Source of the DNA: a bacterium
GTDB lineage: Bacteria; Patescibacteriota; Saccharimonadia; Saccharimonadales; UBA4665
Assembly (NCBI GenBank): GCA_021811625.1
Contig: JAJZNU010000005.1
Coordinates: 1 to 64,000, forward strand
Direction: 5' to 3'
Length of the DNA stretch: 64,000 nt
Below are positions 1-64,000 of the stretch, one piece after another (positions within the stretch are counted from its first letter, which is position 1; every line of letters starts with the position of its first letter). Both the position numbers and the translations under genes were made by a program. Under the pieces are notes generated by a model. That model saw nothing but the letters and a program-made list of their open reading frames with translations. It did not search any database and had not been told where the DNA came from.

Positions 1-38
1 GGTGCTATGTAGTTGTTTTTGTTTTGGTTCATAAAAAG

Positions 39-68
39 TATCCTTATTAGTTTGTACCAATAAGGATA
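39..68 (-). terminator. Terminator-like hairpin, minus strand
   Basis: A perfect 10-bp inverted repeat (arms 39-48 and 59-68, 10-nt loop). Read on the minus strand it is followed at once by C and five Ts, the form of a Rho-independent terminator. No minus-strand gene is visible between here and position 1101, so it would have to serve an unrecognised transcript. Confidence 0.4.
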
Positions 69-154
69 CGGTACCGGGGACCTAAGTACTACTAGCTACA
101 GGGGCGCTAAGTGCGATTGCCCTGTGAGAACTTGAACGATGGTTAGGACACACT

Positions 155-182
155 TTGGTACTAGGGTCAAATGTGATAAGAT
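155..182 (+). promoter_or_regulatory. Putative sigma70 promoter of the zinc-ribbon gene
   Basis: TTGGTA (155-160), 16-nt spacer, TAAGAT (177-182). The start would fall near 189, giving a leader of about 65 nt that ends in a purine-rich Shine-Dalgarno stretch (about 238-249) ahead of the ATG at 255. Prediction from sequence only. Confidence 0.35.
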
Positions 183-254
183 AACGATGTCTTAAGTCAA
201 GACAAGGATTGGCGGAAGCCGAGAACCTTTACAATTGAAAGAAAGAAGGCCACT

Positions 255-593
255 ATGGCAACAATCACAGCCTCATGCCCAACATGCGGCGACATAAAAG
301 TGACGTCCCGCGAAGTGCAGGTGCAGGTCTGTTCGGCAACCGATGAAGCGACTTACTCGCTTCTTTGTCCAGAATGCCGGTTGATTGTCAATAAACCAGC
401 CGAGCCGCGTGTAGTAGAGTTGTTGGCTTCCGCTGGCGTAAGGGTTGTCCACTGGGACCTCCCTAAAGAGCTTAACGAGCAAAAAATCGGCCCACCCATT
501 AGCTATGACGACCTTATCGCCTTTCATTTTGAGATCCAGTACACAAACTGGCTTGAGCTCATAACTGGCGGAGGTCAAAACGGTGCTGATTAG
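255..593 (+). CDS. Small zinc-ribbon protein, actinobacterial-type family
   Basis: 112 aa, function unknown. The N-terminal third has two CxxC pairs (CPTC near residues 8-11, CPEC near 38-41), a likely zinc ribbon. A C-terminal part follows with GPPISYDDLIAFHF, then NWLELI. From memory, short proteins with the same order (MATI-ASCPTCG start, GPP-x-DDLLDFH near the end) are common in Actinobacteria, the host phylum of cultivated Saccharibacteria. A host-to-epibiont transfer is therefore possible, but it is inference. The gene stands alone, with a purine-rich Shine-Dalgarno before the ATG and its own predicted promoter. The product is soluble, with no signal peptide. Confidence 0.8.
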   Translation: MATITASCPTCGDIKVTSREVQVQVCSATDEATYSLLCPECRLIVNKPAEPRVVELLASAGVRVVHWDLPKELNEQKIGPPISYDDLIAFHFEIQYTNWLELITGGGQNGAD

Positions 594-1100
594 TCCGGAG
601 AGCTCGGGGAAACCCCACCCTCCAGACCAGGCCGACGCGGATGAGACTTGGTCTCCCGAATAAAATACGCGAATAGGTCGCCGATTATTCGGGAGACTGC
701 TGTTCTCTCCACTCCCCCATCTTCTTTCAATTTTCCCATTTCGCCAATCCTACTTTTACTTTGAAGTTGCACAATTTCAGTAAATTAAATAGCCCATAGC
801 CCTAACCAGGAATTGGTACCGCCACCTCTTCTCGACTGGACATCGACTCTTATTTGGTACCTATGGTGGTAGTCTGGAGCCCATGCATTAAGGTCAAGGG
901 TTATTCAGTTTAGTCTAAGCCAATTGCGAGCGGGATTCACAGCCTTGTCTGAGCGCTGGATCAGCTAGACACACGTGATGCTAGTCGCTGGGTTTGATAT
1001 ACCGTTCAACGGCATCTCGGATCTAAATAATCACTTTATTTTACCGATGAATAGATTTATATCAATTGGCGTGAGAGATTTATGCTACGGCTTGTAACAA
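594..1100. other. 507-bp convergent intergenic region, no gene recognised
   Basis: Lies between the 3' ends of two convergent genes. Apart from the inverted repeat at 651-697 and an AT-rich stretch at about 1021-1080, I see no convincing open frame, tRNA, or conserved core of RNase P RNA, tmRNA or SRP RNA on either strand. It is long for this compact genome. Confidence 0.6.
651..697. repeat. Perfect 13-bp inverted repeat, 21-nt loop
   Basis: Arms 651-663 (GTCTCCCGAATAA) and 685-697 are exact reverse complements. Neither strand has a T tract after the stem, so it is not a classical terminator. It begins 58 bp after the zinc-ribbon stop codon and could stabilise that mRNA's 3' end or belong to a structured RNA. 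Confidence 0.7.
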
Positions 1101-2732
1101 CTATCCCTGCGGAAGATGCTCGTGCCACCGGGTAACATACTCGGTTCGGAGTAAAGGCTTGACATCATCCAAGGCAACGTCCATTTTTACTCCCGGATTT
1201 AAAATATTATACGGATCAAAAATTTTTTTCACTTTCTGCATCACGACATAAACCTCATCTGAATACAGTCGTTTCAGATATGGTGCTCGGAGCCTTCCAT
1301 CGCTTCCGGAGGAAGCTGTAGACCCCTTCAGACTAATAGCCAAGGAGTAGTACTCTTCCATTAGCCTAAATAGCAACTGTCGGCTTCCCACCTGTCCGAC
1401 ATCAAGATAAGGTCTGACGTAGACATCCCCGTCACCGGCGTGAGCCCAAAGCGGCGCGCTAAGTTGGTGGCTTTTTAAAATTGCGTAGACTCCATCGAGA
1501 AACTCGGCATACTTATGGATTGGGACTATGGCCCCCTCCATAATGGGGAGCGCCTTGAAATTCTTATCTGAATGCATGAGGGTAGTACCCACGGCCCGTC
1601 TAAGTTTCCACAGGCTGGCTTGCTCGCTTTCGTCGGTCGTTACCCGACATCCGGTGCTATATTTCTGTAAAATCTTCAAAGCTTTTTTAGCAGCCTTTTT
1701 CTGCTGCCGTTCGCCGTGATCATCGAACTCGACAATTAATACCAGCTCGGGATAAGGCGGTTGGATGACGTCCTTAAGTTGATTGGGATTGATCTTTTGA
1801 TTAATCTCCAATAATCCCCGGTCAACCATTTCGATCGATGACGGTAAATCATCTAACAACCTTAACTCGGCGATGGCATCCTGCGCTTTTTTGCGATCAT
1901 CGAACATACCGACTAACAGGGTCGTTACCGGATTAAAAGCAATAGTATCGAGTGTCGCTTCGGTAATGATACCTAAAGTTCCTTGAGACCCAACCAATAA
2001 CGGCGTTAGATCAAAGCCGTCTTTGGTTTTTACGTCGGCCAGATTGTATCCGGCGGTATTGTTACTAACCTTAATCTTGGAATCGACAACTATCTTCCTG
2101 TTTTCTTCCAAGAGGGTGTCAACCGCGCGGTAGATTTCTCCCTCGAAAGTTGCCAGTCCTAGCTTTTTGTTAAGGTCACGCTTATTCAGCCGTTCAGTTT
2201 CAATTACTTCACCGTTGGCCAACACCACCCTGAGTCCCTTGACGTACTCCTGAGTGTTGCCATATTTAACCGTCTTCTCTCCCGATATGTTATCGGCAAT
2301 CCCTCCGCCAATCGTCGAGAATTCGGCGCTATGAGGCAAAGGAGGTAGGAATTGGCCGTGAGTTTTTAATGTTTGGTCAACTTTACCGTAATTGGCACCG
2401 GGCTCGACCTTAACTAGACCGCTCTTGCTCTCAAGCTCGACAATACGATTCATGTGGGCCGGGAAAATCATTAAAATGCCCTTACCTAAAGCGGCGCCGG
2501 TATTGTTGCTCCCGCTGCCACGGGGGGTGACGGGAATAATTCGTCCCCGCTCCGCCAGCTGCCAGGCGAAACGCATCGTCTTTCTAACGTCACTCTCACC
2601 GTACGGGTAAACGACTACCGAAGGTTTAAGGGTCAAAATACTGTTATCCGTTGAAAAGTGGTTTAGGGTATCTTCAGCGGTAGTGACTTCTCCCGTTAAA
2701 TGTTCTTGCAGATAATGCGCAAGCTTACTCAT
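1101..2732 (-). CDS. FAD-linked oxidase (GlcD/D-lactate dehydrogenase-like)
   Basis: 543 aa. The N-terminal PCMH-type FAD-binding domain carries PRGSGSNNTGAA at residues 70-81 and GSQGTLGIITEATL further on. The C-terminal FAD-oxidase domain has HAGDGDVYVRPY, matching the HAGDG-N/D-x-H signature, and ends with KKIFDPYNILNPG, typical of GlcD and cytochrome-type D-lactate dehydrogenases. It would oxidise a 2-hydroxyacid such as D-lactate or glycolate and pass electrons to an acceptor that cannot be told from sequence. No cysteine-rich Fe-S domain is fused, unlike the longer FAD/Fe-S members. Transcribed alone; the nearest upstream gene on its strand is the tRNA. The exact substrate is not determined. 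Confidence 0.88.
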   Translation of the reverse strand: MSKLAHYLQEHLTGEVTTAEDTLNHFSTDNSILTLKPSVVVYPYGESDVRKTMRFAWQLAERGRIIPVTPRGSGSNNTGAALGKGILMIFPAHMNRIVELESKSGLVKVEPGANYGKVDQTLKTHGQFLPPLPHSAEFSTIGGGIADNISGEKTVKYGNTQEYVKGLRVVLANGEVIETERLNKRDLNKKLGLATFEGEIYRAVDTLLEENRKIVVDSKIKVSNNTAGYNLADVKTKDGFDLTPLLVGSQGTLGIITEATLDTIAFNPVTTLLVGMFDDRKKAQDAIAELRLLDDLPSSIEMVDRGLLEINQKINPNQLKDVIQPPYPELVLIVEFDDHGERQQKKAAKKALKILQKYSTGCRVTTDESEQASLWKLRRAVGTTLMHSDKNFKALPIMEGAIVPIHKYAEFLDGVYAILKSHQLSAPLWAHAGDGDVYVRPYLDVGQVGSRQLLFRLMEEYYSLAISLKGSTASSGSDGRLRAPYLKRLYSDEVYVVMQKVKKIFDPYNILNPGVKMDVALDDVKPLLRTEYVTRWHEHLPQG

Positions 2733-2838
2733 GATGACGCTATGTTATGCCCTCCCGTTACGTTTTTAATTTTTCTCATTGTTATGATATCACATCGCCA
2801 GGACCGCTGCCCGAGACTTTCCGCTTAAGGTACTTCTC

Positions 2839-2865
2839 GCCACGAAGATTAAACGGCTTCGTGGC
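2839..2865. repeat. 9-bp perfect stem-loop near the tRNA-Leu 3' end
   Basis: GCCACGAAG (2839-2847) pairs with CTTCGTGGC (2857-2865) over a 9-nt loop. On the plus strand AACGTATTTTT follows, a weak terminator form, but no plus-strand gene ends here. On the minus strand it lies about 35 nt beyond the tRNA-Leu 3' end and could bound that transcript. Confidence 0.5.
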
Positions 2866-2899
2866 AACGTATTTTTAACTTAACAATAAAAGTCCGGTT

Positions 2900-2983
2900 T
2901 GGTGCCGAGGAGAGGACTTGAACCTCCATGGATTGCTCCGCTAGCTCCTAAAGCTAGTGCGTCTACCATTTCGCCACCTCGGC
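2900..2983 (-). tRNA. tRNA-Leu (UAG)
   Basis: 84 nt including an encoded CCA. The 7-bp acceptor stem is GCCGAGG paired with CCTCGGC, with discriminator A. The D arm contains GGCGAAATGGTAGAC. The anticodon stem CTAGC/GCTAG encloses loop TTTAGGA, giving anticodon UAG, which reads CUA and probably other CUN codons. A class II long variable arm (about GGAGCAATCC) and the T arm GAGGTTCAAGTCCTC follow. Confidence 0.96.
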
Positions 2984-3023
2984 ATTCTTAAGTACATCTC
3001 GCCACGCCCCACCAGACATAGAT

Positions 3024-3053
3024 TTGACAAAACATGGCCTCGTAACCGATAGT
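3024..3053 (+). promoter_or_regulatory. Promoter, near-leaderless start
   Basis: TTGACA (3024-3029), 18-nt spacer, GATAGT (3048-3053). The ATG at 3063 lies only 9 nt after the -10 box, so the transcript would start 2-3 nt before, or at, the start codon. Confidence 0.5.
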
Positions 3054-3062
3054 TTAAGGTAA

Positions 3063-3692
3063 ATGAGCAAAAAACGAAAGAGCCCGGAAGCACCGGAACC
3101 AATAAATTTTCCCGGGGCATTTGAGCTATTCCGACCAAGCTGGCAGGCCCTAAAGCTCAATCTCATAACCTTTTTGGAATTGATTTTATTACCAATTTTA
3201 GTCAGTCTGCTCTCGTTCGTCGGCGGCCATAACGGGAACTGGACATTCAGTATTTTGTCGTACGTCGTAACGATACTGACGGGTCCTGCCCTTATATTGA
3301 CGCAGTTAAAAAGTGTCGCCGGTAAACAGATAGACTTTTTACCAGCTATTCGCGAAAGTCTACCCTACGTCTGGCGATATCTCTTGCTGCTGCTGTGTAT
3401 CGGTTTCGTAACCCTGGTCGGACTGGTTCTCCTGATCATTCCGGGCCTGTTTATGATCAAACGATACCTGTTATCGCCTTACTACCTGATGGACCGGGAC
3501 GTCAAGGTATTTGAAGCCATGCGCCTTTCGGCGGCAGACTCCAAGCGCTTCGGGATGGCCATTTGGGGAATTCTCGGCGTTTACCTGTTGCTGGCCGTTT
3601 TGTCCCTGGTCCTGATCGGCTATATTTTGTTCTACGTATATCTATGTGCTCCGGCTATTCGCTACCGGCAGATAAAGGAAGTCGCCGCCTAA
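3063..3692 (+). CDS. Polytopic membrane protein, unknown function
   Basis: 209 aa with a short basic cytoplasmic N terminus (MSKKRKSPEAPEP) and about four to five hydrophobic segments, including a long leucine-rich one near residues 100-130 followed by IIPGLFMIKRYLLSPYYLMDRD. That last stretch recalls uncharacterised membrane families (DUF975 or glycerophosphodiesterase-membrane-domain type) in which a P-G-x-x-x-x-R/K-Y-x-L-x-P motif follows a helix pair. No catalytic residues are apparent. The stop codon overlaps by 4 nt the stop of the convergent rsmD. Confidence 0.8.
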   Translation: MSKKRKSPEAPEPINFPGAFELFRPSWQALKLNLITFLELILLPILVSLLSFVGGHNGNWTFSILSYVVTILTGPALILTQLKSVAGKQIDFLPAIRESLPYVWRYLLLLLCIGFVTLVGLVLLIIPGLFMIKRYLLSPYYLMDRDVKVFEAMRLSAADSKRFGMAIWGILGVYLLLAVLSLVLIGYILFYVYLCAPAIRYRQIKEVAA

Positions 3693-4216
3693 TTTGGTCG
3701 GTAATAAATTAACTGGGCATCACCATAGTTGCGTACTGTGAGCGTTTTCATCCCCGTAAGAGTCGGTGGCGCAAGTTTGCCGGGATACGAAAGCACGAAA
3801 ATGCCTGTCGTCGTGACCCGGGAAGTCAATCTTTCTATAAGTTGAGCGTTGATATCGTCGTATGGCGGATCGGCCAGAACAATGTCAAATGTCTCAGTGG
3901 ATGTTTCTAGCCAGGACCCGACCCCGGCGCGGATCAGCTTTGCTTGGTTTTTAAGTTCCAGTTGTCTAATGTTTTCCTCGATCACAACCTGAGCGGAACG
4001 GTCATGTTCAACCAGTGTTGCCGTGGCTGCGCCGCGGCTCAGCGCCTCGTACGCCAACCCGCCGCTTCCCGCAAAGCAATCAAGAACGCTTAAGCCTTCA
4101 ATATCGCCTAATGCACTAAATATGGCGCCGCGCATTTTATCGCTCATCGGATGGGTCCGTCGGCCGTTAGGTGTTGAAAAATGACGACCGCCAAGTGTAC
4201 CGGAAATTATCCTCAT
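3689..4216 (-). CDS. rsmD: 16S rRNA (guanine-966-N2)-methyltransferase RsmD
   Basis: 175 aa from MRIISG. Rossmann-fold SAM methyltransferase with VLDCFAGSGGLAYEALSRGA (SAM-binding loop) and ADPPYD (catalytic DPPY). Family members methylate G966 in assembled 30S subunits. The reading frame extends 15 codons further upstream, but MRIISG is the canonical start of the family and its ATG overlaps the upstream gene's TGA (ATGA at 4213-4216). That start therefore implies translational coupling to the upstream gene. Confidence 0.93.
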   Translation of the reverse strand: MRIISGTLGGRHFSTPNGRRTHPMSDKMRGAIFSALGDIEGLSVLDCFAGSGGLAYEALSRGAATATLVEHDRSAQVVIEENIRQLELKNQAKLIRAGVGSWLETSTETFDIVLADPPYDDINAQLIERLTSRVTTTGIFVLSYPGKLAPPTLTGMKTLTVRNYGDAQLIYYRPN

Positions 4217-5007
4217 TCTGCCTTCTTGACTACGCCGGCCTCGCATAGGGCGCCGTACCACGCCAGCGTTACTAGCTTGACCATTCGCGGCACCAGCTCC
4301 CGGCGCACCAGCCTTGTCAGTTTCCAGTTCCAGCCTTTTTTATGAAAGCGTTTTAACATGTCAAAAGAATCAACCTCGCGAGCATACCGCTCAAAAAATT
4401 CTACCAAGCTGTCGGCAGAAAGAACTTTAACTTCATCCGGGGTAAGTTTGATCATTGATGGCGTCATGGGGGTTGCCGCCAAGCCGGCATTGGCCTCAAA
4501 ATAGGTATGCAGTGTCAGCATTCCGCCCGGACCCACCAACTTCCAGTTTTTGACCACGGAGTGAAGTGCGGATGAAGACTTGACCAAAAGGTGTGAACTC
4601 ACCGTTTCCCGATCATGAATGGGGGCTTTGTGGAGTTCTTCAAGTTCGGCCTCAACCGGTCGATGATGAGGTGGCGTAAGGCCGTCTACCAGCGCGTGCG
4701 CTAGCCAGGCCGCCTCAAAGGCGCTCTGTTCCTCGTCGCCCTCCACCAGACGCCGTACCAACTCCTGATAGTGCTCCTTAAGAGTGTTTAAAAACGGCAA
4801 CGGCGATACGCTGCCGGTTGGATCATAGTAATGCCAAGGGGCTGTTTTACCTCCGGAGTAAAGTCTGGGTGAGTCTGGACCGCGGGCTCCTTCGTAATGA
4901 AGAATCTCGGTAATTTTCAGTATGGGGATATCCGACACCAGATTACGCAGCTTGGCATATGCCAGTTTGTCAATTTTTTGATGGGTCTGCAATAAGCGTG
5001 AATACAT
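4213..5007 (-). CDS. Putative zinc PLC/P1-nuclease-like protein
   Basis: 264 aa from MYSRLL (an upstream in-frame TTG is less likely). The segment WLAHALVDGLTPPHHRP near residues 101-117 has H-x3-D-x5-HH, resembling the H...D...H zinc ligands of zinc-dependent phospholipase C/S1-P1 nucleases, whose fold is all-helical. Additional histidines at about 37 and 59 could complete a metal site. No signal peptide is seen, which is unusual for PLC-type enzymes. It lies 19 nt after recG and is ATGA-coupled to rsmD, so it belongs to the recG-rsmD transcript. The function is inference; a non-enzymatic helical protein is possible. Confidence 0.75.
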   Translation of the reverse strand: MYSRLLQTHQKIDKLAYAKLRNLVSDIPILKITEILHYEGARGPDSPRLYSGGKTAPWHYYDPTGSVSPLPFLNTLKEHYQELVRRLVEGDEEQSAFEAAWLAHALVDGLTPPHHRPVEAELEELHKAPIHDRETVSSHLLVKSSSALHSVVKNWKLVGPGGMLTLHTYFEANAGLAATPMTPSMIKLTPDEVKVLSADSLVEFFERYAREVDSFDMLKRFHKKGWNWKLTRLVRRELVPRMVKLVTLAWYGALCEAGVVKKAE

Positions 5008-5026
5008 CGTTTCTACCAAACAATTA

Positions 5027-7063
5027 TCAGTTTAAGTTTGTTACCAGTCGAAGCTTGGTAATCCGTTTAGTTAGCTGTGAATAGTTTAGCAGATTATCCT
5101 TCTCCATGAATTCTCTCGCCGCCCTAACCGCAGAGCGTATTAATTCGGTGTCACTAAGCTCGGCAATTCTCAGGTCCAACACTCCATGCTGAAGCGTGCC
5201 GTAGATCGCCCCGGGTCCGCGTAGTTTCAAATCAAGCTCGGCTAATTCGAATCCGTCGGTTGAGCTCTCTAAGGCCTTCAGCCGCTGGGTCGGTGCACTC
5301 GACTTACTAAGCATCAGATAGCACGACCCCGGGTACTGACCGCGGCCGACCCGACCCCGTAGTTGATGGAGTTGGGCCAGTCCAAAGCGTTCCGCGCTTT
5401 CCACCACCATGATAGTGGCATTCGGAACATCCACCCCTACTTCTATAACCGTTGTCGACACCAGAATATCCAGATCGCCGGCCACGAATTGTTCCATAAT
5501 TCGGTTCTTTTCGGAGGGCTTCTGTCGTCCATGGAGCAAACCGATTCGGCGATGCTTAAACGACGACGACTTGAGAGTTTTGTAGACTTCCTCGGCGGAA
5601 CTGACCGAGGGATCGCCGTTTTCGGTAATTTGCGGGGTGACCACGAACATTTGACGTCCTCGCTCTAGCTCCTTATCGATTTTAGAGTAAAGCCTGAGCC
5701 GCGAACCGGGTACAACGAGCTTAGTGGTAACCGGAGCGCGTCCTGAAGGCATGGTTTGCAGCCGGGATATGTCGAGTTCGCCAAAAACGGTTAGAGCCAG
5801 CGACCGGGGAATCGGCGTGGCGCTAAGGCTTAGTACATGCGGCATATGTCCGGCTTTAGACATCAGAGCCTTTCGCTGATTAACTCCGAAACGATGCTGC
5901 TCGTCGATAATGACCAACGCCAGTTTATGGATGTCAACGGCGTCAGCAATTACGGCGTGAGTACCGATAATGAAGGCCGCTTGTCCCGACGAGATCGCCT
6001 GATGGGCCCTGGCCTTAGCGGCAGGAGATAAGGAGCCGACCAGTAAACTAACCGAATCGGCCATCTTCAGCGGCTTGAGCAGCTTATATATGGTATCGGC
6101 ATGTTGACGAGCCAGAATTTCGGTCGGCGCCATCAAAACCACCTGATAACCTTGAGCCAAAGCCATTAATGACCCCATCGCCGCTACCACGGTTTTTCCG
6201 GAGCCGACATCCCCTTCTACTAAACGATTCATCGGCTGAGGTCGTTCTAAATCCATATATATCCGCATCACGGCCACTCGTTGGTCGTCGGTCAGTTTAA
6301 ACGGTAGCCCGGAAACAAACTCTCTGGCCAATTCTGGCTCAAACTTAACGGGCAGGGACGGTTCATCTTTGACATCCGCCTTATTCATCAGACTAGCCAG
6401 CACGAGCGAGAAGACTTCCTCGAATCCGATCCGTCGCCGGGCGGCGAGGAGATTTGCCGTGTTTGCCGGAAAGTGTATTGCCTCGGTCGCCTCCGAGCGG
6501 CCGATAAGGTCGTAGCTCTTCAAAAGCCAGTCAGGTAAGGTCTCGGGCAGTTCGGCTATTAATGGGCGGACCTCAGACACGGCTCGTCTTATTTGCCGGC
6601 TCGTCAAACCTTTGGTCTCTTTGTATATTGGTACGATTCGAGCGGTGTTCAAAGGAAATTCACTGACAAGTTCCACGGTGGGATTCATTATCGCCAACCG
6701 GCCTCTGCCGAACTCAAATTGACCCGATATGTAGTAAGGAACCCCTGGTTTAAGGGCGGCAGCACGGTAGGGTTGATTAAACCAAACCAAGCGAACACTG
6801 CTGGTTTCATCGCTTGCCACAGCCTCGGTGACGTGCAGTCCGCGTCGGACATACCGCCCCTTGGCCTGTTTGATTTCGGCTCTGATGCTCACGGCTCCGG
6901 GTTTGAGACGGGCTATCGGCGTTAATACAGAGTAGTCGTCATATCGTCTGGGGTAGTAGTCAATCAGCCCGGCAATATCTTTAATACCGATCGATGCCAG
7001 TTTGTCGGCCAGTACTTGACCGATACCCTTAATAATGATTAGTTCGTCACTGAGTTTAGCCAT
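5027..7063 (-). CDS. recG: ATP-dependent DNA helicase RecG
   Basis: 678 aa, the usual length. An N-terminal helix-hairpin-helix-like stretch (IIIKGIGQVLADKLASIGI) leads into the wedge/OB domain (about 60-150). SF2 motor: Walker A GDVGSGKT near 285, DEQH box near 384, SATPIPRSL, then the helicase C domain with STTVIEVGVDVPNATIMVV and QLRGRVGRG, and the C-terminal TRG region. RecG remodels stalled replication forks and Holliday junctions. It is first of a probable three-gene unit with the PLC-like gene and rsmD. Confidence 0.97.
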   Translation of the reverse strand: MAKLSDELIIIKGIGQVLADKLASIGIKDIAGLIDYYPRRYDDYSVLTPIARLKPGAVSIRAEIKQAKGRYVRRGLHVTEAVASDETSSVRLVWFNQPYRAAALKPGVPYYISGQFEFGRGRLAIMNPTVELVSEFPLNTARIVPIYKETKGLTSRQIRRAVSEVRPLIAELPETLPDWLLKSYDLIGRSEATEAIHFPANTANLLAARRRIGFEEVFSLVLASLMNKADVKDEPSLPVKFEPELAREFVSGLPFKLTDDQRVAVMRIYMDLERPQPMNRLVEGDVGSGKTVVAAMGSLMALAQGYQVVLMAPTEILARQHADTIYKLLKPLKMADSVSLLVGSLSPAAKARAHQAISSGQAAFIIGTHAVIADAVDIHKLALVIIDEQHRFGVNQRKALMSKAGHMPHVLSLSATPIPRSLALTVFGELDISRLQTMPSGRAPVTTKLVVPGSRLRLYSKIDKELERGRQMFVVTPQITENGDPSVSSAEEVYKTLKSSSFKHRRIGLLHGRQKPSEKNRIMEQFVAGDLDILVSTTVIEVGVDVPNATIMVVESAERFGLAQLHQLRGRVGRGQYPGSCYLMLSKSSAPTQRLKALESSTDGFELAELDLKLRGPGAIYGTLQHGVLDLRIAELSDTELIRSAVRAAREFMEKDNLLNYSQLTKRITKLRLVTNLN

Positions 7064-7111
7064 CGATACTAAATAGTATAGTGGTGTTTACGGGTAGTAT
7101 GTTAACCTTGG

Positions 7112-7903
7112 CTATTTTGACCTTGGTTTCTTGCTTAGTAAAAAGAAGACGCTGGGCCCGAAGAAAGTCTTGGCTAGCGTTGGTTGCAGAATCCCCTCGA
7201 CGGCAAGGAGCACCTGTCTGGGAACCAGTTTTTTAAGCGAAGGACTGCGAAGATTTGAGACCGACAGAATTCTCTCCACTTTCAGACCGGCGTCGTCGAG
7301 CTGCTTCATGACCGTGTGGGGGTTATGGTTTACGAAAGCTACTTCCCCGTTACGTTTGTTGGCCGCCGAACGAATATCGACTGGCTGGAGCGGAAGTTTT
7401 TTACCTCGCAGTAAGTATTTCACTCGGTTCCGGGCATGCGCATAGTTAGCCACTTCGATGATAGCCAACCCATTTTTTGGCGCAAGCACTCGGGCTATTT
7501 CCGCGAGCTCGGGGCCCGGATCAGGCAAATGGTGCATTACCCTAATCATGATCAATAAATCAACTGAGTCATCTTTGAAGTCTAAGCTGTCGGCCTGACC
7601 AAGATTTCTTTTGATTTTTGGCTGACTTTTCAAAAAATCTTTAGCTATATCCAATTGTTTGGAGCTGGGTTCAGTGAGAGTGACATCGTCCGCATATTCA
7701 GCCAGGACTTTACTGAGTCTACCGTAGCCGCCGCCGACATCAACCGCCTGCTTAAAGTGCTTACCATTTAATAACCGTCTGATGGCCATAACCTCGGCCA
7801 GGTGTTCATAGTCTCGCCCCTGCCAATAGTCCAAATAGTTGTGCTTGGGATCGTTATACTGGTCGGCTTTTTTGGTAGATACTGGTTGTTTTGACATCAG
7901 CAT
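7112..7903 (-). CDS. Class I SAM-dependent methyltransferase
   Basis: 263 aa. Methyltransf_11-type core: AVDVGGGYGRLSKVLAEYAD (motif I) near residues 56-75, LTEPSSKQLDIA (acidic motif II), DDSVDLLIMIRVMHHLPDP (motif IV) and IARVLAPKNGLAIIEVANY. The remaining C-terminal 90 residues are basic, with KYLLRGKKLP. The substrate cannot be inferred: both small molecules (UbiE-like) and lipids are possible. No SD is evident before the MLMSK start, and the second ATG (two codons on) is equally possible. Confidence 0.85.
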   Translation of the reverse strand: MLMSKQPVSTKKADQYNDPKHNYLDYWQGRDYEHLAEVMAIRRLLNGKHFKQAVDVGGGYGRLSKVLAEYADDVTLTEPSSKQLDIAKDFLKSQPKIKRNLGQADSLDFKDDSVDLLIMIRVMHHLPDPGPELAEIARVLAPKNGLAIIEVANYAHARNRVKYLLRGKKLPLQPVDIRSAANKRNGEVAFVNHNPHTVMKQLDDAGLKVERILSVSNLRSPSLKKLVPRQVLLAVEGILQPTLAKTFFGPSVFFLLSKKPRSK

Positions 7904-7948
7904 GAAGTATAGGATAGTAATTTATCTGGTGCAAACGTAAATTTTAGC

Positions 7949-9154
7949 CTAAGCCAGTCCGACACTAACAGTATTGCGCAGTGATTTACCGCGCCGCAGA
8001 GAAAGATGGCCGTCAACAAAATCCGCCGCCGTCAGTTGGGTTTGGGCGGTTTGCCGTCCGTTTAAATAAATACCGCCGGCCGATAGCAGTTGGCGAGCTT
8101 CGGATTTGGAGCTAACCAGCCCGGACGACAACAGCACATCAACAATGTCGACCGGGACAGTGGTTTTAATATTCACCGATTGAGTTTGGCCGGACTGGAT
8201 CTTGGCGGCGTGGAGCTGAGCGTTTTCGGCCGCGGCCTGGCCATGGACGAGCTTAGTCACTTCGAAGGCTAAGGTTTTTTGCGCCAAGCGGTTGGCGGGA
8301 TCTCGTTTAAACTCTTCGGTAATCTTGTCGACAGACTCTGTCGGTAGCTCGGTGTAGACGCGCAGATATTCAACAGCCGAGTTGTCGTCGATATTGATCC
8401 AGAATTGGTAAAAGTCTTCGGGAGAGGTCTTTTTGCTATCCAGCCAAATGGCACCGGCCTCGGTCTTGCCGAATTTTTTTCCGGTAGCTTTGTTAATAAT
8501 CAAGGGCGCGCAATAGACGTGAGCTTCTTTGCCAAGGAGTCGTCGAATCAGCTCGACACCGGCAATCGAATTTCCCCACTGATCCGATCCGCTGACCTGC
8601 AAAGTAACCCCGTAATTCTTGTATAGATGCAGGAAATCGTAGGCCTGGATAAGAACGTAGCTAAATTCCGCATAACTGATCCCGCTGCCCTCTTGAGACA
8701 GTCTTGATTGGACAAAGTCGCGCGACAACATTTGTCTCATCGGTACGTGCTTGCCGATGTCTCGCAAAAAATCCAGGTACTTCAGATCCTTAAACCAATC
8801 ATAGTTATCGACAAGCGTAAAGTTATGCTCACCAAAAATCTGACGATACTGAGCGGCTATGACTGATTTATTGTGGTTTATCTCTTCAAGCGATTTAAGC
8901 TCTCGCTCATCGCTTTTTCCGTCAGGATCCCCGATCAGACCGGTGGCCCCTCCGAGTAACAAGACCGCTTTATGCCCATGTTTTACAAAACACTTGACCA
9001 TCATGGCCGCCGCCAGGTTACCTATTTGCATAGAGTCGGCGCTGGGATCAACTCCCCAGTAAAAAGTCAGGGGATCGCCGTCCAGTGCTTTAAGGTCGCT
9101 AAAAGTCGTCTGGTTAACAAAACCTCGCCAAGTAAGCTCTTCTGAAAGTGTCAT
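7949..9154 (-). CDS. tyrS: Tyrosyl-tRNA synthetase
   Basis: 401 aa, class I aminoacyl-tRNA synthetase. GGATGLIGDPDGK, the tyrosine-binding region AEFSYVLIQAYDFLHLYKN, QVSGSDQWGN, and the KMSKS-equivalent KKFGKTEAGAIWLD are all present. A C-terminal S4 RNA-binding domain (about 330-395) contains SKSEARQLLSAGGIYLNG. Oddly, the usual HIGH motif reads QIGN (residues 43-46, in ADSMQIGNLAAA), replacing both histidines. All other family hallmarks are intact, so I expect an active enzyme. Confidence 0.96.
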   Translation of the reverse strand: MTLSEELTWRGFVNQTTFSDLKALDGDPLTFYWGVDPSADSMQIGNLAAAMMVKCFVKHGHKAVLLLGGATGLIGDPDGKSDERELKSLEEINHNKSVIAAQYRQIFGEHNFTLVDNYDWFKDLKYLDFLRDIGKHVPMRQMLSRDFVQSRLSQEGSGISYAEFSYVLIQAYDFLHLYKNYGVTLQVSGSDQWGNSIAGVELIRRLLGKEAHVYCAPLIINKATGKKFGKTEAGAIWLDSKKTSPEDFYQFWINIDDNSAVEYLRVYTELPTESVDKITEEFKRDPANRLAQKTLAFEVTKLVHGQAAAENAQLHAAKIQSGQTQSVNIKTTVPVDIVDVLLSSGLVSSKSEARQLLSAGGIYLNGRQTAQTQLTAADFVDGHLSLRRGKSLRNTVSVGLA

Positions 9155-9310
9155 CGCTGTTTATCCGTTTTCTTGTTTAGCTTAATATCTCGATATCTTT
9201 CGAATTATACCGCAATAGTTGGTAATATCGAATTCGCTTGATGAGTGCTTTATCGTTCGGAACTCGTCAACGACTGAAGATTGGCTGGAAAATGGGTACT
9301 AAATTTTGTC

Positions 9311-9338
9311 GATACAAGGCCTACATATTTGCTATAAT
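9311..9338 (+). promoter_or_regulatory. Extended -10 promoter of the PBP gene
   Basis: TATAAT at 9333-9338, preceded by TG at 9330-9331 (extended -10). A weak -35 candidate GATACA lies at 9311-9316 with a 16-nt spacer. The leader to the ATG at 9380 would be about 35 nt. Confidence 0.5.
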
Positions 9339-9379
9339 AAACATTTACGATAAGCATGAGAGACTTTTTGGCTTAATAT

Positions 9380-12343
9380 ATGAGTATGAGCAAAAAAACC
9401 AGCGTTTCTTACGATAGAAGGCGAAAGGGTCGTTCTTCTGGGGGTAAAGATAAGTCCCTAAAGGTTAACCAATCGTTGGGCGGACGACTGATGTCCCGCC
9501 GGGATGCTCGCGCCCGACGCCGGGCAAACCGTCTGGCGACACTGCCCAAAGGCCGGGTTCTAAGGTTTTTGTATCACTTCCAACCCAGACGAGTCCTAAG
9601 GTACTGGTTCAGCCGCGACGGTATTATTATGGGACTGAAGTTAACCGGAATCGGTATCGTCTTAATATTTGTCCTGTCGATCGGCCTATTCGCCTACTTC
9701 CGTAAGGATTTACCGAAACTTGTCGATATCTCGGGAGGAAACCTGGGAGGAAGCATCACCTATTATGACAGTACCGGCAAAACCGTCTTGTGGCAAGATT
9801 ATAGTGCGGTCAAAAGAATAGCAATTCCCGGCAACCAGATGTCTAATTATGTTAGAGATGCAACCGTTGCAATTGAGGACAAAAACTTCTACCACGAAGG
9901 AGGTATTAGCGTTAGCGGCATAATTCGAGCCGGACTGCACGACTTATTCGGCGGTGGCGGGCTCCAGGGCGCGTCTACTATCACGGAGCAGGTGGTTAAG
10001 CTAAATGAGAGTTGGGATGGAAGTAGAACTGTAAGTACAAAGATTAAGGAGATAATCCTAGCCGTTGATCTAGGGCGTGAATATTCTAAGAGCACTATCC
10101 TTACCGGGTATCTTAACGTTGCTCCATACGGAGGAGTAGATTACGGTATCGAAGCCGCCGCCCGTGACTACTTTGGCGAAGATGCGTCACAGCTAACTCT
10201 CGCTCAGTCCGCTATGTTAGCATCGATACCACAAGCACCGACTTACTACTCACCCTTCAGCAGCCCGCAATTCAACTCAGCCGCTAGTGGTAATTTATTC
10301 GGAGAGCAAGCCTTACTGGCCAGGAAAAACTATGTACTCGATCAAATGGCCGTTCAGGGATACATAACCCAAGCTCAAGCAAACGCTGCTAAAAAAGTGA
10401 ACGTTCTAGCTGAGGTGCACCAGTTACAAAACAAATATGCCGGTATTAAAGCTCCGTATTTTGTCTTGGCGGCTAAACAACAGCTGGAGAACGAATACGG
10501 CGCGGCTACAGTCAACAGAGGAGGGTGGAAAGTTATTACCACGCTTAACACAACGCTGCAGACCTATGCCGAGAATGACGTAAAGAATAATATTGCTAAC
10601 GTTGCCGCTGTGAAGGGAGACGAAGAAGCCATGGTAGCCGAAGATGTGCATACCGGTCAAGTCGTTGCTCAGGTCGGCGGAGAAAACTTTTCAAACCCGA
10701 TAGACGGCCAAATAAATTACGCCAATACCAATATATCTCCGGGCTCGAGCATGAAGCCATTTCTATATGCAGAGCTAATTCAAAACAACACCAATGTAGG
10801 GGCTGGATCGGTTCTTTACGATACCCAAGAACCTTTACCGGGTTATCCTTGTACCGATAAAACCAGACCGACGATTACTAGCAACGGGGGTAACTGTCTA
10901 TGGGACGATAACTTTATCTATCCAGGACCAGAGACTCTTCGCTATGCTCTGGCGGGTTCTCGTAACGTTCCGGCGGTAAAAGCATCGTACGAAATTATTC
11001 CAAACGATAAGAGCCCGGACTATACGGCCTCTGAGAATAAATGGATCGGCGCGGCTAATCAAGCAATTGGCACACCCAATGCCTACGCCTGCTACCAACA
11101 GGGCGTAAATGTTGAGACCGCTACCGCAGCTCAGATGACCCAATGTTACGGTTCCTCAGCAATCGGCAGCGGTGACATTGCCATCGATCAAGAAGTAAAC
11201 GGAGATGTTACACTCGCAAGGCTCGGTGCCGAAATTCCTCAAACATACATTTTAAAAATTATAAACTCCTCCGGAAAGACAATTTACAATTGGACACAAC
11301 CGAAATCTACCCAGGTATATAGTCCAGATACTGCCTATATAGTTAATAGCATGTTAGACGATCCGAGAGCGACATACCTACTGCCTTATCAAAAATTTCA
11401 AAACTATAACGGATGGGATATTGCCGTGAAAACCGGAACCGAAAACCAGAACTACAACGGGCTTATGACTGCCTGGAGTACACAATATGCAGTAATAGGT
11501 TTTGCCGGTTACCACACCCTAGCCCAACCGTTGATCGAGGGGCACATGGAAGACATCACGGAGCCATTGACAAGGACATGGATGGAGCAAGCCCTCAATG
11601 CCCTGCACATTAAACCGGTCAACTGGACTCAACCTTCCGACATCAAAGTTCTACCGGCATTCGTCCAACGAGTATCAACGGGATACGGTGCGGAGGTTCC
11701 GGGACCGAGTACCGATCTATATCCATCTTGGTATACGGGTAAGGCGGCTGGCGGTAATACCACCACTACCGAAACGATCGATAAGATCTCGGGGAATTTA
11801 GCGACTAGCTGTACGCCGGCGCTGGCTAAGCAAACCATCAATGCTTCAAACGAGAACACCTTCTCGATCGATATCTTCTGGCCAATCGGCCAATCGTCGT
11901 CACCCTCGACCACTACGGCTACCGACAATGTTCACAGTTGCAATGATCCACCGCTGGTCGCTCCCACCGTCACCATTGATGACTCGGCCACGGGTAATAC
12001 CGTCACCGATCCGACTAATCCGAACGACCTGACATGTCCGAGCGGTACCTGCTCCATTCAAGTGGTCTTATCATCGCCACCGCCGGCGCAAACCGAGGGA
12101 AGCTCTCCCTATAACCGCTACCCCATAACTGTCAATCTGCTGGTCAACGGACACGTCTACGGATCACCACAATCCATCGGCTATAACAGTAGCTATTCGA
12201 TTGCTACACCATTTAGCTTTACCCCGACGTCAACTCCGGCCCAGATATCCGTACAGCTAGTCGATAATGCTCTGTACTCGGTTACTTCCCCGTCGTATAC
12301 GGTCGTGGCGACGACAGCACCGCCCTCCGGTACCGGCCCTTAA
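9380..12343 (+). CDS. Class A penicillin-binding protein (GT51 + transpeptidase)
   Basis: 987 aa bifunctional peptidoglycan synthase. A very basic cytoplasmic N terminus (about 1-80, many R/K) precedes one signal-anchor helix (about 83-107). The GT51 glycosyltransferase domain has VAIEDKNFYHEGGI near 164-176 and the family's QGASTITEQVVK. The transpeptidase domain has SxxK as S456-S-M-K459 and KTG at 684-686, in AVKTGTENQNYNG. From about 790 to the end is a Thr/Ser/Pro-rich tail with paired cysteines (CPSGTC), probably an extracytoplasmic Ig-like or linker region. It polymerises and crosslinks glycan strands on the outer face of the membrane. Monocistronic, with its own extended -10 promoter. 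Confidence 0.93.
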   Translation: MSMSKKTSVSYDRRRKGRSSGGKDKSLKVNQSLGGRLMSRRDARARRRANRLATLPKGRVLRFLYHFQPRRVLRYWFSRDGIIMGLKLTGIGIVLIFVLSIGLFAYFRKDLPKLVDISGGNLGGSITYYDSTGKTVLWQDYSAVKRIAIPGNQMSNYVRDATVAIEDKNFYHEGGISVSGIIRAGLHDLFGGGGLQGASTITEQVVKLNESWDGSRTVSTKIKEIILAVDLGREYSKSTILTGYLNVAPYGGVDYGIEAAARDYFGEDASQLTLAQSAMLASIPQAPTYYSPFSSPQFNSAASGNLFGEQALLARKNYVLDQMAVQGYITQAQANAAKKVNVLAEVHQLQNKYAGIKAPYFVLAAKQQLENEYGAATVNRGGWKVITTLNTTLQTYAENDVKNNIANVAAVKGDEEAMVAEDVHTGQVVAQVGGENFSNPIDGQINYANTNISPGSSMKPFLYAELIQNNTNVGAGSVLYDTQEPLPGYPCTDKTRPTITSNGGNCLWDDNFIYPGPETLRYALAGSRNVPAVKASYEIIPNDKSPDYTASENKWIGAANQAIGTPNAYACYQQGVNVETATAAQMTQCYGSSAIGSGDIAIDQEVNGDVTLARLGAEIPQTYILKIINSSGKTIYNWTQPKSTQVYSPDTAYIVNSMLDDPRATYLLPYQKFQNYNGWDIAVKTGTENQNYNGLMTAWSTQYAVIGFAGYHTLAQPLIEGHMEDITEPLTRTWMEQALNALHIKPVNWTQPSDIKVLPAFVQRVSTGYGAEVPGPSTDLYPSWYTGKAAGGNTTTTETIDKISGNLATSCTPALAKQTINASNENTFSIDIFWPIGQSSSPSTTTATDNVHSCNDPPLVAPTVTIDDSATGNTVTDPTNPNDLTCPSGTCSIQVVLSSPPPAQTEGSSPYNRYPITVNLLVNGHVYGSPQSIGYNSSYSIATPFSFTPTSTPAQISVQLVDNALYSVTSPSYTVVATTAPPSGTGP

Positions 12344-12369
12344 GTCATACTTATCCTAAGAATTATCGG

Positions 12370-13725
12370 TTATTTCTTGGTAAGGTATTTATTTAGAGCC
12401 ATCCGGACATCACGGACGCCATCGAGAAGCGCGGGTGGATGCGCCGAACGATCCACCGGGCCGATTGCCAAATCGAAACCTAACTTTTTGGCTTCATTGA
12501 TCCGCTTGTCGGTATAGGGTACATGTCGAACCTCGCCGGATAACCCCACTTCCCCGAAAACGACGGCATTTTCTCTCAACTGATAACCTTTCGCTGCTGA
12601 AGCTATGGACATGGCAATCGCCAGATCGGCGGCCGGTTCACTGACACGAATCCCGCCCACTATGTTTATATATACGTCCTGGTTGGCGAGGTTCAGCTTG
12701 GTCCGTCGCTCGAGCATGGCAATAAGTAAGTTGACCCGGTTCAGATCAATCCCGCTGGCGGCCCGCTTCGGGTATCCGTAGTTAGTAGGGTTAACGAGAG
12801 CCTGTACTTCTACCAACAAGGGTCTCGCTCCCTCCATCGTGGCCAGGACAATCGAACCGTCACTACTCTGTCTTTCGGCTAACAGTGCCGCTGAAGGATT
12901 ACTGACCGGCTTGAGTCCATTATCGGTCATTTCCAAGATCGCCACCTCATTAGTTGAACCGTAACGGTTTTTGGTCGATCTTAATAGTTTAAACCCGCCG
13001 TAGCTATCCCCTTCAAGCTGGAGAACAACGTCAACGATGTGTTCTAGCACCTTGGGGCCGGCAATCATTCCCTCTTTAGTGACATGTCCCACGATAATCA
13101 CGGCCGTATTCGATGCTTTGGCCGCCGCCATAATTAATTGTGTCGAGCCGGATATCTGCGATATGGTGCCGGAAGCCGAGTTTAAACCGCTACAGGTCAT
13201 GGTCTGTATCGAGTCTACGATTACCAGTGAATAATCTCCGCCTCTAACGCTCGCCGCCACGTCATCAGCTGAAGTTGATGTTGCCAGCTTGAGTTTGCTT
13301 CCGGCCGCTTTCAGTCGTTTAGCCCGCATTCCGACCTGGCCGGCTGATTCCTCGCCGCTGACGTATAAAACCGTCGACGCGGCGGCGACCGAGCTGGCCA
13401 GCTGCATTAGCAAGGTGCTTTTGCCGATCCCCGGCTGTCCGGCAATCAGAATTACACTGCCGCTGACTATTCCGCCGCCCAATACTCCATCGATATCACC
13501 AATCGACGTACTGATGCGAACGACAGGAGTAATTAATCTGCCCGTGACATCGCTAGTCCGGAGGGCTCTTCCTAAGACCGGGGAGGTGGCATCGGTCGTT
13601 GACGCTACCACCACTTCTTCGGTCATGGTATTCCATTCGCCACAGGCCGGACATCTTCCAGCCCAAGCCGAACTGGTTGCTCCACAGTTAGAGCACACGT
13701 AACGGACAATCGGTTTCCTGGCCAT
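12370..13725 (-). CDS. radA: DNA repair protein RadA
   Basis: 451 aa. C4 zinc finger C11-x2-C14...C25-x2-C28, RecA-like ATPase with Walker A GQPGIGKST at about 96-104, the RadA-specific KNRYGSTNEV near 251-260, and a C-terminal Lon-protease-like domain lacking an obvious Ser-Lys dyad. RadA promotes branch migration of recombination intermediates. Convergent with the PBP gene and 93 bp upstream of the clpC stop on the same strand. Confidence 0.97.
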   Translation of the reverse strand: MARKPIVRYVCSNCGATSSAWAGRCPACGEWNTMTEEVVVASTTDATSPVLGRALRTSDVTGRLITPVVRISTSIGDIDGVLGGGIVSGSVILIAGQPGIGKSTLLMQLASSVAAASTVLYVSGEESAGQVGMRAKRLKAAGSKLKLATSTSADDVAASVRGGDYSLVIVDSIQTMTCSGLNSASGTISQISGSTQLIMAAAKASNTAVIIVGHVTKEGMIAGPKVLEHIVDVVLQLEGDSYGGFKLLRSTKNRYGSTNEVAILEMTDNGLKPVSNPSAALLAERQSSDGSIVLATMEGARPLLVEVQALVNPTNYGYPKRAASGIDLNRVNLLIAMLERRTKLNLANQDVYINIVGGIRVSEPAADLAIAMSIASAAKGYQLRENAVVFGEVGLSGEVRHVPYTDKRINEAKKLGFDLAIGPVDRSAHPPALLDGVRDVRMALNKYLTKK

Positions 13726-13752
13726 ATATTTTAAGTGTAGCAGATAACGGCG

Positions 13753-13800
13753 CTCGCCGACTCACGGGTGGCCCATGGGACGACCTCGTGCGCGGGCGAG
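13753..13800. repeat. GC-rich stem-loop between radA and clpC
   Basis: CTCGCC (13753-13758) pairs with GGCGAG (13795-13800), with a GC-rich interior that includes the palindrome CCCATGGG. There is no T tract on either strand, so a Rho-independent terminator is not supported. It may mark the clpC/radA transcript boundary. Confidence 0.4.
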
Positions 13801-13818
13801 GTGCTAACCCAGTTCTAA

Positions 13819-16299
13819 CTACTCATCAATCGTTTGGTAGTCCAGAGTCTTGTTTTTTGTGCTTATCTGGAGAATGTCGCCCTTTTCGAATTTATCGCTG
13901 AGGAGTCCTGTAGCGACGTAATCCTCGATAGTGTCCTGCATTAGCCTCCTTAGCGGGCGAACGCCGTTGTGGGCATCGTAACCGTGTTCTAGGAGATATT
14001 CCTTGGCACTCGACGTTAGCTTTAGGCCCAAACCCTGCCGGCGCAGCCGGGTCCTTAACTCATCGGCTTGAATATCAATAATCCGGAAGATATCTTGTTT
14101 TGTTAACGACCTAAAAACGATGGTCTTGTCGATGCGGTTAAGTAGTTCGGGACGCAATTGCTTCTTGAGCTGATCGAGAACTTTTTCTTTATTGGATTCG
14201 TGTAGTTCGTCCAGATCCTTTAGTTCATCACTGCTTACCGCCTGGAAACCGAGAGTCGCTTCTTTTTGTAACTGCTCCGCACCAATGTTGCTGGTCATGA
14301 TCACTATAGTATTGGTAAAGTCGATCCGTCTGCCCTTGGCATCGGTTATGTAGCCGTCCTCAAGTATCTGCAGCAGCATGTTGAAAACGTCCGGGTGGGC
14401 TTTCTCGATTTCGTCGAAGAGCACCAGGCTGTAGGGCTGACGGCGTATCTTGTCGGTAAGCTGTCCGCCGTCATCATAACCCACGTACCCCGCTGGAGCA
14501 CCAACCAATCTTGAAACGTTATGATGTTCACCGAACTCACTCATGTCGATTTTAACCAAGGCCTCATCGCTGCCGAAGAATTCCCGCGCCAGTACTCTGG
14601 CCAGCTCCGTCTTGCCGACGCCGGTCGGTCCCAGGAAGATAAATGAACCGATCGGCCTGGTTTCACTGCTGACCCCGGAACGATTTCGTCGGACGGCACG
14701 GGCCACAGCCTCGACAGCTTCGTCCTGGCCTATCACATACCGGCCTAAACGTTTTTCCAGGTTGATAAGATAGGTGGCCTCGGTCCGGATAACCTTTGTT
14801 GCCGGGACCCCGCTAATCCTCGATACCACCGCCGCCACGTCCTCTGATGTCATTACCAGCCGCTTGGCGTCCTTGTAACTGGCCTTCAGCTTGGACAGCT
14901 GCTCACTGACCTGACTGGCGCTAGTCTTATATTTCGCCGCCTTTTCATAATCTTCCGAGTCAACGGCTTCATCGATTTGGATGTTGAGTAGTTTAAGCTC
15001 TTTTTGCAGGCGTCGGACTTCCGGTGAAGTTTTACCCTTGTCGACTCTCAAATGTGCTGCCGTTTCGTCGAGCAGGTCGATAGCTTTATCGGGCATATAG
15101 CGGTCGTTGATGTAGCGTTTGGAAAGATTGGCAATGTCTTCAATAACCTCGTCGGCTATCTTAACCTGGTGAAAATCTTCGTAATGTTTCTTGAGACTTT
15201 TGAGGATCGCCACCGTTTCAGACAACGTCGCTTCCGGGACCTGGATGGGCTGGAATCTGCGCTCCAGGGCAGCATCCTTCTCGATATGCTTGGTGTACTC
15301 TGCCGTCGTTGTTGCGCCGATGACCCGAACTTTGCCGCGGGCTAATGCCGGTTTAAGAATATTTCCGGCATCCATCGCTCCCTCGGCAGCTCCGGCACCA
15401 ACGATTAAGTGAAGCTCATCGATGAAGGCGATAACCTTATCGCTATTCTCTAGTTCGGTAATGACTTTTTTAAGTCTTTCCTCGAATTCTCCCCGATATT
15501 TAGTCCCGGCGATCATCGATGCCAAGTCCAGAGTAATTATTCGCTTGTCGAGTAGATTGTCGGGAACGTCTTCGTTAACAATCCGCTGCGCCAATCCTTC
15601 CACGATAGCAGTCTTGCCGACGCCCGGTTCGCCGATAAGCACCGGGTTATTCTTCGTTCGGCGGTTAAGTATGGTAATTAAGCGTTTGGTTTGTTCATCG
15701 CGCACCACCACCGGATCAAGCTTACCGGCTCGCGCCTGGGCGGTTAAGTCTGTACCGAAAAAGTCCAGGGCGGTTTTGTGCCCTCCCGCTCCAGCGTGGC
15801 GTCGCTGCTTTGCTCCGACGCCGGTATCGTCAAATTGCTGGCGGTTTAGGAATTGCTCCAATTGTTTTATTAATGAATCGATGTCGACGTTCAGATCCTT
15901 AAGCAAGGTTGTAGCCCGAGCGTTTTTTTGCGTCAATATACTGTAGAGAATGTGCTCGGTGCCGCAAATGTCCTGGTTATAGTCCTGAGCGACATCATAT
16001 GCCGACCTAAGGGTAAATTTAGCAGCCTCACTAAGCCCCTTAGCTCCCATGTCAATAACCAGCGTCTTAGGAGTTAGATTCAGCGCCATTCGAGCCCGCT
16101 CGAGGTTCACACCGGCGTCTTCGAGTATCTTAGCCGCCATGCTCGAACTCTGAGCCAGCACACCGAGTAGCAGGTGCTCCGTGCCGATATAGGCGCTGCC
16201 GGTGCCCCGGGCAATCATATCAGCGTGTTTTAAGCTACTGAGAGCATTATTAGTTAAATGATTTAAAAATTCTTGAAAATCGGGTGATGATGGCATCAT
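13819..16299 (-). CDS. clpC: ClpC-type AAA+ unfoldase
   Basis: 826 aa. Two N-terminal Clp_N repeats (about 5-145), AAA+ domain 1 with Walker A GEPGVGKT near 221, a middle region with a UVR motif ([18 protein letters not shown]), and AAA+ domain 2 with GPTGVGKT near 556, ending in a ClpB D2-small domain. The UVR/middle-domain arrangement is that of ClpC rather than ClpA or ClpB. It unfolds substrates for a ClpP-type protease (ClpP not in this window). A CIRCE operator overlaps the predicted promoter about 190 bp upstream, so expression is probably repressed by HrcA and heat-inducible. Confidence 0.96.
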
Positions 16300-16474
16300 A
16301 ATTTTTTTCTTATCCCTCCGTTGTCTAAGTAAGATTTATCAATTGTCCGGCACTACTACTTCGCGGATGTTCCTAATTGTAGTCTTGATAGCTCAAGACC
16401 GACTGTAATAATGCGGACATTAATTTAAATGACGTGTGGCGCGACGATATATTTTTGAAGCACCACAGATAACC

Positions 16475-16504
16475 ATGATATCGCTATTAGCACTCTCATG
16501 TCAA
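16475..16504 (-). promoter_or_regulatory. clpC promoter
   Basis: On the minus strand a perfect -35 TTGACA (16504-16499), 18-nt spacer, then -10 TATCAT (16480-16475). The -35 hexamer lies in the 9-nt spacer of the CIRCE operator, so HrcA binding would occlude RNA polymerase. The predicted leader to clpC is about 170 nt. Confidence 0.7.
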
Positions 16505-16513
16505 GAGTGCTAA
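16487..16513. promoter_or_regulatory. CIRCE operator (HrcA site)
   Basis: TTAGCACTC-N9-GAGTGCTAA, an exact match to the CIRCE consensus bound by the heat-shock repressor HrcA. Usually found ahead of groESL or hrcA-dnaK; here it precedes clpC. Confidence 0.95.
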
Positions 16514-16578
16514 TCTTTGTCCGTAGTATACGAGTTAATCACGTCCGGGTAGTAAAAATACCGACGGCTTTGCGATCG

Positions 16579-17022
16579 TCACATTTTGGGTAAGCTAACT
16601 CCGGTAACAGCGCTGACTTTTTTTGCCCACTGCATTATCGTGGCCAGCTTGTTCTCGACCTCTCTGAGCTCCTCGGGAGAAAGCTGGCGCCCGCGTTTTT
16701 CTAAGAGCAAAAGTCGATCGTAGATTTCTTTGATATCGCTGTTAATCCCTAGGACACTGTTATCGATATTCTCCAGCCACTGCCTCATTGAGCGTTGCTC
16801 ATTACGGATATCCTGGACATCGATCTCGATGGCACTTAACCTGCTGTCAACTTGCTTAAAATGCTCGTCAACCTGGTTGAAGCGCGCGTCCACCTGATTG
16901 AAGCGTTCATCCACTTGATTGAAACGTTCATCCACTTGATTGAAACGTTCATCAATTGACGTGGCTAGGTCATTTATAGCAGCAGCAATATCGTCGATCG
17001 AGTTATCTTTCGCCTTAGTCAT
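16579..17022 (-). CDS. Heptad-repeat coiled-coil protein
   Basis: 147 aa, function unknown. Residues about 23-64 are six near-identical seven-residue units (V-D-E-R-F-N-Q), a textbook coiled coil, followed by more helical sequence (about 65-125) and a short hydrophobic end (KKVSAVTGVSLPKM). No signal peptide or transmembrane helix. Similar tandem heptads occur in phage tail-fibre and DUF1640/bZIP-like proteins, but no family is recognised. Situated between clpC and nusA on the same strand, with no visible coupling to either. Confidence 0.75.
   Translation of the reverse strand: MTKAKDNSIDDIAAAINDLATSIDERFNQVDERFNQVDERFNQVDARFNQVDEHFKQVDSRLSAIEIDVQDIRNEQRSMRQWLENIDNSVLGINSDIKEIYDRLLLLEKRGRQLSPEELREVENKLATIMQWAKKVSAVTGVSLPKM
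16831..16956 (-). repeat. Tandem 21-bp repeats encoding heptads
   Basis: Six 21-bp units inside the coiled-coil gene. The two at the 5' side are identical at DNA level and the others drift (DARFNQ, DEHFKQ, DSRLSA). The pattern suggests recent slippage expansion of the 5' copies, with copy number likely variable between strains. Confidence 0.85.
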
Positions 17023-17106
17023 AGGTTTGAATATACTCCACCAATAATAGGCTGTCTATCGTCTACCACGGGTTGTTCTATGATGGTAGATAAAGGTTAT
17101 TTGGCT

Positions 17107-18276
17107 TTAAGAAAGCTTGTCGACGCCGTGTTCTTCAATAGCTTCTAGCAACGATGATTCCAGCTGTTCTTTCTTCTTTAACTTGGGTACGTGACGGGGC
17201 TCGTCAGCAACAATTTCAGAGTGGCTCTGTTCAGTGGCCTTGTCAGCTTCAACATCGAGTTCGTAACCGGTAAGTTTACTGGCCAGACGAACATTTTGTC
17301 CGGACTTTCCGATAGCGATGCTTAGTTGATCTTCGGGAACTATAACCCTGGCGCGTTTGCTCTTGGGATCGATAACAACTCGCGAAACCTTTGTGGGACT
17401 AAGTGCGTTAGTAATGTACGCTTCCGGTTTATCGCTCCAGACAATGATGTCAATTTTTTCCTGCTCGCCGATTTCGCTCATAACGGCATTGACTCTTGTG
17501 CCGTGACCGCCAACAAAAGTCCCAACCGGATCAACACCGGGTACGGTCGAGTTCACGGCAATTTTACTTCGGACACCGGGTTCGCGGGCAATACCTTTGA
17601 TTTCAACAGCGTTGTTTTCCATCTCCGGAACTTCGCCGCGGAACAGCCATTCGATAAATTCGTTATTGCCGCGACTTACTATTAGTTGAGGACCGCGGAT
17701 ACCCCTCTCGACATCTTTTAGAAAGACCTTTAGGCGTTGGCCAGGATAATATCTCTCCCCTTGGATTTGCTCGCTACGGGGCATGATAGCCTGAGCGCGA
17801 CCGAGATCAATGCGAACGATGTTTGCTTCCTGTCTAACTACCATTCCGTTGATAACCGTCCCGATTTTGTCCTCGTACTCTTCCATAATTATTTCTCTTT
17901 CGGCTTCTCGGAGTCGTTGTAAAATGACTTGCTTGGCAGTTTGGGCGGCGACCCGTCCGAAATCTTCGACTTTCTGGTGAACTTCTAGCTGTTCACCGAT
18001 TTTCGAAGTTTTCTTGATTTTTTTCGCGTCATCAAGGGAAATTTCAAAAGCCGGGTTCGTAACCTTCTCAACGATTTCTTTAGTTACATAGGCATCGACA
18101 TCACCGGTATTAAGGTTCATGCTGACTCGTACTTCTTGCTCCCGATCGCCGTAATCTCGACGGTAGGCAGCAGCGAGGGCTTGCTCGACAGCTTCTTTGA
18201 CAATGTCTTCGGGCAGGTTCTTTTCCTCGGCGATAGTCTTGATGGCTAGCACCAGCTGTTTCATATCTAAATCCAT
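17107..18276 (-). CDS. nusA: Transcription elongation/termination factor NusA
   Basis: 389 aa from MDLDMKQLVLAIK. The open frame extends 67 codons upstream, but this ATG has an AGGAAG Shine-Dalgarno about 10 nt ahead and starts the conserved N-terminal RNAP-binding domain. An S1 domain follows (about 130-200), then KH1 (with GVRSKIAVNS) and KH2 with IAIGKSGQNVRLASKLTG. The short, charged C terminus lacks the acidic repeats of E. coli NusA. NusA binds the RNAP beta-flap and promotes pausing and hairpin-dependent termination. Its own leader carries a terminator-like hairpin, suggesting autoregulation. No rimP or infB adjoins, unlike the common operon. Confidence 0.96.
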   Translation of the reverse strand: MDLDMKQLVLAIKTIAEEKNLPEDIVKEAVEQALAAAYRRDYGDREQEVRVSMNLNTGDVDAYVTKEIVEKVTNPAFEISLDDAKKIKKTSKIGEQLEVHQKVEDFGRVAAQTAKQVILQRLREAEREIIMEEYEDKIGTVINGMVVRQEANIVRIDLGRAQAIMPRSEQIQGERYYPGQRLKVFLKDVERGIRGPQLIVSRGNNEFIEWLFRGEVPEMENNAVEIKGIAREPGVRSKIAVNSTVPGVDPVGTFVGGHGTRVNAVMSEIGEQEKIDIIVWSDKPEAYITNALSPTKVSRVVIDPKSKRARVIVPEDQLSIAIGKSGQNVRLASKLTGYELDVEADKATEQSHSEIVADEPRHVPKLKKKEQLESSLLEAIEEHGVDKLS

Positions 18277-18298
18277 GGTTCTTTTTCTTCCTTTCATT

Positions 18299-18324
18299 AA
18301 AAAATCCGACCTGTATGGCCGGAC
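18299..18324 (-). terminator. Terminator-like hairpin in the nusA leader
   Basis: On the minus strand an 8-bp stem with two G-U pairs (arms 18324-18317 and 18311-18304, five-base loop) is followed immediately by six Ts (18304-18299). It sits about 20 nt after the predicted nusA transcription start and about 22 nt before the nusA ATG, overlapping no other gene, so it can only act on nusA itself. Confidence 0.65.
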
Positions 18325-18345
18325 TTCACAATTACGACACTGGTA

Positions 18346-18374
18346 ATTGTATAGCAGTTGGCACATAAACGCAA
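18346..18374 (-). promoter_or_regulatory. nusA promoter
   Basis: Minus-strand TTGCGT (18374-18369), 17-nt spacer, TACAAT (18351-18346). The predicted start is near 18339, giving a leader of about 65 nt. It physically overlaps the divergent aminopeptidase promoter. Confidence 0.6.
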
Positions 18375-18387
18375 GGACTGTTAAAAT
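18358..18387 (+). promoter_or_regulatory. Aminopeptidase promoter, leaderless
   Basis: TTGGCA (18358-18363), 18-nt spacer, TAAAAT (18382-18387). The ATG at 18396 is 8 nt beyond the -10 box and no Shine-Dalgarno precedes it. The mRNA probably begins at or within 2 nt of the start codon. Confidence 0.6.
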
Positions 18388-18395
18388 ACATCTAA

Positions 18396-21053
18396 ATGAC
18401 AAGTAAAGTACGCCGGCTTTTCGAGGGATTTGCGCCGGATCATTACAAACTGACTTTATCCTTTGACTCGTCGGCAATGGTTTTTTCCGGCAAGGTAGTT
18501 ATATCCGGAAAGAAGAAGGGACGGCCATCACGGCGTCTTACCTTTCATCAGAAAGATTTGGATATTACCTCCGCCAAGGCTTTGTACATCGGCAAACATG
18601 GCGACGAAGAACTGACCCCGATACGCATTAATCGCCAGAAGTCTTTTGACGAGGTCCGACTACATTTTGATCACCTGCTCTATCCCGGTGATTACCAGGT
18701 GATGCTGGAGTTTAAGGGCCGCATCACCAAACCGATGGACGGCATCTACCCCTGCTACTCAACAGAAGACGGAGTCGAAAACATTATCCTCGCCACCCAA
18801 TTTGAGAGTCATTATGCCCGACAGGCTTTTCCGTGCATCGATGAGCCGGAAGCTAAAGCGACGTTTGAGTTATCACTTATAACTCCGGCCGATGCATCTG
18901 TCGTTTCCAATACTCCTGTTGCCAAAGAAACTCTACTAACAGCACCGGCCGGAGATGATCCTAAAGCTATCGCTGGCGAGCCTCATAAACTGACAACCTT
19001 TGGCGTAACACCTAAGATGAGTACATATCTGCTCGCTTTTGTTTGCGGAAAGCTGAAATTTATAGAGAGCCATACTCCTAAGGGCGTCAGCGTCAGAGCC
19101 TATGCCACTCCGGCTAATGTCGGTCATTTAAAATTTGCCTTAGAAGTAGCCGTCAAGGTTCTGTCTTTTTACGAGGATTATTTCGATATTGCCTACCCGC
19201 TTCCCAAATGCGATCTGGTAGCGCTACCGGATTTTGCAGCTGGGGCGATGGAAAACTGGGGATGTATAACTTTCCGGGAACAGGCTCTTATCGTCGATCC
19301 GAAAAATACCAGCCTGCCGGTCAAGCAATATGTGGCTTTAGTGGTTGCTCACGAACTAGCCCACCAATGGTTCGGTAATCTTGTGACGATGCGTTGGTGG
19401 ACCGATCTTTGGCTGAACGAAGGATTCGCCAGTTGGATGGAGTATTTTGCCGTCGATCATTTATATCCCGAGTGGCAGATGTGGCGGGAGTTTATAGTCA
19501 ACGAACAAGAAGCAGCACTCAAACAAGACGCCCTACCAAGCACCCATCCTATAGAGGTCAAGATTAAACATCCCGACGAAATTAGAACTATCTTTGACAG
19601 CATTAGCTACAGTAAGGGCTCGAGCGTTATTAATATGCTGTACCACTACCTGGGCGAGGAAGCCTTTCGGGATGGTCTGAGGCATTATCTCAAAGCGCAC
19701 TCTTATGGCAACACCGATACCGTCGATTTATGGGAGGCTTTTCAGGAAGTGTCTTCCAGACAAGTCAAAGACTTCATGCACTTTTGGACCTCTCAACCGG
19801 GATTTCCACTGGTAACCCTGAAGCTGGGCGGCGATGATAAACGGTCTATAAATATAACTCAGAAACGCTTTATTTTGGGTAAGCATTCTTCGAAGCAGCC
19901 GGTTGCGAATGAAGCTGTGGAGTTATGGCCGATCCCGCTTGGTTCCAACGTTAAACTAAGTTCTGAGACTCTCGATAAACCGACCGCACTGTTCTCCATA
20001 CCTAAGGACGAGGGAACAGCAGGAAAACCTGCCTCAAAGTCGTTGTTTATCTTAAATAGCGGTAGTAACGGGTTTTTCAGAACAGAATATTGTGATTTAT
20101 CTCTCCAAGCAGAAATTAAAGATCAATTCATCTCCGGCAACGTCGAGGTGCTCGATAGAATCCGCATCATGAGCGATGCGCTGGAAACAGCTATCGCCGG
20201 CTCGGGAAGCGCGACCTATTTCTTGAACCTTGTGGCATCGAATGGGAGCGAAGAGAGCACCTTCGTTTGGGATATTATGGTTTCCGGACTCGGCAACATC
20301 CGCTCCGTAATGGCCGATGAGAATCTCAGACTATCGATGCAACCATTCATTCTACGATTAGTCGATAAGCAGTTAAAACGGCTCGGATGGGACCAAAAAC
20401 CCAAAGAATCCCATTTTGATACCCTGCTCCGTCCGACAATGCTATCCTTAGCCTCAATTTCTAAAGATCCCGCTACACTCTCGGAGGCTTTAGAGCGGTT
20501 CAAAACAATCACGAATCCCGGCGATGCCGACCCGAATTTACGCAGTATCATTTATTCCACCGTCGCAAGAGAGGGAGGCGACAAGGAGTTTAAAAAACTT
20601 TTGGATTTGTATAAGGTTAGTAACAGCAGCGAAGATAAGGTGACTATCGCCGCGGCTCTGACTTCCTTCCAGCACCCGAGCCAGATAAAAAAATCTTTGT
20701 GTCAAATTGATAGCCCCGACGTCAAGCTTCAAGATGTCAGCTATTGGGTCGCCTACAGCTTCGCCAACCGCTTCGCCCGAGATTTAACCTGGGATTGGCT
20801 CAAATCGCACTGGCAGTGGCTCGAAACTAATCTCGGAAACGATCTAAGTTTTTGTCGGATTCCGGTTTACGCCGCCAGGGCCTATAGTGACTCTTCCTTC
20901 TTAAAAGAATACCGGAGATTTTTTGAGCCCAGAATGACACCGGGCTTGGAAAGATCGTATCAACAGGGGTGCGAGATTATTCGCTATCAAGCTGAGTGGC
21001 GCAAACGCGATCTGGAGTCCATTAAACAATTCTTTGTCTCGAACAAAATTTGA
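18396..21053 (+). CDS. M1-family zinc aminopeptidase
   Basis: 885 aa. Gluzincin with the substrate-binding GAMENWG motif near 283-289, HELAHQW at 319-325 (zinc ligands H319 and H323, general base E320) and the third ligand E342 in LNEGFASWMEY, the exact HExxH-x18-E spacing. An N-terminal beta-saddle domain precedes this; an ERAP1-C-like helical domain (about 545-870) contains LDRIRIMSDALE. It removes N-terminal residues from peptides and would help a peptide-scavenging cell. No signal peptide is seen, so it is probably cytosolic. Start ATG fits the leaderless promoter immediately upstream. Confidence 0.96.
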   Translation: MTSKVRRLFEGFAPDHYKLTLSFDSSAMVFSGKVVISGKKKGRPSRRLTFHQKDLDITSAKALYIGKHGDEELTPIRINRQKSFDEVRLHFDHLLYPGDYQVMLEFKGRITKPMDGIYPCYSTEDGVENIILATQFESHYARQAFPCIDEPEAKATFELSLITPADASVVSNTPVAKETLLTAPAGDDPKAIAGEPHKLTTFGVTPKMSTYLLAFVCGKLKFIESHTPKGVSVRAYATPANVGHLKFALEVAVKVLSFYEDYFDIAYPLPKCDLVALPDFAAGAMENWGCITFREQALIVDPKNTSLPVKQYVALVVAHELAHQWFGNLVTMRWWTDLWLNEGFASWMEYFAVDHLYPEWQMWREFIVNEQEAALKQDALPSTHPIEVKIKHPDEIRTIFDSISYSKGSSVINMLYHYLGEEAFRDGLRHYLKAHSYGNTDTVDLWEAFQEVSSRQVKDFMHFWTSQPGFPLVTLKLGGDDKRSINITQKRFILGKHSSKQPVANEAVELWPIPLGSNVKLSSETLDKPTALFSIPKDEGTAGKPASKSLFILNSGSNGFFRTEYCDLSLQAEIKDQFISGNVEVLDRIRIMSDALETAIAGSGSATYFLNLVASNGSEESTFVWDIMVSGLGNIRSVMADENLRLSMQPFILRLVDKQLKRLGWDQKPKESHFDTLLRPTMLSLASISKDPATLSEALERFKTITNPGDADPNLRSIIYSTVAREGGDKEFKKLLDLYKVSNSSEDKVTIAAALTSFQHPSQIKKSLCQIDSPDVKLQDVSYWVAYSFANRFARDLTWDWLKSHWQWLETNLGNDLSFCRIPVYAARAYSDSSFLKEYRRFFEPRMTPGLERSYQQGCEIIRYQAEWRKRDLESIKQFFVSNKI

Positions 21054-21069
21054 GTTTACATCCAGGGTA

Positions 21070-21642
21070 TTATTGCGAAAGTATCTTTCGGGAGACGTCG
21101 GCTACCGGTTTATAACACAATCGATGTAGCCGGCAAATCCCCTTAGACTCAAGCGCCTGGCGATGTTCCTTGGTGCCATAGCCGACATGATTGGCAAATC
21201 CGTACCCTGGATAGCGACGGTCTTGGCCTCGCATGTAAGCATCCCTGGCGACTTTCGCGATAATCGAGGCGGCACTAACCGCCGGCACGGTATTATCCGC
21301 CCGGATCAGACAAAACGAGTTATGGACCTCTGGCAAATAATTTATGTTGCCGTCAATTATTATCTTGTCGTACTTACAGTTAATTGGCCTCAAGGCTCTT
21401 TTCATGGCTAGGTGAACTGCTACGCCCAGCCCTAGACGATCAATCGTCGGAGGGCTCACCCAACCCAGCGAAAAAAATAAGGCGGTATCGCGGATTTGCT
21501 GGGCTAATGTTTCGCGTTGTAATCGAGTAAGTAATTTAGAGTCTTTGAGACCGTCGATATCGGCGCCGAGAATAACGGCTCCGGCCACCAATGGTCCGGC
21601 CCATGATCCCCGACCGACTTCATCGATACCTACCACAACCAT
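21070..21642 (-). CDS. rnhB: Ribonuclease HII
   Basis: 190 aa. GIDEVGRGSWAGPLVAGAV at the N terminus supplies the first two catalytic acids (D7, E8). KIIIDGN and ASIIAKVARDAYM supply the third and fourth acidic residues; GYGTKEHRQAL is the conserved C-terminal motif. It cleaves RNA-DNA hybrids and misincorporated ribonucleotides. Convergent with the aminopeptidase gene. Confidence 0.97.
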   Translation of the reverse strand: MVVVGIDEVGRGSWAGPLVAGAVILGADIDGLKDSKLLTRLQRETLAQQIRDTALFFSLGWVSPPTIDRLGLGVAVHLAMKRALRPINCKYDKIIIDGNINYLPEVHNSFCLIRADNTVPAVSAASIIAKVARDAYMRGQDRRYPGYGFANHVGYGTKEHRQALESKGICRLHRLCYKPVADVSRKILSQ

Positions 21643-21711
21643 AGACCCAATTGTAGCACTCTAGGCTGGTACACAATCTCAACAATACCCGGTAAAACCA
21701 AACATCCGCAG

Positions 21712-21739
21712 TTAATATTCACCCGTATAGGCATATAAT
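21712..21739 (+). promoter_or_regulatory. GT2 glycosyltransferase promoter
   Basis: TTAATA (21712-21717), 16-nt spacer, consensus TATAAT (21734-21739). The ATG at 21751 is 11 nt downstream, leaving a leader of only about 4 nt. Confidence 0.55.
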
Positions 21740-21750
21740 GTTAATGATTC

Positions 21751-22644
21751 ATGAATAAAACATTGCGTGTTTCGGTTGTTATTCCTGCCCGTAACGAGGA
21801 AGAAACTCTCTCGGCTTGTCTAGAAGCCTTGTCCAGACAATCGGTCAAACCTTACGAAGTTATCGTCGTAGACAATAATTCAACAGACGCAACCGCCGCC
21901 ATAGCCAGTCGCTACGATTTTGTTACCCTGCTGCACGAACCGCTCCCCGGCATTGCCCACGCTCGAGACCGAGGGTTTAATCATTCCAGAGGTGACGTTA
22001 TAGGGAGAATTGACGCCGATACAATATTGACTGACGACTGGATCGAGAAGGTCCAAGTGCTCTTTGCCGACGCTGACATATCGGCAGTGACCGGTTCTCT
22101 GCATTACTATGATGCGCCTTTGACTTCTATTATTGATGCTGTCGATTTGGCGTGCCGAAAATGGTTAAACGCCCATCAGGGAGATTACGTCTATCTCTTG
22201 GGTGGAAACATGGCCATCAGACGTTCTGCCTGGAAAAAGACCCAGTCTCTATTGTGTCACCGCCAATCATTCCATGAAGACGAGGACTTGGCCATACACC
22301 TCGGAAAAATCGGTTTAACCGCCAAGCTCATACCAGAGCTTAAAGCGGGAGTCTCCGGCCGATGTATTGATGTCAGTCCGAAAGATTTTCTTGTTTACGT
22401 TTACGCAAATATCCGGACATATTCCGAGCACCGAGTTCTAAGACGGCGAGCGATGTACCCGGTAATGACCATTGTTTTATTCTTCTACCTGCCGCTCCGC
22501 TTCCTCTATAGGGGATACGATGTCAGTTCCAGGCGGTTTCGCTGGCGCAAAGCTCTCGGAAAATCACGAAATATCTCCTCTCGGGTGAATCCGGTGTTGT
22601 TTGTAGAACCGGGAGTTAGCGAACAAATATCCGGACGGCTCTAA
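21751..22644 (+). CDS. Family 2 glycosyltransferase
   Basis: 297 aa. GT-A fold: VSVVIPARNEEETLSACLEA at the N terminus, a nucleotide-sugar DNNST loop, the DxD-type IDADT near 88-92, and FHEDEDLAIHLGK as the catalytic-base region. Near residues 228-250 a hydrophobic stretch (MTIVLFFYLPLRFLY) suggests membrane association. A role in cell-surface glycan or glycolipid synthesis is plausible; donor and acceptor cannot be told. Stands alone between divergent rnhB and convergent rplS. Confidence 0.88.
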   Translation: MNKTLRVSVVIPARNEEETLSACLEALSRQSVKPYEVIVVDNNSTDATAAIASRYDFVTLLHEPLPGIAHARDRGFNHSRGDVIGRIDADTILTDDWIEKVQVLFADADISAVTGSLHYYDAPLTSIIDAVDLACRKWLNAHQGDYVYLLGGNMAIRRSAWKKTQSLLCHRQSFHEDEDLAIHLGKIGLTAKLIPELKAGVSGRCIDVSPKDFLVYVYANIRTYSEHRVLRRRAMYPVMTIVLFFYLPLRFLYRGYDVSSRRFRWRKALGKSRNISSRVNPVLFVEPGVSEQISGRL

Positions 22645-22682
22645 CAATTTCTTGGGGCTGGAAATATCTAAAATTAAGTTAA

Positions 22683-23213
22683 CTATTTTGAGGCGGCGGC
22701 TTGTTCGTGCGCCGCTAACGCGGCTTCGGCCTTAGCTTCGGATTTAGCTTCTTTAGCAGCTTTTTTCGCTAATTCTTCTTCGGCAGCCTTGGCAGCCTCT
22801 TCCCTGATCTTTTCTTCCTCGGCTTCGGCGGCAACGTCTTTGATGGCGTTAACTTTGTCTCTATCGAACTCCACGCCAGTCAGACGAGCTGATTTACCGG
22901 TGCGTTCGCGCATATATGTCAGATAGTTGCGACGGACCTTAGCGCGTTTTGTGACCTCGACTTTTAAAACCAAAGGACTGTGTAGCAAAAAGCTTTTCTC
23001 TACGCCGACACCGCTGGATATTCGTCGTACCGTTATTCGGCTAGTATGGCTGTTTTTGCGATCGGTCCGAATGACCAGGCCTTGGAAAATCTGGATTCTT
23101 TCTTTGCTGCCTTCGCGGATTTTCTGATGCACCTTGACGCTGTCGCCGCTCATAACGTCAACAACGGCATGCTTTTTATACCGCGCTTCGATGTCTTTGA
23201 TCAATGATTGCAT
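22683..23213 (-). CDS. rplS: 50S ribosomal protein L19 with C-terminal extension
   Basis: 176 aa against about 115 in most bacteria. The first ~115 residues are canonical L19 (GDSVKVHQKIREGSKERIQIFQG, VGVEKSFLLHSPLV, RAKVRRNYLTYMRERTGKSA). The last ~55 residues are an Ala/Glu/Lys-rich helix (EEEKIREEAAKAAEEELAKK), a low-complexity charged tail that probably protrudes from the large subunit at the inter-subunit bridge region. It stands apart from the rpsP-rimM-trmD cluster found in many bacteria. Confidence 0.96.
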   Translation of the reverse strand: MQSLIKDIEARYKKHAVVDVMSGDSVKVHQKIREGSKERIQIFQGLVIRTDRKNSHTSRITVRRISSGVGVEKSFLLHSPLVLKVEVTKRAKVRRNYLTYMRERTGKSARLTGVEFDRDKVNAIKDVAAEAEEEKIREEAAKAAEEELAKKAAKEAKSEAKAEAALAAHEQAAASK

Positions 23214-23324
23214 ACTTTCCTACCTTGCTATTTATACAAAAGCTTACACGATTTACCCTTTAAGCGCAAGTAGGGCGACGATTCTTTTGGCATCATGCGC
23301 CTGGATAATTTAGCTGCTATCACG

Positions 23325-23330
23325 TATATT
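23325..23330 (+). promoter_or_regulatory. -10 box of the malic enzyme gene
   Basis: TATATT eight nucleotides before the ATG at 23339, the same distance as at the aminopeptidase gene; no Shine-Dalgarno. The -35 is weak, so this is a tentative leaderless start. Confidence 0.4.
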
Positions 23331-23338
23331 AAGTTTAA

Positions 23339-24472
23339 ATGGATTATGGAAAACTGGCCCTGGAAGCCCATCAACGTTTGCGCGGGAAGATCTCAATCAA
23401 ACTGAAGGATGATCTATCTACTCGGGAGAAACTGAGCACCTACTACACTCCCGGCGTCGGTGCCGTCAGTAGTTTTGTCGCCGCTCACCCCGATAAGGCT
23501 CGTGACTACACCTGGCTTAACAACAGTGTCGCGGTCATAAGTGACGGATCGGCCGTATTGGGGCTAGGAAATATCGGACCGTACGGGGCGTTACCGGTTA
23601 TGGAGGGCAAGGCTATGCTGTTTAAACACTTCGCCGATATCGATGCCGTCCCCATTGTCTTAGACGTTCACTCTGCCGACGATATTGTCGCTGCAGTTAA
23701 GGCAATTGCCCCTAGCTTTGGAGCGATTAACCTGGAAGATATCGCCGCCCCCATTTGCTTTGAGGTCGAAGAGAGGTTGAAACGCGAGCTTCATATTCCT
23801 GTCATGCATGACGATCAGCACGGTACGGCCGTGGTTGTATTGGCCGGCTTGATAAACGCCCTCAGTGTGACCTCACGAACTTTGGAACAGTGCCGGGTGG
23901 TCATCGTCGGCGCCGGTGCGGCCGGTGTGGCAATTGCCAAACTTCTCTATAAATATGGCGCTCCTGAAATACTCATAGTAGACAGCAAAGGTATTATTTC
24001 AGCCTCAAGATCCGATCTGAATACCAGCAAGAAGGAATTACTAAAGTTTACCAACCCCAGCGGGCTCAGTGGCGATTTAAAAACTGCTCTTCGGGGAGCT
24101 GATATTTTTATCGGCGTCTCCCAGGCTAATTTGCTGTCCAAAGAGATGGTAAAATCGATGGCTAAGGATCCGATAATTTTCGCCATGGCAAACCCGAACC
24201 CTGAAATATTGCCTGATGACGCTTATGCTGCTGGAGCGGCGATCGTCGCCACCGGTAGAAGTGACTTTGATAATCAGGTCAATAATGCCCTGGCTTTCCC
24301 CGGAATATTCAGGGGAGCATTGGATAACCAAGTTGAGAAAATAACCGACGATCATAAAATTGCCGCAGCCAAAACCATCGCCGCTTTGGTGGAAAAGCCC
24401 AATGCTAAAGAAATTATCCCGAGCGTACTAGATGACCGCTTGGTTCCAGCTGTGGCAAAGAACATAACTTAG
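23339..24472 (+). CDS. NAD(P)-dependent malic enzyme
   Basis: 377 aa, the short bacterial form. The malic N-terminal domain has the catalytic tyrosine in STYYTPGVG and [15 protein letters not shown] with metal-binding acids; MHDDQHGTA is diagnostic. The NAD-binding domain follows with [17 protein letters not shown]. It converts malate to pyruvate and CO2 with reduction of NAD(P)+. Saccharibacteria lack a complete TCA cycle, so the likely role is pyruvate/NAD(P)H supply from scavenged malate, or the reverse (inference). Monocistronic. Whether NAD+ or NADP+ is used is not resolved. Confidence 0.95.
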
Positions 24473-24644
24473 TTAACCTGCCTCGAAACTGAAAAAGTAA
24501 ATATTACGGCAGCGTGCGGCCTTTTTGCATTTCATATCTTTTCTTTATACTCGGTTGTTTTTAGTAGATATTAAGCCGCGTTACACCTATCGACAACACC
24601 TTGAAACGACTGAAGATGATTTTCTATATTACTATCTAAAGTTA

Positions 24645-26249
24645 CTAACCAACCACGCGGTAGACTTCCTCGATTGATGTAATGCCTTGAAGAGCTTTGA
24701 GTACACCGTCTTGGATCATGGTCATCATTCCGTCATTGACAGCTTGTTGTTCTAGGGCTGGCGTTGTTATGTCCCCTTGTGGCAGGCGGAGGACTTTTCT
24801 TACCCCGTCACTCATTCGTAGCTGTTCCCTTATGGCAATTTGACCGCGATAACCAAATGGGTTAGCGTCAGACCTACCTGGCTGGTATAAAGTTATAGAG
24901 GAGGTATCGGGTCGCTCCATTGTCGGTGGCAGTGAATCTATAACCCTTTTTATCTCGGCCCTCAAGGCCTCGTCGGGCTGATAGCTGATCTTAGTGGAGT
25001 CGTCTAAGCGTCGTACCAGCCGCTGGGCCATAATCAGGTGGATTGCCGAGGCAAACAACGGATTGATACCCACGTAGTCCACTAAACGCGTCAAAGCGGC
25101 CGCTGCCGATGAAGCATGGAAGGAGGATAGTACCAGTTGGCCGGTCAGGGCAGCCTGCAGGGCGGTTTTGGCGGTATCTTGATCACGGATTTCTCCAATC
25201 ATAACAACGTCGGGGTCAAACCGTAAAATTGCTTTCAGCTTCTCGGCGAAGGCTGCCGGGTTAGTGTTGCCGCCAACGGGAATCTGAACTACGCCCTCCA
25301 TGTAATACTCGATAGGATCTTCCAGTGTCAGGATTTTTCTTTCATCGGAGTTCAGGGTATTGATTAGCGAGTACAGCGTGGTAGTCTTCCCCGAGCCCGT
25401 CGGGCCAACTATTAAAACCATCCCGGTAGGGTGGGAAATTATCTCATCAACTACCTTGCGTTCGTTCTCGCTAAGCCCCAGGTTTTCCAGTTTCATTAGC
25501 TCCATGCGGATATTAAAGAGCCTCATGACCACGTCTTGGCCGTATGCCGCTGGAATCGTTTCCACCCGGAGATTAACCGTAACATTCTCACCGGTAGCCA
25601 TCTGATAATTTTTGTTAATGTGGCCGTCTTGAGCATCGCTGGCGCTAGTCGATACATTGGCGGCGACAGCAATCGAGCTCAACAAATGTTGGTATTTTTC
25701 TTTTCTCAAAAATGCAATGGGGTGGAGGACACCATCGACCCTGAACCTGACTCGCACATCTTTTGAGCGGTTTTCCAGATGGATATCTGAAGCCTTGAGC
25801 CGATAAGCTTGCTTAACAAGATAAGCCAGAATGTCGTCAGGACGGACCTGATCAAGGGTGGCGGAGATTCTATCGATTAACGACTGGCCGTTACTCCCCT
25901 CCGATAAGTTTACATCCTGGTAAGTAATCTGTTTAGGCGGATCATACAGCGTCATATAGTCTTTAAAACCGGTGCCCGAGATAATGGCGTAAGTGACTCG
26001 CTGGTCGCTGAACCTCTGTCTTAAGTCCTGCATCGTTTGTTGTGACGTGGTGGTGGTTATACCAAACAGAACATTGCTTTGGTCGGCAACCAAGGGCACT
26101 ACTTTTAATTGATACATTTCGGGTACGCTCAAGAAGTTCCCGAACAGCTGTTTAGTGGCCGTTCGGGAAGTGTCGAAATAGTCCATTCCGAGCAGACTGG
26201 CTCGTCGTTGAGTGGCTTGTTCTTCGTCTAGGCGGGCGTTTTGACTCAT
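24645..26249 (-). CDS. PilB/GspE-type secretion ATPase
   Basis: 534 aa. An N-terminal MshEN-like domain (about 20-110) precedes the motor domain: KASDIHLENRSKDVRVRFRV, Walker A GPTGSGKTTT near 280, the Asp box LEDPIEYYMEG, Walker B MIGEIRDQDTA and the His box LSSFHASSAAAALTRL. Such ATPases power type IV pilus assembly. The usual zinc-binding CxxC...CxxC module after RLVRRL is absent: this region reads RLVRRLDDSTKISYQPDEAL, with no cysteines. No other pilus gene is adjacent, so the gene acts in trans or with pili genes elsewhere. Confidence 0.92.
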   Translation of the reverse strand: MSQNARLDEEQATQRRASLLGMDYFDTSRTATKQLFGNFLSVPEMYQLKVVPLVADQSNVLFGITTTTSQQTMQDLRQRFSDQRVTYAIISGTGFKDYMTLYDPPKQITYQDVNLSEGSNGQSLIDRISATLDQVRPDDILAYLVKQAYRLKASDIHLENRSKDVRVRFRVDGVLHPIAFLRKEKYQHLLSSIAVAANVSTSASDAQDGHINKNYQMATGENVTVNLRVETIPAAYGQDVVMRLFNIRMELMKLENLGLSENERKVVDEIISHPTGMVLIVGPTGSGKTTTLYSLINTLNSDERKILTLEDPIEYYMEGVVQIPVGGNTNPAAFAEKLKAILRFDPDVVMIGEIRDQDTAKTALQAALTGQLVLSSFHASSAAAALTRLVDYVGINPLFASAIHLIMAQRLVRRLDDSTKISYQPDEALRAEIKRVIDSLPPTMERPDTSSITLYQPGRSDANPFGYRGQIAIREQLRMSDGVRKVLRLPQGDITTPALEQQAVNDGMMTMIQDGVLKALQGITSIEEVYRVVG

Positions 26250-26314
26250 GTCACGTCTATTATAAACGCTTGAGCTTATGCAGTCACGTCGGAAAGTGTA
26301 GTAGGATGTAGTAG

Positions 26315-26818
26315 ATGAATCAGGTTATTTTGATACTTCACAACGTGCGGAGCACCCACAACGTCGGCTCACTGCTCAGAACTGCTGATGGATTGGGAGT
26401 AGCAAAAGTCTTTCTAACCGGTTATACGCCCTACCCGGTACACGACCGTGACAGCCGTATGCCGCATGAGTCGGCAAAAATCAACGGCAAGATCAGAAAG
26501 ACTTCGTTAGGGGCTGAAAATTATGTGTCATGGGAACATGCCGAAGATATATTCCCAGTAATAACGTCGTTGCAGTCCGAAGGATTTTTGGTCGCATCAT
26601 TGGAACAAGCAACCGGTTCGGTTTCACTGGATCAATTTACTCCGACCGCCAAAATGGCCCTGATTGTGGGCCGCGAAGTTGAAGGGATAGAAGCTAATAT
26701 CCTTAAATCATCTGATGTGGTTATTGAGATACCGATGCGAGGACACAAGGAGTCTTTTAATGTCGCGGTTGCTGGAGCCATTGCCCTTTACGTCTTAACG
26801 AATAGCCGGAAGATTTGA
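26315..26818 (+). CDS. SpoU/TrmH-family RNA methyltransferase
   Basis: 167 aa, a minimal SPOUT domain. NVRSTHNVGSLLRTADGLG is motif 1, LIVGREVEGI motif 2, and IEIPMRGHKESFNVAVAGAI motif 3, forming the trefoil-knot SAM site. Members methylate 2'-OH of tRNA or rRNA riboses. The size resembles TrmL, but HESAKINGKIRKTSLGAENY between motifs 1 and 2 is not typical TrmL, so the target is left open. Confidence 0.9.
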   Translation: MNQVILILHNVRSTHNVGSLLRTADGLGVAKVFLTGYTPYPVHDRDSRMPHESAKINGKIRKTSLGAENYVSWEHAEDIFPVITSLQSEGFLVASLEQATGSVSLDQFTPTAKMALIVGREVEGIEANILKSSDVVIEIPMRGHKESFNVAVAGAIALYVLTNSRKI

Positions 26819-26908
26819 GTTCTAAAATCTTTTTGCTTCAAATTAATGTTTATGCTAATCTGGAATTATAGGGTATAAAATAAACAAGAGGGTAATAAAG
26901 GAATAGTC

Positions 26909-27145
26909 ATGGCATTATCACATCAAACTGTTAATAGACGAGGGTCACAGGTTCACGACCAAAAACGCTACGGTCAACATCGTAAACATACCAAGCCGTT
27001 TCTGAAAGCTTACTATCCTTACTTACCGCTTTTCGGTATAGCTGCCCTGGCTATTATTTTCATGGGGGCCAAAGTTCTAGGTGAAGCGGGTGCAATCATG
27101 GGTAGCATAACCGTCGGTATCGGTGCAGCAGCCCTTTTAGCTTGA
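26909..27145 (+). CDS. Small membrane protein, unknown
   Basis: 78 aa. A basic N-terminal half rich in His, Gln, Arg and Lys (1-40) is followed by one or two hydrophobic segments (LPLFGIAALAIIFMGAKVL and IMGSITVGIGAAALLA). An AAAGGA Shine-Dalgarno lies about 9 nt before the ATG and a plausible promoter (TTGCTT-N17-TAATCT) precedes the leader. It ends one base before the convergent dnaE stop. No family recognised. Confidence 0.7.
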   Translation: MALSHQTVNRRGSQVHDQKRYGQHRKHTKPFLKAYYPYLPLFGIAALAIIFMGAKVLGEAGAIMGSITVGIGAAALLA

Positions 27146-27146
27146 C

Positions 27147-30100
27147 TCAACGAACTACCACATTTTCCTGACCGACCATCGCTGACAACTCAGCCAGAAC
27201 AAAATCGGTTTTGTCTATTTTCGAAGGTAATTTAATCGCCTGCTTTGAATCGTTCTCTCCGAGTACCAGTACAACTTCAGTCTTTCCGTCATAACGGTCA
27301 ATTAAAGACTTAAGGGTGACGAGCAACGTTTCATCTCGGCCGTCGGCCAGCCGGATATAGATTCGCTCTGGTGTCGGTCGGCTGACTAGCGGCTTGATCG
27401 ATGCGGCTTTAGATGCAGCGCTTGACCGGCGCGAGGCGGGGATTTTCATTTTCTTACCGGTCAGCTGGTAATTGGTAGCCTGTTCGTGAGTAATCTCACG
27501 AGCATCATCGACGATTATCTTGACCTCGCCACCGGTGGCTCCATCACGGTCGCGCGTAGAAACTTTACCGCGAACCAGGACAACCCTATCTCTGTCCCAT
27601 AAACCTGTGGTTTGCTGAAAAGAACTGGGGAACAGGATTAATTCTATTTCCCCGGACTGATCCTCAATCTTCGCAAAGGCCATTTTCTGGCCGTTCTTGG
27701 TAGTAATAGCTCTGACGTCACTCACCGCTCCACCAACAGTTACATTACGACCTTCATTATCGGCACTAAGAGACGCCAAAGGTATTGTTTGCTCGCTTAA
27801 AAAGTTGGCGTATAACTCCAATGGGTTTTGGCTTAAAAACAGTCCCAGCAGCTCTCTCTCCCACAATAGTTGTTCTCGTGTAGTATAGACCGTACCGGCG
27901 TTAGCCAGCTGCAACTCGGCTTTGACCAGGGTTTTGTCGTCCTGAGCCCCGAATAAGTCCGTTTGGCCGCTGGAGTGTTGTTTCTGCAGACGGCTAGCAA
28001 AGGAGAGCATTGTATCCAAGTTAGCAAGCAGCGTGGAGCGGTCATTGAACCTGTCAAAAGCACCGGCCTTGATAAGACTTTCGAGTGCCTTACGGTTAAC
28101 TATCCTGACCTCGACTCTACTAAGAAAGTCTTCCAAAGACTTAAAATTTCTTTCCTCCCGGGCACGCAGAATTTCCTCCACGGCTCCTGTACCGACGTTC
28201 TTAATGGCCGCCATGCCGAAACGAATTTTGGGTTTCTTGACAGGGACCACCGCAAACTCGACGAAAGATTCATTAACATCTGGCGGCAACACCTCTATCC
28301 CCATATGTTGACACTCTGTAATCTCGATAGCCAGGCGGTCGGTGCTTTCAAAATCACTGGTCATCAGCGCTGCCATGAAAGCCGCCGGGTAGTGAGCTTT
28401 TAGGTAAGCCGTCTGGTAGGCTATCAAGCCATAACATGCCGCATGGGATTTGTTGAAACAGTAGGCGGCAAAGTCCTCCAGTTGTTTCCAAAAACGCTCC
28501 ATCTGCTGACGATCGGCACCGGAGTGTTTGACGGCGCCCTCGATAAAATCTACCTTCATCTTTGCCAGGACTGAAGGTATTTTTTTGGCGATACCTTTGC
28601 GTAGAGTATCAGCCTGGCCGCCGCTGAACCCGCAGAGGTCTTTACTTATCTGCATGACCTGTTCCTGGTACACTAGCACTCCGTAGGTATTTTTTAGAGC
28701 CGCTTCCATTTTAGGGTGCGGATATTTGATATCGAGCTGGCCGTTTTTGCGGGCAATAAAGTCATCAATAAATTGCATCGGTCCGGGACGGTAAAGTGCC
28801 ACCATAGCAATAATATCTTCAAAGACTGTCGGCCCAAGCTGTTTTAAGTACCGTTTCATCCCCGGAGATTCAAACTGAAAAACTCCGGTAGTATCACCTC
28901 TGGCTAACAGCTGAAAGGTATCCTGATCGTCCAGCGGTATACGGTTTATGTCCACCGATTTGTTGTAAACCCTTTTTATAATCCGCAACGCGTTTTTTAT
29001 GATTGTGAGGTTGGACAGTCCCAAAAAGTCTATTTTAAGCAGCCCCAGTTCTTCGATCGGTCCCATGGGATACTGCGTCGCTATGACCCCTTTTTGGGCT
29101 TTTTCGAGCGGGCTGAATTTCACGATATCGTCCGGGGCAATCACAACTCCAGCAGCATGAACACCATGGCTTCTGATGGTGCCCTCCAGCTGGATGGCCA
29201 GATCGAACACCCGTCTAGCGGTTTCGTTACTGTTATATTCATTGCGAAGCTCGGCGTCTTCTTCTAGCGAAACGGCTAAGGGAATATGTCGTCCCTGGAC
29301 CGGTGGTGGAATCATCTTGGCTAGACGATCGGCGTCTTTGTAGGGTACCTGCAGCACTCTGGCGACGTCTCTGACGGCATTACGGGCCGCCATTCGACCG
29401 AACGTCACAATATTAGCAACACGTTCAACGCCGTATTTTCTGACGCAATAGCTGATAACCTCATCACGACGGCTATCTTGGATGTCGACATCAATATCCG
29501 GCATACTGATACGGTCGGGGTTTAAAAATCTTTCAAACAGCAGATCATAAACCAGGGGATCTAGTTCGGTGATTTTAAGCGCGTATGCAATAATCGAGCC
29601 GGCCGCCGATCCCCTTCCCGGTCCAAAGACGATGCCCTGGGCTTTGCCCCAACCAATGAAGTCGGAAATTATTAGGAAATACCCGTTAAAGCCCATTTGG
29701 TCGATAATTCCCAGTTCGTATTCGGCTCGGTCCAAAACCTCCTGTGATAGTTTTTCTTTGGCTTCCTCAATACTAAATTTGGCTGCTGCTGATTCAGCTA
29801 CCCCTCCATAGCGCCAGGCTAATCCTTTGTAAACCTTACCGTGAAGATAGGACTTCTCTGATTCGCCTTTGGGGACCTGGAATTTTGGTATCAGGATGTT
29901 ACCGAGGTCAATTGACACATTACATCTGGCAGCGATTGCCCTGGTATTGGTGATATAGTCGGGATGCTCATCGCCCCAACGCCCGATAATTTCGACCGGG
30001 TCGGTGACATGCAGTTCAAATTCCTTCAGGCTCATCCGTTTTTCATCGGACAAAAAGGAGCCGGTCTGAACGCACAAAAGTATCTCGTGGGCTTCTTGAT

Positions 30101-30782
30101 CGGTGTGTTTTAGATAATGCGCATCAGTAGTGACAACGCACGGTATCTCCAACTCCGAAGAAAGCTTCATGATCTGCTCATTGACCAGTGTTTGCTCTTG
30201 CCATACCGAAGGGTGTTGGGGATGGCCATGATCTTGGACCTCAAGATAGTAACGATTGGCAAATATCTGCTTATACCACGAAGCGATGTCCTTGGCTTTG
30301 TCGTATTGGCCTTGTCTCAAGTTATCTCCGACCTCACCGCCGATACAGCCGCTGAGAATGATCAAGCCCTCATTGTATTTTTCCAAAAGTTCGTGATCGA
30401 TTCGCGGCCGATAGTACATTCCCTCTAAATTGGCTATTGTTGATAACCTCATCAAGTTCTGATATCCGGCATTATTCATCGCCAGCACTGTCAAGTGATA
30501 ATATATTTTGTCCTTGCCGGCCTCCTTATCCCGATAGGACCTAGCCGCTATATAGGCCTCCATACCGATAATAGGCTTGATCTCGTGCTTGAGAGCTTCT
30601 TCATAGAATTCAATAACCCCTGAGAGAGTTCCGTGGTCGGTCATGGCTACGGCCGACATGCCGGCTGATTTGACATAGTCAAGTAGAGCCGGTACCTTCG
30701 TCAAACCATCCAGCAAGCTATACTGCGTATGGTTATGAAGGTGAACAAAATCACTGGCCGATAAACTATGCTTCGACGGCAT
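27147..30782 (-). CDS. dnaE: DNA polymerase III alpha subunit DnaE
   Basis: 1211 aa, slightly longer than E. coli DnaE (1160). The N-terminal PHP domain has FVHLHNHTQYSLLDG and AMTDHGTLSG; the palm carries GPGRGSAAGS and the catalytic acidic cluster MPDIDVDIQDSRRDEV. The thumb/fingers and the tandem helix-hairpin-helix follow, then an OB-fold (about 985-1065, VTVGGAVSDVRAITTKNG). The C-terminal ~130 residues are basic and Ser/Ala-rich with an ending less conserved than the tau-binding domain of E. coli. It is the replicative polymerase of the chromosome. Monocistronic. Confidence 0.97.
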   Translation of the reverse strand: MPSKHSLSASDFVHLHNHTQYSLLDGLTKVPALLDYVKSAGMSAVAMTDHGTLSGVIEFYEEALKHEIKPIIGMEAYIAARSYRDKEAGKDKIYYHLTVLAMNNAGYQNLMRLSTIANLEGMYYRPRIDHELLEKYNEGLIILSGCIGGEVGDNLRQGQYDKAKDIASWYKQIFANRYYLEVQDHGHPQHPSVWQEQTLVNEQIMKLSSELEIPCVVTTDAHYLKHTDQEAHEILLCVQTGSFLSDEKRMSLKEFELHVTDPVEIIGRWGDEHPDYITNTRAIAARCNVSIDLGNILIPKFQVPKGESEKSYLHGKVYKGLAWRYGGVAESAAAKFSIEEAKEKLSQEVLDRAEYELGIIDQMGFNGYFLIISDFIGWGKAQGIVFGPGRGSAAGSIIAYALKITELDPLVYDLLFERFLNPDRISMPDIDVDIQDSRRDEVISYCVRKYGVERVANIVTFGRMAARNAVRDVARVLQVPYKDADRLAKMIPPPVQGRHIPLAVSLEEDAELRNEYNSNETARRVFDLAIQLEGTIRSHGVHAAGVVIAPDDIVKFSPLEKAQKGVIATQYPMGPIEELGLLKIDFLGLSNLTIIKNALRIIKRVYNKSVDINRIPLDDQDTFQLLARGDTTGVFQFESPGMKRYLKQLGPTVFEDIIAMVALYRPGPMQFIDDFIARKNGQLDIKYPHPKMEAALKNTYGVLVYQEQVMQISKDLCGFSGGQADTLRKGIAKKIPSVLAKMKVDFIEGAVKHSGADRQQMERFWKQLEDFAAYCFNKSHAACYGLIAYQTAYLKAHYPAAFMAALMTSDFESTDRLAIEITECQHMGIEVLPPDVNESFVEFAVVPVKKPKIRFGMAAIKNVGTGAVEEILRAREERNFKSLEDFLSRVEVRIVNRKALESLIKAGAFDRFNDRSTLLANLDTMLSFASRLQKQHSSGQTDLFGAQDDKTLVKAELQLANAGTVYTTREQLLWERELLGLFLSQNPLELYANFLSEQTIPLASLSADNEGRNVTVGGAVSDVRAITTKNGQKMAFAKIEDQSGEIELILFPSSFQQTTGLWDRDRVVLVRGKVSTRDRDGATGGEVKIIVDDAREITHEQATNYQLTGKKMKIPASRRSSAASKAASIKPLVSRPTPERIYIRLADGRDETLLVTLKSLIDRYDGKTEVVLVLGENDSKQAIKLPSKIDKTDFVLAELSAMVGQENVVVR

Positions 30783-30860
30783 ATTCCCTCAATAATTACA
30801 CTACTATTATACCTAAAACCGCTGACCGACACCTACCTAAGTCAGTAGGCCCAGGGGAGA

Positions 30861-31265
30861 TTATTTTTTCAGGTAGACTTTTAGACTATCAATAGCTTTG
30901 GTGACGTCTTTGACGGCGGATTGTAAATCCTTATCTTTAGCGTTTCCCTGCTTGATTGAAGTCGCAATTTCTTTAGCTTTCTTGGTGGCGACATCAGCTT
31001 TCGCCAAGGCTTCTTTGACTTGCTCCTTAGCTTGGCCACGAACCTTTTCGCCGTTGGATTTGACTTCGGCTACGAGTTTGTTTAGTTCTGCCTGAACCTT
31101 GGCAAAATCCTTCTCAGCTTCATGGACCGTTTTCTCGGTGGTATCTTTAATATCTTTACGGGTTTCTTTGCCGCTCTTGGGGGCGGTTAAAAGTCCGGCT
31201 ATATATCCTGCTACGGCGGCGATTATCGCTCCTAAGGCGAATTTCCTGGTTGTTTTTCCGGCCAT
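30861..31265 (-). CDS. YtxH-like protein
   Basis: 134 aa. An N-terminal hydrophobic segment with Gly-rich packing (LGAIIAAVAGYIAGLLTAPKSGKETR) matches the YtxH/gas-vesicle-protein-like family, whose hallmark is GLLxAPxSGxExR. The rest is a long amphipathic helix rich in Lys, Glu and Ala (about 40-130), apolipoprotein-like. It probably sits at the membrane with the coiled part in the cytoplasm. Its ATG shares one base with the stop of the upstream gene (TAATG), so the two are co-translated. Confidence 0.85.
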   Translation of the reverse strand: MAGKTTRKFALGAIIAAVAGYIAGLLTAPKSGKETRKDIKDTTEKTVHEAEKDFAKVQAELNKLVAEVKSNGEKVRGQAKEQVKEALAKADVATKKAKEIATSIKQGNAKDKDLQSAVKDVTKAIDSLKVYLKK

Positions 31266-31528
31266 TACTTCTCTTCCTTTCGTTTATGCTTTAGTGCTGA
31301 TTCAACAATATTAGCGAGCGTTTTGACGACTGAAGCCGGACCGGATGATTTGCGAAAGAATTCACCTACCGCCTCGGCGGAATCGGCAATCTTCTCGGCC
31401 TGTTTCATGAGCCGTTTTAAGCCGTTCATAACCTGAATAAACTTAATGCCTATGATAATTAGAACAACCAGGAAGACCGCCAAAACACTCGAGACGATTA
31501 TCAGCAATACTTCAGCGGCTTGATTCAT
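31265..31528 (-). CDS. Small membrane-anchored protein (DUF948-like)
   Basis: 87 aa. An N-terminal transmembrane helix (about 6-28, LLIIVSSVLAVFLVVLIIIG) is followed by a helical segment with NGLKRLMKQAEKIADSAEAV and a charged end. The layout resembles DUF948 proteins, which often pair with YtxH proteins in Firmicutes. It is coupled to the YtxH-like gene downstream; the pair likely forms an envelope-associated unit (inference). Confidence 0.75.
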   Translation of the reverse strand: MNQAAEVLLIIVSSVLAVFLVVLIIIGIKFIQVMNGLKRLMKQAEKIADSAEAVGEFFRKSSGPASVVKTLANIVESALKHKRKEEK

Positions 31529-31538
31529 ACCTAGTATA

Positions 31539-32435
31539 TTACAGCTGTTTTACGAGACTGTGCAAATATTTGCCAAAGTCGTCTTTAAGATCGTCATGCA
31601 TCAGTGCAAACTCGACGATTGTCTTAAGGTACTCGAGCTTATTGCCAGCATCGTAGTATTTGCCGTTTTTTATCTCGCAGGCGTAGACCGGTTGAGCGTC
31701 TTTAATCATTAGCTTAAGGGCGTCGTTGTAGTATAACTCGCTGCCGCTGGCTCTGTTTTTCTGGGCCGTCTTTAAATACTTGAATATCTCCGGAGTCAGT
31801 AAAAATCCGCTAACCGTCGCCAGATCGCTGGGCGCAGCGGTTTTTCCCGGTTTTTCGCGTAGTTCACTGACCTTCAGAATATTATCCGTTAACTGGCGAC
31901 CTCCGGCGAAACCGTAACGATCGTAGTCCTCGTCCGATTTAGCACGGACGGCCGCCAATATCTGACCGGGATAAGAGTTATAGGCTTCGATTAGCTGTTG
32001 AAAGCGGTTGGGCGATGACAAGATAAAGTCATCGCTCCAGGTATAGATAAAAGGTTCGTCAGCCAAAAGGTGAGCCACATTGAGAAGCGGTGTTCCGTTG
32101 CCGTAGGCTCCTTTTTGACGAATATATACAAAGTTAGCCAAATTGCTGATAGCTCTGACCTCTTCGAGTAACGGTAGTTTAGACTGACCCCCCGATCTTA
32201 GGTTGGCGATAAGATCCTGGTTAGGGGCATCGAAATGATCCTCGATACTGCGCTTGCTATAACCGGTGACAATAATTATGTCCTTAATACCGGCCTCGAC
32301 TAACTCCTCGACAACGTACTGAATTATTGGTTTATCTACTAGAGGCAACATTTCCTTAGGCATCGCTTTAGTTTGGGGTAAAAATCGCGTTCCGAAGCCA
32401 GCCGCAGCAATTACTGCTTTAGTAATTTTTTTCAT
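31539..32435 (-). CDS. galU: UTP-glucose-1-phosphate uridylyltransferase
   Basis: 298 aa. The nucleotidyltransferase signature AAGFGTRFLPQTKAMPKEMLP is complete, followed by VDKPIIQYVVEELVEAGI, YIRQKGAYGNGTPLL, EPFIYTWSDD and the GalU-type KYYDAGNKLEYLKTIVEF. It makes UDP-glucose from UTP and glucose-1-phosphate for cell-surface glycans. It is first of a likely unit with the two small membrane proteins downstream (10-nt gap). Confidence 0.96.
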   Translation of the reverse strand: MKKITKAVIAAAGFGTRFLPQTKAMPKEMLPLVDKPIIQYVVEELVEAGIKDIIIVTGYSKRSIEDHFDAPNQDLIANLRSGGQSKLPLLEEVRAISNLANFVYIRQKGAYGNGTPLLNVAHLLADEPFIYTWSDDFILSSPNRFQQLIEAYNSYPGQILAAVRAKSDEDYDRYGFAGGRQLTDNILKVSELREKPGKTAAPSDLATVSGFLLTPEIFKYLKTAQKNRASGSELYYNDALKLMIKDAQPVYACEIKNGKYYDAGNKLEYLKTIVEFALMHDDLKDDFGKYLHSLVKQL

Positions 32436-32481
32436 CGTCTAGCTAGATATTACCATAGTTAGCAATTCTTGCTACTTAAGC

Positions 32482-32509
32482 TTGCATAATATTGCTGTTG
32501 GGTGATAAT
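32482..32509 (+). promoter_or_regulatory. Promoter of the orphan gene at 32534
   Basis: TTGCAT (32482-32487), 16-nt spacer, GATAAT (32504-32509). The predicted start near 32516 leaves an ~18-nt leader that contains the strong Shine-Dalgarno AAGGGGAG ahead of the ATG at 32534. Confidence 0.55.
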
Positions 32510-32533
32510 ATGCATCAAATTAAGGGGAGAAAT

Positions 32534-33148
32534 ATGCCGCCATTCATACCGACTGAAAAAATGACTCAAGAACTCGATGCAAAAGTAATCGAGATAAAGA
32601 ACCTAGATTACTTAAAAAGGGTTGAGGCTCCTAATCATGCAAGACTAGTCGACAGAGCTAATGAGGCGGTAACTAAGTCGGGTCAAGCGAAAAAACATCC
32701 TCGGACCTTTCAATCATGTATAGCAACTGAAGAGTGCGAATACACCGCGAGCAACCTCCGTGAGGGCGAACATCTGTATTATAGCCTCTGGAAAGTTCTT
32801 GAGGCAGACCTGTTTGCGCGTCGTACCGGTCTTAACCCAGGAGATATCGAACTCAGGGCTACCCTAAAAAGACCCGACCCACTAGACGGAACCAATACTC
32901 TTGCGGTGGCTATTGTTGTAGCTACCTTCCACCCGGGGAGAGGTGGGACCCTCTATAAGGGTGAGACAAGGCTGAATAAAGTTCCAACAGCGGTATGGGT
33001 AAATTCGTCGCATCCCAGTGGAGATTATAGAGGAGTTGACTCTGCAAGCGAAGAGTTTATGACCATATCAGACACTGTGGAGTGGATCGCCGCTCATGGA
33101 ACTGCATTTTCCGTTGGGGAAATTGCTACAGACCAAGCTGGATCTTAA
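32534..33148 (+). CDS. Hypothetical protein, orphan
   Basis: 204 aa from MPPFIPTEKM. This start is chosen over an ATG 14 codons upstream because AAGGGGAG lies directly before it and the upstream ATG falls at the predicted transcription start. The protein is soluble, without signal peptide or membrane segment; two cysteines occur in QSCIATEECEY. The second half (about 100-200) looks beta-rich. I recognise no family. Its last 23 nt overlap the 3' end of the convergent gatB. Confidence 0.7.
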   Translation: MPPFIPTEKMTQELDAKVIEIKNLDYLKRVEAPNHARLVDRANEAVTKSGQAKKHPRTFQSCIATEECEYTASNLREGEHLYYSLWKVLEADLFARRTGLNPGDIELRATLKRPDPLDGTNTLAVAIVVATFHPGRGGTLYKGETRLNKVPTAVWVNSSHPSGDYRGVDSASEEFMTISDTVEWIAAHGTAFSVGEIATDQAGS

Positions 33149-34601
33149 TAAGTTTCTGGGCTAGTTGAGGGTTGGCCTTGCCTTGGCTCTTTTTCATCAC
33201 GGCTCCAACCAAAAAACCGATGGCCTTGATTTCGCCGTTTTTAACGTCGTTTGCTACCTTCGCGTGTTCTGCTAACACTTCTTCAACAATCTTTCCGATT
33301 TCTCCTTCGTCCGATTCCTGGACGAGACCCTTATCTGTGGCAAAGGCTTCAATGTCAGCGGGAACGCTGTTTTGATTCATCATAAGCATTAGAAAATCCT
33401 TTGTCTGATTGGAGTTCATCTTTCCACTAGTAAATAGCTCATAGGCAGTTTGGTAGATATTCAACCTATCCTCGTCTTTTAGATTACCCTCTAGTTTATT
33501 CTCTCTACGAAGCGGAACCTCAACGTTAATCTGCCAGTTAGCGATTTGTCGGGCGGCTTGGGGCGTTTTCAGTAGCCGCTCTATCAAGCTAAGGTAGGCA
33601 ACCTGTCCTTCTTCTACTTCGGCGTCAATCAGGGTTTCGATAGCGTCTTTACTAAGTCCGAGCGACTCTAAACGCCGGCGCCATTCACCGGGCATCATGG
33701 GCATTGCCGATTCAATTTTGGCGACATACTCGTCATCTAGGATCAGAGGCGGTAAATCAGGATCCGGCATGTAGCGGTAGTCATTGGCTTCTTCCTTGCC
33801 GCGTTGTGACAAGGTTTTTTGTTTGGCCTCGTCCCAGCCTCTGGTTTCCTGGACTATTCTCTCGCCTTTTTCCAGCAGCTCAATTTGTCGGGATATTTCA
33901 TACTCGGCGGCTTTCTCGACAGATCTAAAAGAGTTTAGATTTTTAGTCTCGGTCCTCGTTCCAAGCGCATCTGAAGTACTAACACTGACATTGACATCAA
34001 AACGCATGTTCCCGTAATACAAATTGGCATCGCTAGCCCCGGAGTATTTTGCTAACAGATACAGTTCTCGCACGTATGCTTTAGCGTCCTGGGGAGAATG
34101 CATGTCCGGCTCGCTGACAACTTCCAGTAACGGCGTCCCGGCCCGATTTAGATCGACCAGGCTGTAATCTTTGCCGGCAGGGTGGATACTTTTACCGGCG
34201 TCGGCTTCCAGGTGGGCTCTGGTTATGCCGATAGTTTTTCTTTTGCCATCAACCTCAATGTCAACCGATCCGCCAACTATTATTGGCTGATCGTACTGGG
34301 TGATTTGATACCCCATTGGTAGATCGGGATAGAAATAGTGTTTCCGGTCGAACTTCGAAAATTGTTGCGGTCTCGAGTTAAGCGCAAAACCCATTTTAGA
34401 CGCCAGTCGAACAGCTTCCCGGTTGAGGACCGGCAACGCACCCGGTAATCCGAAGTCGATGTGGTTAACCAAGGTGTTTGGAGCGGCCGATCGAGCATCA
34501 TTATCGCTGCCCGAAAATAACTTGCTCTTGGTCTTCAGCTGCACGTGGCACTCAATTCCGATGCTCACTTTATACTTGGCGCGGACTTTGGGATCTAGCA
34601 T
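33126..34601 (-). CDS. gatB: Asp/Glu-tRNA(Asn/Gln) amidotransferase subunit B
   Basis: 491 aa. The catalytic kinase-like core has YKVSIGIECHVQLKTKSKLFSG, FDRKHYFYPDLPMGYQITQ and NDYRYMPDPDLPPL; the C-terminal helical and YqeY-like tail domain (about 335-491) binds tRNA. GatB phosphorylates the mischarged Glu or Asp before amidation. Last gene of the gatC-gatA-HEPN-like-gatB operon (2-nt gap). Confidence 0.97.
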   Translation of the reverse strand: MLDPKVRAKYKVSIGIECHVQLKTKSKLFSGSDNDARSAAPNTLVNHIDFGLPGALPVLNREAVRLASKMGFALNSRPQQFSKFDRKHYFYPDLPMGYQITQYDQPIIVGGSVDIEVDGKRKTIGITRAHLEADAGKSIHPAGKDYSLVDLNRAGTPLLEVVSEPDMHSPQDAKAYVRELYLLAKYSGASDANLYYGNMRFDVNVSVSTSDALGTRTETKNLNSFRSVEKAAEYEISRQIELLEKGERIVQETRGWDEAKQKTLSQRGKEEANDYRYMPDPDLPPLILDDEYVAKIESAMPMMPGEWRRRLESLGLSKDAIETLIDAEVEEGQVAYLSLIERLLKTPQAARQIANWQINVEVPLRRENKLEGNLKDEDRLNIYQTAYELFTSGKMNSNQTKDFLMLMMNQNSVPADIEAFATDKGLVQESDEGEIGKIVEEVLAEHAKVANDVKNGEIKAIGFLVGAVMKKSQGKANPQLAQKLIKIQLGL

Positions 34602-34603
34602 GT

Positions 34604-35014
34604 CTAAAGCGCTCCCAGATCCTTAAGAGCCTGACGAAATCCTACAAGAGCTTCCGTGACGTCGCGTTTTTTCAGTTTAACGCCGGTTTCGTGAACAATT
34701 CGGTTGCGGAGTTTGTGTCCGAACCACACCCCGTCGTTGTCGGTAAGATCTCGCTGCGAGGAAACCAGGCGCTCCCCCATGGTCTTTCCTTTGTAGTGGC
34801 GTTTGCGAAGAGCTTCGTCCAGCAGCTTGTCGGCATCGATAACCGCCATCCCCCAGGTCTTCTTGTCGGGTAAAAGTTTCTGTAGTTCATGCCATCGGTT
34901 GTTAAAATATTCCTGGTTCAGAGGTTTGGGACGCCGCTGAAACAGTCCAATGACAAAGATAATAATTAGAAGTACGATGACGGCTGCGACGTCTTTAATG
35001 TCTGATGAACTCAT
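34604..35014 (-). CDS. Membrane-anchored HEPN-like protein in the gat operon
   Basis: 136 aa. One N-terminal transmembrane helix (about 9-25), then a soluble helical domain. The key feature is KLRNRIVHE: R103-N-R-I-V-H108 fits the R-x4-H active-site motif of HEPN RNases (compare RN-x-LVH in HepT/DUF86). An earlier helix (AVIDADKLLDEALRKR, about 57-72) resembles HEPN helix 1. HEPN proteins are often metal-independent RNases or nucleotide-binding modules. It lies 1 nt after gatA and 2 nt before gatB, so expression is tied to the amidotransferase. No MNT or other toxin-antitoxin partner is adjacent. The family assignment is inference. Confidence 0.8.
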   Translation of the reverse strand: MSSSDIKDVAAVIVLLIIIFVIGLFQRRPKPLNQEYFNNRWHELQKLLPDKKTWGMAVIDADKLLDEALRKRHYKGKTMGERLVSSQRDLTDNDGVWFGHKLRNRIVHETGVKLKKRDVTEALVGFRQALKDLGAL

Positions 35015-35015
35015 A

Positions 35016-36437
35016 TTATTTAAGTATCCCCTCTAATGACCTTGATACGCCAAGCAAGTCGCGATCGGCCCGCTGTCTAGCCATTAATTGTACACCTACG
35101 GGTAGATCACCGGCTTTGCCCGCGGGTATGCTGATAGCCGGTATGCCAACCAGATTGGCGGCTACCGTCATAACGTCGCTTAAATACATACTAAGCGGAT
35201 CGGCGGCATTAGCCCCTATCTTGAAGGCGGTGGTTGGCGCCACGGGGCCGACGAGAAAATCGTAGGACTCAAAAGCGGAGTTAAATTCGTTTATGAGCTT
35301 GGTTCTGACGGTTTGGGCTTTTTTGTAGTAGGCATCGTAGTAGCCGCTGCTGAGAACGTAGGTGCCGATCATGATCCGGCGCTTATTCTCTTTGCCAAAT
35401 CCATGTCCTCGAGATAGATCATAGCTTTCCTGCAGATCCTTTGCCGATTCATCACTATATCCGTAGCGTTGTCCGTCATAACGACTTAAATTACTGCTAA
35501 CCTCGGCCGGACAAATTATGTAATAAACCGCTAGCGAAAGCGGTGAGGACGGCAGACTGATCTCGCTGACTTGGGCGCCGGCTGATTCCAGTTTTTTGAC
35601 TACTCCATCTATAACTTCGCGAACCTCGGAAGCCAGTCCCTCTCCCATGTATTCTTTAATTACGGCGAACTTCTTTCCTCTCAATCCCTGGTCAAGCTGA
35701 CAGCTGATATCATAGCCATCGGGCTCCCGGTCGATGGTCGTCGCGTCCAGATGATCTTTCCCGGCCATAACGTCAATAACCAAGGCGGCATCCTCAACCG
35801 ATTTGGCGAGAGTCCCGACAGTGTCCGTGCTGCTGGCCATTGCTACTATTCCCGATCTCGACATCAGCCCATAAGTGGGTTTGTAGCCGACGCAACCAAC
35901 GAAACTGGCTGGCTGTCTCGTCGAGCCGCCGGTATCCGTACCTAATGCAAAAGGTACCATGTCGAGAATGACGGCGGCCGCCGATCCTCCAGAACTTCCA
36001 CCGGGAACGCGGGTTTTGTCGTGAGGATTCTTGGTGGTGAAAAAATCGCTATTTTCCGTGCTAGCCCCATGGGCAAAGGCATCCAAATTAGCCTTAGCAA
36101 CACAGATAGCACCCTCACTTTCCAGTTTCTCAATAACCGTGGCTTGGTAGGGAGCTTTAAAGCCTTTTAAGATGTTGCTGGCGGCGGTTGTATCCGGTCC
36201 GTAAACCAAAAAATTATCTTTGGCGATGAACGGCACGCCTGCCAATCGGCCGCCGTCTGTCGAACTATCTATGGCTTTGGCTCGGGCGAGCGCTTGATCC
36301 GGAAGCGTCGATATGATGGCTTGGTATTCGCTCTTTTCTGCTATTGTTTTCAGCGCCTGCTTGACCATGTCGACGGCGCTGAGCTTCTTGGCCTTAACCT
36401 GTGCAGCAATTTCAGCAATGGGCGGCCACTGACTCAT
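35016..36437 (-). CDS. gatA: Asp/Glu-tRNA(Asn/Gln) amidotransferase subunit A
   Basis: 473 aa amidase-signature enzyme. The Ser-cisSer-Lys triad is visible: lysine in GVPFIAKDNF, and the serines in VPGGSSGGSAAAV and GTDTGGSTRQPASFVGCVG. It hydrolyses glutamine and supplies ammonia to GatB. Its ATG overlaps the gatC TGA (ATGA at 36434-36437), consistent with coupled synthesis of the complex. Confidence 0.97.
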   Translation of the reverse strand: MSQWPPIAEIAAQVKAKKLSAVDMVKQALKTIAEKSEYQAIISTLPDQALARAKAIDSSTDGGRLAGVPFIAKDNFLVYGPDTTAASNILKGFKAPYQATVIEKLESEGAICVAKANLDAFAHGASTENSDFFTTKNPHDKTRVPGGSSGGSAAAVILDMVPFALGTDTGGSTRQPASFVGCVGYKPTYGLMSRSGIVAMASSTDTVGTLAKSVEDAALVIDVMAGKDHLDATTIDREPDGYDISCQLDQGLRGKKFAVIKEYMGEGLASEVREVIDGVVKKLESAGAQVSEISLPSSPLSLAVYYIICPAEVSSNLSRYDGQRYGYSDESAKDLQESYDLSRGHGFGKENKRRIMIGTYVLSSGYYDAYYKKAQTVRTKLINEFNSAFESYDFLVGPVAPTTAFKIGANAADPLSMYLSDVMTVAANLVGIPAISIPAGKAGDLPVGVQLMARQRADRDLLGVSRSLEGILK

Positions 36438-36724
36438 AGGACCCGCCTGACCTTTATGTGATTGTCTTCTACTCGAGGAACATTTTTTAGCAGGTCCTCC
36501 GGCTTATACCCGTAGTCTTCTATCTGATCTTCCCGCATCACGTTAGTTAGTCCGGTTACCTGATCGGTGGGATTGAGACCGCTGACGTTAACACTTTGCA
36601 GCTGTTCAACATAATGCAGGATTTCACCAAGATCATTAGCCAGTTCATCGGCTTCGGCGTCGTCGAGAGACAATTTGGCTAATCGAGCCAACTTTAATAC
36701 ATCATCCCGAGAGATTTTTGCCAT
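36434..36724 (-). CDS. gatC: Asp/Glu-tRNA(Asn/Gln) amidotransferase subunit C
   Basis: 96 aa. DVLKLARLAKLSLDDAEADE and ILHYVEQLQSVNVSGLNPTDQV are the usual GatC features; the C terminus holds LRxDxxxxG-like MREDQIEDYGY and LLKNVPRVEDNHIKVRRVL. It wraps around the GatA-GatB interface. First gene of the operon. Confidence 0.96.
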   Translation of the reverse strand: MAKISRDDVLKLARLAKLSLDDAEADELANDLGEILHYVEQLQSVNVSGLNPTDQVTGLTNVMREDQIEDYGYKPEDLLKNVPRVEDNHIKVRRVL

Positions 36725-36834
36725 ATTAACTCTTAGTATAACACCTGCGAATGTTCCGGGTGTAGTAGAACTGACGTCTTAAGATAATAAACGGATGTTT
36801 AAACTACCTCATCAACCTAAGTATCGGGAAAATT

Positions 36835-36863
36835 TTGTAATCGGCAAAATATGCTTATAGAAT
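36835..36863 (+). promoter_or_regulatory. Promoter, near-leaderless start
   Basis: TTGTAA (36835-36840), 17-nt spacer, TAGAAT (36858-36863); ATG at 36873, 9 nt downstream, without a Shine-Dalgarno. Confidence 0.55.
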
Positions 36864-36872
36864 ATATTAAAG

Positions 36873-38153
36873 ATGACTGAAACACTGAACACGCCGTCCA
36901 CAGATAGTTCGATCCTCGGTTTACGCCCAGCGCTTCCTTCCCCCGGACAAGAGGGATCTGGCCAACTATTCGATCCTAACGCCTTTGGCGCTGTCCCCGT
37001 CTCATCCGACTCTGAAGATGGCACTATAAACCGGGGTAACGGCCTTACTCAAGATCCCAAAAAACCTCGAGAAGAAAATCAGGCTACCAATTTTACAGAG
37101 GTTGACGAGAACGACAAAAATCTAAGATACGAGGATACCCAGCAATTTGGAATATCCTTTGCGTTCGTACGGGCCATGCTTGAAGCCCGCGCCAAGGGGC
37201 TAAAAAACTGGCAATTGGCTAAAGCTATGCTCCTAAACGGCGTTGAAACCCCTGTTATAGTAGTCCATCGATCAATTTATCGCAGTGCTTTGAAACGTTT
37301 CAATCTCCAATCAGAAAGACTAACAAATGCCCAAAACGATCGGCTCAGGGAACTGCGACAAGCTACCTTAGATCAAACCAAGACGCGCGTGGACAGATTA
37401 GGAACGACGCTTAACGAACGAGTTGAAAGGATGCCAAAGCGAATTGCGTCCGTCTACGAAACCGCCGATAGACGGCGGCAAGAGCATATAGCGGAATTAA
37501 GGGCTCGCCGAGAAGAAGCGCTGGGTAGGAAGGCCGTTCGCCATCAGCTTTGCCTAGAGGGTGCCTCGCGCAGCGAAGCTAAAGAAATAATCAGAAATAT
37601 CGATAAGGACCGCGCTGCAAGTATTGGCCGGATTGCTATAGTTGCCGAAACCAGTCGTCAGCTCTTCTCTAAAGCGGATACCATCCATAATCACGTCACC
37701 GAGAGCATCGACAACACCGAAAGACGCCTGGCAACCGCCGACGATGAGGTTAAAGCTCGAGAGATCATCGCTCAAAAATGTAGTTATCGGTTGCAACAAA
37801 TCGATACAATCAATCTTCCCAGGGCCATTGCCTACGCAGAGGGACTAAGGATGAAGTTAGCTCAGCTGGAGAAAACAGACCCTTACCGGGCCACGCTAAA
37901 GTTAGAGATCAAGCAGGCCGACTCGGTAGTAAATCAATATGAAAGGAAAAGGTCGTTTTGGCAAAAGATGGAACGTGATGCGCTAAAATCGGCAACCAAC
38001 CCACGGGCTCGCAGAGATAACCTACGGAATAAACGACAAGGACTGGATAATACCGCTCAGCGAACTGTTGTGGAAGCTAATGCTAAAAAACAAATGTACG
38101 ACACCCACCAAAGCAGTTTGTACGAAGCTTTGGCTGATACTCTTAATAATTAA
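36873..38153 (+). CDS. Coiled-coil protein, unknown function
   Basis: 426 aa. A disordered, Pro/Ser/Asp-rich N terminus (1-85) precedes a small globular-looking stretch (about 88-135, FGISFAFVRAMLEARAKGLKNW), then about 290 residues of highly charged helix rich in Arg, Glu, Gln and Ala, typical of extended coiled coils. No transmembrane segment or signal peptide. It could be a cytoplasmic scaffold; no family is recognised. Followed at 18 nt by a possible 52-aa ORF and then a GT4 gene. Confidence 0.75.
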   Translation: MTETLNTPSTDSSILGLRPALPSPGQEGSGQLFDPNAFGAVPVSSDSEDGTINRGNGLTQDPKKPREENQATNFTEVDENDKNLRYEDTQQFGISFAFVRAMLEARAKGLKNWQLAKAMLLNGVETPVIVVHRSIYRSALKRFNLQSERLTNAQNDRLRELRQATLDQTKTRVDRLGTTLNERVERMPKRIASVYETADRRRQEHIAELRARREEALGRKAVRHQLCLEGASRSEAKEIIRNIDKDRAASIGRIAIVAETSRQLFSKADTIHNHVTESIDNTERRLATADDEVKAREIIAQKCSYRLQQIDTINLPRAIAYAEGLRMKLAQLEKTDPYRATLKLEIKQADSVVNQYERKRSFWQKMERDALKSATNPRARRDNLRNKRQGLDNTAQRTVVEANAKKQMYDTHQSSLYEALADTLNN

Positions 38154-38171
38154 ATAAATGTCGTGAAAGCA

Positions 38172-38330
38172 ATGACTTTTCTCCATAAACCGATATTAAC
38201 CAAACGTGGAATCGAGCGATACGAACGCGATCACGTGCTATTAGTAGAACGCTTCGATACTTTACTACAACGAAGACTTTTTTCCCTTGGTCTCGTCCGA
38301 AAAGTTACATGGTATATAATTCTTAAATAA
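38172..38330 (+). CDS. Possible 52-aa basic protein
   Basis: ATG ACT TTT CTC... runs 52 codons to TAA at 38328-38330, abutting the glycosyltransferase ATG at 38331 with no gap. The product is Arg/Leu-rich (VERFDTLLQRRLFSLG) and ends in a hydrophobic WYIIL. Chance is not excluded, since about one in twelve random frames of this length stays open. The exact stop-start junction is the main argument; a TATAAT box for the next gene lies inside it. Confidence 0.3.
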   Translation: MTFLHKPILTKRGIERYERDHVLLVERFDTLLQRRLFSLGLVRKVTWYIILK

Positions 38331-39458
38331 ATGAAAATAGGTCTGGTTTGTCCGTACAATATTGCAAATCCCGGCGGCGTGCAGGAAATTGTTATAGCTC
38401 TTCGTAAGGATTTGGTAGCCCGCGGACATCAAGCCGTGATTATCACTCCGCGCCCCCGCGACTCTTCTGGCTGCGATATGGAAGGAATCATCTGTCTTGG
38501 TAACGGCGTCGACCTCCGCTCACCACTACATACAACACCGCAGATTTCAATAGGAGCCGAAACTGACGAGATTGACGAGATGTTAAGGAAAGAGAAGTTT
38601 GACATCCTCCACTTTCACGAGCCATGGGTCCCGCAAATAAGCCGGCAGATATTAAGACTTTCAACATGCGTCAACATCGCCACCTTCCACGCCAAAGTTC
38701 CAGAGACCTTGATGAGTCGATCGGTTATCCGGATGGTTACACCGTATACCAAGTCGGTGCTTAAATATCTTCATGAACTGACGGCGGTCTCGGATGCGGC
38801 AGCCGAATACGTCAGAGGTCTCACCGACCACACTGTAAAGATTATCCCGAACGGTATAGACCTATCTGAGTACCGGCCGGCGACGAGGTCAAAGTCTTAT
38901 GCCGGAGTCAAAAAAACAATTTTATATATTGGACGGCTGGAAGAACGAAAAGGGCTGAAATATCTGTTCCGGGCCTATAAGGACTTGAGCGAAAAACATC
39001 CCGGGCTATCACTGAAAATAGTCGGCGACGGACTAGATCGAGAAAAACTGGAAGCGTTAGCCGCCCGGATGGAGCTAAAAAACTGTGAATTCAAAGGACG
39101 CGTAACCGATAAAGACAAACTAAAGTGTTTGAATGATGCCGACTTGTTTTGTTCGCCGGCGGTGTTTGGTGAGAGCTTCGGAATCGTTCTGCTCGAAGCC
39201 ATGGCCAGCGGTTTGGTGACAGTTGCCGGAAGAAACTCCGGTTACTCCTCAGTCCTTAAAGACCTCGGCGCCATTTCTTTAGTCGACCCTAAGAATACCG
39301 AAGAATTTGTCCAACGTTTAGAGCTTCTACTTTACCAGGAAGACCTTCGCCGGCTCTGGCGGACGTGGGGTCTTAAATATGTCAAGCAGTTCGATTATAA
39401 ACAAGTGGTAGATCAATACGAAAGAGTGTATGTTGATGCACTCTCCAAGAAACATTGA
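38331..39458 (+). CDS. Family 4 glycosyltransferase (PimA-like)
   Basis: 375 aa GT-B enzyme. N-terminal acceptor domain: MKIGLVCPYNIANPGGVQEI with the GGVQ/E-type loop, FHEPWVPQISRQIL and ATFHAKVPE. C-terminal donor domain: ILYIGRLEERKGLKYL, and the E-x7-E motif ESFGIVLLEAMASG. The closest known architecture is phosphatidylinositol mannosyltransferase PimA, so a lipid-linked sugar acceptor is plausible but not shown. TATAAT (about 38315-38320) lies 10 nt before the ATG. Confidence 0.9.
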   Translation: MKIGLVCPYNIANPGGVQEIVIALRKDLVARGHQAVIITPRPRDSSGCDMEGIICLGNGVDLRSPLHTTPQISIGAETDEIDEMLRKEKFDILHFHEPWVPQISRQILRLSTCVNIATFHAKVPETLMSRSVIRMVTPYTKSVLKYLHELTAVSDAAAEYVRGLTDHTVKIIPNGIDLSEYRPATRSKSYAGVKKTILYIGRLEERKGLKYLFRAYKDLSEKHPGLSLKIVGDGLDREKLEALAARMELKNCEFKGRVTDKDKLKCLNDADLFCSPAVFGESFGIVLLEAMASGLVTVAGRNSGYSSVLKDLGAISLVDPKNTEEFVQRLELLLYQEDLRRLWRTWGLKYVKQFDYKQVVDQYERVYVDALSKKH

Positions 39459-39477
39459 GCTAGCGTTGGTTGGCTGT

Positions 39478-41445
39478 CTAAGCTAAGCGCGCTTTTATAT
39501 CTTTGATTATGTCCCTGATCTCAGCGGCATTTTCAAACTGCAGGTTGGCGGCGGCCAGCTCCATTTGGGCACTGAGGTCCTTAATAAGTGAAGCATACTC
39601 GTCTTTTGGTATCTTCTTTAAATCCAATTTGGCCTTTTTGGCTTCCTCGGGCAAATCGGGTCTTAGACCTTTTTCAATCGAACGTTTGATACCGGTCGGC
39701 GTGATGCCATGCTCGGCGTTATATTCGGCCTGAATCTGCCGACGCCTTTCCGTTTCACCGATGGCACGCTTCATACTATCGGTCATGTTATCCGCATACA
39801 TGATCACGCGCCCTTCTTCGTGCCTGGCGGCGCGGCCGATGGTTTGAATCAGTGCTTGCTCACTACGCAGGAACCCCTCTTTATCGGCATCGAGGATCGC
39901 TACCAGTGACACCTCGGGTAAATCCAGTCCCTCTCTTAGCAAGTTAATCCCCACTAAGACGTCATAGGTGCCCAATCTTAAATCTCTCAATATATCCGTC
40001 CGCTCCAGGGTATCGATATCACTATGGAGGTAGGCCACCTTCACGTTGATGTCTTTTAGATACTCGGCAAGGTCCTCGGCCATTCGTTTAGTCAAGGTAG
40101 TAATCAGGACTCGCTGGCGTTTGTTAACGGTCGTTCGGATCTCGCTGACCAAATCATCGATTTGACCCTCGATTGGTCGTACCTCAATTTTGGGGTCGAG
40201 CAGTCCGGTCGGGCGGATTACCTGTTGAACCGGTTTGGGACTCCGACTTAGTTCATAATCGGCCGGTGTCGCACTAATGCATATCGTCTGATTGATATGT
40301 CTCTCGAATTCGGTGAACGTTAAAGGTCGATTATCCAGGGCCGACGGAAGACGAAAACCGTAATCGACGAGAACTTCTTTTCGGGCACGGTCGCCATTGT
40401 ACATCCCCCTTACTTGAGGAATGGTCATATGTGATTCATCGATCAGTAGTAAGTAGTCATCAGGAAAATAGTCGAGTAGCGTTGCCGGCTGCTCTCCGGG
40501 TTCGCGGTTAGTCAGATACCTGGAGTAATTCTCAATTCCTTTAACGAAGCCGGTTTCCTCTAGCATCTCAAGATCAAACCTGGTCCGTTGCTCCAAGCGC
40601 TGGGCTTCTAATAGCTTTCCTTCGCGCTTAAAGAGTGCCAGTCGTTCCTCCAACTCTTTTTCGATTTTTCCTAGAGCGACCTGCAGTTTGTCGCGAGGAG
40701 TGACATAATGGCTACCCGGATAGATCGTAACCGAGTTGGGGTGGCCCAAGATCTCTCCGGTCAAAGGGTCGATTTTAGTTAGCCTTTCGATATGGTCCCC
40801 GAAGAATTCCGTCCGGTAGGCAACTTCTTCTCCCGCCGGATAAATGTCTACGACGTCACCCCTGACCCTGAAAGTTGAACGGTGAAAATCTATATCGTTC
40901 CGCTGGTACTGGATATCGCTTAAGTGTCGCAGCAGCTTATCCCGGACGCGCCGCTCGCCGCTGGTCAGTTTGATTGATAACCCGGCATAATCCTCCACCG
41001 AACCGATACCGTAAATACAGCTGACGCTGGCGACGATCAAGACGTCGCGTCGAGACAAAAGCGAGTCGGTGGCGGCATGGCGGAGGCGATCGATCTCCTC
41101 GTTAATTTGAGAATCCTTCTCGATATAAGTGTCGGTCCGCGGCATATAGGCTTCCGGCTGATAGTAATCGAAGTAACTGACAAAGTAATGGACGGCGTTC
41201 TCCGGGAAGAAGTGTTTGAACTCGCTATAAAGCTGGGCGGCTAACGTTTTGTTGTGCGAAAGGACCAGCGTTGGTTTCTGAACCTTATTGACGACATGCG
41301 CCACACTGAAGGTTTTACCGCTGCCAGTCACGCCAAGCAGTGTCTGGAACTTCTCGCCTTGGTTCAGCCCCTCGGTGAGTGCGGCAATGGCAGCCGGTTG
41401 GTCGCCGGTCGGCTGGAAGTCGGACTTTAAAACGAATTTATCCAT
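39478..41445 (-). CDS. uvrB: Excinuclease ABC subunit B
   Basis: 655 aa starting at ATG (an in-frame GTG one codon earlier is possible). Helicase-like motor with Walker [13 protein letters not shown] near 38-49, the damage-binding beta-hairpin region ([14 protein letters not shown]), SATPADYE and [12 protein letters not shown]. The C-terminal UVR domain (about 620-652) contacts UvrC. UvrB verifies DNA damage delivered by UvrA. Convergent with the GT4 gene. No uvrA or uvrC within the window. Confidence 0.97.
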
Positions 41446-41490
41446 CACTCTATTGTACCTTAGAAGAAGGCGCTAAGAGTCGGCGAGCCA

Positions 41491-42129
41491 TCAACCGGAT
41501 CGGGGCGGAATATTGTCAGGGTCGAGGTACCAATGCTCGTCATGGTTGCGGAGCTCTTCGTGGATATCTTTGTATTTAAGATCGATAAGTTCTATTACCC
41601 GCTTAACCAGTCGGGCCGGGTCGTCATCGTAGATAACCAGATCATCGTGAGGCGGTTCAAGTGTTTGCATCAGTTTTGGTATCATGTCTGCCGTACCGCC
41701 GCTTCCCAGTAGAATACCACACGGTTTACCGGCTTCGAGCGCCGAGGTAAATTCATGCAAACTCCCAAATCTTCCCCCTATGGTAATAACCGCATCACTG
41801 GACTGGACCAGATATAAGTCTCGACCGACATAATGTAAACCGGTGAAGTTAACAAAATCGTAGCAGTCGTAAGGCAAGCGGTACTTCCGAAGATGCTCTC
41901 TGAGGCTGGCCGCCGGACTGAAACCAACACTAAAGCCGCCGGCTTTTTTGGCGCCGTAAGCAGCATAATATGGCAGCCCGACAGTCGCACCGGTGGTGAG
42001 AGCCTGCCCGGACCGCGCAATGGCCGACCCAAGCTCTTCAGCTGCTTTGTACGATTGTTTGACGGTTTCGCCGCGGGCCGCACCGGATACACATATACTG
42101 TAGCGAAGTGGTCGTTTAGCTAGCGTCAT
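41491..42129 (-). CDS. SLOG/LOG-like nucleotide-binding protein
   Basis: 212 aa. Rossmann-like fold with SICVSGAARGETVKQSYKAA at the start, SGQALTTGATVGLPYYAAYG, and AVITIGGRFGSLHEFTSALEAGKPC. The last recalls the PGGxGTxxE motif of LOG phosphoribohydrolases, but reads GGRFGSLHE. It probably belongs to the TIGR00725-type SLOG group, which bind nucleotides; enzymatic activity is uncertain. Its ATG overlaps the stop of the 420-aa gene (ATGA), so the two are translationally coupled. Confidence 0.82.
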   Translation of the reverse strand: MTLAKRPLRYSICVSGAARGETVKQSYKAAEELGSAIARSGQALTTGATVGLPYYAAYGAKKAGGFSVGFSPAASLREHLRKYRLPYDCYDFVNFTGLHYVGRDLYLVQSSDAVITIGGRFGSLHEFTSALEAGKPCGILLGSGGTADMIPKLMQTLEPPHDDLVIYDDDPARLVKRVIELIDLKYKDIHEELRNHDEHWYLDPDNIPPRSG

Positions 42130-43388
42130 GCTCTTACCAGCTCCATAGTGCCGGGCATATCCGCAAACTCTCCCTGCACTTTGTCCCCGAGTTGGCTCAA
42201 AGCCTCTTCAAGATTTTCGGCATTTAAATACCTCTCTAGTAAATCCCTCCAGACCCGGGAACGGACGTAATTGACGACCCGCTCGCTGAAGCCGAGGCGG
42301 TTGACACTGCAGAGCGCGACGTCCAGCATGTTAAGTGAAACCGGTTGTCGATCGGATAAGTAGGCGAGATTATCGGTGTCCTCCCAGAACTCTAAAGCTG
42401 GCAGATGCTTAGCTAGGGCTCGCTCCATGCTTATGAGCCTCAGGTCCTCAGGTTGAACGTGGGGCTCGAAAACCAGCGGTAATTCGTTACTGCTGAGTCG
42501 GCTGTAGTGATACTGCATTACCTGCCAGGAGAGCGAGCGACCGGCAATTCGGCCGATGCTGTAGTCCTGGCCGCTGATACTATCGGCCACAAGAGACCCG
42601 AAATCCGCCTTAACCTGCCGTAGTTTAAATAAGGCGCTAGCCGAACGGATAGCGTTCATGCCGTCCAGTATCAAAAGCAGTGAAGTAATGGCCAGTGCCG
42701 GTAAGTCGGTCGAAATCGGCAAGACTACCACGGCTCCGAGCTCAGGCAGCGTCAAACATACCTCCCGGTTCGAGCGAGTTAGTTCCTGGGTAGCAATTTC
42801 CCAACGTTTCGTCCTCGGAAAGAAAACCTCGATAGAGCGTTGCTCGAAACCCGCCGGTGTTAATTTCTTATATTCCTTAACCAGGGAGCGTCGCCAATGA
42901 GCAGTCTCAATGATACGCGCCGCAGCAATGAGTTGAGCTGGTTGTTCGCGCTTGAGCAGCGATTCCAGCGAACGATAACCAAGCAGTTTCATAGTTTTAA
43001 GGGGTGGATTACGCTTTAAGATGGCCCGTGCCGAGGTAGTCTTCAGTGCCAGACAGCCCAACGGTACGTCGAGGTGTCTTACCAGCGAACTGACCGCCGA
43101 TAATATTTCGTTAGGTTGATGAGATTGATCCGGCGCTAAACCGATGCTTTCCATCAAGCGGTCGTTGTCAGCCAGCAAACGCATGTGTAGAGCTTCATAA
43201 AGCTCGGTGCCGGAAGTGTCGAACGGATCCAAACCCAGTTGGCGTATTTTCTCTTGAGTAGCCCGCATGATGTCGGCTCCCAGGCGAATATCGCTTCGCG
43301 GGTGACCACTGGCACTCTCTAATTTAGAAATCATGTAGCGGAGTTCCTGTTCTTTGGCGCCCAAAAGATCAGACAGCATTCGACTCAT
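42126..43388 (-). CDS. Hypothetical protein coupled to the SLOG gene
   Basis: 420 aa, largely helical by composition, without signal peptide or membrane helices. I see no Walker, zinc or nuclease motif. PAQLIAAARIIETAHWRRSLVKEYKKLTP (about 150-178) and a hydrophobic strand-rich stretch (CLTLPELGAVVVLPISTDLPALAITSLLLIL) are the most conserved-looking parts. Downstream ATGA overlap with the SLOG gene argues for a shared role. No family recognised. Confidence 0.75.
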   Translation of the reverse strand: MSRMLSDLLGAKEQELRYMISKLESASGHPRSDIRLGADIMRATQEKIRQLGLDPFDTSGTELYEALHMRLLADNDRLMESIGLAPDQSHQPNEILSAVSSLVRHLDVPLGCLALKTTSARAILKRNPPLKTMKLLGYRSLESLLKREQPAQLIAAARIIETAHWRRSLVKEYKKLTPAGFEQRSIEVFFPRTKRWEIATQELTRSNREVCLTLPELGAVVVLPISTDLPALAITSLLLILDGMNAIRSASALFKLRQVKADFGSLVADSISGQDYSIGRIAGRSLSWQVMQYHYSRLSSNELPLVFEPHVQPEDLRLISMERALAKHLPALEFWEDTDNLAYLSDRQPVSLNMLDVALCSVNRLGFSERVVNYVRSRVWRDLLERYLNAENLEEALSQLGDKVQGEFADMPGTMELVRA

Positions 43389-43517
43389 CGTTTTACACCT
43401 AAGGTATTTATTTTAATTTTGTTCATATAACGATTTTTAGTTCTCGCCTATTCCAGATTACCATAAGCACTTGCCGTTTGCTACAAGCGTCAGATTCACC
43501 AGGGAAACAAACTAAAC

Positions 43518-44654
43518 CTATCCGAGAGGCTCGCATTTGTACCAGTTTGGAGCCTTCCTTAGATAGCTATCGATCTCGGGTTCCTTGAGTAGACCGGCTT
43601 GGGCACCAACCTTCTGGCAGACGCTCATTGAATTTATCGGCGCCCACTGCAGCGCCCCCTCAATCGTATTGCCTTTAATCAAAGCAGCGACGAGAGTGCT
43701 GGCAAACGCGTCACCGGCTCCGGTACGATCAACCGGGGGTGCAATATCCGGATAAATCGGCATCTTAAGTCTGGCCTTGCCGTCAGAGGCATAAGCACCG
43801 TCGGGACCGTCAGTTATAACTACCGTTTTCGGACCAAGCTGATGTAAGTGGTCAAAGAGATCGTTGATGTCCTCGTGATTGCCGCCGCCGACGGTTACGG
43901 CTTCTTCGCGGTTAAGGATTAGAATATCGCTTCTGGAGTAGATTCTCTTGAGCCGTTCAACTCCGGCTTCCATCTGGAACGTACCCGGCTGAAAAGCCAG
44001 CTTAACACCTGGATTGGCATCCAGCCAGTCACTGACTTGGTCGTGGAATGGTATAGCATTGCCGGATATAGAACTGAAATATAGCCAAGCCGGATCCTCG
44101 TCGGGTCTTATCTCCGGCCAGCGATAATCATAGGCTTCGTGTTTAATCAGAATCGTCCGCTCGGCCTTATATCTAAGAACGTAGTGGAAGTTGCTCTTCA
44201 TGTCCGGGTTAATGCGTACGAAGCGATGGTCAACCCCTTCCTGTTGCAGGACGGCTAGCATATCGCGCCCGCCTTGGTCTCCGCCAACGTTGGCCGTCAG
44301 ACAGGATTTCAGCCCCAGCCGGGCAAAAGCCACCGCAGCGTTCGAGGCGTTACCGACGGCGGCGATGACTTCGTGGTGATCGAAGGGAATTTTCGTACCA
44401 AACGGTATAGCCAACCAGCTGCTACCATCGGTCTCGTGTTCAACTTTTTCTTCTTTTTCCAAAAGATCTATAAAGTCATCGGTGACAATATCGCCGATAC
44501 TCATAACGTCAAATTCATGCTGGCCGGTATTGGCAGCGCCGAGTGGTTGTCGGTCGGGGATGGCCGGCGGTTTAAGCGCCGAGCGCATCAGTGTCTGCGG
44601 CGGCATAATTGTCTTATGCACGTCCTTATAGGCTACCCCACCATTGCTGTCCAT
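43518..44654 (-). CDS. PfkB-family carbohydrate kinase
   Basis: 378 aa. A 45-residue N-terminal extension precedes the ribokinase fold. FDVMSIGDIVTDDFIDLL is the first signature, with the sugar-binding GNASNAAVAFARLGLKSCL, and DRTGAGDAFASTLVAALIKG is the second signature, with the catalytic aspartate in the GAGD motif. It phosphorylates a sugar or nucleoside with ATP; substrate undetermined. Transcribed apart from its neighbours. Confidence 0.9.
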   Translation of the reverse strand: MDSNGGVAYKDVHKTIMPPQTLMRSALKPPAIPDRQPLGAANTGQHEFDVMSIGDIVTDDFIDLLEKEEKVEHETDGSSWLAIPFGTKIPFDHHEVIAAVGNASNAAVAFARLGLKSCLTANVGGDQGGRDMLAVLQQEGVDHRFVRINPDMKSNFHYVLRYKAERTILIKHEAYDYRWPEIRPDEDPAWLYFSSISGNAIPFHDQVSDWLDANPGVKLAFQPGTFQMEAGVERLKRIYSRSDILILNREEAVTVGGGNHEDINDLFDHLHQLGPKTVVITDGPDGAYASDGKARLKMPIYPDIAPPVDRTGAGDAFASTLVAALIKGNTIEGALQWAPINSMSVCQKVGAQAGLLKEPEIDSYLRKAPNWYKCEPLG

Positions 44655-44722
44655 ATTGCCTCTTATTTTTACACAGAATATAGTCGACAGTCAACCCGCT
44701 TATGCTTATTTAAGATAAATCT

Positions 44723-44962
44723 TTAGACGCTGTCCCGCTGCCTGACAACTTCAGATATTTTCTTATCAGCCGATTCTATAACTCGACCGACATCGTTGAC
44801 TTTACTGGCAGCCTTATCTACCGACCTGACCCCCTCTTCAAACTTGTCGACGGTGGCTCCGAGAGTCTGTTCAATTCTATCGAGTCCAGCTGTGAGTTTT
44901 TTCTCCAAAGATTCGTCAGAACTCTCATCGAGTAACTTACTGAGTGAATTTAGTAGTCCCAT
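44723..44962 (-). CDS. Small coiled-coil protein, unknown
   Basis: 79 aa, highly charged (LLDESSDESLEKKLTAGLDRIEQTLGATV), predicted amphipathic helix throughout, no membrane segment. It lies between the PfkB gene and the aldolase on the same strand. Not recognised. Confidence 0.6.
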   Translation of the reverse strand: MGLLNSLSKLLDESSDESLEKKLTAGLDRIEQTLGATVDKFEEGVRSVDKAASKVNDVGRVIESADKKISEVVRQRDSV

Positions 44963-44993
44963 ACCTAAATCCTATAATACCACCCTGCTCAAA

Positions 44994-45908
44994 TTAAATT
45001 ATCGCTTTGCCGCTGGAATTGAAGTTAGCCAGTTTTTCTTCTACTACCGATCTGACGGCCGGTACGACTTCCTTATTGGTGAGCTTGGCAACCGATATTT
45101 CGTTCGGGTTGTCTTTGAGAACTTTTTCCAGAGTCTGACGGTAAGCATAGCGCATGTCTGAGTTGATATTAACCTTGGTAACCCCGATTTTCACGGCTTC
45201 AACAAAGTAATGGCCGGGGGTGTCACTGCCTCCGTGCAGCGATATATTGCAATTAATTGCGGCACGAATTTTTGCCAGCAGTTCCAGATCAAGGATTTTC
45301 GGTACCGGATACTTGCCGTGAAGATTGCCTATCTGAACGGCGCAGGTATCAATTCCCGTCTGGTTAACAAAATCGACAACTTCATCGGGTTTAGAATTGA
45401 ATTTCTTGACCTCTTCATAGTCGATATTCTCGGTATGTAAGTCTGAAGAACCGAAGAAGTATCGCTCTTCAGCCTCGACCAACGCTCCCGTGAATTTGGC
45501 GTAAGCAACGACTTCTTTGGTGCGCTCGATGATTTCTTCCCGAGTCGCATCGTGATTCGCTTGCGATATATCGATGTGGATAAATTCAAATCCCGCATCG
45601 ATACCGGCGATAGCATTTTCCACCGAAGGCGAATGATCGAGATTGACATAGATTTCCAAACCGTACTCGGCTTTGAAGTTATCCACCATATCGCGAACAT
45701 TATTTAGACCGATTTCATCTACTTCACCCTGGCTGACTTCCACCAGAACCGGTGCTTTATGAGCTTGAGCGGCCAAGGCCACGGCTCTCAGGGTCGGCTC
45801 GTCGTCGAGATTAAATGCTCCAAAAGCCCAGTGATCGTTTCTGGCGCGCTGCATACAGGCCCGGGCTTTGGCGCAATTATCGCGAATCTGATTTAGTGAG
45901 AGCGGCAT
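44994..45908 (-). CDS. Class II fructose-bisphosphate aldolase-like protein
   Basis: 304 aa TIM barrel. FGAFNLDDEPTLRAVALAAQ, VNLDHSPSVENAIAGIDAGFEFIHIDIS (catalytic Asp and zinc His region), GNLHGKYPVPKILDLELLAKI and LHGGSDTPGHYF match class II aldolases, where HGGSG-x-P is usual; here Asp replaces the Gly after HGGS. The enzyme may cleave fructose-1,6-bisphosphate or a related ketose-bisphosphate. Family assignment is firm; the substrate is not. Confidence 0.9.
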   Translation of the reverse strand: MPLSLNQIRDNCAKARACMQRARNDHWAFGAFNLDDEPTLRAVALAAQAHKAPVLVEVSQGEVDEIGLNNVRDMVDNFKAEYGLEIYVNLDHSPSVENAIAGIDAGFEFIHIDISQANHDATREEIIERTKEVVAYAKFTGALVEAEERYFFGSSDLHTENIDYEEVKKFNSKPDEVVDFVNQTGIDTCAVQIGNLHGKYPVPKILDLELLAKIRAAINCNISLHGGSDTPGHYFVEAVKIGVTKVNINSDMRYAYRQTLEKVLKDNPNEISVAKLTNKEVVPAVRSVVEEKLANFNSSGKAII

Positions 45909-45975
45909 ACCTAACCTATTTTAACTGCTTATGGTAAATTTGTAAAAATATCCGCCGCCTAATTTAGGCTGCTTC

Positions 45976-47145
45976 CTAACGAAAACTTATGCCCGGCTTA
46001 TTAAACATGGCTCCGAGCATGTCATCGATTCGCTCGCGGGCCACCTGGAGTTGCGACCACACTTCCCAGCCAACCTTACCAGCTTTGAGATCCAATCGTT
46101 GTCTCTCAATAGCATCTTCGAGGTACTTTCTGTAAGTGTTCTTATCAAAACCGAGGAGGCGGGCAATATCCCCTAAAATAATGGCTCGTTCATTAAGTAG
46201 ATTGATGCTCATCTCCGCTTCGGGAAAGTCCTGATAGAAACGTCCAGACGATACCGTGGATTCCAGTACTTGATTGGTAAGTCTTTGCCAAACGGCGTCA
46301 TCGAGTTTTTTGTGAAGTTCTTGCCGGTAAGGAGCCAACACTTCTCGATATCCTTGTGGCAATTCCATTCCGACATCGGTCGCGGCAATCAGTCTAGCAA
46401 GCCTTTGCGCATCTAAAATAGTCTCGGGAAGTAATTTAGCAGCATCGACGCTATCCCTACTCAAGCTGGCTAGAGCAACTCTCTCGAGTTCGTCGGCGAT
46501 GAGGACGTTTTTCGGCTTATCCACCTCGATTTCCAAAACCCTTCTTTCATTCAACGCAAGCGGTCGAACCATAAACCCGTGCTCGTCGTGAGCAACGGCT
46601 ACACCCTCATATGTATCAATACTAACCTCAACCTTGCGCATATCAGCAAGAGCGTCCACGGCTAAGCCTTGCCCGCTAAGCCGGAAAAATAGATCAGGAG
46701 CATAACCGTCTGAGGGCAGGATTGACACTTGCGAAGCGCTCCTCAGCAACTCGTTTACTGTAGTTATCTTAGCAAGGCTGACGTTAAACTGTTCTGCTCT
46801 TTTATCGTGACCGCGGCTATGAAGCGAGTCCAGCAGAGCCAATCTTGTAGGTCCTGGCAAATCTGCTCGAAGCACTGTCCCGAGAGCCTCGATTCTTAAA
46901 GTGTCTTCAATGTATGACCTAAGGGTTAAGACTCGCCTTAATCCTTCTAAGGATGCATTCGACGAAGATTCTGGGACGGCGGCGAGATGCCGATCTTCCT
47001 CGGCGCTCCCGAGCTGGGATCTGGTATTGTTGGTATTTTCTTCTTGGGCTGTTAACCTGCCCAGTAAATCACCCAATTGCGGTACCGTGGTAACCGCTTC
47101 CATAAACTGATCGGTTGTTCGCTCCCCTTGCTCAACATGAAACAT
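45976..47145 (-). CDS. Hypothetical protein downstream of the IS element
   Basis: 389 aa from MFHVEQGERTTDQF. This start is chosen because GAAGGAGAG precedes it at optimal spacing; an upstream in-frame ATG lies inside the duplicated target site. Mostly helical, charged, no membrane segment or signal peptide. Near the C terminus LGFDKNTYRKYLEDAIERQRLDL could be a DNA- or RNA-binding helical region, but no family is recognised. The IS1634-like element inserted about 60 bp upstream of the ATG. Confidence 0.75.
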   Translation of the reverse strand: MFHVEQGERTTDQFMEAVTTVPQLGDLLGRLTAQEENTNNTRSQLGSAEEDRHLAAVPESSSNASLEGLRRVLTLRSYIEDTLRIEALGTVLRADLPGPTRLALLDSLHSRGHDKRAEQFNVSLAKITTVNELLRSASQVSILPSDGYAPDLFFRLSGQGLAVDALADMRKVEVSIDTYEGVAVAHDEHGFMVRPLALNERRVLEIEVDKPKNVLIADELERVALASLSRDSVDAAKLLPETILDAQRLARLIAATDVGMELPQGYREVLAPYRQELHKKLDDAVWQRLTNQVLESTVSSGRFYQDFPEAEMSINLLNERAIILGDIARLLGFDKNTYRKYLEDAIERQRLDLKAGKVGWEVWSQLQVARERIDDMLGAMFNKPGISFR

Positions 47146-47157
47146 ACTCTCTCCTTC

Positions 47158-47205
47158 ATGATAAATCATAGCGATTATGAAGCGTATTGCAAGCTAAGAT
47201 GTCGT
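47158..47205. repeat. Target-site duplication, copy 1 (48 bp)
   Basis: Identical over 48 bp to 48773-48820, directly flanking the element's left end. Long duplications of this size are typical of the IS1549/IS1634 group. Confidence 0.97.
47165..47192 (-). promoter_or_regulatory. Promoter within the duplicated target, toward 45976-47145
   Basis: Minus strand: TTGCAA (47192-47187), 16-nt spacer, TATGAT (47170-47165). The start would be near 47158, directly before the Shine-Dalgarno of the unknown gene. An identical copy sits at 48780-48807, pointing into the IS. Confidence 0.5.
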
Positions 47206-48772
47206 CCTGACTTCGCACCCAAAAACATCTCAGATAATATCTAACTTCTTATCGCAATAGTCCCAACAGATAAACATAGGCTTCACTGAGCCTGTACGAA
47301 GCTATACATTTAGTCACCTAAATCCAGGCTTGGCCGGTACAATAGAGGGTATGTTTGTAGAGGTCTCTAAGTACCGGTCTGTTTCCAGGGTTCGTATCAT
47401 GAGCCAGGTTAAGACAGGCGACACTTGGAAACGCCAACTGGTCGAACATATTGGCTCGGCTAAGGACGACACTGAACTTAAGCTGCTGAAAACTAAAGCC
47501 GACAAAAGGTTGGACGAACTTAAGCCGCAACAGCATTTACCGCTATGGCCAGGCGCCGAATCCCGTGCCGACTTTCAGCTGTCTCAACCCTTTGCCTGGG
47601 GGCTATGGCAAGTTATTGGCCGTATCTATGACAGCCTGGCGTTGCCAGCCGGATTGCTGAAGTACTTGGTGCTGGCTAGAATCGCTTTGCCTAAGAGCAA
47701 ACTGGCCACGGCTAGGTATTTAGAGAATAATCTGCAATACGCAATTAGCAGCTCAGCCATCTACAAGTTCATGGATAGTCTCAGCCAAGCTATGGTAATG
47801 GACAAGCTATTGGCCTACGCCAGAGCTAAGGTAGCCGTTGAAGCTGGGATTATCTCCATTGTCTTTTACGATGTAACCACTCTGTATTTCGAGAATGACC
47901 AAGAAGACGAAGATGTCAATGATGGCCTGGAATCCATATTAGGCTTGCGTAAATACGGCTATTCTAAAGATCACCGGGCTGATCAGCCGCAAGTGGTTAT
48001 TGGGTTAACCGTTGACGGCAATGGCTTCCCTCTGGATTTCCAGGTGTACGAAGGCAATACTTATGAAGGAAACACGTTGCTTAAGGGTGTTAACCAAGTC
48101 AGTACCAAACTGAGTTTAACCGGCTCTCAGCTAACAGTCGTTGCCGATGCCGGTATGTTAAATGCCGTCAATTTAAAGGAGCTGGAAGACCACGGTTACC
48201 GCTACATTGTCGGCGCCAGGATAAAATCCATGAGTGAGGCTCAAACCAAGGTAGTTTTAGACTGGGACTACGTAAAAAGTGGCAGCCTGGACATAACTCT
48301 GCGTGCCGGCCAGAGACAATCCTCACGCCGCTTAATTGTTACTTATTCCGAGTTCGACGGACTACGGGGCTACATTACTAACACCGCTTTAAGCGTTGAA
48401 GACGTAGTAGCCCGCTATGGCAATCTCTGGCAAGTGGAGAAATCTTTTAGGATGAGTAAAACCGACCTTAAGGCCAGGCCAGCCCTTCACTACAAACGCC
48501 AGCGCATCATAGCTCACTTAACGATCTGTGTAGCGGCTTTAGCCGTACTCAGGGAGTTTAACCAGAAGTTGGCCAGCCTACCTACCGGGAAAGACGACCA
48601 ACCGGTGGGCCAAAGCATTGCCCTGGAGCAACTGCTGGCTATCTGGCAGTACCAGCTCACCGTCAAGGGTAAAGAAAGCTTTCCTATCTACTCCAAGCTC
48701 AATGAACTACAGGAAAAATTACTCAATCTGTAGTGACTTCGTCGTATTAGTCACCTAAAGTGCGAAGTCAGG
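47206..48772 (+). mobile_element. IS1634/IS1549-like insertion sequence, complete
   Basis: 1567 bp. Perfect 13-bp terminal inverted repeats: CCTGACTTCGCAC (47206-47218) and its reverse complement (48760-48772). A single transposase gene fills most of it. The flanking 48-bp direct repeats are perfect, indicating a recent insertion and no later rearrangement. Confidence 0.95.
47351..48733 (+). CDS. IS1634-family DDE transposase
   Basis: 460 aa from MFVEVSKYRSVSR; an upstream in-frame TTG would add seven residues, and TACAAT-AGAGGGT immediately before the ATG looks like a -10 box. DDE residues are visible: first Asp in VFYDVTTLYFE, second Asp in VVADAGML, and Glu in YGNLWQVEKSFRMSKTDLK (the Y-x2-...-E-x6-K form of the IS4 superfamily). 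The frame is intact, so the element may be active. Last residues run to within 40 bp of the right inverted repeat. Confidence 0.94.
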   Translation: MFVEVSKYRSVSRVRIMSQVKTGDTWKRQLVEHIGSAKDDTELKLLKTKADKRLDELKPQQHLPLWPGAESRADFQLSQPFAWGLWQVIGRIYDSLALPAGLLKYLVLARIALPKSKLATARYLENNLQYAISSSAIYKFMDSLSQAMVMDKLLAYARAKVAVEAGIISIVFYDVTTLYFENDQEDEDVNDGLESILGLRKYGYSKDHRADQPQVVIGLTVDGNGFPLDFQVYEGNTYEGNTLLKGVNQVSTKLSLTGSQLTVVADAGMLNAVNLKELEDHGYRYIVGARIKSMSEAQTKVVLDWDYVKSGSLDITLRAGQRQSSRRLIVTYSEFDGLRGYITNTALSVEDVVARYGNLWQVEKSFRMSKTDLKARPALHYKRQRIIAHLTICVAALAVLREFNQKLASLPTGKDDQPVGQSIALEQLLAIWQYQLTVKGKESFPIYSKLNELQEKLLNL

Positions 48773-48820
48773 ATGATAAATCATAGCGATTATGAAGCGT
48801 ATTGCAAGCTAAGATGTCGT
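48773..48820. repeat. Target-site duplication, copy 2 (48 bp)
   Basis: Exact copy of 47158-47205 directly after the element's right end. It contains a second copy of the TTGCAA-N16-TATGAT promoter on the minus strand (48807-48780), reading antisense into the transposase 3' end. Confidence 0.97.
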
Positions 48821-48896
48821 TTAAGAAGAGTAATTTTGATCAGAGCCCTCTGCGTTAAAACAGGAGTAGGAGTGTTACTTAAAAAGAGGTGACCGA

Positions 48897-49877
48897 TTAG
48901 CGTTTGCGTTCAAGCAAGGCGTGGACAGCTTGTGAGATATGGTCGGCATCTAACCCGAAATGCGGCAATAATTCTTCGGGCTTACCGGATTCTCCAAAGC
49001 GGTCGTTCATCCCTATCCTCCGTAGCGGCAACGGGTAATTTTCGCTAAGAAATTCCGCAACCGCCCCGCCCAGACCACCATTTATCTGGCCTTCTTCGAC
49101 CGTTACGACAGCCCCGGTTTTTGTGACACTCTGCAAGATCGTGTCGTTATCCAGTGGTTTGATAGTTGGGACGTGAACAACTTCGGCTGATATCCCTTCT
49201 CGGACGAGCATGGCGGCAGCGGCAAGCGCCTGATAGGTCATGGTGCCGGTAGAAATAATACTGACATCTTGGCCGTACCAATAGACGTAGGCTTTACCGA
49301 TCTCAAATGGCGTTTCGGTTGTCGTAATTATAGGGGTTGCTTCGCGGGCCAGACGCATATAGTTAGGACGTTTGTCGACCGCCATGGCCAGCGTTGCTCT
49401 CTCGGCCTCCAAAGAATCGCCGGGGGCTATGACAACCATATTAGGCAGGACGCGCATTAAGGCAATATCCTCAAGCATTTGGTGTGTGGCCCCATCGGCA
49501 CCGACGCTAATCCCGGCATGGCTACCAATAATCTTCACCGGGCGGTCATTCAAACAGATGGTCGTACGAATTTGCTCCCAGTTGCGTCCGGGCGAGAAAG
49601 CCGCATAACTGCTGACGAAAGGAATTTTCCCCATAGCCGCCATGCCAGCCCCAACGGTAACCAGATTCTGCTCGCCAATACCAATTTCGATGAATCTGTC
49701 AGGGAATGATTTAGCAAAATCGTCCATCTTGGTTGATTCGGTTAAATCGGCACTTAGCGCAACAACGTTGTCGTCGGCCTTTCCGGCATTAACCAGTCCT
49801 CTACCGAAACCGCTCCGGATTGGTTCGCTGGCAATATCGTCCGTCAGAAAGTCGGGCACAAGGTGGTAATCGATCAT
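48897..49877 (-). CDS. Transketolase, C-terminal subunit
   Basis: 326 aa: pyrimidine-binding and C-terminal domains of a split transketolase. FIEIGIGEQNLV carries the glutamate that activates thiamine diphosphate; SHAGISVGADGATHQMLEDIALMR, VTVEEGQINGGLGGAV follow. It pairs with the 284-aa N-terminal subunit; splitting is common in archaea and CPR bacteria. Its ATG overlaps the preceding membrane gene (ATGA at 49874-49877). Last gene of the operon. Confidence 0.95.
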   Translation of the reverse strand: MIDYHLVPDFLTDDIASEPIRSGFGRGLVNAGKADDNVVALSADLTESTKMDDFAKSFPDRFIEIGIGEQNLVTVGAGMAAMGKIPFVSSYAAFSPGRNWEQIRTTICLNDRPVKIIGSHAGISVGADGATHQMLEDIALMRVLPNMVVIAPGDSLEAERATLAMAVDKRPNYMRLAREATPIITTTETPFEIGKAYVYWYGQDVSIISTGTMTYQALAAAAMLVREGISAEVVHVPTIKPLDNDTILQSVTKTGAVVTVEEGQINGGLGGAVAEFLSENYPLPLRRIGMNDRFGESGKPEELLPHFGLDADHISQAVHALLERKR

Positions 49878-50320
49878 GATGATTTGCGCTTCCCTCCACG
49901 GCTAGGCTTAACTAAGTTGGGTAGCAAAAACAGGATAACGCTAGCCACGGCCGCCCAGATCACCAGATCGGCCACCAGATAACCCGGCCTGATCACCGCC
50001 GAAGTTTTAGGCGTCACTTGCGGGACCGGTTCGCCAAGCGTGTAGCAATAAGCCCAGGAGGTACCCGATGGACCCGAATTTCCCAAAAACCAGAACGGAT
50101 AACCGTAAACCTTTCGGTAGTAAACGACCTTTTCCGGTACGCCTTGCGAGGAGAGGTATTGTTTACAGCCGACCGGGCTAGAATTGTCGAGATGAGAATG
50201 AATTGTCGATAATCCCGCTAGAGCAACGGCGACGACAAGAAGAAGTATCGAGACCCGAAGCAACTTCGACTTATCTAGGCGTTGGCGCTTCTCGTTGAAT
50301 AATATTTTTAGGTGTTTCAT
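49874..50320 (-). CDS. Two-TM membrane protein inside the transketolase operon
   Basis: 148 aa. Basic N terminus, transmembrane helix about 21-41, an extracytoplasmic loop of about 70 residues with conserved-looking aromatic and two cysteines (VGCKQYL and WAYCYTL), then a second helix (about 115-135) and a basic tail. It starts on the base after the tktN stop and overlaps the tktC start. No recognisable family. The two loop cysteines may form a disulfide outside the membrane (inference). Confidence 0.8.
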   Translation of the reverse strand: MKHLKILFNEKRQRLDKSKLLRVSILLLVVAVALAGLSTIHSHLDNSSPVGCKQYLSSQGVPEKVVYYRKVYGYPFWFLGNSGPSGTSWAYCYTLGEPVPQVTPKTSAVIRPGYLVADLVIWAAVASVILFLLPNLVKPSRGGKRKSS

Positions 50321-51175
50321 TTATTCGCCCTCACTAACTATTTTACCTCTTAGGGTGCGTAGTTCTTTGAGGGCTTGCAGAGCCTGTTCGTCATTCGGAG
50401 CGATTCCGTGCCAGTGAAAATTGTACTCCATAAAATCCACCCCTTTGCCGGGTATCGTGTACGCCAAAATAACCGTAGGTCTTTCGGTTATGGATTTTGC
50501 CTCATCGCAGGCGTCGATGACGGCGCCTATGCTGTTGCCGTTGATCTCCAGAACATGCCAGCCAAAGGCCTCCCATTTAGCCTTTAAATCCTCTAGTGGC
50601 ATGACATCTTCGGTTAAGCCATCAATCTGAATATTGTTACGATCGACTATGGCGGTTAAATTCGTAAGACGGTATTTGGCTGCCAGCATAATAGCTTCCC
50701 AGTTATTCCCTTCGTCAAGCTCACCGTCGCCGGTAGTGACATAAACCCGGCGGTGCTGTTCATTATTAAGCTTTAGAGCCAAGGCCATACCGCAGGCCTG
50801 GCTCAAACCGCTACCGAGTGGTCCGCTGGTGGTTTCGAGTCCCGGCAGCTTCTTTCGTTCCGGGTGGCCTTGCAGACGAGATCCGAACTTTCTTAGCGTG
50901 GTTAACTCTTGAACCGGAAAATAACCGGCCTCGGCCATTGCCGCATAACGCACCGGGCAGGTGTGGCCATTGCTTTGAACCAAGATGTCTCTTTCGGGCC
51001 AGTCGGGATTCTGTGGGTCATGATTAAGAACATGAAAGTACAGAGCCGTATATATATCGGCCTGTCCCAGTGATCCGGCACTGTGCCCGCTGCCGGCACT
51101 CTCGAGCATACGAATAACGTCTTGCCTGATGTCGTCAGCTTTTAGTCTTAACTCTTCTAAGCTTAAGCTGGCCAT
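50321..51175 (-). CDS. Transketolase, N-terminal subunit
   Basis: 284 aa: thiamine diphosphate/metal-binding domain. SAGSGHSAGSLGQADIYTALYF, GSGLSQACGMALALKL and the ThDP motif GDGELDEGNNWEA...NIQID (GDG-x-N type) are present. Together with the C-terminal subunit it transfers two-carbon units between ketose and aldose phosphates. Four-base spacing from the upstream rpe stop. Confidence 0.95.
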   Translation of the reverse strand: MASLSLEELRLKADDIRQDVIRMLESAGSGHSAGSLGQADIYTALYFHVLNHDPQNPDWPERDILVQSNGHTCPVRYAAMAEAGYFPVQELTTLRKFGSRLQGHPERKKLPGLETTSGPLGSGLSQACGMALALKLNNEQHRRVYVTTGDGELDEGNNWEAIMLAAKYRLTNLTAIVDRNNIQIDGLTEDVMPLEDLKAKWEAFGWHVLEINGNSIGAVIDACDEAKSITERPTVILAYTIPGKGVDFMEYNFHWHGIAPNDEQALQALKELRTLRGKIVSEGE

Positions 51176-51178
51176 TGT

Positions 51179-51823
51179 TTACTCCCCGCCCTCCACGATT
51201 GATTTAAGTCTATTAAAAGCGTTCTGGGGTAGAGGAGCGTGCTGGATAAAGCCTCCGGAATTAATAACATCGATCCCTCCCAGAGCCAGTTGCTTAACGT
51301 TCGTTTCGTTAACTCCGCCGTCCCAACCGATCTCCAGCGTTGGCTTCAGGGTACGGAGCGATGCAACCTTGCCCAAAAGAGACAGGTCTACGCTCGATCC
51401 GCCCTGATGTCCAAGATTACCGGAAAAGATCAAAACATGATCGATCATTGACAGCGCTCCGCTGATTGCCTCAACCGGCGTCTCTGGTAGTAAGGCAACT
51501 CCCGTTTCAATGCCATGGTGATGTAGTGTCTCGGCTATAAGCGCGAAGTCACCGCTGGCTTCAGCATGGACAATAACCAGCTGCGGACCGAGAGCTCTCA
51601 AGATGTCTATAATCTCCAGGGGCTTCTGAAACATGACGTGTAAATCGGCTCTCACACCACCGGGCCACCACACTTTATCGGCCGGTACGGTCAAGACCGG
51701 GGCAAAACTTCCGTCACAAAGATCGATATGAAGCCGGCGTGCAAACGGGGACACTCGTGACAGTTGTGCTAAATACTGCGAGCTGTCGGAGGCTGTAATA
51801 GTTGGGCATATCGTTGGCGTCAT
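51179..51823 (-). CDS. rpe: Ribulose-phosphate 3-epimerase-like protein
   Basis: 214 aa TIM barrel. Metal ligands are suggested by RRLHIDLCDGSFAP (usual H-x-D-x-M-D-G-x-F-V-P), ADLHVMFQKPLEI and VIVHAEA; the C terminus has LEIGWDGGVNETNVKQLALGGIDVINSGGFI, matching D-G-G-I-N and the phosphate loop. Cys replaces the usual Met at MDG. Position between rpiB and tktN supports the pentose-phosphate role. Confidence 0.9.
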   Translation of the reverse strand: MTPTICPTITASDSSQYLAQLSRVSPFARRLHIDLCDGSFAPVLTVPADKVWWPGGVRADLHVMFQKPLEIIDILRALGPQLVIVHAEASGDFALIAETLHHHGIETGVALLPETPVEAISGALSMIDHVLIFSGNLGHQGGSSVDLSLLGKVASLRTLKPTLEIGWDGGVNETNVKQLALGGIDVINSGGFIQHAPLPQNAFNRLKSIVEGGE

Positions 51824-51826
51824 AAT

Positions 51827-52273
51827 TTACCCCAGTTTATCCAATTCGGCCAGACGACGGATGTATCTAGGCGCTGCCGCAAACGGTGTTTCCAGCCAAG
51901 TTGAAACTATAACCCGAGCCCGATCACTTCTTAGCGCTGAAGCCGGTAGACATAAAACGTTACTGTCATCCTCGCTACGGGAAGATTTGGTCTCGGCGAC
52001 GTCCCAACCCAGCGCCGCTCTGATGCCCTTATGGCGGTTTGCCGCCATGCACATTCCCTGACCGCTGCCGCAAATTAAAATTCCTCTGGCGTCTCTATCC
52101 CCGCTGGCCAGCATGGCATTCACTACCCGGCCGGCAAACTGCGGGAAATCATCGGCGGGATTAAGGGTTCGATCACCTTCGTCAACTACCTCATACCCGC
52201 CATTTTGCAGATAAGAAACCATATCGTTTTTGAGGTTAAACCCCTGGTGATCGGCCCCGATATATATTTTCAT
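51827..52273 (-). CDS. rpiB: Ribose-5-phosphate isomerase B
   Basis: 148 aa RpiB/LacAB type. MKIYIGADHQGFNLKNDMVSYL and GILICGSGQGMCMAANRHKGIRAAL hold the active-site cysteine and base. Interconverts ribose- and ribulose-5-phosphate. Tight spacing to gap (9 nt) and rpe (3 nt). Confidence 0.95.
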   Translation of the reverse strand: MKIYIGADHQGFNLKNDMVSYLQNGGYEVVDEGDRTLNPADDFPQFAGRVVNAMLASGDRDARGILICGSGQGMCMAANRHKGIRAALGWDVAETKSSRSEDDSNVLCLPASALRSDRARVIVSTWLETPFAAAPRYIRRLAELDKLG

Positions 52274-52282
52274 CGCACCTTC

Positions 52283-53326
52283 TTACTCTTGATCGTGCGG
52301 CTCGTTTTTATGCAGATACTTTCCGGCATCGGCGACAACCTCCACTAAGCGGTTAGAATAACCCCATTCATTGTCGTACCAGGCCACTACTTTAAGCATT
52401 GTCCCGTCAACAACCGCCGTTAGCTTCAGATCGACAATCGCCGAGTGACTGTTGCCTATAAAATCGCTGCTGACTAGTTCTTCTTCCGTAACCGCCAGAA
52501 TTCCTTGGTAGTAAGGCTCGGTGGCGGCGGCTTTAAAGACCTCGTTAACCTCTTCCACCGTCACGCTTCTTTTTGTAATGATGACGAAGTCAGCCAACGA
52601 CACAACCGGTGTCGGGACGCGGACGCTCAGGCCGCCGAAGCGGTCCGTCAGTGATGGCAGAGCTTTGGCTGCAGCAACCGAAGCTCCAGTCGTCGTCGGA
52701 ACAATATTCTCGGCCGCATTTCGGGCTTCGCGGAGGTCTTTGGCAGGGGCATCTTGTAGTTTCTGGCTGGCGGTGTAACTGTGTACGGTGGTCATCATGG
52801 CCTTGTCAATACCGAAGTGATTCTCAATAACAGCGGCTACCGGGGTGATACAGTTAGTGGTACAGCTGGCGTTGCTTATAATTTCGCCAGCGCCTTCCAG
52901 TTTATCTTCATTCACACCCAAAACGACGGTCAGAGCATCATCGGCATGCTCTCCTTTGGTCGGGGCGCTGATGACGACTTTTTTAGCTCCGGCGGTAATA
53001 TGAGCCTTAGCCAGCTCTGGTTTTACGAAGAATCCGGTTGACTCAATCACTACTTCGACATTCAGATCACGCCAGGGTAAAGCTGCCGGATCCTTCTCGG
53101 CCAGGACTTTGATATGCTGGCCCTCGACTATGAGATTGCTGTCATCAAAACCAACTTCGTGTTGGTAGTTACCGTAATTACTGTCGTGCTTAAGAAGATG
53201 AGCTAAAGTTTTCGTATCGGTAAGGTCGTTGATAGCAACAATCTCCAAATCGCTGCGTTCAAAAGCAACTTTAAAAGCGTTGCGCCCGATTCGACCGAAG
53301 CCGTTTATTCCCACCCTGGTTTTCAT
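52283..53326 (-). CDS. gap: Glyceraldehyde-3-phosphate dehydrogenase
   Basis: 347 aa. NAD-binding GINGFGRIGRNAFKV, catalytic SNASCTTNCITP (C near 155), VVAWYDNEWGYSNRLVE at the C terminus. GAAAGGAAAT Shine-Dalgarno before the ATG. Oxidises glyceraldehyde-3-phosphate to 1,3-bisphosphoglycerate. First gene of the operon gap-rpiB-rpe-tktN-membrane-tktC. Confidence 0.97.
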   Translation of the reverse strand: MKTRVGINGFGRIGRNAFKVAFERSDLEIVAINDLTDTKTLAHLLKHDSNYGNYQHEVGFDDSNLIVEGQHIKVLAEKDPAALPWRDLNVEVVIESTGFFVKPELAKAHITAGAKKVVISAPTKGEHADDALTVVLGVNEDKLEGAGEIISNASCTTNCITPVAAVIENHFGIDKAMMTTVHSYTASQKLQDAPAKDLREARNAAENIVPTTTGASVAAAKALPSLTDRFGGLSVRVPTPVVSLADFVIITKRSVTVEEVNEVFKAAATEPYYQGILAVTEEELVSSDFIGNSHSAIVDLKLTAVVDGTMLKVVAWYDNEWGYSNRLVEVVADAGKYLHKNEPHDQE

Positions 53327-53422
53327 AACTATTTCCTTTCTGTTTGTTCTCTGGTTAATATCTGTTACTTCTTAATTGTAAGAGCATAACCGCTATGATG
53401 CAACCCCCTATAGACCGGTTGG

Positions 53423-53995
53423 CTAGGCAATGCCGAGTTCGTGAAGCTTAGCAATGCAAATAGCAAACCGGGAGGTGCGGGGGTCATCGACGGGAACCCA
53501 TATTGCTCCGGTGACTTCTTCTGCCTGGGCGGTCAGCCTAACCCCGCCGGCAATGAGCACATATCGCCAATCGTAGTGATAATGTGGTGGTTCCTCTTTC
53601 TCCGGACGGGCCAGGACTTGATGGGTGTCGATGTCGAGAGGCACAAGGGGGGCGTCGCTGTCGACGGGCAAGTACGATATAATCTTCAGGCCGGTCTCTT
53701 CCGTGGTTTCCCGCTTGGCGGCAGCCAAAGGGTCATAGTCGCCTTCCCAGTGCCCGCCCGGCTGTTGCCACAGCCTAAACAAGCGGTGATATACCAGAGC
53801 AATCTTATGTCGATCGGGCGAAAGAACAATCCCGCTGCCGGTGATGTGTCCGTTAAAGTTACGTCGGTTATTGAGTGGCTTATCCCGTTCAATCGAGTCG
53901 CGTAGTCTATCAATGCGGTCTTCCTCGTCAGGAAAAACCTTGACATAGCCGCCGAGTACCTCACCTAAGGTAGAATTTCCCAATGACTCACTCAT
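53423..53995 (-). CDS. Nudix hydrolase
   Basis: 190 aa. Nudix box GGHWEGDYDPLAAAKRE...TEETGL; the first Glu of G-x5-E-x7-REUXEE is Tyr here, while the catalytic REXXEE glutamates are intact. An N-terminal helical region (about 1-50) precedes it. Probably a nucleoside or sugar diphosphate hydrolase. Its start overlaps by 8 nt the stop of the next Nudix gene. Confidence 0.9.
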   Translation of the reverse strand: MSESLGNSTLGEVLGGYVKVFPDEEDRIDRLRDSIERDKPLNNRRNFNGHITGSGIVLSPDRHKIALVYHRLFRLWQQPGGHWEGDYDPLAAAKRETTEETGLKIISYLPVDSDAPLVPLDIDTHQVLARPEKEEPPHYHYDWRYVLIAGGVRLTAQAEEVTGAIWVPVDDPRTSRFAICIAKLHELGIA

Positions 53996-54404
53996 AGCTT
54001 ATTAAGTCGCTCCGCGTTACGTAGGCGTGCATGTCCAAGAGAACTTTATAGTCGGTATAATTTGGCAATTCGGAAAATTTAATCCACATATACCGGTCAT
54101 GCTCATTACCCAAATTGACGCTTACTATCCCGCTAGCCCGACAGACAAAAAACAGCCAGGTGCCGCTGCCTCCGGCCCTCGGTCCGCTGGCGGCGTAGAC
54201 CAGCGTTGGATGGGATGGAGTAATGCCGACTTCTTCTTGGGTCTCTCGAACCAGAGCATCATCAAGACTCTCCCCTTTTTCGACACGCCCTCCCGGTAGA
54301 TCCCATTGGTGGGGATAAAACGGATCACTGGCGCTGCGACGGATCAGCAGGACCTCCTGAGAATCGTTGAGCAGCAGGGCCCGTACGGTTGCAAATACTT
54401 TCAC
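53988..54404 (-). CDS. MutT-like Nudix hydrolase
   Basis: 138 aa with a canonical Nudix box GGRVEKGESLDDALVRE followed by TQEEVGI. Substrate not determined; the family includes 8-oxo-dGTP pyrophosphatases. It is translationally coupled with the other Nudix gene (8-nt overlap) and lies 3 nt after the IMPase-like gene. Confidence 0.92.
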   Translation of the reverse strand: MKVFATVRALLLNDSQEVLLIRRSASDPFYPHQWDLPGGRVEKGESLDDALVRETQEEVGITPSHPTLVYAASGPRAGGSGTWLFFVCRASGIVSVNLGNEHDRYMWIKFSELPNYTDYKVLLDMHAYVTRSDLISYE

Positions 54405-54407
54405 GGT

Positions 54408-55175
54408 TTAGTTCTCCTCGTATATTTGTTTGAGCCGAGGATAGATTGTCGGACCGGCCGCAATAATCGTTTTATCGAGGTAATTAAAATCCTCCGATCC
54501 GGCGTTACTTACTTGGGCCCCGGCTTCTTTAAAAAGCAAGCCTCGCGGAGCGTAATCCCAAACCCCTCCGGCGCTGTTGTCCCATATTACACCCTCTATG
54601 GCACCGGTTGCCAGATTCACGAACTCTTTCATATTCACTAATTCATGAACGTGCTTTTTGACCGCCAGGAATTTTTTTAAGTGCTTGGGGTCATCTAACG
54701 CTGTGGAGTAGTTTATCCATGCTCTATCTAACGGCCGATTGCTGACATGGAGCGGCTGATCGTTTTTCTTGGCCCCCTGGTTTTTAATAGCAGTAAATTT
54801 CTCGTCGGTTATAAATCTATAGATCAGAGCGTAAACCGGCTCGCCATCATCAATCAGGGTGACAATATTACGAGGCAGTGGCAAACCGCGAATAAAGCTC
54901 TCCGTGCCGTCAATCGGATCAACTAACCAAAAAGTACTACGGCTCCCTGTTTTCCCTAGCTCTTCGCCTTCGACGCCAACTCCCGGATCGAAGTCGGCCA
55001 AAGCTTCCCGGATTTTTGTTTCCAGCTCAACATCTAATTTGGTAACCACGCTATGGTCGGCCTTCAGCGAATGTTGAATACTCCCGAATGAATCAATGAG
55101 TTTAGGCCTGTAGCCGTGGAAAACCTCCATCAGCAGTTTTTCAGCCTGATCGAGGTATTCCTGCGTTGGTTTCAT
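54408..55175 (-). CDS. Inositol-monophosphatase-family phosphatase
   Basis: 255 aa. GVEGEELGKTG and WLVDPIDGTESFIRGLP supply the metal-binding Glu and DPIDGT motif; GGVWDYAPRGLLFKEAGAQVSN is the WDYAP-A/P-x2-L-x-x-E-A-G motif 2. Family members hydrolyse inositol-1-phosphate, PAP or fructose-1,6-bisphosphate. Substrate not determined. ATGA overlap with the upstream ppa. Confidence 0.93.
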   Translation of the reverse strand: MKPTQEYLDQAEKLLMEVFHGYRPKLIDSFGSIQHSLKADHSVVTKLDVELETKIREALADFDPGVGVEGEELGKTGSRSTFWLVDPIDGTESFIRGLPLPRNIVTLIDDGEPVYALIYRFITDEKFTAIKNQGAKKNDQPLHVSNRPLDRAWINYSTALDDPKHLKKFLAVKKHVHELVNMKEFVNLATGAIEGVIWDNSAGGVWDYAPRGLLFKEAGAQVSNAGSEDFNYLDKTIIAAGPTIYPRLKQIYEEN

Positions 55176-55708
55176 TTCGAGGTATTGTTATAACGGTCGA
55201 TAGACTCTTTAATGACTTTTTTAGCTTCGTCGATGCCTCCCCAGCCGAGAACCTTAGTGCTACCGGGTTTTTTGAGATCCTTGTAGTGTGCAAAGTGCTG
55301 TTCGATTTTCTCCATCCAGCGCTTACCCAGATCGTCGAGCGAATTGATGGAGTCGCCGCTGTCACGGTCGTCGGCCACTACCGCTACGATCTTATAGTCC
55401 ATTTCGCCGTCGTCTTCAAAATTGAAAACTCCTATAACTTTGGCCTGAAGATAGATCCCGGTCTGAATTGGTTCGCGGCAATAGACCAAAATGTCCAGTT
55501 CGTCGTTATCCTCGTCAAGCGTTCCTGGTATAAAACCGTAATTCACCGGTTTGGGATAGATACTAGGCTCGACGCGGTCGAGAACGAACAACCCCCGCTC
55601 GCGGTCGTATTCCACTTTGAGAGTAGAGCCCATCGGTATGTCTATAACGGCATTAACTAGCCCGTTCTGCCAGTCACCGGTAGCCAATTGTTTATTGTAA
55701 TCTGCCAC
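55172..55708 (-). CDS. ppa: Inorganic pyrophosphatase, family I
   Basis: 178 aa from a GTG chosen because AAGGAAGGAG lies 10 nt before it. KVEYDRERGLFVLDRVEP, YPVNYGFIPGT-type PVNYGFIPGTLDEDNDELDILV (DEDNDELD holds the magnesium-binding aspartates) and VVADDRDSGD. Drives biosynthetic reactions by removing PPi. First gene of a run ppa, IMPase-like, Nudix, Nudix. Confidence 0.96.
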   Translation of the reverse strand: MADYNKQLATGDWQNGLVNAVIDIPMGSTLKVEYDRERGLFVLDRVEPSIYPKPVNYGFIPGTLDEDNDELDILVYCREPIQTGIYLQAKVIGVFNFEDDGEMDYKIVAVVADDRDSGDSINSLDDLGKRWMEKIEQHFAHYKDLKKPGSTKVLGWGGIDEAKKVIKESIDRYNNTSK

Positions 55709-55803
55709 TTGGTAAATGCTCCTTCCTTAACAGCTCAAACTGTTTCTAGTTTACACTTAAAATTGTATCACGAGAGATTGTCCAGGTTACTAAAACGCCC
55801 CGG

Positions 55804-57006
55804 CTAGTTAGGAAGCGGGTGCTCCTTGCCTTCCAGATATTCTCTGATCATGAGAGCCGCGGTTGCGCCCTCACCGGCTGCCGAAGCAATCTGCATCGTC
55901 GCTCCGCTGCGAATATCTCCGGCGGCAAAGACGCCTTTCATGTTCGTTTGAAGGTGGTTATCGGTTTTGACGAAGCCGATGGCATCAAGTTCGATGTCTG
56001 AACCGGCCAGAAATTGCGAGTTCGGCAACAGACCGACAAAAACAAAGACCCCGTCAGTTGGGAACTCGACTTTTTTTCCGGTGGTTTTATCTGTGCCAAC
56101 GACTTTGGTAACCAGATTATTCTCACCAATAATTTCATCGGTGGTGGTATTGAAATGGACGGTGATTTTATCTTGGTACTTCTCTTTAAGCTCCTTTTGC
56201 AGGATTTCGCTGGCCCGGAACTCGGGACCGCGCACCAATATGTCGATATGACTGGCAAAACGCGTCAGAAAGATGGATTCTTGGACCGCGCTATTGCCAC
56301 CGCCAACGACGACCAGACGCTTGTCTCGGTAAAAAGCGCCGTCACAAGTTGCACAGTAATGCACTCCCCGGGCATAGTATTCTTTTTCCCCCGGCACGCC
56401 GATCTTCTTATAATCGCTCCCGGTGGCAATCAAGACCGCCCGGGCATAGATATCGCCGTCGGTGGTTTCCAATCGTTTATACATCCCTTCATCGTGAATC
56501 TTAGTAATCTCGCCTAGTTCGACGACGGCTCCGAAGCGCTCGGCTTGTTGTCTGAGCTTGTCCGATAGCGTTAAACCTTCTATACCCTTGGGGAAACCGG
56601 GATAGTTGTCGATTTTGTCGGTAACAGCCGCCAACCCTCCGATGACGCCGCGCTCATACAGCACCGTCTCGATGTCTTCCCGGGTGGTATAGATGGCTGC
56701 GGTCAGCGAAGCCGGCCCGGCGCCGATCATGACTATCTCATGAGAAGGCGTGATGTTTTCGGTTATCCCTAAGGCTTTCAGCAGAGCGGCGTTGGAGGGA
56801 TTTTGTAAGACGCTGGCCCCTATTTTCAATGTCGGTATCTCGTATCTACCCTTGGTGAGAGCTAACATTTCCGTCTCGACCTTCTTGTCGTCATCGACTA
56901 CCTTATATTCGTAATCGATCTTATGCCTGCCTAGGATGTACTTAACGCGGCGACAATCAGGGCACCAGTCCGCCCCATAGAGAGTTACTTGAAGTTGCTT
57001 TGACAT
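55804..57006 (-). CDS. Glutaredoxin-thioredoxin reductase fusion
   Basis: 400 aa from MSKQLQVT, where AGAGG Shine-Dalgarno lies 8 nt ahead (six codons of upstream frame excluded). Residues 1-80 are a glutaredoxin-like domain with GADWCPDCRRVKYIL; then a TrxB-type flavoprotein: EIVMIGAGPASLTAAIYTTR (FAD), active-site HYCATCDGAF, RLVVVGGGNSAVQESIFL (NADPH), VFAAGDIRSG. The fused domain may take electrons directly from the reductase, replacing glutathione. A free 82-aa glutaredoxin-like protein lies upstream. Confidence 0.93.
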   Translation of the reverse strand: MSKQLQVTLYGADWCPDCRRVKYILGRHKIDYEYKVVDDDKKVETEMLALTKGRYEIPTLKIGASVLQNPSNAALLKALGITENITPSHEIVMIGAGPASLTAAIYTTREDIETVLYERGVIGGLAAVTDKIDNYPGFPKGIEGLTLSDKLRQQAERFGAVVELGEITKIHDEGMYKRLETTDGDIYARAVLIATGSDYKKIGVPGEKEYYARGVHYCATCDGAFYRDKRLVVVGGGNSAVQESIFLTRFASHIDILVRGPEFRASEILQKELKEKYQDKITVHFNTTTDEIIGENNLVTKVVGTDKTTGKKVEFPTDGVFVFVGLLPNSQFLAGSDIELDAIGFVKTDNHLQTNMKGVFAAGDIRSGATMQIASAAGEGATAALMIREYLEGKEHPLPN

Positions 57007-57129
57007 GGTTATTCCTCTCTCCACCGCTTTTTATTTAGTATAAAGCTGCCGGCAGTTTTTCCCTACCGCGAGTTTAGTATCTGTAACTGACAATTGACTA
57101 ACATTCCGGACTTTTGACTTAAACGACAC

Positions 57130-57378
57130 TCAGGCTACAGCCGGTGCCAGCTTGGCGAGATTGAAGCCAATAACCACCTCCCTGGTGTCGTCGTGCTTAG
57201 TAACGACAGTAACCGGCACGGTCCTGGCTCCGCTGAGCTCCAGAGCTTCGGCTTGTCTTTCGGGGCACGAATCGAGGTTCACTTCTTCATAGGTATGGCC
57301 TTTTGATCCCAACCATTTCTTAACCATTCCGCAGTACGCGCAATCGGCAGTAGTAAAAATAGTAATATTTTTGACCAT
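57130..57378 (-). CDS. Glutaredoxin-like protein
   Basis: 82 aa thioredoxin fold. ITIFTTADCAYCGMVKKWLG holds the CxxC (CAYC), with a cis-Pro in ARTVPVTVV and a hydrophobic C-terminal helix. Probably NrdH/Grx3-like, reduced by the fused reductase downstream on the same strand (123-nt gap). Promoter TTGCTA-N17-TATAAT lies about 50 bp upstream. Confidence 0.9.
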   Translation of the reverse strand: MVKNITIFTTADCAYCGMVKKWLGSKGHTYEEVNLDSCPERQAEALELSGARTVPVTVVTKHDDTREVVIGFNLAKLAPAVA

Positions 57379-57427
57379 AAATTACCCTCGCTTCGTTAAT
57401 TTTAGTGTTTTTTGATGTGACGTTAGT

Positions 57428-57456
57428 ATTATATGTAGTGCTTAGGTATTTAGCAA
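57428..57456 (-). promoter_or_regulatory. Promoter of the glutaredoxin gene
   Basis: Minus strand: TTGCTA (57456-57451), 17-nt spacer, consensus TATAAT (57433-57428). The leader to the ATG at 57378 would be about 40 nt. Confidence 0.65.
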
Positions 57457-57527
57457 TGCCCTACATATTGTGCTTTTGTACACATTTACCGGCTCTAGGT
57501 GGATCACCTCTGCTGCTAGGCTGTGGA

Positions 57528-58079
57528 TTAATTTATAGCCATCAACCTAACGAAAAATATCAGGGTGGAGTTGGCCGGAATTGAACCGTTGGCTTTATTT
57601 CCGTACCCGAGGCTTGGAGGTATAACCAGCCGGCGCTCGCCACCGACTTTCATCCCAACCAGTCCTTGATCCCATCCAGGAATAACTTGTCCGGCTCCAA
57701 GCTGAAACTTAAAACCGGTCGTTTTGGTAAAGTTCTCGTCAAACATCATACCGTTTGAGGCCAGAGTACCGAAATATTTAACCGTCAGACAATCCCCATT
57801 CTTTGCCGTGGCGCCTTTACCAACAATAATATCCTTAGTTTCCAGAGATGTAACAGTTGAGGTGGGCTGGTAGGCGCTGGGAATCGGCAGGGTGGGTTCG
57901 GTTGGTGTACCCGTACAGCTATTTGCAGTAGTATTGGACTGATTTTGGTTATTTGCTGTATTCGTTGAACTATTTTGCGTAGCCATCTGCCAAATAACCC
58001 AGAAACTGAAGCCGAACCCGGTCACAAAGAACAGAAGTGCCATTGTTAACGTAAATATCCGGTCGCGTTTTCTCGCCAT
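57528..58079 (-). CDS. Membrane-anchored FKBP-type peptidyl-prolyl isomerase
   Basis: 183 aa. A signal-anchor helix (about 10-33) is followed by an Asn/Ser/Thr-rich linker (35-65), then an FKBP domain (about 75-183) with DCLTVKYFGTLASNGMMFDE, VIPGWDQGLVGMKVGGERRL, IPPSLGYGNKANGSIPANSTLIF. The domain is on the outside, where it would help fold secreted proteins. Confidence 0.93.
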   Translation of the reverse strand: MARKRDRIFTLTMALLFFVTGFGFSFWVIWQMATQNSSTNTANNQNQSNTTANSCTGTPTEPTLPIPSAYQPTSTVTSLETKDIIVGKGATAKNGDCLTVKYFGTLASNGMMFDENFTKTTGFKFQLGAGQVIPGWDQGLVGMKVGGERRLVIPPSLGYGNKANGSIPANSTLIFFVRLMAIN

Positions 58080-58127
58080 AGTGATGCTTTAACTCTCGCT
58101 TAACTTATTGTTTAGATTATACCCCAT

Positions 58128-59909
58128 CTAGGCAGCGATCTCGAATCGTTTCAGTTGTTTTTCGCCGGCTTTGGTATGAACTTTTTGTAGTTTTAGCAGT
58201 TCGGCGTAAATTCCGTTGCTGCGGGCTAGTTGTGAGGGGGAGCCGATCTCTCTAACCTTACCGCCGTCAATGGTGATGATCCGATCGACTCCGGCTATGG
58301 TGCTGAGCCGGTGCGCAATGATTAAGGTTGTTCGCCCCTCCATCAGCCGTTCCAAGGCTTCTTGAACGCGCCGTTCGCTCTTGGTATCCAAACTGGAAGT
58401 TGCCTCATCGAGAATTAGTATCGGGGCGTCTTTGAGCAAGGCCCGGGCAATGGCAATCCGCTGCTTCTGTCCGCCGCTGAGCCGTATGCCTCTCTCACCG
58501 ATTTCACTGTCGTAGCCGGATTCGAATTGCTGAATGAATTCATGAGCGTTAGCCGATTTGGCGGCGGCGATAATATCTTTCTCGCTGGCAGTGGGCGATC
58601 CGTAGGCGATATTATCTCTTATGGTTCCGCTGAATAGCGCCGGTTCCTGAAAGACAACCCCTATATTAGACCGCAAAGATTTTTGCGTCACATCGTTTAT
58701 ATCCTGGTCGTCGATCGTGATGGAGCCGCTGGTGACTTCGTAAAACCGCAACAGCAGGCTGGTGACCGTGGTTTTACCCTGCCCGCTTTCACCAACTAGC
58801 GCCGCTTTCATCCCCGGCTCCAATGTAAAACTGAGCCCGTTGAGCACCTTAACGGTCGGGTCATAACCGAATACGACATCGTTAAATTCCACTAAACCGG
58901 CTTTGACTCTAAGCCTTTTGGCTCCTTTTTTGTCACTGATCTCCGGCTTTACATCCATGGCCTCGAAGTAGTCCTTAGTGTTGGCAATCGCCCTCTGGGA
59001 CTGATCTACCAGAAAGCTTATGCTGAATATGGGAATTCTGATGAGCATCGAGTACTGGATTAACAGGACCATGGTACCGACGCCGTAAACTCCGTGAGCC
59101 GTTTCGATAAAGACGTAAATAAAAACAACTAAGAATATAACGTTTAAGACCAGCCGCCGGATAATATCTTGGCGATGCCAAAACCGACTTTGCGGGCGGG
59201 TGGTGGCTACAACTTTTTCATAACGACGGCTGAAGAGCTTTAATTCCCTGATTTCCTGGATAAAACTTTTGACGACTTTAATCTGCCCGATACTCTCGGC
59301 GAACCGGCCACTGGCATTGTCGAGTTCCTCGTTAATGGTTCTCTGATAGCCCTGCCACTTACTGCTGGTTTTAATGGTAAACCCAATAAAGATTGGATAC
59401 AGCGTCAGCAGCATCAGCGCTACCGGCCAAGCATAGATCGCGACTATTATTAGGGTGAACACTGTTGAGAAGATAAATTGCAAGAAGTTATTGCTGACCA
59501 TCTGAATGAAGTCGGTGATCTGATTTATTCCCCGGTTCATCCGGTTAATTATTTTCCCCGTCAACTCACTATCAAAATACGACTGGGGCAGACTCATCAG
59601 TTGCTCGTAGTAGCGCTGGCTCATCAACCTCTGCAGTTTTACAGAGAGCATATCGCCAAGGTAACCGCCCAGATTGGACAACAGGGTCTGACCGACATCT
59701 GTCAAAAAGATCAACACCGCAAACACGCCAACCAGAAAGACATCGGCTTTCCCTCCGGACAATAGCTTCGTAACCTGGTCAATGGCCCCTTTGGTGAACA
59801 GCGGCTGCAGCTGACTCATTCCGGCTAGCAGTATGGTGAATACGCCAACCCCGACGTAATAACGCCATAGCGAGGAGCCAAATTTAAAAATTCTTAGGAT
59901 ATGTTTCAC
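58128..59909 (-). CDS. ABC transporter, fused permease and ATPase
   Basis: 593 aa MsbA-type half exporter. Six transmembrane helices in residues about 15-310, then the ATPase: Walker A GESGQGKTT near 370, signature RLSGGQKQRIAIARALL, Walker B ILILDEATSSLD and switch His in IIAHRLSTI. Works as a homodimer (or with another half transporter elsewhere) to export lipids, peptides or drugs. Transcribed toward the FKBP gene; upstream lies the structured 59910-60763 region. Confidence 0.93.
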   Translation of the reverse strand: MKHILRIFKFGSSLWRYYVGVGVFTILLAGMSQLQPLFTKGAIDQVTKLLSGGKADVFLVGVFAVLIFLTDVGQTLLSNLGGYLGDMLSVKLQRLMSQRYYEQLMSLPQSYFDSELTGKIINRMNRGINQITDFIQMVSNNFLQFIFSTVFTLIIVAIYAWPVALMLLTLYPIFIGFTIKTSSKWQGYQRTINEELDNASGRFAESIGQIKVVKSFIQEIRELKLFSRRYEKVVATTRPQSRFWHRQDIIRRLVLNVIFLVVFIYVFIETAHGVYGVGTMVLLIQYSMLIRIPIFSISFLVDQSQRAIANTKDYFEAMDVKPEISDKKGAKRLRVKAGLVEFNDVVFGYDPTVKVLNGLSFTLEPGMKAALVGESGQGKTTVTSLLLRFYEVTSGSITIDDQDINDVTQKSLRSNIGVVFQEPALFSGTIRDNIAYGSPTASEKDIIAAAKSANAHEFIQQFESGYDSEIGERGIRLSGGQKQRIAIARALLKDAPILILDEATSSLDTKSERRVQEALERLMEGRTTLIIAHRLSTIAGVDRIITIDGGKVREIGSPSQLARSNGIYAELLKLQKVHTKAGEKQLKRFEIAA

Positions 59910-60763
59910 TTGTGCTCAAGTATATACGATCAATCACTTTTTCGTCTTCTCAATAAAGCTACAGTACCGGCGAGTTTCCTTAAGAAGAGGAAGAAGAAAC
60001 AGGCATGATATGTATGGAGGGGGAGCACCGCGTAAAAAAACGGCAGGAGGAATGGTCAGAGAATGGTTGCACGGTAATGGTCAACGCGTCAAAACTCATG
60101 GCATCCGCCACTGCGCTGTGAGGAGGTCAGCCTCTATACCGTGCAACCACGAATGTCGTTGAACATTCTATTCCCTGAGGAACAGTCACCCTAAGTTACT
60201 CCTTTCACCTAAAGACTGTTCCGCGATAGACGCCGGTCCCCTTAAAGGTCTGGTATACCCGCAACCATAGCTAGGCCATGTTTTGACTTCGCGTTTGGCG
60301 TGGGTTCCTTAAGGGGACCAGCGGAAATGCGCGACATATCACCGTAGTAAAGAATTGTGAAATGCCGCGGCGAAAGCGGAGGAGAAAGAGCTCGAGACTC
60401 CTAGAACACCTCTCCCCGGCCCGGGATCGCACAACGCTGCATGTGGTTGCGATCGGCAACGTTGCTTATCCCTGGAAAGAACTACTCGCTTCGCTTTGCA
60501 TAAGTGGTACCATGCAGTTCAGCGTCGGCGTGCCAAAAAAATTATTTAATCAGATAGTGCGAAACAGCAACCCTACCCGATTTTTACGTGTAAGATGGTT
60601 GGTCCGCACTACCTAAACTTAACCCTTTTTGTAATATCATGCCTGTTAAGGTGCTAAATACCGTAGGAATCCATCTAGACAGTAATGTCCCGGACTCAAC
60701 CGCGGCAAAGCGATAATCATGCTACACCCTAAAACACCCCTAGTCAAGGCACGTTTGTGATTC
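59910..60763. other. 854-bp intergenic region without recognisable gene
   Basis: Between the pheT stop and the ABC transporter start. Short frames exist (for example 60362-60616 plus strand), but they lack a Shine-Dalgarno and family resemblance. The left half holds the multi-stem element below; the right half (60325-60763) is unremarkable. I searched by eye for RNase P, tmRNA, SRP and 6S cores and saw none. Confidence 0.6.
60034..60324 (-). ncRNA. Candidate structured RNA, three long perfect stems
   Basis: Stem A: GGTTGCACGGTA (60065-60076) with 60137-60148, 12 bp, enclosing a GAGG/CCTC hairpin (60120-60134). Stem B: GGAACAGTC (60179-60187) with 60214-60222, 9 bp. Stem C: GGTCCCCTTAA (60235-60245) with 60309-60319, 11 bp, enclosing a CCATG/CGTGG stem. 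All three outer stems have no mismatch or G-U pair. Seven Ts on the minus strand (60040-60034) could end a minus-strand transcript of about 290 nt. The strand is a guess; a DNA-level element is possible. Confidence 0.45.
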
Positions 60764-63256
60764 CTACAGCCGAACGGCATGGTACTTTTCTTTAGCCGAG
60801 GCCGCCATCTTGTCAAGCAGTTCGTTAACCTCGCCGTCCACCATGGTTTTTAGATAACTGAAAATGGTTAATCGAAAGGTGACGTGTTTGTCGGAGGAGT
60901 CGTCCGAAGCATAAATGTCCAGGGGCATCAATGCGGTGTGGGTATCATCCGGTGCCAGCTTGTCGAGTTCCGCTTGCAAAAACCCTGCCAGTTCCGCGTA
61001 CGGTAGACGCTTATCGACTCTAAGAGATATGTCTTGCTCGATCTTCGGATATTTGGACAGCGGCACATACGTTTTTTGCCGGTTAAGAACTTCACTTAAT
61101 GCCGTGGTGTCGAGTTCAAACCCGGCGCAGTACTTAGGAAGCTTCAGACTTTTTGTGACGGTGGGTTTAAACTCTCCGATAATTCCCAAGAATTTGTCAT
61201 TGTTCTCCAGGGTTACAAAAGCGGATCTTCCGGGCTGGTAGGGTTCCATAACGGCGAATGAAGGCATTGACGACTCCAGCGGTTGGAATTTTAATGCGGC
61301 GGGAATTAGTTCGTTCAGAAATTTCCGAGCCCGGTAATACGGAGCTGTAGTTTTAGCCAATTTGTCGTTAGCGGTGATGACGAACGCGGTATACTCGTCC
61401 TGTTTAGGGAGGTTTTCGTCGTTCATCCCCCTTTCTTTGGTGTGAGCTCGCCCTATTTCGAAAAGGGCAAATTCCTCGTATCCGCTCTTGATGTTCTGGC
61501 GCACTTTATCTAGCAGGCTCGGCATCAGAGACAGTCGGTAATACTGTAGATCGGGACTCAGCGCGTTAGCGAGCTGATAAGCTTTCGATCTGTCTTGACC
61601 CGTTTTGTCTAGTAAATTACCGTGGACAAACGTATAGGTTAATACTTCGTTGGCCCCGGCCGCACGTAATTTTTGACGGATTACGGCTTTAGCATTTAAC
61701 AGAGGATCACAGGACGCCGGCGATATATTGCGCAGGGGTAGGGCTTGGGGTAGCTTGTCGTAGCCGTTTAATCGTCCAACCTCTTCTATGATATCCTCCG
61801 GTATGGCTATATCCGTTCGCCAGAAAGGTGGCTCGATTGTCAGGCTGTCGACTGAAGTCTGGCATTTAAATTCAACGTTCTCAAGCAGCGTGGTAATTTG
61901 TTGTTCGTTAAGATCGAGGCCCAAACGTTGGTTAATGAACTCACCACTTACTTTGGTTGTTTTTATTGATTCAGGGAGACTGTTAGCGGTGTCCATGATG
62001 TCGCTAGCAATACTTCCGCCGGCCTCGTTAATAACCTCGCCAACAACCTTGGTAAGAACAGCCCGGTTTTGTCGGGAACTCTGGCCTTTCGTGAAACGAG
62101 TCGCGGCATCGGAAAAGACGCCCAACTGCATACAGCTGCGACGAATGTTATACATATCGAAGGTGGCACATTCTAAGATAATGTTTTTGGTAGTATCATC
62201 AACTTCGGTGTCGCTGCCACCCATAATACCAGCCAAACCAAGAGGTTTCTTGTCTCCGGAAATTACGATATTGTCGCCATTTAGCTCGACCATTTTGCCA
62301 TTTAATAGTCGGAGTTTTTCGCCCTCTTCAGCCCGACGGACAATCAGGTTTGGGCTGCCGTCATTCAATGCTTTTATCTTATCGTAGTCATAGGCATGTA
62401 GCGGTTGCCCGCTCAAAAGCATGTAGTAATTTGTCAAGTCGACGACGTTATTGATCGGCTTGAGACCCAGCTTGATTATAGCGGTCTGTAGCTGAAAGGA
62501 ACTTGGCCCCACCCTGATACCGGCGACGGTTACCGCAGTGAAACGGGGAACCAGTTCGGAAAGATCGTTCCGCACCTTGAATTCCAGCCGCTCTTGCCCG
62601 ACATCGACAGAATCGGGGTGCTCTTTATACCATTTCGGCGAAGAAAATTTATGCCCGCAGATGCCGGCAATCTCGCGGGCTATACCCAGCTGGCCGAAAC
62701 AATCCGGGCGATGCGTGAACATTTTATTCTCAATTTCAATGATAGTGTCATCAAGACCATACGCGCCGGCAAAATCTTGTCCAGGCTCAGCGCCGGCGGG
62801 CAATTCTATGATACCTTCGTGATTATCTCCTAAATCCATTTCTCGACTACTCGCCAACATGCCGTTGCTCTTGATGCCGCGAATGTCTCTGACCGCGAGT
62901 TTGAAGGGATCTTTGGAATAACTTTCAGGTACTATTTTCCCGGGAGGTATCCAGACAACGTCAAGTCCCTCCCTGACGTTTGGGGCTCCACAGACGACCT
63001 GAACTAGTCCATCGGCGTTTCGCTCGACTTCTCCGACACTCCGGTGATCATCTATTAAGCAGACATGAAGATGGTCGGAGTTATTGTGAGGTTCGCTCTT
63101 TACTACCCTCGCCGTAACAATACCTGAATATTTTTCCTGGTAATCGCTAGTTTCTTCAACGGCACCGAGACGGCTGCCGATCAAATCAACCAGCTCCGGG
63201 ATTGGAGGTAGATCAAAGTCCAGGTACTGGCTGACTTCTTTGAGGCTGACTTTCAT
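60764..63256 (-). CDS. pheT: Phenylalanyl-tRNA synthetase, beta subunit
   Basis: 830 aa, usual length. N-terminal EMAP-like tRNA-binding domain (about 40-150), B3/B4 editing domain, then B5 and the class II core-like domain (about 480-700), and a C-terminal ferredoxin-fold anticodon-binding domain (about 735-830, FRLTIFSYLKTMVDGEVNELLDKM). Forms the alpha2-beta2 enzyme with PheS upstream (34-nt gap). Confidence 0.96.
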   Translation of the reverse strand: MKVSLKEVSQYLDFDLPPIPELVDLIGSRLGAVEETSDYQEKYSGIVTARVVKSEPHNNSDHLHVCLIDDHRSVGEVERNADGLVQVVCGAPNVREGLDVVWIPPGKIVPESYSKDPFKLAVRDIRGIKSNGMLASSREMDLGDNHEGIIELPAGAEPGQDFAGAYGLDDTIIEIENKMFTHRPDCFGQLGIAREIAGICGHKFSSPKWYKEHPDSVDVGQERLEFKVRNDLSELVPRFTAVTVAGIRVGPSSFQLQTAIIKLGLKPINNVVDLTNYYMLLSGQPLHAYDYDKIKALNDGSPNLIVRRAEEGEKLRLLNGKMVELNGDNIVISGDKKPLGLAGIMGGSDTEVDDTTKNIILECATFDMYNIRRSCMQLGVFSDAATRFTKGQSSRQNRAVLTKVVGEVINEAGGSIASDIMDTANSLPESIKTTKVSGEFINQRLGLDLNEQQITTLLENVEFKCQTSVDSLTIEPPFWRTDIAIPEDIIEEVGRLNGYDKLPQALPLRNISPASCDPLLNAKAVIRQKLRAAGANEVLTYTFVHGNLLDKTGQDRSKAYQLANALSPDLQYYRLSLMPSLLDKVRQNIKSGYEEFALFEIGRAHTKERGMNDENLPKQDEYTAFVITANDKLAKTTAPYYRARKFLNELIPAALKFQPLESSMPSFAVMEPYQPGRSAFVTLENNDKFLGIIGEFKPTVTKSLKLPKYCAGFELDTTALSEVLNRQKTYVPLSKYPKIEQDISLRVDKRLPYAELAGFLQAELDKLAPDDTHTALMPLDIYASDDSSDKHVTFRLTIFSYLKTMVDGEVNELLDKMAASAKEKYHAVRL

Positions 63257-63290
63257 AAGCTTGCCTCAAAATTAACGTTTAGTGTCTTAA

Positions 63291-64000
63291 TCATGAGAAT
63301 TGCCTCAAGAACGCCAGGTTGGCACTTTCAAAGTTGCGGATGTCTTCGATGTCGTATTTCATCATGACCAATCGATCAACTCCCATTCCCCAGGCAAAGC
63401 CGCTGTACTTTAAGGGGTCAATACCGGCTTCCCTCAGCACGTTGGGGTGTATCATGCCACAGCCCAGTAATTCAATCCATCCCGAATGTCCACAAATACT
63501 GCAGCCCTCTTTGTTGCAAAAAGGACAGCTTAGAGCAAACTCAAAGCTTGGTTCGGTAAAAGGAAAGTAGAACGGTTGAGTCTTAACGTCCAGCTCCTTG
63601 TCGTAGTACTCCTGCAAGAACGTTTTGAGAGTGGCGATTAGGTTACCGGCATGGACGCCTTTTCCGACATAAAGACCCTCGATCTGATAAAACGTATGTT
63701 CGTGTCTCGCGTCCAAATCCTCGTTCCTGAATACTCTTCCCGGTATGACATAAGCGATGGTCTCGTCGTGGTCTAGATTATCTTTGCCCATTTTAAGGAT
63801 TCTGTTTTGCATGCTGGAAGTATGAGCGGGGGCTATAAGGCCTTCGTCGGTTGAGAACGTATCATAATCATCACGAGCCGGATGGCCTTCGGGAAAATTC
63901 AGACTGGTAAACATATGGTAGTCGTCGTCAATCTCGCGGCTCTCTATAGCGTTAAAACCCATGCGATAAAAAATATCTAAGACGTGCTCCATCTCGGTCG
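63291..64000 (-). CDS. pheS: Phenylalanyl-tRNA synthetase, alpha subunit (partial)
   Basis: The C-terminal ~236 residues; the 5' end lies beyond the window. Class II core motifs are visible: HTSSMQNRILKMG, VFRNEDLDARHEHTFYQIEG (motif 2), FAWGMGVDRLVMMKYDIEDIR (motif 3). CPFCNKEGCSICGHSGWIELLGCGM inserts a C-x2-C...C-x2-C knuckle seen in some bacterial PheS. First gene of pheS-pheT. Confidence 0.96.
   Translation of the reverse strand, partial: TEMEHVLDIFYRMGFNAIESREIDDDYHMFTSLNFPEGHPARDDYDTFSTDEGLIAPAHTSSMQNRILKMGKDNLDHDETIAYVIPGRVFRNEDLDARHEHTFYQIEGLYVGKGVHAGNLIATLKTFLQEYYDKELDVKTQPFYFPFTEPSFEFALSCPFCNKEGCSICGHSGWIELLGCGMIHPNVLREAGIDPLKYSGFAWGMGVDRLVMMKYDIEDIRNFESANLAFLRQFS

Follow-up and report, generated by a model that had tools for sequence, protein, structure and literature searches.

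The window, by which I mean the whole stretch of 64,000 nt that was analysed, belongs to contig JAJZNU010000005.1 (GCA_021811625.1) from a genome of Saccharimonadales UBA4665, here called G000. Between its genes for pheT and an ABC exporter lies a gap of 854 bp (59910-60763) in which, as the initial annotation had stated, no credible protein gene is present. A structured RNA had been suspected at 60034-60324, on the basis of three consecutive perfect stems of 12, 9 and 11 bp. All three stems exist, with lengths of 13, 9 and 11 bp, and their presence by chance is indeed improbable: on the minus strand, this segment folds at -113.8 kcal/mol (z -4.93), a value equalled by none of 200 shuffles, and the plus strand folds more weakly (z -3.56). 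For the whole gap, z-scores of -5.6 to -5.9 are obtained on the minus strand.

Folding of the entire gap reveals a perfect helix, P2, that encloses all three of these stems. Because this long-range helix had been missed, the proposed extent was too small; the whole unit spans about 60747 to 59937, and is approximately 2.5 times longer. A run of seven T on the minus strand does occur as described (60034-60040), and it is internal to the RNA and not its terminator. In minus-strand order, the locus consists of a promoter-like site, a 5' hairpin (P1), the conserved element RGYACNUU, the closing helix P2, a branched interior and a 3' hairpin (P3) (Table 1). The RNA measures about 750 nt here, or 650 nt counting both P2 arms. 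The hosts are reduced, host-dependent (episymbiotic) bacteria whose genomes mostly measure 0.6 to 1.3 Mb; at this size, carrying 750 bp of non-coding DNA is expensive.

Table 1. Positions of genes and RNA elements in the window
Feature	Position	Strand	Remarks
pheT	60764..63256	-	Same-strand upstream neighbour; 89 of 93 family genomes have an orthologue
ABC exporter	58128..59909	-	Downstream neighbour; missing here in some RNA-bearing genomes
Promoter-like site TTGACT-17-TAGCAT	60719..60747	-	13 nt before P1
P1, 5' hairpin	60661..60705	-	Outer and inner stem separated by a UU bulge of 2 nt; the inner stem is GAGUCC/GGAUUC
Conserved element AGCACCUU (consensus RGYACNUU)	60648..60655	-	Between P1 and P2
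P2 5' arm AACAGGCAUGAUAU	60634..60647	-	14-bp closing helix, perfect
First interior branch, long hairpin	60552..60614	-	Hairpin close behind P2 in most homologues
Interior stem-loop with stem 3 of the initial annotation	60231..60323	-	60231-60245 with 60309-60323; 15 nt, 93%, perfect 11-bp core
Interior hairpin with stem 2	60179..60222	-	60179-60187 with 60214-60222; 9 bp, perfect
Interior stem-loop with stem 1	60064..60149	-	60064-60076 with 60137-60149; 13 bp, perfect
P2 3' arm AUAUCAUGCCUGUU	59998..60011	-	Pairs with 60634-60647; arms 622 nt apart
P3, 3' hairpin	59937..59997	-	Directly after P2; imperfect in window

Homologous copies

A blastn search with the gap sequence retrieved no homologue, even within the genus; the pheT orthologue of G001, the one other genome from the same genus, is only 55% identical. 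G001 nevertheless shows the same pheT-gap-exporter order, with a gap of 809 bp and the strings AGCACCTTAACAGGCATGAT ... ATCATGCCTGTT, and G017, from another genus, contains GACAGGCGTGAT ... ATCACGCCTGTC at the same place, with two pairs altered on both sides. Homologues were sought by scanning GTDB contigs with a pheT alignment and folding all long gaps, followed by searches with the 5' motif and with a covariance model, R1. These procedures yielded 14 copies in 13 genomes, i.e. 13 copies in 12 other Saccharibacteria genomes besides that in the window, spread over at least four families within the order. The window's own family is represented by G000, G001, G009, G012 (a tandem pair), G015, G017, G025, G039, G040 and G058, and three other families by G098, G067 and G133. 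The weakest copies are those of G009 and G040, where P2 is short or bulged. Model R1 covers the 5' module only and was built without G058; it did find G058, where the 3' arm, located afterwards, proved a perfect 14-bp match. A MAFFT alignment that misplaced P1 was left out of the analysis.

The chromosomal gene order pheT, (C-terminal Gly-rich membrane protein), RNA, ABC, FKBP, TrxB is kept, and most copies either follow pheT or immediately precede the ABC exporter. G000 contains a single copy. G012 has two diverged tandem copies behind pheT (L143, 7041-8398), and both possess a P2 and a 3' hairpin of their own. Five copy-bearing pheT-exporter gaps have z-scores of -5.9 (window), -7.0, -11.3, -6.8 and -7.0, and folding sets the structured gaps apart from ordinary pheT-downstream gaps.

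Several candidates were not counted. A blastn match in G057 (L002) was rejected as an AT-rich chance similarity, and an R1 match in G117 lies inside an open frame. Although it folds well (z -5.4), the gap in G035 (L009/L123) is made of TGTCATTCCAGAC-type repeats, without P1 or RGYACNUU; in L123 (7041-7553), the pheT-exporter gap is full of TGTCATTCCAGAC / GATCTGGAATC-type repeats and the frame is absent. The R1 match in G280 (E 0.002) precedes protein genes and has a weak P2. There, at about 1460-2400 of the reverse complement of L341, a P1-like hairpin with a UU bulge and the motif GTTTGACAGGCATATC stand before protein-coding frames; this element is possibly a distant relative serving as an mRNA leader, or a product of chance.

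Most homologues have a promoter-like site with a 17-nt spacer, and in 10 of 13 copies such sites, some of them individually weak, are found 13-19 nt before the P1 bulge. Since the single site in the window is at chance level (1 found, 1.1 expected), it is the shared place of the sites that is taken as evidence. Together with the terminator-like hairpins that follow several copies, the promoter-like sites before the RNA support transcription of the minus strand, and judging from these predicted signals the large RNA is likely to be transcribed independently.

Conservation of the frame

For P2, ten sequences and 12 pairs were compared. Two-sided changes occur in 10 of the 12 pairs, and the number of cells with such changes is 28, versus 8.1 in shuffles; the covariation score is 0.661, against 0.288 +/- 0.042 for shuffled and at most 0.187 for slid alignments. 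Paired cells amount to 98.3% (31-45% when the partner is moved by 1-3 columns), a percentage that is biased upward because the arms were chosen as complementary. This selection bias is offset, only in part, by the fixed places of the arms, right after RGYACNUU and right before the P3 hairpin, and by a viral control, in which the best partner arm at the at least 104 loci with a chance 5' motif scored 10.2/12, versus 12/12 in five true members. No viral copy was verified among these at least 104 pattern matches.

P1 also covaries: its inner pairs 4 and 5 alternate between U-A and C-G and its outer pairs are highly varied, while its form (a stem, a UU/UC/UG bulge and an inner stem starting with GAG) is the same in most homologues. 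P3 is a perfect terminator with a U-tract in G098, G067 and the second copy of G012. This locus almost certainly encodes an RNA that is structured and conserved. The conserved parts, among them the frame helices P1 and P2, fall outside 60034-60324. The three stems of the initial annotation sit in the fast-evolving interior and have no backing from covariation, because no sequence words recur above chance in the interiors of different species.

An Rfam search of the window region gave no match at the gathering threshold and three sub-threshold chance matches (E 1.3-8.6). The homologous loci gave no Rfam match either, and the models of GOLLD, ROOL and OLE matched neither here nor there at thresholds up to E 1-10. 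The RNA is overlooked by Rfam as well as by standard annotation; no description of it was found in the open-access literature. The homologues in 12 other Saccharibacteria genomes and the compensatory changes in the closing helix support the earlier suggestion that this lineage has an undescribed RNA.

The variable interior

No sequence words common to species exceeded shuffles in the interior, which consists of several branches; every copy-bearing gap tested is strongly folded (z -5.9 to -11.3). Its contents differ between copies. G015, G039 and the first copy of G012 contain a canonical T-arm (5 bp, UUCRANY loop) beside an acceptor-like stem of 6-7 bp, three such minihelices versus 0.017 expected, with none on the antisense strand. 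They are located at L131 8975-9055, L125 7298-7393 and in the first copy of L143, and are followed by ACUGG or CUUGG. As ARAGORN calls two of the three as tRNAs and Infernal (E<=2) lists none as such, I refer to them only as tRNA-like.

Small open reading frames are present inside five copies. Those of G025 and G058 are homologous and encode DnaJ-type zinc fingers, and differ at 20, 19 and 37 positions in codon positions 1, 2 and 3, respectively, so that third positions account for the largest share. This CxxCxGxG zinc-finger frame of about 61 codons (L161 7290-7475, and L332 on the minus strand in G058) is shared within one genus, and also shows weak Pfam similarity to Anti-TRAP. The others are a zinc ribbon in G017, a Cys-rich frame in G067 and a frame of 34 codons in G040. 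In the window, the loop of the stem-2 hairpin holds AAAGGAG, followed by GUG and a candidate frame of 20 codons (motif at 60187-60205). The sequence AAAGGAGUAAC is common to the window and G001, but in different structural contexts, and may be a Shine-Dalgarno sequence.

Discussion

The reading that I favour, with a probability of roughly 0.6, is that Saccharibacteria possess an undescribed class of large structured RNA, which is transcribed independently from this locus and has a scaffold frame and an exchangeable interior. Comparison between copies shows that the frame (P1, RGYACNUU, P2 and P3) joins both ends and closes a multi-branched domain. As a scaffold, this frame would shelter or present the interior, whose cargo, depending on the species, would be a tRNA-like minihelix, a small zinc-finger ORF or hairpins only. 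The RNA would then work in trans, with a structural or assembly function, as proposed for GOLLD and ROOL, and not in cis as a leader of the exporter. A role as scaffold and payload, which is suggested by analogy, is tentative and in my estimate falls somewhat short of even odds. The further idea that a closed P1-P2-P3 frame with lineage-swapped payloads could provide episymbiotic bacteria with an RNA compartment or carrier is more speculative, and doubtful.

Alternatively, the conserved ends could be the pairing 5' and 3' untranslated regions of an mRNA for a tiny protein. The ORFs within G017, G025, G058, G067 and G040, two of them homologous and coding-like, would fit this, as would the presence of AAAGGAGUAAC before a possible GUG or UUG start in both the window and G001. 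However, the members have no protein in common, no convincing ORF is found in the window, G098, G133 or G012, some copies hold tRNA-like pieces instead, and the interior is strongly folded, which renders a tiny-protein mRNA unlikely. That the RNA is a leader acting in cis on the downstream ABC exporter, such as a giant riboswitch or attenuator, is suggested by its position directly upstream and on the same strand in the window, G001, G017, G039, G009, G098, G015 and G067. Constant association with one downstream gene, as a leader would show, is not observed: judging by names read from sequence, a NUDIX gene lies downstream in G025, where the order is pheT-RNA-NUDIX, and in G058, and the G012 tandem pair precedes an MMPL-type transporter. 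Since some genomes without the exporter at this place still have the RNA, it would not be the exporter's leader. Perfect terminators moreover close several copies, and in several genomes of the family pheT and the exporter are 2-152 bp apart and the RNA is absent. I consider an exporter leader quite improbable.

P2 could also represent the terminal inverted repeats of a small MITE-like mobile element, as inverted ends of 9-16 bp flank 325-677 nt of variable cargo and G012 carries a tandem pair. Such an element is very unlikely, as the window's genome has only one copy, most copies share one neighbourhood between pheT and the exporter or FKBP genes, the arms diverge by species yet remain complementary, and beyond the repeats there are further conserved elements, namely P1, P3 and promoter-like sites. 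That the hairpins arose by chance in non-coding DNA would agree with the unconserved interior sequence, but the covariation of P1 and P2 refutes this, and the z-scores and the viral control also stand against it, leaving it a negligible probability. A diverged RNase P RNA or tmRNA might come to mind since RF00010 is missing in G000 and G001 and no tmRNA is found above the cut-off in G000. RF00010 was detected in 36 of 40 genomes searched, and its absence in G000 and G001 may reflect missing sequence, as these bins are only 71-74% complete. Ordinary RNase P RNA occurs next to the large RNA in G017, G009, G012 and G015, and, as the initial annotation had noted in finding neither core, the locus matches neither RNase P RNA nor tmRNA even at E<=10; this identity is therefore extremely improbable.

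Among known RNAs, tmRNA resembles the Saccharibacteria RNA in its paired ends and in that the molecule may contain a tRNA-like piece as well as an ORF. However, the T-arm/acceptor piece of the large RNA is internal and optional, is lacking in most copies, and is followed by ACUGG or CUUGG instead of CCA; its paired ends form no acceptor/T-arm unit, and RF00023 has no match at the locus, nor has RF00010 for RNase P RNA. OLE is known in extremophilic Firmicutes. It is, like the large RNA, ornate and chromosomal, and about 600 nt in size. GOLLD is likewise a large, highly branched bacterial RNA, but it is encoded by phages and prophages, frequently in the vicinity of tRNA islands, whereas the large RNA occupies a conserved chromosomal place and conserves a short frame at its ends, not a 3' region. 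ROOL is a large RNA of many helices that includes a variable linker (PMC12286853); the large RNA too has multiple helices with the variable part inside; ROOL is phage- or prophage-associated, unlike the large RNA with its conserved chromosomal neighbourhood and no verified viral copy among the at least 104 matches.

Large structured bacterial RNAs are few, and the roles of GOLLD, ROOL and OLE are open or only partly known. The RNA described here differs from these three in sequence, host, genomic setting and conserved parts, and none of their Rfam models matches it. A frame held by compensatory change around a freely replaced interior offers a testable case for the evolution of ornate RNAs and the purpose of their interiors. 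Large ornate RNAs of the GOLLD/ROOL kind are the closest analogy, although the Saccharibacteria RNA is not a member, and since its conserved frame, enclosing a variable interior with tRNA-like pieces, takes up the same theme as GOLLD, ROOL and OLE, a role as structural scaffold is proposed.
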